NCBI GenBank assembly: GCA_025453925.1
Contig: JALOPK010000271.1
Span: 1 to 6,202 of the forward strand
Source of the DNA: Candidatus Eiseniibacteriota bacterium
Lineage (GTDB): Bacteria; JAFGKV01
Reading direction: 5' to 3'
DNA length: 6,202 nucleotides
Positions 1-6,202 of the stretch are shown here, in pieces. A model generated the notes under the pieces. The model worked only from the letters and a program-made list of their open reading frames with translations. It made no database searches and was not told the DNA's origin. Numbering within the stretch: the stretch's first letter is position 1; each line of letters starts with the position of its first letter. The position numbers were made by a program, and so were the translations under genes.

Positions 1-519
1 AACCCCGACGTAGAACGGCCCGACGAAACCCGCGTAGTAGACCATCACATTCGGACTGCCGCTGCCGAAACGCGTGATGATCAGATACTCCCATTGGGCG
101 TTGGGATGGACCTGGGTATCGGCGAATCCGCCGAAATAGTCGCTACCACCGCCGCCAGGGGGATTGGCATCGATGGCAACCTGGACCTGGGGCGCGCCGT
201 CGCCGGTCGCCTGGTCGGGGATGTTGGCCATCCGGGCCAGGAAGTACAGGAACTCCTGGTCCGCGGTGACGCGGAACAGCACGAGATCCACGCGGGTGTC
301 AGGCGCGGCAAAATCGGTCCGCTCATCGGTGACACCGTCAATCCAGATGTACTCCCCGATCGGGCCAGCGCCCCGGCAGACGTGACCCAGGTTAACCTGC
401 CCCGCAGTCACCAAGGGCCAATCCGCGGCACTGCCGTCGACCACGATGGGATGCGCCCGGCAGGGCATCGGGACCAGAGCCAGCCCGACCGCGACGACCA
501 TGAGGACTGTTCGGAGCAT
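1..519 (-). CDS. Secreted protein with CBM9/DOMON-like beta domain, N-terminal part
   Basis: The reading frame starts at ATG 519 and stays open for 173 codons to the left edge, so the C-terminus is missing. A strong ribosome site (AGGAGGAG, 531-524) sits five bases before the ATG and fixes the start. Residues 1-22 form a signal peptide: a short MLR n-region, hydrophobic residues 4-16 and a probable signal peptidase I site after CRA (residue 22). The cysteine at 20 is not in a lipobox, so a lipoprotein is unlikely. The mature protein opens with VDGSAADWP (27-35). It continues with a GEYIW-x-D stretch, DERTDF, a VDLVLFRVTADQEFLYFLAR strand pair and a VQVAIDAN strand. This pattern resembles the beta-sandwich modules (CBM9-like or DOMON-like) found in secreted glycosidases and surface proteins of many bacteria. 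That assignment is from pattern memory and is moderate at best. Catalytic domains, if any, would lie beyond the window. Function is unknown. Confidence 0.8.
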   Translation of the reverse strand, partial: MLRTVLMVVAVGLALVPMPCRAHPIVVDGSAADWPLVTAGQVNLGHVCRGAGPIGEYIWIDGVTDERTDFAAPDTRVDLVLFRVTADQEFLYFLARMANIPDQATGDGAPQVQVAIDANPPGGGGSDYFGGFADTQVHPNAQWEYLIITRFGSGSPNVMVYYAGFVGPFYVGV

Positions 520-523
520 ACGT

Positions 524-531
524 CTCCTCCT
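524..531 (-). promoter_or_regulatory. Ribosome binding site of the secreted protein gene
   Basis: Read on the minus strand, AGGAGGAG lies five bases before the ATG at 519. It is a near-perfect anti-Shine-Dalgarno match and decides the start of a gene that has no stop within the window. Confidence 0.85.
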
Positions 532-574
532 GTGGATTGGGATAGACACCACGAACACCTTACTCCATTGGCGG

Positions 575-603
575 ACATTAGCGCGGAGGCATGCGGGGCG
601 CAA
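575..603 (-). promoter_or_regulatory. Possible sigma70-type promoter for the secreted protein gene
   Basis: On the minus strand TTGCGC (603-598) and TAATGT (580-575) are separated by exactly 17 bases. Each hexamer matches the consensus at only three or so positions, but spacing and location fit. Transcription would start near 568 and leave a leader of about 49 nt carrying the ribosome site. In GC-rich DNA such matches are weak evidence. The gene could also be read through from the creatininase gene upstream. Confidence 0.3.
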
Positions 604-620
604 GTCCCACTCGAGATGGT

Positions 621-638
621 GCGAGGGGCGCCCCGCGC
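621..638. repeat. Near-perfect 18-bp palindrome in the 174-bp gap
   Basis: The core GGGGCGCCCC (625-634) is a perfect 10-bp palindrome. After one mismatched pair (624/635) the symmetry continues for three more pairs (621-623 with 636-638). It lies just upstream of the possible -35 box of the secreted protein gene, where an operator could sit. With no loop and no T-tract it does not look like a terminator. Palindromes of G and C are common by chance in such DNA. The rest of the 520-693 gap holds a small 5-bp hairpin (656-668) and nothing else recognisable. Confidence 0.25.
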
Positions 639-693
639 CGCGAGCCGCATCGAGCCGGCAGGATGCCGAATGCCCGTCGGAGCTCCCGCTGAG

Positions 694-1395
694 TCATCCC
701 GCGGTCGCCACCTTCCGGGTCCACCCCACCGCACGGGCAATCATGCGTGCGACGATCCGCCGGCCCTTTTCTGCCGTGGCTGCCGACGGGTAGCCCTGGC
801 ACCCGGGGGAGCCGGGAATCGGCCCGGTGAGCCGGTGGGAGAGGTAGGGTTCGAACTCCTCGAATGGCGTCTCGAAATCCCGGATCCGATCAAGGCGTAC
901 GCGTTCGGGGAACAGGTGAAGCATGACCGACGTCTCCGCTTCGTCGGCGTGGCGGGCGCCAGACTGCCGTTCCAGGATGTCGGCCAACTCGATGTCGTAC
1001 AACTCCAGCACTCGCACGGCCTCGTGGGCGTCCCGGAGTGCCTGAAGGTGGAACGGATCACCGTGGGCCGACAGCACGAGGACGCGCCGGAAACCTTGGG
1101 CCGTCCACCATCGGACGATCGACCTCAGACTGCCCTGCAGATCGGAGGCCGTGAGGCTGGTCGAGCCCGGGAAGACCCGATCGCACGGCAGGCCGATGCC
1201 GTAGTTGAGGGTCGGGGCTACCAGGAACCCGGTCTCCTCCGCCACCCGATGGGCGACATGCTCCGCGGTCATGGTGTCGGTGCCGAGGGGCAGATGCGTG
1301 CTGTGTTGCTCGCACATACCCGCGGGCAGGAGCAACGCATCGTGGGATGCCAGGTAGTCCCGCGCGTCCTCCCAGGTCATATCAATCAACCGCAT
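694..1395 (-). CDS. Creatininase-family metal-dependent amidohydrolase
   Basis: This 233-residue protein matches the creatininase family in length and motifs. The family includes creatinine amidohydrolase, the archaeal ArfB deformylase of flavin/F420 synthesis and MftE of mycofactocin maturation. These are cytoplasmic enzymes that use two divalent metals to cleave cyclic or linear amide bonds. Visible motifs in order: LLPAG-x-x-EQH-x-x-HLPLGTD (22-40), giving metal ligands E29, H31 and D40; FPGSTSLT (75-82), the usual PGT-x-SL element; AHGDP (110-114), in place of the usual GHGGN, with H111 as metal ligand; and HADEAETSVML (149-159), matching HAGE-x-ETS. The ATG at 1395 is chosen because GGGAGGAG (1405-1398) precedes it and because MRLIDMTWE is where family members begin. 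The frame stays open upstream to ATG 1551, but that 52-residue extension is not family-like. Substrate is unknown: there is no creatinase, mycofactocin or flavin gene nearby. The divergent neighbour is an XdhC homologue. Confidence 0.9.
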   Translation of the reverse strand: MRLIDMTWEDARDYLASHDALLLPAGMCEQHSTHLPLGTDTMTAEHVAHRVAEETGFLVAPTLNYGIGLPCDRVFPGSTSLTASDLQGSLRSIVRWWTAQGFRRVLVLSAHGDPFHLQALRDAHEAVRVLELYDIELADILERQSGARHADEAETSVMLHLFPERVRLDRIRDFETPFEEFEPYLSHRLTGPIPGSPGCQGYPSAATAEKGRRIVARMIARAVGWTRKVATAG

Positions 1396-1397
1396 GT

Positions 1398-1405
1398 CTC
1401 CTCCC
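1398..1405 (-). promoter_or_regulatory. Ribosome binding site that sets the creatininase-family start
   Basis: On the minus strand GGGAGGAG ends two bases before the ATG at 1395, so its core is a normal distance away. It favours 1395 over the in-frame ATG at 1551, which has no ribosome site. Confidence 0.75.
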
Positions 1406-1443
1406 GGACTGGTTATCCGCGGCCGGTCATGTAGTTTCCTGTC

Positions 1444-1464
1444 GGTGACGAACAGCCAGTCACC
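1444..1464. repeat. Inverted repeat in the divergent control region, possible operator
   Basis: GGTGAC (1444-1449) and its exact complement GTCACC (1459-1464) are separated by 9 bases, so arm centres are 15 bp apart, roughly one and a half helical turns. The repeat lies between the creatininase and XdhC starts, in the probable transcribed leader of the former. It could be a binding site for a dimeric regulator or a weak RNA hairpin. A second palindrome, AGACGTCT (1474-1481), lies 9 bp further on. No regulator gene is in the window. Confidence 0.3.
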
Positions 1465-1557
1465 AGCGGATAGACGTCTCCATTGAGCATCGCCGCCCGG
1501 CCGATCATGGCGGACCGTGCCGCGCAACATGCCGGTGCCGAACGGGCGCATGGCGGC

Positions 1558-1586
1558 AGTCTAGGGCGCGCGGCGCCGGTCCACAA
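1558..1586 (-). promoter_or_regulatory. Possible sigma70-type promoter for the creatininase-family gene
   Basis: On the minus strand TTGTGG (1586-1581) and TAGACT (1563-1558) are 17 bases apart. The -10 matches TATAAT at four of six positions and the -35 keeps TTG. The predicted transcription start near 1551 gives a leader of about 155 nt before the well-supported start at 1395. Notably the start would coincide with an in-frame ATG at 1551. No comparable plus-strand promoter for the XdhC gene could be picked out. Confidence 0.35.
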
Positions 1587-1619
1587 CGATGAACCCGCAA
1601 TGGGAAGAGGAGAAACAGG

Positions 1620-2651
1620 ATGGAACTGCAACGACTGCAGGAGATCGTTCGACTCCTGGAAGGCGAGGAGCCGGTCGTGATCGTGCAGCCCCTGATGAGA
1701 GAGGGATCAGTCCCCACCCCCGTGGGAGCGCTGATGATCGTGCATGAAGACGGGATGAGCGGCACGGTAGGGGGCGGCACGCTGGAGGCTCAGGCCGCAT
1801 CGGCGGCCCGCCGGGTTCTCGGATCGGGCCGGCATGCCCTCCTTGCCACTTCAATGGACGCGACACTCGCGGCCGGAGACGACATGCTCTGCGGCGGGCA
1901 CGTGACCCTGCTGCTGGAGTCCGTAGCGCCCGATCAGGCTCCGGCATGGGCGGCGGCGGAAGCAGGCGTCAGGCGCGGTGGGGAACTGGCCTGGCGGTGC
2001 GTCGTTTCCGATGCCGTCCCCACGCGAGTGGCAAGGAGCCTCTTGACGATCGACCAGGGCCAACCCGTGAGTGCGCAGGTTGATGAGGCGCGGGCGGCCG
2101 GGGTTCCTGTGGTACGGCGGACGGATCAGGGGTTCGACATGATTGACCCCATAGTGATGCCGGACATGATGCTCGTCTTCGGCGCCGGCCATGTGGCCCA
2201 AGCGCTGGTGCCAATCGCCGCCGGTCTCGGGTTTCGCTGCGTGGTGGTCGACGACCGCGCTGACTACGCGTCGCACGACCGGTTCCCGGCGGCGCACCGG
2301 CTCGTGGTGGAGGATCCCGCTGCCGCCGTCGCCGGCCTCCCCGCGGGACCACAGGTCTGGGCGGTGATCATGACGCGTGGGCACAAGGATGACGCCCGTG
2401 TGCTGGCGCGGCTGACGGAGAGATCGTATCGCTACGTCGGGATGATGGGATCGTCGCGGAAGAAGACGATCATCTGGGAGCAGCTCGAAGCCGAGGGGGC
2501 TCCCCTATCGGCGCTCTCGGCCGTGCATTGCCCCATCGGATTGGCCATCGGCGGAACATCCCCGCAGGAGATCGCCGTATCCATCGCGGCCGAACTGGTC
2601 GCGGTGCATTACGGACGAACGCTGGCGGCGGTGGATGAACGGGGAAGCTGA
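1620..2651 (+). CDS. XdhC/CoxI-family molybdenum hydroxylase maturation factor
   Basis: This 343-residue protein has the two-domain layout of XdhC/CoxI proteins. In studied members they bind molybdenum cofactor, assist its sulfuration and deliver it to xanthine dehydrogenase or CO dehydrogenase-type enzymes in the cytoplasm. The N-terminal XdhC_CoxI part includes VGGGTLEA (50-57) and the conserved cysteine motif MLCGGH (89-94). The C-terminal Rossmann-like domain shows VFGAGHVAQAL (186-196), VVVDDR (208-213), MTRGHKDD (251-258), YVGMMGSSRKK (272-282) and CPIGLAIGGTSPQEIAVSIA (304-323). The ATG at 1620 is supported by AGAGGAG (1606-1612), seven bases upstream. It is transcribed divergently from the creatininase-family gene and convergently with the M16 peptidase gene, whose stop lies 40 bp away. 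No molybdoenzyme subunit, sulfurtransferase or cofactor gene is in the window, so its client is unknown. Confidence 0.93.
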   Translation: MELQRLQEIVRLLEGEEPVVIVQPLMREGSVPTPVGALMIVHEDGMSGTVGGGTLEAQAASAARRVLGSGRHALLATSMDATLAAGDDMLCGGHVTLLLESVAPDQAPAWAAAEAGVRRGGELAWRCVVSDAVPTRVARSLLTIDQGQPVSAQVDEARAAGVPVVRRTDQGFDMIDPIVMPDMMLVFGAGHVAQALVPIAAGLGFRCVVVDDRADYASHDRFPAAHRLVVEDPAAAVAGLPAGPQVWAVIMTRGHKDDARVLARLTERSYRYVGMMGSSRKKTIIWEQLEAEGAPLSALSAVHCPIGLAIGGTSPQEIAVSIAAELVAVHYGRTLAAVDERGS

Positions 2652-2691
2652 TCTCTCGCAGGGCACCGCGCGCACACTGCCGGATACCGAA

Positions 2692-3987
2692 TCAGACTCC
2701 CCGGCATCCCTCCCGCGACCGAATCAGGCCTTCGCGCAGAGCGGGGGGCTCGCTGTCCGCCGGGCCAACCATGGCAACAGTCGGATCCTGCTCCCAGAAC
2801 AGGCTCCGGGCGATATCCGTGACCTGCTCAAGTTTGACATCGTCGATCGCCGCCAGTGTCTCATCCAATCCCATATGGGTGCCGAAGTACATCTCGTGGG
2901 TGGCGAGCCGGGTCATCCGTGCCGAAGTGCTCTCCTGGGAAAGCACCAAAGCGCCTTTGATCTGCTCCTTGGCTTCGGCCAGCTCGTCAGTGGTGATCCC
3001 ATCCGCGCAGACCTGGTCGAGCTCATGGGCCAGCAGCGCCGATGCATCGGTGAGACGGGAGGGATCGGTGGCGAAGTACACGCCAAGCATCCCCGTGTCC
3101 CGCATCTGCGATACGTGGGAGTACACCGAGTAGACCAGGCCATGATTCTCACGGATGGTCTGGAACAGACGGGAACCCATGCCGCCGCCAAGGGCGGCGT
3201 TGTACACCAGCAGGGGAAATCTGGTCTCGGCCAACGCGCCGTCGGTACGGGCACCCAACAGCAGATGCACCTGGGCCAGCGGCCGCTGCTCGATGACGAG
3301 GCGCTCCCGCGCGGCGGATAGTGACGGCATGATGCCTTGGGCGCCGCCGTTCTCGCCGAAAACCAGCCAGCGATCCAACAAGCCCCGCAATTCGTCGGGA
3401 TCGACACGTCCGGCCGCCGCCACGGTGATGGTGCCGGGCGTGTAGCGACGTCGCCAGAAGGCGCGCACCCCCTCCGAAGTCATCCCGTTCACCGACTCCC
3501 TGCTGCCCAGGAGTCCCGTGCCGATGGGGTGATTGGGCCACAGGCCCCGCGCCATGATCTCGTGAACGAGATCTTCAGGGGTATCCTCCAGGTCGCTGAT
3601 CTCCTCCAGCACCACCCCCTTCTCCTTGGCAAGCTGATCCTCGTCGAACACGTAGTGCAGGATCAGGTCGGCAAGGACATCGACGGCGATTCCCAGGTGA
3701 TCGTCGAGCACCACCGCGTAGTAGCAGCAGAACTCCTTCTCGGTGAAGGCGCCCAGGCTGCCGCCTCGCCCTTCGATATCCCTGGCGATCTCCCGCGCGG
3801 TGCGGCGCGACGTCCCCTTGAAGACCAGGTGTTCGAGGAGGTGCGCGAGGCCTTGCTCATGCTCCTCCTCGAACGCGCCGCCGGCTTCAACCCAGCAACC
3901 AACGGCAACACTGCGGACGTGGTCCATCGGCTCGCAGACGACTCTGGTGCCGTTCGCCAGCGCGATGCGGCTGATGCCGCTGGTCAT
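2692..3987 (-). CDS. M16-family zinc metallopeptidase (processing peptidase-like)
   Basis: The 431-residue product is a full-length single-unit M16B peptidase, related to bacterial PqqL-like and mitochondrial processing peptidases. These enclose unfolded peptides in a chamber and cleave them with zinc. Residues 46-59 (GLAHLLEHLVFKGT) carry the inverted HxxEH motif: H49 and H53 bind zinc and E52 is the catalytic base. The distal zinc-binding glutamate is E128 or E129 in VVLEEISDLEDTPED, at the family's usual spacing of about 75 residues. The second half carries the GGGMGSRLFQTIRE-x-x-GLVYSVYS block (267-290), including the conserved Arg and Tyr of substrate-binding domains. There is no signal peptide, so it is probably cytoplasmic. 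It starts nine bases after the pnp stop with no clear Shine-Dalgarno, which suggests translational coupling to pnp. The start at 3987 is favoured because the following SRIALANGTRVVCE is the normal first strand. Some bacteria carry a homologue in the same place after pnp. Confidence 0.93.
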   Translation of the reverse strand: MTSGISRIALANGTRVVCEPMDHVRSVAVGCWVEAGGAFEEEHEQGLAHLLEHLVFKGTSRRTAREIARDIEGRGGSLGAFTEKEFCCYYAVVLDDHLGIAVDVLADLILHYVFDEDQLAKEKGVVLEEISDLEDTPEDLVHEIMARGLWPNHPIGTGLLGSRESVNGMTSEGVRAFWRRRYTPGTITVAAAGRVDPDELRGLLDRWLVFGENGGAQGIMPSLSAARERLVIEQRPLAQVHLLLGARTDGALAETRFPLLVYNAALGGGMGSRLFQTIRENHGLVYSVYSHVSQMRDTGMLGVYFATDPSRLTDASALLAHELDQVCADGITTDELAEAKEQIKGALVLSQESTSARMTRLATHEMYFGTHMGLDETLAAIDDVKLEQVTDIARSLFWEQDPTVAMVGPADSEPPALREGLIRSREGCRGV

Positions 3988-3996
3988 GGGGCTCGA

Positions 3997-5064
3997 CTAC
4001 CGGCGGCGGGGTGGTCTGCGGTCACCGCCAGGACGGGGACCACGCCGCTCGGGACGAGGCATATCCTCCGGGGCGTCCGCGGGCCGGGCGAAGAGCGCCT
4101 TCCGGCTCAGATCAACCCTGCCCATCTCATCAATCCCGATGCACTGCACCGTGACTTCCTCGCCTTCCTGGACCACGTCCTCGACCTTGCCGACGCGGTA
4201 GTGCTCCAGTTGGGAAATGTGGACCAGACCTTCTTTCCCGGGCAGGTACTCGACGTAGGCGCCGAAGTTCGTGATCCGCTTCACCTTGCCCGTATAGGTC
4301 TTGCCGACCTCGGCTTCCTGCACGATGCGCTCGATCCACTCCCGGGCCTTCAGGCTGCACGCCTCGTCCACCGCGGCGATCGTCACACGGCCATCGTCCT
4401 CGATGTCGATCTTGGCGCCAGTCTCGTCGGTGATCTGCCGGATGTTCTTGCCCCCCGGGCCGATGATCTCACCAATCTTGGAGGTCTTCACCTTGAGAAT
4501 CGTGATTCGAGGTGCATAGGGCGAGAGATTACCCCGGGCAACGGAGAGGGTACGGTCCATGGTGTCGAGGATCCTGAGTCGCGCCGACTGCGCCTTCTGC
4601 AGCGCCTCGGCGATTTCGTCGATTCCGATGCCGGTGGTCTTGATGTCCATCTGACATGCGGTGATGCCGTCACGGGTGCCCGCGATCTTCAGATCCATGT
4701 CGCCGAGGTGATCCTCATCGCCGAGGATGTCGGTCAGGATTGCGGCGCGGCCGCCTTCCTTGATCAGTCCCATGGCGATTCCCGCCGTGGCCGACCGGAC
4801 CGGCACGCCCGCGTCCATGAGGGCCAGTGATCCCGCGCAGACCGTCGCCATGGAGGATGACCCGTTCGACTCAAGGATGTCCGACACGATCCGGACAGTG
4901 TAGGGAAACACGTCCTCGGCGGGAATGGTCGGTTCGATGGCCCGTTCAGCGAGAGCCCCGTGGCCGATCTCACGCCGGCCGGGGCCTCGATTGGGGCGCA
5001 CCTCGCCCACGCTGTAGGACGGGAAGTTGTAGTGCAGCATGTAGCTCTTGTAGCTCTCTCCGCC
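3997..5064 (-). CDS. pnp: pnp C-terminal open frame (second RNase PH core, KH and S1 domains)
   Basis: The PNPase-like part of this frame is 355 residues from GGESYKSY at 5064. The same frame is open further upstream to an ATG at 5382, but that stretch is only a shadow of the N-terminal half. It keeps [10 protein letters not shown] (27-36) and [10 protein letters not shown] (67-76), the phosphate-binding serines. [15 protein letters not shown] (112-126) includes the aspartates D118 and D124, which correspond to E. coli D486 and D492. The KH domain (about 186-245) has [12 protein letters not shown], and the S1 domain (about 255-325) has [24 protein letters not shown]. The last 25 or so residues are a basic Arg/Pro-rich tail. 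It has no ribosome site of its own. The first in-frame ATG is 5040 (MLHYNF), so independent translation would need reinitiation near there, overlapping the tail of the first frame. Confidence 0.7.
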
Positions 5065-6118
5065 GCGTGACCGTCGTGAGACTCTGGGTCTGCCCACGGG
5101 TGAAAAGCGCGGAACCGTGAACCCGCGGGAGAACTCCCACCTCGCAGGTGATCTGCCGGATGTCGTCGGTGCCGCGGCCGTCCAGCCGGACGCGGTCGTC
5201 GACGACCATGCGACGCACCAGATCGTACTCAAGGTCAGCGAGGAGTTGCGCCACGTGCCGTTCTGAGCCCGGTGACTCCTGCTCGATGGCCGCCTGCACA
5301 CCCTGGCGGACCGCTTCCAGAGCCGCACGCCGGGCGGCCTTGTCGCGGATGGCGATCGCCTCGCGCATGCCTCGGGATGCAAGTTCCGTGACGCGGTTCT
5401 TCAACTCCGGAGCCGGCTTGATGGCGACAAACCCCACCTTGGGCTTGCCGACGCGGGCCACGAGGCCCTCCTGGAGGGCGACGAGTTCCTTGATGGGCCC
5501 ATGGGCGAACGCCAGGGCTCCGGCGAGATCGTGCTCGCTGATTTCCCGGGCTCCCCCCTCCACCATGACCAGCGCATCCTTGGAGCCTGCAACCACGAGA
5601 TCTAGGACGCTCTCCTCCTGCTGCGAGAATAATGGATTCAGCACGAATGCCCCATCGATGAGTCCAACTCGCACGGCCGCAATGGGACCAAGGAACGGAA
5701 TCGAGCTGATGGACAGTGCCGCGGAGGCGCCAATGAGGCCCAGCACGTCGGCCGCATTCTCCTGATCCGAGGACAGCACGGTGCAGTAGATCTGCGTCTC
5801 CCGGCGAAAACCCTCGGCGAAGAGGGGCCGAATGGGCCGGTCGATCAGCCTGGCGCTCAAGACCTCGGCCTCCTTGGGTTTTCCTTCCCGTTTGAAGAAA
5901 CCCCCAGGGATGCGACCGATGGCGTATGCTTTCTCGCGATAGTCAACGGTGAGCGGGAAGAAATCCTGATCTTCCACGTCTTTGTCTGCAGCGACAACGG
6001 CAACCATGACAACGGTATCGCCGTATCTCACAAGAACTGCCCCATCAGCCTGTCGCGCAACGCGACCAGTCTCGATCGACAGCTCTCGTCCAGCTAGTTC
6101 CAACTGTACCTTTTCCAT
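4970..6118 (-). CDS. pnp: pnp N-terminal open frame (382 residues, last 31 out of frame)
   Basis: This frame starts at ATG 6118, preceded by AGGAG (6127-6123) that overlaps the rpsO stop region. It encodes the first RNase PH domain (about residues 10-145, with FFKREGKP at 74-81 and [11 protein letters not shown] at 90-100). The second part of that domain follows (about 148-215), then the all-helical linker domain (about 240-320). The second RNase PH domain begins at [11 protein letters not shown] (311-321) and continues through [19 protein letters not shown]. After T351 the frame leaves the conserved sequence: 31 unrelated residues rich in Arg, Gln and Leu precede the stop at 4970. If made, the product would lack the active-site half, the KH and the S1 domains, so it could not act as a phosphorylase. 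Confidence 0.8.
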
Positions 6119-6122
6119 ACTA

Positions 6123-6127
6123 CTCCT
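6123..6127 (-). promoter_or_regulatory. Ribosome binding site of pnp
   Basis: AGGAG on the minus strand follows directly after the rpsO TAA and lies four bases before the pnp ATG at 6118. There is no room for the separate pnp promoter and RNase III hairpin that E. coli has between rpsO and pnp, so pnp here depends on rpsO transcription. Confidence 0.75.
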
Positions 6128-6202
6128 TTACCGCCGCAGGCCGAGTTCTGCAACAATCGCTCGGTACCGGGCGACATCTTTCCACTTGAGGTAGTCAAGC
6201 AA
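6128..6202 (-). CDS. rpsO: 30S ribosomal protein S15, C-terminal 24 residues
   Basis: Reading the minus strand from the right edge gives 24 codons ending LLDYLKWKDVARYRAIVAEL then GLRR and TAA. This is the C-terminal helix and GLRR terminus of S15, a small-subunit protein that binds 16S rRNA helices. The start lies outside the window. rpsO directly upstream of pnp is one of the most conserved gene pairs in bacteria, which supports the identification despite the short fragment. The stop is nine bases before the pnp start. Confidence 0.93.
   Translation of the reverse strand: MLDYLKWKDVARYRAIVAELGLRR

Follow-up and report, generated by a model that had tools for sequence, protein, structure and literature searches.

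An interrupted pnp gene in a Candidatus Eiseniibacteriota draft genome is most likely the product of an imperfect scaffold join

The pnp gene in the stretch of DNA analysed here (the window, which is the entire 6202-bp contig C305 of a 502-contig draft genome) is interrupted, and the question is whether the organism has lost its PNPase or whether the interruption arose during assembly. On the minus strand, the PNPase reading is split over two frames: it runs from 6118 to TQSLTTVT (5066), while homology resumes at 5064. Each half gives an HSP in a frame of its own, at 80% and 87% identity respectively, which places the split reading far beyond chance. Together they follow the order of bacterial PNPases, core 1 - helical domain - core 2 - KH - S1, and according to Pfam the domain set (two RNase PH cores, helical RNA-binding domain, KH and S1) is complete across both; beyond the break, the second RNase_PH match sets in at position 49 of the profile. 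The window gene departs from this type only by a 38-bp gap at a putative contig join and the resulting change of frame. As assembled, it lacks the TLGTxxDxQ segment of core 2 and is not readable in one continuous frame, and the mechanically called ORF of the 5' part continues out of frame to 4970.

The size of the gap was determined against one congener (L003, genome G001), which has an intact single frame of 729 aa including the missing block, and one member of the same family (L004, genome G002). In the global nucleotide alignment to the congener, a single gap breaks the frame, and it measures exactly 38 bp; the gap against the family member is likewise 38 bp. It slides at equal cost (10 mismatches) between 5064/5065 and several points down to 5058/5059. 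Over the gap, the relative's sequence encodes LGTKVDEQKIEDL(E), 13 residues of the second RNase PH core that are absent from the window, where the frame is shifted as well; this block aligns without gaps in solved PNPases. An earlier note on this DNA is thus upheld in its description of a frame split with loss of about 13 conserved residues and about 38 bp, in its statement that no frame encodes the missing segment and in its rejection of a homopolymer error, while the loss of 41 bp that it also allowed is supported by neither relative. An uninterrupted pnp frame is found in the congener, in the family member and in almost every distant relative. The features are collected in Table 1.

Table 1. 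Parts of the interrupted pnp gene and comparable lesions in other contigs of the draft
Contig	Feature	Position	Strand	Evidence
C305	pnp 5' part	5065..6118	-	351 codons in homologous frame; Pfam RNase_PH, RNase_PH_C, PNPase; 80-82% aa identity to congener L003
C305	missing 38 bp, putative contig join	5058..5065	-	38-bp gap vs L003 and L004; placement ambiguous within these bases
C305	pnp 3' part	3997..5064	-	remainder of second RNase PH core, KH, S1; Pfam RNase_PH, RNase_PH_C, KH_1, S1; 87-88% aa identity to congener
C14	acyl-CoA ligase, net -46 bp	3108-3112		vs L175; predicted join 3107-3138
C6	TonB-dependent receptor, net -37 bp	1123-1129		vs L183 and L184
C35	beta-propeller protein, frame break	2949-2966		predicted join 2943-2970
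C7	transporter, 12 N	10768-10779		vs L187 net -31 bp including the 12 N, hence ~43 bp really missing

Apart from the break, neither half bears the marks of a pseudogene. The upstream 351 codons contain no stops, and 188 of their 267 differences from the congener fall in third positions. The downstream 349 codons, which had already been described as intact, are equally free of stops, with 154 of 206 differences in third positions. To judge from these substitutions, the codons flanking the lesion are under strong purifying selection. Neither further decay nor relaxed selection is seen in either half, which leaves a very young lesion or none at all in the organism; flanks that look selected would also be expected after a recent real deletion.

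The other genes of the window appear complete and ordinary. Between 694 and 3987 lie a member of the creatininase family (minus strand), a member of the XdhC/CoxI family (plus) and an M16 peptidase (minus). At 6125-6202 on the minus strand, the apparent end of rpsO can be recognized by eye, cut by the contig end. The order rpsO-pnp is the usual one, and the apparent rpsO upstream of pnp agrees with it.

A distinction between the two origins is offered by the contigs of the draft themselves. The contigs sampled from the assembly (G000) form interleaved series of steadily decreasing lengths, for example 5199, 5179, 5178 ... 5074, 5073, 5065, then C305, followed by 5055, 5050, 5044 ..., or 10634, 10531, 10396, 10322 ... 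in a second series. Such interleaved falling series would fit contig names containing a rank by length. Over-long outliers, themselves unordered, occur here and there in the series, and from the lengths and order of the contigs the simplest reading of these is that they are contigs joined after ranking. Lexicographic sorting of rank names alone would account for the interleaved series, but not for outliers that do not descend. C305 is such an outlier, and since its neighbours C304 and C306 measure 5065 and 5055 bp, the original C305 would have ended at 5055-5065. This predicted join, for an original contig deduced from the length series, coincides with the 38-bp loss at 5058-5065. For a random break, counted from either end, the probability of falling within the predicted interval is 0.35%.

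Furthermore, the lesion in pnp does not stand alone. In a coding-frame scan covering about 456 kb of coding sequence, together with comparison with relatives, multi-codon losses are confined to over-length contigs, and similar lesions occur at further presumed joins of the draft, in C14, C6, C7 and C35 (Table 1). The N run of C7, a contig of 16048 bp, is placed as if the contig had originally measured 10767 bp, a length suited to the 10-kb series. Counted from the contig end, the break in C6 lies at 3115-3121, outside the predicted 3138-3168 by about 17 bp. Three of the four N-free contigs (C305, C14 and C35, with C6 outside) thus break inside the predicted interval; the corresponding chance probability of about 5e-6 is approximate, because the hypothesis had already guided part of the collection of cases. 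In contigs of normal length, the scan contains one clear break, in C299, which resembles a single-base shift: at about 4235, a gene resembling that of a B12-binding protein (L104) has an apparent single-base frame shift.

Several other sites are of a different or less distinct nature. In C316, an fdrA-like gene (L195) changes frame at about 7056 and seems to be without a stretch; this break is off the predicted join and perhaps represents a further join. A candidate break at 4014 in C315 is also off the predicted join. In C327, an apparent frame switch (L206) at 4854-4856 lies within the predicted interval 4828-4864. A site in C295 (~17240), first counted as a case, is regarded as ambiguous, as two frames overlap there in an ATGA stop/start. 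Two further candidates were rejected: the site in C308 (~5035) is the ordinary boundary of two genes resembling oxidoreductase alpha and beta subunits, and that in C20 consists of two genes. In several outlier contigs, no break can be seen where the join is predicted; such joins may lie between genes, preserve the frame or have been made correctly. These contigs, the misplaced break in C6 and the candidates in C316 and C315 speak against the join model.

Taken together, it is very probable that pnp is intact in the organism and that the break is an assembly artefact stemming from an imperfect scaffold join. In all likelihood, a contig that originally measured about 5060 bp (window position 1 to ~5058-5065) was joined to a further piece, ~1.14 kb long (extending to 6202), the gap of about 38 bp between the two was left unfilled and their ends were abutted without Ns. 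This would have deleted 13 codons on paper and shifted the frame. A scaffolding or gap-closing step would be the cause, and a single pnp frame would be expected in the reads. That 37-46 bp are missing from several joins suggests a scaffolder that systematically underestimates gap size, with contigs probably being abutted whenever its gap estimate is zero or less. In the loss of tens of bases at contig boundaries, in several contigs of this draft, the phenomenon resembles the scaffold-join and gap-closing errors of draft MAGs; it differs in that the position of the join can be predicted from contig order and lengths despite the lack of Ns.

Alternatively, a real and recent 38-bp deletion may have inactivated the only PNPase of the organism, or of the sampled strain. 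Some bacteria can lose PNPase, the deposited sequence does show the lesion, with no Ns at the C305 junction, and a second PNPase, a possibility raised by the earlier note, was not found in the window's own assembly. Among the 502 contigs of this assembly (3.9 Mb), only the window locus is matched when the PNPase domain, the N-terminal half or the C-terminal half serves as query, apart from weak hits to S1 repeats on C282 and a questionable one on C293; at 82% completeness, the assembly is not complete enough for a further copy to be excluded. A real deletion in pnp is nevertheless improbable, as it would have to coincide with a predicted contig end, in a draft with comparable losses at other joins, in a gene that is intact in relatives and of which neither half has decayed further. 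Loss of PNPase, one of the two options of the earlier note, is therefore left unsupported by the position of the break at the predicted contig end and by the comparable losses elsewhere; its other option, an assembly error, is supported, as a lossy join of two contigs and not as a collapsed repeat. It is hardly credible that the two halves make up a functional split PNPase, whether as independent polypeptides or linked through frameshifting, for although frames and domains are kept in both, thirteen conserved residues of core 2 are encoded in no frame, a degenerate pattern search, as far as such a pattern can tell, gives no match to the block elsewhere in the assembly, and relatives have a single frame.

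The relatives also possess a second, divergent PNPase, in the congener at G001:C178:17165-18202 (L075) and in the family member at G002:C65:4250-5272 (L079), with frames of 716 and 695 aa and 40-42% identity to the N-terminal half of the window protein. No counterpart of it was found in the window's assembly.

With the break read as a scaffold-join artefact, a false claim of PNPase loss is removed. Unmarked joins in a draft genome can be detected from the order and lengths of its contigs, and in the genome analysed here, a gene lying across such a join should not be classed as a pseudogene.
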